From NCBI GenBank assembly GCA_007135795.1, contig SLIE01000531.1, forward strand, positions 1 to 11,975: a DNA stretch of 11,975 nt, read 5' to 3'. Origin of the DNA: Desulfobacterales bacterium. Lineage in GTDB: Bacteria > Desulfobacterota > Desulfobacteria > Desulfobacterales > Desulfosalsimonadaceae. A program made the translations under genes and the position numbers. The notes below the pieces were generated by a model. The model was given only the letters and a program-made list of their open reading frames with translations, searched no databases and was not told the DNA's origin. Of the stretch, positions 1 through 11,975 are shown one piece after another (positions within the stretch are counted from its first letter, which is position 1; every line of letters begins with the position of its first letter).

Positions 1-206
1 TCATAATGCCCGCCAACATGCTCGCTATCTATAAATATCTGAGGTAATGTTTCCCGCCCCCCGCTTCTTTGTTTTGCCTCGGCAGCCCGGTCAGGATCAT
101 TTTCAATACGAAATTCCGAAAAGGAAACACCTTTTTTTTCCAGCAACTTTTTTGCTGCAATGGAATACGGGCAAGTACCTGTAGTATACATTTCCGCTTT
201 TGTCAT
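1..206 (-). CDS. Glutaredoxin (GrxC-like), 3' end cut off by window edge
   Basis: A thiol-disulfide oxidoreductase of the thioredoxin fold that would reduce disulfides or mixed glutathione disulfides in the cytoplasm. The first 68 codons are visible. The N-terminal strand leads into a T-C-P-Y-S active site at residues 11-15 (nucleophile Cys12). The substrate-binding cis-proline motif T-L-P-Q-I-F follows at residues 53-58, and the glutathione-contact region S-E-H-V-G-G-H begins at 61. Family members are about 85 residues, so roughly 15-20 residues lie beyond the edge. The ATG (204-206) is preceded by AAAGGTGA at good spacing. The second active-site residue is Ser, not the Cys of classic dithiol CPYC glutaredoxins, so a monothiol mechanism is likely. 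It is oriented away from the other genes and appears to start its own transcript. Confidence 0.9.
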   Translation of the reverse strand, partial: MTKAEMYTTGTCPYSIAAKKLLEKKGVSFSEFRIENDPDRAAEAKQRSGGRETLPQIFIDSEHVGGHY

Positions 207-430
207 TTGTCACCTTTACGAATGCAGATGGAATATTAGTTGTCATTCATCTTTGCAATGGTTGGGAAACATCGCCTGTTATCAGTAAGAATCATTACTC
301 ACACCTGAAAATTCCGGCATGGTTGAATATTTTTAGGTCAAAAACTTTCTCGCCAAGGCTGATTATACTATTGATATCTGAACCGATTCGGGGGTTTCAA
401 TGATTTTGTGACACCTCGGTCAGACGGCTT

Positions 431-529
431 ATTGCACCATACGGCTATGCCCCTTCAGCAATGCGAATTTCAACCTGGAGTACATTGGCAGATTCAAGGT
501 GCAAATTTCTGGAGGTTCGGAAATATTCG
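431..529 (+). repeat. Dispersed repeat, copy A
   Basis: This stretch aligns without gaps to 9406-9504 in the same orientation. Over the first 78 positions I count 62 identical bases (about 79%). The best block is AGATTCAAGGTGCAAATTT near the right side. The copy begins ATTGCACC and ends near GGTGCAAATTT, so its ends are loosely inverted (TGCACC / GGTGCA). No open frame is shared between the copies, so it looks like a non-coding repeat and not a protein domain. The rest of the 207-606 gap shows nothing else I can support. Confidence 0.7.
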
Positions 530-606
530 TGATAGAATGAAAGATCAAGTTGTAAATGTGTTTATATCAAACCTCTATGGACAGAGAAACCTTTAGCAAG
601 GCAGGT

Positions 607-1227
607 ATGAGTTTACAGAACCGCATAGACCCATGGGGAAATCTCAACAGAACCAGCGCTCGTGGCGCTTGGTTGGGTAATCGGGGGATTCTCCACAATG
701 AAAAAAAGGAGATCGTAGCTCCTTGGCGGCACAAGGCGTGGATAATCTGTAACCTTGAGTTTAAAGGTCGAAAACGGGAAGTTTTTAGTGCGAATAGCTA
801 TTCAGAACTTTTTTTTCTCGATGAAGCCACCGCATTGTCCGCTGGGCACAGGCCCTGTGCGGAATGCCGCAGGAAAAGATACACCGAATTCAAAACCGCT
901 TGGTGTAATGCTAACGCTTATGGAAACGTGGTGCCGGTAAGTCAAATTGACAAGCAGCTTCATTCAGAAAGGGCGATACGTAGTGGAGGGAAGGTCACAT
1001 TTGAAATAGAATTTTCCATGCTTCCGGAAGGAGCATTCATTGAAACAGGCAAGACGGCTTTACTGTTTTGGAAGGAAAAATTAAAGCGCTGGTCGTTCGA
1101 AGGCTACGAGTCGTTCGACTATCAACCAGCGCCGACTGAACCGGTCAAGGTCCTTACGCCTTTTTCAACAATTCAGCTCCTGCGCAGCGGGTTTCGTCCC
1201 CAGGTCCATGAAACAGCCATGCGATAG
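607..1227 (+). CDS. Conserved protein with Ada-like C-x2-C motif, unknown function
   Basis: A 206-residue soluble protein, which I recognise as a widespread uncharacterised family. The start is uncertain: ATGs also exist in frame at 556 and 577. I chose 607 because AAGG lies 5 bases upstream and the family's N-terminal Q-N-R-x-x-P-W-G pattern starts right after it. Visible conserved blocks are W-L-G-N-R-G-I-L-H (22-30), S-E-L-F-F-L-D-E-A-T-A-L (67-78), G-H-R-P-C-A-E-C-R-R (80-89) and V-L-T-P-x-S-T near residue 182. The RPCxxC block resembles the zinc-binding G-y-R-P-C-k-R-C segment of the N-terminal domain of Ada methyltransferase, but the rest of that domain is not evident. It lies 19 bp upstream of a DNA glycosylase gene on the same strand, which suggests an operon and a role in handling DNA damage. 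That role is inference. Confidence 0.8.
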   Translation: MSLQNRIDPWGNLNRTSARGAWLGNRGILHNEKKEIVAPWRHKAWIICNLEFKGRKREVFSANSYSELFFLDEATALSAGHRPCAECRRKRYTEFKTAWCNANAYGNVVPVSQIDKQLHSERAIRSGGKVTFEIEFSMLPEGAFIETGKTALLFWKEKLKRWSFEGYESFDYQPAPTEPVKVLTPFSTIQLLRSGFRPQVHETAMR

Positions 1228-1246
1228 CCAAGGGTAAAGGGAATCA

Positions 1247-1864
1247 ATGTATCCGGAAATTGTGAACGCCATCGATATTTCGAAACTATATAAAGCCGAT
1301 GACTCTTTTGTGATAATCGCCAAAGATTACGGGATTCCGCCAAACTGGAGAAGAACACCGGGTTTTTCGTCACTTTGCAGAATAATTCTTGGACAGCAGA
1401 TAAGTTTAGCATCTGCACGTGCCCACTTCGATAAGCTCCATTCATATCTTCCGGAGTTTATCCCAACGGAGATTGTTAAGCTGTCAGATGACGAAATGAG
1501 AAAATGCCAAATCAGTAAACAGAAAACACGGTATCTCCGTGCATTGGCCGTATCTGTAATCAATGACAATCTGGTACTTGAAAAACTGGAAACCATGCAT
1601 GAAGAAGAAATCTATGCCGCTCTTACCGCCATAAAAGGAATCGGCAAATGGACCGCAGATATCTATTTAATGTTTTGCCTGCAGCGGAAGGATGTTTTTC
1701 CTGCTGGGGATATCGCGGTACTGAATGCCGCGAGACAAATCTACAAGGTAAAAACAAAAGAAGAGCTTATTGTTTTTAGCGAGAAATGGAAACCTCTCAG
1801 GTCCCTTGCCACCTATTTCTTGTGGCATTACTACATAAGCAGCAGGAAAAGAGGAACCGTTTAG
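1247..1864 (+). CDS. HhH-GPD DNA glycosylase, 3-methyladenine DNA glycosylase II (AlkA) type
   Basis: A base-excision repair enzyme that would cleave the N-glycosidic bond of alkylated purines such as 3-methyladenine. The 205-residue protein shows I-I-L-G-Q-Q-I-S (46-53), the usual (I/V)-x-x-Q-Q-(I/V)-S block of this family. A helix-hairpin-helix follows with core L-T-A-I-K-G-I-G-K-W-T-A-D (126-138), then the catalytic aspartate in F-P-A-G-D (Asp155), and the C-terminal W-K-P-L-R-S-L-A-T-Y-F-L-W-H-Y (181-195). There is no iron-sulfur cysteine cluster, so it is AlkA/Mag-like and not EndoIII/MutY-like. It lacks the N-terminal domain of the longer E. coli AlkA and is close to the compact glycosylases. 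The ATG at 1247 follows AAAGGGA. It probably shares a transcript with the upstream C-x2-C protein. Confidence 0.9.
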   Translation: MYPEIVNAIDISKLYKADDSFVIIAKDYGIPPNWRRTPGFSSLCRIILGQQISLASARAHFDKLHSYLPEFIPTEIVKLSDDEMRKCQISKQKTRYLRALAVSVINDNLVLEKLETMHEEEIYAALTAIKGIGKWTADIYLMFCLQRKDVFPAGDIAVLNAARQIYKVKTKEELIVFSEKWKPLRSLATYFLWHYYISSRKRGTV

Positions 1865-2022
1865 GTTTGCCATCCTAACACCTTGAACAACCCGGATGCG
1901 GATCGCCTCCCCCTGCTTTTGGGTCAAACGTTCTCCCGCCTTGCGATTTCATGCTATAAACCATTGCAAAAAAAAAAGCTGTTTATGCCTATCTGAAGTT
2001 CTGGGTAGCACGAATAATTGCA

Positions 2023-2172
2023 TCAGGGAGCAGCTTCATTTTCGCGGCCCGCCACCATTGATGATGGAACGGGTTCAATGCAGCCAAAATCACAAATGTC
2101 TTCCGGCTCGTGCGTGACAAGCACCACGGGAACCGACAATTTTCTCTGGATTTGTTTCAGATCCCTCCTCAT
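2023..2172 (-). pseudogene. Relic of an ABC-transporter ATPase (ModC/PotA-like)
   Basis: On the minus strand, 2083-2172 encodes M-R-R-D-L-K-Q-I-Q-R-K-L, then V-P-V-V-L-V-T-H-E-P-E-D-I. This matches the segment of importer-type ATPases that runs from after the D-loop through the switch histidine (H-loop). No Walker A, signature or Walker B sequence lies upstream in any frame that I could find. After ...D-I-C-D-F-G the sequence diverges and stops at 2023. Only about 30 recognisable codons remain, so this is a dead fragment. Molybdate or polyamine/spermidine-type importers are the nearest in flavour, but the substrate cannot be told. Confidence 0.55.
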
Positions 2173-2570
2173 CGCGCCAATTTCATAACAGCTTTTCATT
2201 GTCTTGGTTTCGCTGGGGAGGTTTTTGGGACAGGTAGACAATTTCTGGTAGTGCACAATATGGCTATCATGGCTCGCGGCAAAATCTCTTCCAATTGAGC
2301 ACATTGTCAAAATATTCCACTGCAACTCTGTCGTCAATTTTAAAAAATTAACTGTCAACCCGAAGATATAGGAATACCCTTTGTCTGTTATCTCGAATTC
2401 AACAGAAATGTCTATAATTTCTTGATACTAAATAAGCTATCGGATCATTGCAATCCACAGACATAAACCTTATAAGTTTGCCAGGAACTTTTAAACTTAC
2501 AAGAAACCACTCTATCGTCCGTCACCATCCAGATCGTTTATCCAAAGATCAAATAATACGGGAGTATGCT
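2173..2570. other. Gene-less stretch before the small orphan gene
   Basis: I see no supportable gene here. The frame of the downstream gene can be extended upstream to a TTG at 2448, but without a ribosome site or recognisable protein features. A TATAAT occurs at 2413-2418 without a convincing -35 partner at 16-18 bp, so a promoter for the 2571 gene is possible but not established. Confidence 0.4.
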
Positions 2571-3008
2571 ATGAAAGCTGTCAGCCAATTATCGAACAGA
2601 GACCAAGTATTGTGGGCATTAAAAGAACATACGACGACAGATCCAAAATCAGCTTTATCAATTCGGGAAGCGCTCCAAAAGGTTGGGGTAAAGTTTTCCT
2701 CGTCCTCTCACAGCGCCGCCATGACAGGAATATGGAAAAAGTTTGGTTCGGTAGAAGGTGGGATGGGGTTATTTGAACGGGTACAAAAAGGACCCGGGTT
2801 TGCGTATTATAAATCAACGCCGGAAGTGGACGATTATATCCTGGAAAACTTCGAGAATCTGCATACTACAAAGCCGGAAGAAACCCGTGAACCCGTTGCG
2901 GATGTTGGCACATCTGCTGTTGCCCCTGCAACAACGTTGAATGTCAACTTGAAAGTGACCTGGGACATAAACCTGAATTTTAAGGGACTGAAGGATTTGT
3001 TTAAGTAA
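2571..3008 (+). CDS. Hypothetical protein, possible winged-helix-like N-terminal domain
   Basis: A 145-residue protein I do not recognise. I chose the ATG at 2571 because GGAG lies 6 bases upstream, although the frame is open back to a TTG at 2448. Residues 7-45 (L-S-N-R-D-Q-V-L-W-A-L-K, then S-I-R-E-A-L-Q-K) have the helix-turn-helix rhythm of small winged-helix proteins. They are followed by a glycine/aromatic segment G-M-G-L-F-E-R-V-Q-K-G-P-G-F-A-Y-Y (64-80). A low-complexity linker rich in P, E, T and A spans about 100-122. A short hydrophobic/basic tail with alternating N, L, V and K (123-145) looks like a beta strand plus helix. There is no signal peptide or membrane segment. It stands alone, with no neighbour to suggest a role. 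Confidence 0.7.
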   Translation: MKAVSQLSNRDQVLWALKEHTTTDPKSALSIREALQKVGVKFSSSSHSAAMTGIWKKFGSVEGGMGLFERVQKGPGFAYYKSTPEVDDYILENFENLHTTKPEETREPVADVGTSAVAPATTLNVNLKVTWDINLNFKGLKDLFK

Positions 3009-3518
3009 TTGGAATGTTGGAAACATTATATAATATTCGCCCGTAAAAATCTTTCTGATTTGCTTATTGAAATCGGCGTATTGCATCAGCTCTTTCGAGG
3101 GGTGGTTCTTACCTGAGGAGACACGTCCGATCATTTTCTTGTGTTCCGTTTTTTACCTTCAGCTCCTTGTATCTTGCAGCCTTTGTCGACTGTATTCAAA
3201 ATACCGGGTGCTATATAAGGTTTCACTGAATATTCGCTGGCACCCATCCAAACCCTTGAATTGATCGCCGCGGTCGTCTTTTACCGGCGGAAAGATCAAT
3301 GTTGCGGACTCAATGATCGGCAGGGCAGAAACAGTGGTTTATAGTGAATTGAGAGCGTATGGCAAAAAAAATTATGCGTCGGAATCTGCAGTTGTTTCTT
3401 ATTGCAAATTGCAAAGAAAAGAATTATGTTCTATGTTTAACCATAAACTATCTTTTTTTCCTGGTGCGGACAATTACAAAAGGCGCGATCATGGAATTTT
3501 CAAAAAAGTTCCGGATCT
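3009..3518. other. Gene-less stretch with one structured inverted repeat
   Basis: No convincing gene is present in either strand. The only structure is at 3260-3300: ATTGATC and GATCAAT as outer arms, with CCG-C-GGT and ACC-GG-CGG as imperfect inner arms around an eight-base loop. It lacks a T-run, so it is not an obvious terminator. Confidence 0.4.
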
Positions 3519-3575
3519 GATGCACTCGTAAAAAACTCGCGATCGGACGGTTTTTGTAAAAAAGGTCAAGATCAG
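3519..3575 (+). repeat. CTCGTAAAA-family dispersed repeat, copy 1
   Basis: The stretch starts GATGCACTCGTAAAAA, continues CTCGCGATCGGA, and then reaches TTTTTGTAAAAAA. Copy 2 (from 4551) has the same opening, CGCGATCAGA and CTTTGTAAAAAAA at the same relative positions with a 2-3 base indel. Copy 3 (from 8452) shares the opening only. After about 57 bases copies 1 and 2 diverge. It lies upstream of the TetR gene, in a region with no other gene. Confidence 0.65.
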
Positions 3576-3753
3576 TGCGGCCGGGCAAGGTCGTGCATTG
3601 AAGCGGGTGTCGGATGACATTATAGTACCGGAGAAGGTTGGTAATACTGCTTAAGGTGGTAGTCAAAATGAAAGGCCATTATGCCAACTATGGTGTTGAA
3701 AACAAATGCCGATTTTTCAAAGCATCCGTTAAGCACAGCACAAGGACCGTGAT

Positions 3754-4434
3754 ATGGTATACCGACGAACACCCCGCATGCAGAAGCGGGTCGACCAGCG
3801 CAGGCGCGAAATACTGGAAGCTACCGAGGAGCTTATCGCGGAAAAAGGTTTTCTCGCCACCACCATGAACGATGTCGCGGCAAGGGCAAAAACATCCATT
3901 GGTAACGTGTATTTTCATTTCAGCAACAAAGACGAGATCGTGCTTGCGGTCATCGATCGTCTGTGCGAGGAAATATGGCAGGTCGACGAACTTGCCGGTA
4001 TCGATATCGATACCGCAGGATGCCATCCCTATACACTCGAAGCGCTTGACGATTACCTTACCGTGATGGCCCTGTTTTCGAACAAGCGTTTTGCCGAGGC
4101 AATAGCTGGCGGGTCGGGGCATCCCGGTTTCCGGGAACATGTCATTGGTTTTTTTGAAAAGCGAGCGACCTTGCGATATGAGAAATATGCCGATTTCTAC
4201 CAGGGTATCGATCGGGACCTGGCGTTTGCGTGCCACTTCGGATCTGTTGTCAATGTTTTGCTGAAAGTCATCACGGGCCGCTTGGATCGAAGCCCGGAAT
4301 CGGCCGGCCTGTTCCTTGCCCGCTGGAAGCTCCAGGCGCGCGGCATCGATCCGGAGATCACGACCGCCATCATGGATGAACTCTGTTCCATGGCGCGCAA
4401 AATCGAATCGCTTTCCTCCCCCCCCGACCAATGA
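3754..4434 (+). CDS. TetR/AcrR-family transcriptional regulator of the efflux operon
   Basis: A 226-residue one-component repressor. The DNA-binding domain fills residues 15-65. A first helix (R-R-E-I-L-E-A-T-E-E-L-I-A-E-K-G-F) is followed by the helix-turn-helix T-M-N-D-V-A-A-R-A-K-T-S-I-G-N-V-Y-F-H-F (37-56) and S-N-K-D-E-I (57-62), all diagnostic of the family. The C-terminal ligand-binding/dimer domain is divergent, so the inducer cannot be predicted. The ATG at 3754 follows AAGGA at 7 bp. A hairpin terminator follows the stop codon. The efflux genes begin 414 bp downstream on the same strand behind a promoter carrying two palindromes, so this protein most likely represses them in trans, with release on ligand binding. 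That regulatory link is inference. Confidence 0.9.
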   Translation: MVYRRTPRMQKRVDQRRREILEATEELIAEKGFLATTMNDVAARAKTSIGNVYFHFSNKDEIVLAVIDRLCEEIWQVDELAGIDIDTAGCHPYTLEALDDYLTVMALFSNKRFAEAIAGGSGHPGFREHVIGFFEKRATLRYEKYADFYQGIDRDLAFACHFGSVVNVLLKVITGRLDRSPESAGLFLARWKLQARGIDPEITTAIMDELCSMARKIESLSSPPDQ

Positions 4435-4446
4435 CACACCCGTAAA

Positions 4447-4480
4447 AACACCCTTCACTTCCTCAGCGGTGAAGGGTGTT
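4447..4480 (+). terminator. Hairpin terminator after the TetR gene
   Basis: A perfect 12-bp stem, AACACCCTTCAC (4447-4458) with GTGAAGGGTGTT (4469-4480), and a 10-base loop, begins 12 bases after the TGA. The downstream T-tract is weak (CTTTG), but the stem also has an A-rich 5' flank, so it might act in both directions. It separates the regulator's transcript from the efflux operon. Confidence 0.7.
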
Positions 4481-4550
4481 CTTTGCGAATTCGTAAATTC
4501 CAATTGTGTCGGCTCCCGACAGTTGCCCTTCTTTCATTAAAGACAATCCA

Positions 4551-4703
4551 GATGCACTCGTAAAAGTCGCGATCAGATGACTTTGTAAAAAAATCCAAGC
4601 TCAAGGTTTGTCCAATTTCGAAGGACGCGGATTACTGAGCACATGTGAGTTTCTGAGAAACTGCGCATAGCTCAGACATTGGACTTTTGCGGAATGATGA
4701 ATC
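4551..4703. repeat. MITE-like inverted-repeat element (CTCGTAAAA family, copy 2)
   Basis: The left end GATGCACTCGTAAAAGTC is mirrored at the right end by GACTTTTGCGGAATGATGAATC (8 of 9 matching in the inner GTAAAAGTC part). Inside it, GTCCAAT (4610-4616) pairs with ATTGGAC (4678-4684). Next CTGAGC (4635-4640) pairs with GCTCAG (4670-4675), then ATGTG with CGCAT, and AGTTTC (4648-4653) with GAAACT (4657-4662) around a TGA loop. The whole unit of about 153 bp could fold into one long hairpin. It has no coding capacity. It sits between the TetR gene and the efflux promoter. The end points are approximate. Confidence 0.65.
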
Positions 4704-4718
4704 TCTTTTTTTAAGAAC

Positions 4719-4731
4719 AGAATCAGATTCT
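4719..4731. promoter_or_regulatory. Putative operator 1, AGAATCAGATTCT
   Basis: A perfect 6+1+6 palindrome just upstream of the -35 box of the efflux promoter. It differs from operator 2 only at the central base. The two centres (4725 and 4757) are 32 bp apart, about three helical turns. Assignment to the TetR-family protein encoded upstream is inference from position. Confidence 0.7.
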
Positions 4732-4739
4732 TTTTTTTG

Positions 4740-4768
4740 TTGACAAAAATAGAATCGGATTCTATGTA
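4740..4768 (+). promoter_or_regulatory. Promoter of the tolC-hlyD-permease operon
   Basis: A consensus -35 TTGACA at 4740-4745 is followed by a 17-bp spacer and TATGTA at 4763-4768 as a weaker -10. Transcription would start near 4775, giving a leader of about 70 bases before the GTG at 4848. The spacer is almost filled by a palindrome (operator 2), so a bound repressor would exclude RNA polymerase. Confidence 0.75.
4749..4765. promoter_or_regulatory. Putative operator 2, ATAGAATCGGATTCTAT
   Basis: A perfect 17-bp palindrome (8+1+8) inside the -35/-10 spacer, sharing the core AGAATC-n-GATTCT with operator 1. Size and placement fit a TetR-family homodimer site. Confidence 0.75.
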
Positions 4769-4847
4769 TTGTTCCAACGAATGAAAAAAGACTGTTGTCG
4801 CTGATGCAGGCTTTCAGGCAGGAAAAGAAGTCAAAAGAGGGTGGAAC

Positions 4848-6263
4848 GTGAAAAGAGGATTCTGGGTCAGGACGGTTTTGATGTCGGTGCTGATTGTATT
4901 CCATGCGGCTGGTGTCGCAGACGCGCAAACTTCAAAAGCGCCATGTCTGGATGAAGTGCTCCAGCAGGCGATTCTGCATGACAGGGAAGTGGAGATAGCC
5001 GGCCATAAGGCCGAAGCTGCGGCCATCGAAAGGCGAAAGGCCGTGGAATCCTACCTTCCGCGGATCGGGCTAGAGTCAAGCTTTCGGGTCATCGATGAAG
5101 CGATCGGGACAGACCCCTTTATCCTTCCTCCACCGGCTGACATGGTCCGGATGCCGTCCATAACGCTTCAGGAAAAGCGGACGTTTCGGGCCGGAATCGA
5201 AGTCAGTCAGCTTCTGTTCAGCGGTTTCGAGGTTCCCCGGAAAATCCGGGCAGCCGATCATGGTCACATGGCCGCGCAATTCTTGACCGAAGCAAAAAAA
5301 CAGCATCTCGTACTGTCGGTTGCCGGCCTCTACGACAGTCTTTCCCTTACGGAGCAAGCCCTGGCGCTGATGGACAGGGAGCATGAACGCCTCGCAGCGG
5401 AAAAAGAAAAGGCAATGAAAGCTTTTTCAGAGGGGCTGATTCCCTATTACGACCTTGCGCGCCTGGACACGGCCATCAACGAGATATATAGCAGGCGGAT
5501 AGAAATCCGGGGAAAGCGGCATCTCGCGGCATTGCGCCTGGAACAAGTAAGTGGCATCGACCGGGATCGCTTTTTCGGCGACGTTCCTGAACTGGCGGTG
5601 ATCGAAATGCCTCCCGGGATCGATCCGGCGCGCCCGCCGGCGTCCGGATCGGGAGGCGGTGAGCGTTCCAGCGGGATGCACGCCGCCCCTGTCAATGGTG
5701 ACCCGCCGGATGTCAAGGCGCTTTACGAAGCCCGCCAGGCGGCCGGATACCTTTACCAGGCAGAGCGGAGTGCCTATCTTCCAAAGGTTGTCGCCTTCTA
5801 CCGTCATGAGCTCTACGAGGACGACTTGTCTGTTCTGGAACCGGCGCGTGCAGGGGGCGTGCTCCTTCGGTGGGATCTGTTCACGGGGCTTTCCCGCTCC
5901 CGGGAAGTTCAACAGGCGAATATTGAGCAGCAGATTGCCCGCAGCCGCCTGGCGGACGCACGCCTGGATGCGGCAATGGGCCGGGAGCAGGCCTCGGTCA
6001 ACGAAGCCGTAGCGCGGCAGCAAATCGAGGCGGCGGATGCAAATCTGAAGTCCGTTGCGCTTTCGCTTGAGCTGGCCTCGGAGCGTTATGATGCCGGCCT
6101 TGCACCGGTCTCGGAATTCCTCGAAGCACGGGCTGATTACCAGCGAGCCCGCCTATCCAGGATGGAAGCCGTATACCAGCAACGTCGCGCTGCAATGGAT
6201 AGTCTCTATACCCACGGCATGCTATCAATCGAAACCGTATTAAATATAGGAAAAAAACTATGA
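4848..6263 (+). CDS. TolC-family outer-membrane efflux protein
   Basis: The outer-membrane duct of a tripartite pump, expected to form a trimeric beta-barrel plus alpha-helical periplasmic tunnel. The 471-residue product starts at GTG 4848 with AGAGG 7 bp upstream. This start gives a clear signal peptide: basic M-K-R, a hydrophobic core to about residue 22, and probable cleavage after A-D-A (residue 26). The mature part is largely amphipathic helix rich in A, E, R and L, with the typical internal duplication. Each half holds a long helical pair (for example K-A-E-A-A-A-I-E-R-R-K-A-V-E near 47-61, and S-L-E-L-A-S-E-R-Y-D-A-G-L-A-P near 405-420). The R-Y-D-A-G-L pattern with a following L-E-A-R-A-D-Y is a family hallmark. 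It is the first gene of the operon and overlaps the next by ATGA. Confidence 0.92.
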   Translation: MKRGFWVRTVLMSVLIVFHAAGVADAQTSKAPCLDEVLQQAILHDREVEIAGHKAEAAAIERRKAVESYLPRIGLESSFRVIDEAIGTDPFILPPPADMVRMPSITLQEKRTFRAGIEVSQLLFSGFEVPRKIRAADHGHMAAQFLTEAKKQHLVLSVAGLYDSLSLTEQALALMDREHERLAAEKEKAMKAFSEGLIPYYDLARLDTAINEIYSRRIEIRGKRHLAALRLEQVSGIDRDRFFGDVPELAVIEMPPGIDPARPPASGSGGGERSSGMHAAPVNGDPPDVKALYEARQAAGYLYQAERSAYLPKVVAFYRHELYEDDLSVLEPARAGGVLLRWDLFTGLSRSREVQQANIEQQIARSRLADARLDAAMGREQASVNEAVARQQIEAADANLKSVALSLELASERYDAGLAPVSEFLEARADYQRARLSRMEAVYQQRRAAMDSLYTHGMLSIETVLNIGKKL

Positions 6264-7273
6264 ACACGAAACGGCTTAAAAGGTGGGGCCTGGTGTTGTT
6301 TTTCATTTGCGCCTTTGTAATCATGGGGTTTGCGGCCCACGCACATCGGGAGGACAGTGAGCATCCGCCGATGTCCGGAAAGGTTCGTTTCGAGACGATC
6401 CATGTTTCATCCAAGGTGCCAGGCCGGATTATAACCATTGCCGTGCGGGAAGGTGAGCGGGTGCGAAAAGGGGATGTGCTGGCCGTAATCGATGTGCCGG
6501 AAATCGGAGCCCGGGTGGAGGCTGCGGAAGGAGCCTTGAAAGCCGCTTCAGCAAAATACCGGATGGCCCTCGAGGGGGCGAGCGAATACGATCGCAAAAA
6601 GGTCCGATCGCAATATGAAGTGGCCCGATCGCAATATGATTATGCAAAAAACAGTTACCACCGTATCGCATCCATGAATGACGGGCGCTTGATCGCGCAG
6701 CAGGAGTACGAGCGTGTGAAATCGAACTACCTGGCTACCAGGGCGAATTTCGGGGCGGCCGAAGCCCACCTTGCGGATATCGAATCCGGTGTCAGGGCCG
6801 AAAAAATCGAGATGGCAGAAGGAAACATGCTCCGGGCGAAAGGCGCGCTCAGGGAAGCAAGAAGCACCTACAAAGAACGGGTCGTACGAGCGCCCACGGA
6901 TATGCGGATCGAGTCCGTTACCATGAAGCCAGGCGAGCTGGCCGCCCAGGGGTTTCCCCTCTTCACGGGTCATGCCGACGAAGCCCTGCATTTTCGTTTC
7001 ACTGCCCCCGAATCCGTTGTCCATTCGTTTTCAAGGGGTAAAAAATACGAGGTTCGCATGGCCTTCACGGGCTTGCGGGTTGATGTGGTGCTCGATGAGA
7101 TACTTGCGCTTCCCGGGTATGCCGCTGTCACCGCCATGTACCCGCGCAAGAAAACCGGAGAGACGGTGTACGAACTGAAATTCCGTCCTGCGGACGCTGT
7201 GGAGCCGGATGCCGTGCATCATAATATGCGGGTATTCATGGAAAACGCGCCGCAGGCAGGCGGCGCCAGATAA
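6260..7273 (+). CDS. HlyD-family periplasmic adaptor (membrane fusion protein)
   Basis: The adaptor that links the inner-membrane permease to the TolC duct. In the 337-residue protein, residues 8-27 form a single N-terminal membrane anchor. The first lipoyl half-motif is V-P-G-R-I-I-T-I-A-V-R-E-G-E-R-V-R-K-G-D (53-72). A long charged helical hairpin (about 82-205) is rich in A, E, K and R, as expected of the coiled coil. The second lipoyl half starts at V-R-A-P-T-D-M-R-I-E-S-V, followed by M-K-P-G-E-L-A-A-Q-G. A beta-barrel domain follows. It overlaps the tolC stop by ATGA, so translation is probably coupled. The permease gene starts 16 bp after its stop. Confidence 0.92.
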   Translation: MNTKRLKRWGLVLFFICAFVIMGFAAHAHREDSEHPPMSGKVRFETIHVSSKVPGRIITIAVREGERVRKGDVLAVIDVPEIGARVEAAEGALKAASAKYRMALEGASEYDRKKVRSQYEVARSQYDYAKNSYHRIASMNDGRLIAQQEYERVKSNYLATRANFGAAEAHLADIESGVRAEKIEMAEGNMLRAKGALREARSTYKERVVRAPTDMRIESVTMKPGELAAQGFPLFTGHADEALHFRFTAPESVVHSFSRGKKYEVRMAFTGLRVDVVLDEILALPGYAAVTAMYPRKKTGETVYELKFRPADAVEPDAVHHNMRVFMENAPQAGGAR

Positions 7274-7289
7274 CCGGGAGCTTATAACA

Positions 7290-8453
7290 ATGGGCGGGCT
7301 TAGGGTTTTTTTTCATATCGTGGAAAGGGAGTTCGGGAAGTTTTTTTCCAATTCCGTTGCTGTGGCTATATTTATCGGGGCGCCGCTTCTCTACGGCGTT
7401 GTATTTGGCTCTCTTTATGCTGACGGGCAGGTATACGATATACCGATTGCAGTGGTGGACGGCAGCCGCGGTGCGATAGGCGAACGGATCGTGGACGGGC
7501 TCAGGGAGAATGAGAACGTTTCTGTGGCCGGGGTATTCGCCTGCGAGCAGGGGTTGTGGGACAGCTTTGTCCGGGGCGATGTGCATGCCATTATTACCCT
7601 GGGACCCGATTTTGACAAGGACGTGTTCCTGGGGCGTATGCCAGAAGTCCATGTTCGTCTTAATATGGCCAACATGCTCGTTGCCAATTATGTATCAGGC
7701 GCTGTCCAACATGTGCTGGCAACCCAGGAAGTGAAAATCCGCACCGGCTCAATGATCCGTCTGGGGGCGGTGCCCGCGCCGGTCGCCCAGGATCATCACG
7801 GCGCATTCAGCGTCCATTATTCACGCTATTTCAATCCGTCCGGCAATTACCTGTTCTTTCTTCTGCCGGGTTTTCTCGGAATGGTGCTGCAGCAGGTGTT
7901 TTTACTTGTCGCAGCCCTTTCCTTCGCTCGGGAGGCGGAAGAAAAAACGTTTAATGAACTGATTGTCAAGACCCGTTCGGCCGCAATGATCGTTTTGGGA
8001 AAAGCGGTTCCGTACTGGATCATGGGAATGCTGATGTGGCTGTTTTCCCTCCATGGGGTTCTTTACTGGTACGGTGTTCCAATAGACGGATCCCCGGTTG
8101 CCCTCTATGGCCTTTCCCTGCTGTTTGTCCTGTCTATGACGAGCATCGGCATCCTGGTCAGCGCGGCTGTTCCCTCGCAGTTGAAGGCAACGGAGATACT
8201 CATGGTGATGGCAGCACCTGCTTTTCTGCTAAGCGGCTATACCTGGCCCCTTTCCCAGATGCCGCAGGCTGTCGCCGCTGTGGCGAAACTGATCCCGACG
8301 ACCCATTTTCTGGAGGCCCTTCGCAAAATCATCCTGGCGGATGCCGCCATGCCGCACCTGTTGCGGGAATCCATTTTTCTTGCGCTTCTTGCCGTCATTC
8401 CATTTGTTTTAACAATCATTATCGTTAAGCGCAAAATTCGGCAACAAAATTGA
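7290..8453 (+). CDS. ABC-2 type permease (efflux transporter membrane subunit)
   Basis: The inner-membrane permease of the pump, of the YhhJ/YbhR-like ABC-2 group, 387 residues. One membrane helix lies at 23-43. A large periplasmic domain spans about 45-185, and five more helices lie near 188-211, 236-260, 271-293, 302-322 and 361-379. The A-R-E-A-E-E-K-T-F-N-E-L segment (213-224) corresponds to the cytoplasmic E-R-E-x-G-T coupling region, and S-G-Y-T-W-P-L-S-Q-M-P (315-325) is typical of the group. The frame is open back to 7209, but ATG 7290 has GGGAG at 9 bp and a normal N-terminus. It is the last gene of the operon. No ATP-binding subunit and no second permease gene is present, so it either uses an ATPase encoded elsewhere or works as a homodimer with a borrowed one. 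Confidence 0.9.
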   Translation: MGGLRVFFHIVEREFGKFFSNSVAVAIFIGAPLLYGVVFGSLYADGQVYDIPIAVVDGSRGAIGERIVDGLRENENVSVAGVFACEQGLWDSFVRGDVHAIITLGPDFDKDVFLGRMPEVHVRLNMANMLVANYVSGAVQHVLATQEVKIRTGSMIRLGAVPAPVAQDHHGAFSVHYSRYFNPSGNYLFFLLPGFLGMVLQQVFLLVAALSFAREAEEKTFNELIVKTRSAAMIVLGKAVPYWIMGMLMWLFSLHGVLYWYGVPIDGSPVALYGLSLLFVLSMTSIGILVSAAVPSQLKATEILMVMAAPAFLLSGYTWPLSQMPQAVAAVAKLIPTTHFLEALRKIILADAAMPHLLRESIFLALLAVIPFVLTIIIVKRKIRQQN

Positions 8454-8485
8454 TTCACTCGTAAAAGTCGAGGGCTCGTACAAAT
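8452..8485 (+). repeat. CTCGTAAAA-family repeat, copy 3 (short)
   Basis: GATTCACTCGTAAAAGTCG matches the left end of copies 1 and 2 (one change in the first nine bases). It overlaps the last two bases of the permease stop codon. The similarity fades after about 20 bases, so this is only an end fragment. Confidence 0.5.
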
Positions 8486-8499
8486 TTGATTAGACGCAA

Positions 8500-8531
8500 A
8501 AAGGGTTTACGAGATTGCTCGTAAACCCTTT
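8500..8531. terminator. Bidirectional Rho-independent terminator
   Basis: A 13-bp perfect stem, AAGGGTTTACGAG (8501-8513) with CTCGTAAACCCTT (8518-8530), with a 4-base loop (plus one outer A-T pair). Read on the minus strand, the stem runs straight into TTTTT, an ideal terminator 8 bases beyond the tRNA fragment's CCA end. This is the likely original terminator of that tRNA. On the plus strand it is followed by TATTTT and would also end the efflux operon. Confidence 0.9.
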
Positions 8532-8538
8532 ATTTTAC

Positions 8539-8583
8539 TGGTGGGCCGTGAAGGAATCGAACCTTCAACCTACTGATTAAGAG
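8539..8583 (-). tRNA. 3' portion of a tRNA-Lys (CTT), truncated; probable attachment-site scar
   Basis: Minus-strand reading gives anticodon loop CTCTTAA (anticodon CTT), 3' anticodon strand TCAGT, and variable loop AGGTT. The T-arm GAAGG-TTCGATT-CCTTC has five perfect pairs. Acceptor strand ACGGCCC, discriminator A and an encoded CCA follow. The 5' half should begin GGGCCGT and carry a D-arm and a pairing ACTGA-like anticodon strand. None of it lies upstream, where the sequence switches abruptly at 8584. Integrative elements commonly use the segment from the anticodon loop to the 3' end as attachment core and leave a second copy at the distal end. By that geometry the element lay to the right of this fragment. 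Confidence 0.85.
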
Positions 8584-8605
8584 GTAAATGGTGGTCCGAG
8601 AATGC

Positions 8606-8785
8606 CTATATTTGTTGTAATTTGGGCTTTGCGGCCTCGACCCATCCATCGGCAGCGATGAGATAAAGATCGCCTTGCATCACCTCGCTCCAATAATCCA
8701 TAAGTCGCTGATATACATCATAGGAGCTCAGTAATGGTAGACTATTGAAGCGGCTGAGCAAATCTTTGGACAGGTTGCAACTGTG
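8606..8785 (-). pseudogene. HsdM fragment (type I restriction-modification methylase)
   Basis: A 59-codon open piece that ends in TAG at 8606-8608. It contains L-S-R-F-N-S-L-P-L-L, then Y-D-V-Y-Q-R-L-M-D-Y-W, then M-Q-G-D-L-Y-L-I-A-A-D-G-W. This is the characteristic late region of HsdM DNA methylase subunits (the Y-D-x-Y-Q-x-L-M-D-Y-W ... Y-L-I-A-x-D-G-W block). The catalytic methylase domain is absent upstream: the sequence there is an IS66 transposase piece in another frame. The C-terminal part after A-D-G-W-V-E-A-A-K-P is also cut. It has no start codon context and is dead. Confidence 0.75.
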
Positions 8786-8928
8786 GCCAGCAAGGTGATG
8801 ATCAGGATCAAGATTTCAAACATCGACTTTGTGGCCGGTGACAATTGCTTGTCATCGCGTATAAGCGACTGTGCTTTTTCAAGCGTAGCCTGTATGTCAA
8901 TGTTTTCGATTTTCTTCCGGTCCGTGTC
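8785..8928 (-). pseudogene. N-terminal fragment of an IS66-family transposase
   Basis: Forty-eight codons on the minus strand carry D-I-Q-A-T-L-E-K-A-Q-S-L-I, then D-K-Q-L-S-P-A, then F-E-I-L-I-L-I-I-T-L-L-A. This matches the start of IS66 TnpC transposases, where a helix ending in L-L-x-L-L-x-N-R-L precedes N-S-S-N-S-S-K-P-P. The sequence breaks at exactly that point, directly into the HsdM fragment. A TAG lies upstream in the frame and no good start codon is visible. The zinc-binding and DDE domains are gone. No IS66 terminal inverted repeats were identified. Confidence 0.65.
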
Positions 8929-9405
8929 CTGTATTGTGTGATGGATACACTATAACACAGGTTTTAAAACCGGAAATTTTCGTCCTGTAGTCGTTTTTAT
9001 TGCGTTAAAATATTTTGATTGTGGCCCATCATGGTTGAAGGTTAAAAAATCTTCTCATCTTAGCATTAACAGTCTTGACGAGCAAAGCATGACGAATCCC
9101 CAAATGGTGCTGATTTTGGCATTTTTTAATAAAAACCATGTCAAGCATTTTTTTATTTTTTTCCGATTTACGCTGAATAGTTACAAGTCGAGATACAGAT
9201 CAAGGTATCACGATTCTTGGTTTCCGCCCATGCCAGACAACAAACATAGTTTTAGATTAAGTATTACTTGATTTAGAATGGCACGTTCATAAAAAATAGA
9301 ACACTCAGCGCAAAAAGCATACGAGAAACGGTGACTATCTTATGGGTCGAAGAACAATTTTTAATGCATCTCAGGGATTGCAAGACGGAAATTTACACGA
9401 AGTGG
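8929..9405. other. AT-rich gene-less stretch
   Basis: I see no supportable gene. The sequence is visibly more AT-rich than the efflux operon, with several T-runs near 9123-9167 and short unconvincing open frames. It could be further decayed mobile DNA. Confidence 0.4.
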
Positions 9406-9504
9406 ATTGCACCTTACGTCTATGCACCTCCAGTAATGAGATTTTAGCCCTGGACAGGATTGCCAGATTCAAGATGCAAATTTACGGATGTATAAGAATA
9501 TCCC
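9406..9504 (+). repeat. Dispersed repeat, copy B
   Basis: Gap-free match to 431-529 (62 of the first 78 bases identical). It starts ATTGCACC and contains CCAGATTCAAGATGCAAATTT. It lies in the gene graveyard between the IS66 piece and the dehydrogenase relic. Confidence 0.7.
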
Positions 9505-9708
9505 ATTTTCAGGCAAGCAAAGTGTACCCTGGTTCCGTTTGTTTATGATGAAAAATTCCACCCCTCCATAAGACCATCATTTCCCTGTTCCTGAAAAAGA
9601 TATTTTCAAACAACTTGACCGGGCTTGTTCAACTGCCAGATAAGATCGTGGTTCGCTTCACTCACATGATCTGTCCTTGTTCGTTAGGCATGACAGATAT
9701 CCAACAAT
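9505..9708. other. Gene-less stretch
   Basis: Nothing I can support: short open frames without ribosome sites or recognisable motifs, between repeat copy B and the dehydrogenase relic. Confidence 0.35.
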
Positions 9709-9827
9709 CTATTGAACGGTATAGGCATCATCTATAACTATTCAATGCCAGTGATAAATTTGGACTTATCGGATACAAGATATAGAACGCCATAGGCAAT
9801 ATCATCAGACTCCCCCGACGTATCCAA
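9709..9827 (-). pseudogene. C-terminal relic of a short-chain dehydrogenase/reductase, frameshifted
   Basis: The minus strand reads S-G-E-S-D-D-I-A-Y-G-V-L-Y-L-V-S-D, then K-F-I-T-G-I-E, then TAG at 9738-9740. This is the P-E-E-I-A-x-x-V-L-Y-L-A-S-D-x-S-x-F-I-T-G segment near the end of classical SDR enzymes. If one base is missing in the final Glu codon (9741-9743), the other frame continues I-V-I-D-D-A-Y-T-V-Q and stops at 9709-9711. That closely follows the expected family ending E-L-V-I-D-G-G-Y-T-x-Q. So a single-base deletion broke the last ten codons. The Rossmann fold and catalytic Tyr-x3-Lys are missing upstream. Confidence 0.65.
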
Positions 9828-9931
9828 TAGAATGAAGGCTATCAAGCTGTTCCCTAAATGCCTCAACTCCATCCGGCTCCCGCTCGATATCATGTGGCGT
9901 GTAAAGACGTCGAGGGTATCCGCATATACGG

Positions 9932-10090
9932 AATGACGTCTACCTGACCGGCTTTTCCCTGATGTTCGCATGGGCCGCAATTTCCTTTGTACTGATGCTT
10001 TTCACCGGGAAACCCATTGCCGATAAAAACATTGAAGTTCCCCCTGAGGTAAATATGTTTGAAATAAATGAGATTACGTATATAATTTAA
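9932..10090 (+). pseudogene. C-terminal relic of a multi-pass membrane protein
   Basis: Fifty-two codons begin N-D-V-Y-L-T-G-F-S and continue with a single hydrophobic helix, L-M-F-A-W-A-A-I-S-F-V-L-M-L-F. A polar tail follows, T-G-K-P-I-A-D-K-N-I-E-V-P-P-E-V, ending in TAA at 10088-10090. It resembles the last transmembrane helix and cytoplasmic tail of a transporter (MFS-like in flavour), but I cannot name the family. A stop lies upstream in frame and there is no start codon, so it is truncated at its 5' side. Its last codons overlap the promoter of the following operon. Confidence 0.45.
10059..10086 (+). promoter_or_regulatory. Promoter of the YeeE/YedE pair
   Basis: TTGAAA (10059-10064), a 16-bp spacer and a perfect TATAAT (10081-10086). 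Transcription would start near 10093, leaving a leader of about 85 bases. No clear operator or riboswitch is seen in the leader. Confidence 0.7.
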
Positions 10091-10177
10091 AGGTGGCAAC
10101 CGAAAGGAAGAGATGCGGCGGTCGGAAACATCCACGATACCATTAACAGGCAAAATCCATTTCAAAAGGAGGCTTGC

Positions 10178-10693
10178 ATGTCAGACAAAAACCAATGGAA
10201 CCCCTACCTCGCCGGCGGGCTGACTGGGATCGTCATGATCCTGTCGATATGGATCGCCGGCCAGTTTTTCGGGGCTTCCACCTCTTTTGTAAGGACGGCC
10301 GGCATCATCGAAAACCTGTTTTCCCCGGAACGGGTCCAGCAATTGGAATACTACGTCCGGGTGGCCCCCCGGCTGGAATGGCAGTGGTTCTTCGTGGTAG
10401 GCATTCTGCTTGGGTCCTTGGCCGCATCGAAACTCGGCGGCAATTTCAGGTGGCAGGCGGTGCCAGACATGTGGCAGCACCGCTTCGGCAACACGCCGGT
10501 CAAACGAGGAATTACCGCATTTGCCGGCGGTGCGGTGCTCATGTTCGGCGCCCGCATGGCGGATGGATGACCGAGCGGCCATGGGTTGAGCGGTACGCTT
10601 CAACTGAGCATCAGCGGCATAGTCTCCGTGGTCTTCTTTTTTCTCGCCGGGATCCTTGTGGCACGCATCATCTACGGGGGAGATGAAAAATGA
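10178..10693 (+). CDS. YeeE/YedE-family membrane protein, predicted selenoprotein (Sec131 encoded by TGA 10568-10570)
   Basis: First half of a split sulfur-compound transporter of the YeeE/YedE (TsuA/PmpA-like) type, 171 residues if TGA is read as selenocysteine. The start is ATG 10178 with AAAAGGAGG 5 bp upstream. Likely membrane helices are near 10-28, 68-88, 109-129 and 142-166. The family motif G-A-R-x-A-D-G-C-P-S-G-H-G-L-S-G is intact except that the Cys codon is TGA. The frame continues P-S-G-H-G-L-S-G-T and then a fourth hydrophobic helix. It ends in TGA 10691-10693, overlapping the next gene's ATG by ATGA. A SECIS-like hairpin follows the internal TGA. In TsuA-type proteins the conserved cysteines of each half line the thiosulfate path, so Sec would sit at the functional site. 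Alternatives are a nonsense mutation or a sequencing error. The selenocysteine machinery is not in this window. Confidence 0.8.
10584..10605 (+). promoter_or_regulatory. Putative bacterial SECIS element
   Basis: A hairpin in the coding RNA just after the in-frame TGA. GTTGA (10585-10589) pairs with TCAAC (10600-10604), one bulged U (10599) follows on the 3' side, then GC (10590-10591) pairs with GC (10597-10598). The loop is GGUAC (10592-10596), and an outer G-U pair closes 10584/10605. The loop starts 21 bases after the UGA, within the 16-37 base range used for bacterial SECIS searches. A GGU-type loop and a bulged U are the features SelB reads in E. coli fdhF, but there the bulge is on the 5' side. 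Confidence 0.65.
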
Positions 10694-11217
10694 AACTTAT
10701 CCTGATGGGCCTGGTTACAGGCATACTTTTCGGATTTCTGCTCCAGAAGGCGACAGTCCTCCGATACGACCGGCAATTAGGCGCGCTGCGGCTCCGGGAT
10801 ATGACCATCGTAAAATTCATGCTGTCGGCGGTCTGTGTCGCCATGGTGGGGGTATACCTGCTGCACGACCTGGGCATGGCAGCGCTTTCCGTCAAGGAAA
10901 CCGTTCTCGGCGCCAACATTGTCGGCGCAATCCTGTTCGGCCTGGGGTGGGGGCTTTTGGGCTACTGTCCAGGCACTTCCCTGGGCGCTCTCGGGGAAGG
11001 CCGATATGATGCACTCTGGGGAATAATCGGCATGATTTTCGGTGCCGCCGTTTTTGCAAGGGCATACCCGTTTTTGACCGAAACCGTGTATACATGGGGC
11101 AACTACGGCAAGCTCACACTCCCGTCGGCACTGGGTATCAACCACTGGCCCGTGATCATTGCTTTCATCGTCATCTCCCTCCTGCTGTTTTGGTGGTTCG
11201 AAAAAATAAAGTTATAA
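10690..11217 (+). CDS. YeeE/YedE-family membrane protein, second half of the transporter pair
   Basis: A 175-residue membrane protein that would complete the transporter with the upstream selenoprotein. Helices lie at about 2-20, 38-58, 73-92, 106-124 and 152-171. The motif G-W-G-L-L-G-Y-C-P-G-T-S-L-G-A (86-100) carries the conserved cysteine (Cys93) of the second YeeE/YedE half, followed by E-G-R-Y-D-A-L-W-G. In this gene the cysteine is an ordinary TGT, so only one half uses the unusual codon. The start ATG is within the ATGA overlap with the preceding stop, so translation is probably coupled and depends on reading through the upstream TGA. The substrate is probably thiosulfate or another reduced sulfur compound by family. 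Selenium compounds cannot be excluded. Confidence 0.9.
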   Translation: MKLILMGLVTGILFGFLLQKATVLRYDRQLGALRLRDMTIVKFMLSAVCVAMVGVYLLHDLGMAALSVKETVLGANIVGAILFGLGWGLLGYCPGTSLGALGEGRYDALWGIIGMIFGAAVFARAYPFLTETVYTWGNYGKLTLPSALGINHWPVIIAFIVISLLLFWWFEKIKL

Positions 11218-11664
11218 CGTCGCAAGCTGTTGCGGTGCTTCCTTGTTTTGCAAAACAGCGGACAAGTGATATTTTTTGTTTTCAAGCGGGACAAAACAAC
11301 CGCCGGACAAGAGTTCGCGCGCAGAGGGGCAGACTCCGGCAAGGAAATCCGGCGGACTTGCCGAACCCTTGAATAACGCGATCAGGTAAAACACTTTGGT
11401 AATCTTCTCAAAGGTGACCATCAGGAACTCGGCATCGCTTTCCATATCTACTTCGGCATGATGTTCCAATTGCGAAAGCTGCAGGATATCATGCTGAACA
11501 GGATGCGCAATGTGGAGCGCCGAGGAAATCCGGAAAGAGCCATTGTGACGATAAAAGAACGCGTTATTGTATGATTTTCTCAAATGGCCGACCATGTCGC
11601 GCTGTTCAAAGCCAAATGCCAGCGGCAACGCGGCAGTAACGCACAATGTCACCGACAGGGCCAT
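11212..11664 (-). CDS. Predicted exported protein of unknown function, 5' end probably frameshifted
   Basis: I do not recognise this protein. The open frame gives 150 residues starting M-A-L-S-V-T-L-C-V-T-A-A-L-P-L-A-F-G. That is a signal-peptide core lacking its basic start. Upstream in the same frame the sequence reads G-I-K-R-F-A-I-M, a perfect basic n-region, but without a start codon. An ATG at 11685-11687 with GGAG at 8 bp is out of frame by one base. A single lost G there (ATGGGA to ATGGA) would explain it. The mature part has two cysteines (in G-V-C-P-S and G-G-C-F-V, late in the protein) and an M-V-T-F-E-K-I-T-K-V-F-Y-L-I-A-L-F-K helix. It converges on the YeeE pair: both stop codons lie in the shared hexamer TTATAA (11212-11217). 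Confidence 0.55.
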   Translation of the reverse strand: MALSVTLCVTAALPLAFGFEQRDMVGHLRKSYNNAFFYRHNGSFRISSALHIAHPVQHDILQLSQLEHHAEVDMESDAEFLMVTFEKITKVFYLIALFKGSASPPDFLAGVCPSARELLSGGCFVPLENKKYHLSAVLQNKEAPQQLATL

Positions 11665-11825
11665 GATGGCAAATCGCTTGATTCCATATCATTTTCTCCT
11701 TTTCCTTGAGATAATACGTCAGCTCTATCGGAAGGCAGAACTTGTTTAATTTTGACAAGCCTGATCCGGCGGAGATACCTTTCTGTTTTTTAAATTTCAG
11801 ATATGGTGGGACAGAGAACCGAACA

Positions 11826-11975
11826 TCAACCATGTTTGAATACAACTTCAAACCAAGGATACTGCCGATATCGGTGATTGAAACTTTCCACGGGCTTCCG
11901 TAAATCTTCGTGGAAAATTAGGTTAGGAAATCGTTGGAAGCGGTCTTCAGAAGGGTCTGGTGGGAAATAGGACCA
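11826..11975 (-). CDS. Possible C-terminal part of a gene entering from the right edge
   Basis: The minus strand is open from the window edge for 49 codons to TGA at 11826-11828. The product is rich in F, P, R and aromatic residues (for example Y-R-Q-Y-P-W-F-E-V-V-F-K-H-G at the end), which looks more protein-like than random. I cannot assign a family and cannot see the start. It may be spurious. Confidence 0.3.
   Translation of the reverse strand, partial: WSYFPPDPSEDRFQRFPNLIFHEDLRKPVESFNHRYRQYPWFEVVFKHG

What the first reader, a model, noticed from the sequence alone, without database searches (positions are those of the whole stretch)
10178..10693. YeeE/YedE transporter subunit with a selenocysteine at the conserved cysteine
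The TGA at 10568-10570 falls exactly on the Cys of the ADG-C-PSGHG motif. The downstream frame keeps the family motif, adds a fourth membrane helix and ends in an ATGA overlap with the partner gene. An ordinary nonsense mutation would hit this one codon only by chance. A Sec residue at the substrate-contact position of a sulfur transporter would change its redox and thiolate chemistry. Whether Sec-containing YeeE proteins have been described before I do not know.
Basis: partly seen in the sequence, partly recalled or inferred. Interest (0 to 1): 0.92.

Follow-up and report, generated by a model that had tools for sequence, protein, structure and literature searches.

The report
Selenocysteine-containing half of sulfur importer
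A bacterial membrane protein thought to import sulfur compounds appears to carry the rare amino acid selenocysteine at its key sulfur-handling position; the sequence evidence is strong, but selenium-containing transporters of this family had already been listed in published tables.

Summary
Window 10178-10693 encodes a 171-residue PF04143 (YeeE/YedE) protein with one in-frame TGA, at 10568-10570, on the family's conserved Cys (ADG-U-PSGHG). It overlaps its partner gene (10690-11217) by ATGA. Among 49 relatives fetched from genome contigs, this codon is TGA in 26, TGC in 19 and TGT in 4; no TGA gene has another stop in the aligned part. A SECIS-like hairpin, its loop 22 nt after the TGA, is complete in 26 of 30 TGA genes and 0 of 23 Cys genes. 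The draft genome has SelA, a SelD that itself carries an in-frame TGA, and a SelB fragment. tRNA-Sec was not found in this 82%-complete assembly, but is present in all five same-genus genomes searched. Selenocysteine is much the best reading.

The pair is of the two-subunit type (YedE1E2/PmpAB). The Sec aligns with Cys293 of the thiosulfate transporter TsuA, the 'first' cysteine of its relay. Its likely job is import of sulfane sulfur or thiosulfate with selenium as first acceptor; this is inferred. Sec-containing YeeE/YedE proteins are already in print as a selenoprotein family (motif GUxSG), so this is a new member of a known kind.

The parts
10167..10172 (+). likely ribosome binding site AGGAGG, 5 nt before the ATG
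   Evidence: read directly
10178..10693 (+). Sec-containing YeeE/YedE half-subunit (C-terminal-half / PmpA type), 171 residues with UGA read as Sec
   Evidence: PF04143 86.1 bits, profile 174-309; 6leo residues 237-328
10568..10570 (+). Sec codon TGA (residue 131), aligned with Cys293 of TsuA
10584..10605 (+). SECIS-like hairpin; apical loop GTA at 10593-10595, 22 nt after the TGA
10690..10693 (+). ATGA overlap of start and stop codons (translational coupling likely)
10690..11217 (+). partner half-subunit (N-terminal-half / PmpB type), 175 aa, Cys93 aligned with TsuA Cys91
   Evidence: PF04143 59.5 bits and DUF6691 30.8 bits; 6leo residues 2-179; partner adjacent in 45 of 49 relatives

Best explanation
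The gene encodes a selenoprotein. The UGA at codon 131 is decoded as selenocysteine by the organism's SelA/SelB/SelC/SelD system, directed by the hairpin that follows it after 13 nt. The product is the C-terminal-half subunit of a two-gene YeeE/YedE (YedE1E2/PmpAB-type) importer, made with its partner from overlapping genes. By homology the Sec sits where TsuA has Cys293, the first cysteine of the relay, at the substrate-entry end. The likely mechanism is that the selenolate first takes sulfane sulfur (or contacts thiosulfate) on the outside and passes it to Cys93 of the partner (TsuA Cys91) and on to a cytoplasmic acceptor. Shown by sequence: codon, conservation, hairpin, part of the machinery genes, subunit layout. 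Inferred: Sec insertion itself, substrate, direction and relay chemistry.
For: Codon is TGA or Cys in 49 of 49 relatives and in 30 of 30 loci. Complete hairpin in 26 of 30 TGA genes and 0 of 23 Cys genes; hairpin stretch more stable in TGA than Cys genes (mean -9.1 against -4.4 kcal/mol; 22 of 30 against 3 of 23 at p<0.05 against synonymous reshuffles). Downstream dN/dS 0.12-0.33 in the nine of 26 TGA relatives compared. Own genome: SelA 611 bits; SelD with in-frame TGA at residue 16; SelB C-terminal fragment, 67% identical to a congener's. Five of five same-genus genomes have tRNA-Sec and SelB over cut-off (TCA anticodon checked in one). TsuA C293/C91 alignments. The organism's other, Cys-type pair lies beside a metallo-beta-lactamase/rhodanese protein. 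Literature: YedE1E2 imports zero-valent sulfur and its two conserved Cys are essential (PMC10812762, passages).
Against: tRNA-Sec was not found in the window's own assembly by family model (150 of 300 candidates scored) or by a congener's sequence; SelB is only a 52-residue fragment there. Of six other genomes with the TGA gene, only two have both SelB and tRNA-Sec over cut-off, and one (G023, 71% complete) has neither; G038 and G090, both 97% complete, have SelB but no tRNA-Sec found. The RNA search scored only 117 candidates a genome. Sec machinery does not separate the forms: 12 of 15 Cys-type genomes have SelB and 14 of 15 tRNA-Sec over cut-off. For the window alone the hairpin is modest (p 0.042), and folds of 40-61 nt give z of -0.8 to 0. 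Four of 30 TGA genes lack the complete hairpin, whose registers I defined after seeing the sequences; 8 of 30 miss p<0.05. No peptide, 75Se or transport data.
Confidence: 0.93

Rival explanations
1. Nonsense mutation: the gene is a pseudogene, or only a 130-residue form is made.
For: Gene callers stop there: 8 of the 120 listed database homologues (one of them the window's own) are 130 aa and end in ADG.
Against: TGA at the same codon in 26 of 49 relatives, with intact sequence after it, under purifying selection in the nine compared, and a hairpin tied to the TGA.
Confidence: 0.02
2. UGA is read as another amino acid (suppressor or alternative code) rather than Sec.
For: tRNA-Sec was not found in this assembly.
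Against: Relatives without TGA have Cys at this codon, never Trp or another residue (23 of 23); selA and a TGA-bearing selD are present; five of five same-genus genomes have tRNA-Sec.
Confidence: 0.03
3. The Sec protein is real but the transporter mainly takes up selenium compounds rather than sulfur compounds.
For: YedE is a proposed selenium-related transporter (PMC9312934 passages); the partner scores 39.6 bits to TIGR04112 seleno_YedE.
Against: That score is far below the cut-off of 200, and the TsuA model scores about the same (40.3 bits). The organism's Cys-type pair sits beside a metallo-beta-lactamase/rhodanese protein. Neighbours of the Sec genes give no help: apart from the partner no gene cluster recurs in more than 3 of 44 loci, leaving out two that by position lie antisense to the pair, and the neighbours were not annotated.
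Confidence: 0.15

Closest known systems
YeeE/YedE thiosulfate transporter family selenoprotein (PF04143, motif GUxSG; table entries in PMC9312934 and PMC13188914)
   Same: Same Pfam family; the window's G-U-P-S-G fits GUxSG.
   Different: I did not see the sequence of the cited protein (WP_012471001.1), so whether it too is the half-length, two-subunit type is untested. The passages I read describe no SECIS, no Sec/Cys switching and no mapping to Cys293 for this family.
YedE1E2 (Cupriavidus pinatubonensis) / PmpAB (Serratia)
   Same: Two separate half-length YeeE/YedE proteins, one conserved Cys position in each, genes mostly neighbours; YedE1E2 imports zero-valent sulfur (PMC10812762 and PMC11582611, passages).
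   Different: There the position is Cys; here it is Sec. The halves here are longer (171 and 175 residues). Which of YedE1 and YedE2 matches the Sec subunit was not tested.
TsuA/YeeE of Spirochaeta thermophila (6leo, 8j4c)
   Same: Both halves align to it, with Sec131 on C293 and partner Cys93 on C91.
   Different: TsuA is one chain with a third cysteine, C22. The window's partner has Leu there, and none of the 45 partners compared has Cys. Scores are far below the TsuA cut-offs.

Membership tests
YeeE/YedE family (PF04143) | score over the curated cut-off | tested here: met
   86.1 and 59.5 bits, cut-off 27
Two-subunit YedE1E2/PmpAB type | two short adjacent genes matching the C- and N-terminal halves | tested here: met
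   profile 174-309 and 16-150; partner adjacent in 45 of 49 relatives; of the other 4, two end at the contig end and two are Mycobacterium
Two-subunit YedE1E2/PmpAB type | one conserved Cys position per half (TsuA C293 and C91) | tested here: met
   Sec131 and Cys93; partner Cys kept in 45 of 45
Bacterial selenoprotein | in-frame UGA aligned with Cys of homologues, conserved sequence after it | tested here: met
Bacterial selenoprotein | SECIS-like hairpin just after the UGA | tested here: met
   complete in the window and in 26 of 30 TGA genes, 0 of 23 Cys genes; no dedicated SECIS program was run
Bacterial selenoprotein | SelA, SelB, SelC, SelD in the genome | tested here: inconclusive
   SelA and part of SelD found, SelB a fragment, SelC not found in an 82%-complete assembly; SelB and tRNA-Sec in 5 of 5 same-genus genomes
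Bacterial selenoprotein | Sec present in the protein | not testable with these tools
   needs 75Se labelling or mass spectrometry
Published Sec-YeeE family (GUxSG) | motif GUxSG in PF04143 | tested here: met
   G-U-P-S-G; motif from the table in PMC13188914
TsuA thiosulfate transporter (NF052577, NF041049) | score over the model cut-off | tested here: not met
   Sec subunit 45.3 of 400 and 34.8 of 645 bits; partner 40.3 and 28
YedE selenium transporter (TIGR04112, NF033796) | score over the model cut-off | tested here: not met
   partner 39.6 of 200 (TIGR04112) and 28.6 of 350 (NF033796); Sec subunit 22.5 of 350

The most novel reading that the evidence does not exclude
Selenium sits directly in the translocation path of a membrane importer and takes part covalently: the Sec selenolate attacks extracellular polysulfide or other sulfane sulfur, carries it as a selenenyl-sulfide, and hands it to the partner subunit's Cys, making this a selenium-based sulfur relay across a membrane. 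Repeated switching between Sec and Cys in the family gives natural matched pairs to test it.
Probability: 0.35. Interest if true: 0.65.

Novelty: new member of a known kind. Interest (0 to 1): 0.36.

Why it matters
Most known prokaryotic selenoprotein families are thought to act in redox reactions (abstract of PMC9312934); a Sec at the entry cysteine of a transporter asks whether selenium speeds sulfur uptake. The family mixes Sec and Cys forms, and one Sec form is in a named strain, Desulfatitalea alkaliphila M08but (L063), so the question is testable. It also shows an annotation fault: eight database entries, the window's own among them, end at residue 130, just before the Sec.

Tried and rejected
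Tried without gain: Rfam scan of the window (no match at gathering scores). Folding 40-61 nt after the TGA in the window alone gave z of -0.8 to 0; only the 24-nt hairpin stretch compared across genes gave a signal. Structure prediction with 22 sequences was too weak to use (pLDDT 67.4, under 50 at 131-137), so no fold search was made. The RNA-family hits for tRNA-Sec in the own genome were tRNA-Leu, -Arg and -Ser. SelB-family hits on C370 and C351 of the own genome are other GTPases (EF-Tu- and TypA-like, recognised by eye). Gene neighbourhood, compared in 44 loci, gave no clue beyond the partner gene. Searches for prior print.

Considered and rejected: pseudogene, alternative code, truncated product (see rivals). 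The Cys loci of the first set were not added to the hairpin counts: the 23 Cys genes are those. The hairpin registers were defined after looking at the sequences, and TGA genes are related to each other, so the Mann-Whitney values are not probabilities for independent samples. In one search both sides were taken as free of gaps; the upstream side may be misaligned in L058, L060 and L063.

Full report
WHAT IS THERE. The window is contig C216 of a 2.91 Mb draft genome in 543 contigs, 82% complete. At 10178-10693 an ATG-started frame, 5 nt after AGGAGG, reads 171 codons with a single in-frame TGA at 10568-10570 and ends in TGA at 10691-10693. Residues 4-159 match PF04143 with 86.1 bits (cut-off 27), profile positions 174-309; the next gene, 10690-11217, overlaps by ATGA and matches positions 16-150 with 59.5 bits. 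So the two genes are the C-terminal and N-terminal halves of a YeeE/YedE protein.

THE CODON IN RELATIVES. In a search of 98 related genomes, 38 had a match. Of 44 matches listed, 30 were fetched; the aligned codon is TGA in 7 (window included) and TGC or TGT in 23. The 14 not fetched are listed without a stop inside. One Cys gene (G051) was listed with a TAG, which lies outside the part aligned. A scan of genome contigs gave 49 loci: TGA 26, TGC 19, TGT 4. No TGA gene has another stop in the aligned part. One TGA relative is a named strain, Desulfatitalea alkaliphila M08but (L063). In a tree of 49 rows (27 Sec including the window, 22 Cys) the Sec/Cys label needs at least 6 changes, 4 of them forced by well-supported branches: the forms have switched more than once, though the tool warns of long branches and the direction of change is open.

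SELECTION AFTER THE TGA. In nine relatives chosen from the 26, dN/dS over 37 codons downstream is 0.12 to 0.33.

THE HAIRPIN. The window forms GGTTGAGCG-GTA-CGC-T-TCAACT at 10584-10605, apical loop 22 nt after the TGA and opening with G, with one unpaired T. In the window and six close relatives this stretch is nearly invariant. The complete stem, in any of three registers, is present in 26 of 30 TGA genes and 0 of 23 Cys genes. Paired changes occur among TGA genes, such as G-C to T-A at offsets 15/34 and T-A to C-G at 16/33. The 24-nt stretch averages -9.1 kcal/mol in TGA and -4.4 in Cys genes; 22 of 30 against 3 of 23 beat synonymous reshuffles at p<0.05, the window itself at 0.042. Limits: registers were set after inspection, sequences are related, and longer folds of the window alone show nothing special. 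The general shape agrees with the published bacterial SECIS description as I recall it; I did not run a SECIS program.

SELENOCYSTEINE MACHINERY. Own genome: SelA 611 bits; a SelD fragment (211 residues matched, cut by the contig end) with TGA at residue 16, ASG-U-AAK, the usual Sec/Cys site as I recall it; a SelB C-terminal fragment of 52 residues at a contig edge, 67% identical to a congener's. tRNA-Sec was not found by the Rfam model (150 of 300 candidates scored) nor with a congener's 98-base gene. All five same-genus genomes searched have tRNA-Sec at about 76.5 bits and SelB over cut-off, and ARAGORN calls the one tested tRNA-SeC with anticodon TCA. Of the six other genomes with the TGA gene, SelB is over cut-off in G003, G004, G038, G090 and tRNA-Sec in G003, G004, G008; G023 has neither. 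Of 15 genomes in that set with a Cys-type gene and no TGA gene, SelB is over cut-off in 12 and tRNA-Sec in 14 (two of these barely), so the machinery does not separate the two forms.

WHAT IT WORKS LIKE. The TGA residue aligns with Cys293 of S. thermophila TsuA and the partner's Cys93 with Cys91 (numbers counted by hand along the printed alignments). The partner has Leu at TsuA Cys22, and none of 45 partners has Cys there. [quoted passage not shown] PMC11582611 (passages), which counts Cys293 as the third by sequence order, says C91 and C293 are indispensable and that PmpA and PmpB match the two halves with one of these cysteines each. PMC10812762 (passages) reports that the two-subunit YedE1E2 speeds zero-valent sulfur import and that its two conserved Cys are essential. 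In this organism a second, Cys-type pair lies next to a metallo-beta-lactamase/rhodanese protein, which fits sulfane sulfur use. I therefore take sulfane sulfur or thiosulfate import as most likely, with the selenolate as first acceptor. The substrate and the chemistry are inference.

WHAT IS KNOWN. [quoted passage not shown] PMC9312934 (passages) lists the family too. The main texts of the papers cited there do not name it. Other searches showed no fuller account in the held library, which lacks most subscription papers; of the listed hits I opened only some (those cited here and PMC12170894, which in the passages seen names YedE/YeeE only as sulfur-transport proteins). The finding is thus a well-supported new member of a listed family. 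What I did not see in the passages read are the SECIS, the two-subunit layout of the Sec form, the Sec/Cys switching and the Cys293 mapping. In a protein search 645 proteins matched and 120 were listed: 112 have Cys at the position and 8, the window's own included, end at residue 130.

Noticed in passing
window 9914-10030 (+): Remnant matching residues 390-428 (46% identity, E 1.5e-6) of a 429-aa protein, MFS-transporter-like by eye, whose open gene lies just upstream of the same pair in the relative L051; no other significant part of it was found in the window.
   Followed up: partly
window 431-516 and 9406-9491: An 86-nt direct repeat, 78% identical, about 9 kb apart. Separately, stretches at 3517-3574 and 4551-4610 both match one stretch of L051 near 3750-3811.
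   Followed up: no
window 3754-8453 (+): Gene row TetR-type regulator, outer membrane efflux protein, HlyD-type protein, ABC-2 permease.
   Followed up: no
L014 3-638 (-), contig C399: SelD of the same genome is itself a selenoprotein by sequence (TGA at residue 16), cut by the contig end.
   Followed up: partly
L001 59-2781 (contig C183): A second, Cys-type pair of YeeE/YedE halves beside a metallo-beta-lactamase/rhodanese protein in the same genome.
   Followed up: partly
genomes G038 and G090 (L026, L025): Both have the TGA gene and full-length SelB but no tRNA-Sec over the Rfam cut-off (117 candidates scored in each), and a congener's tRNA-Sec sequence found none either.
   Followed up: partly
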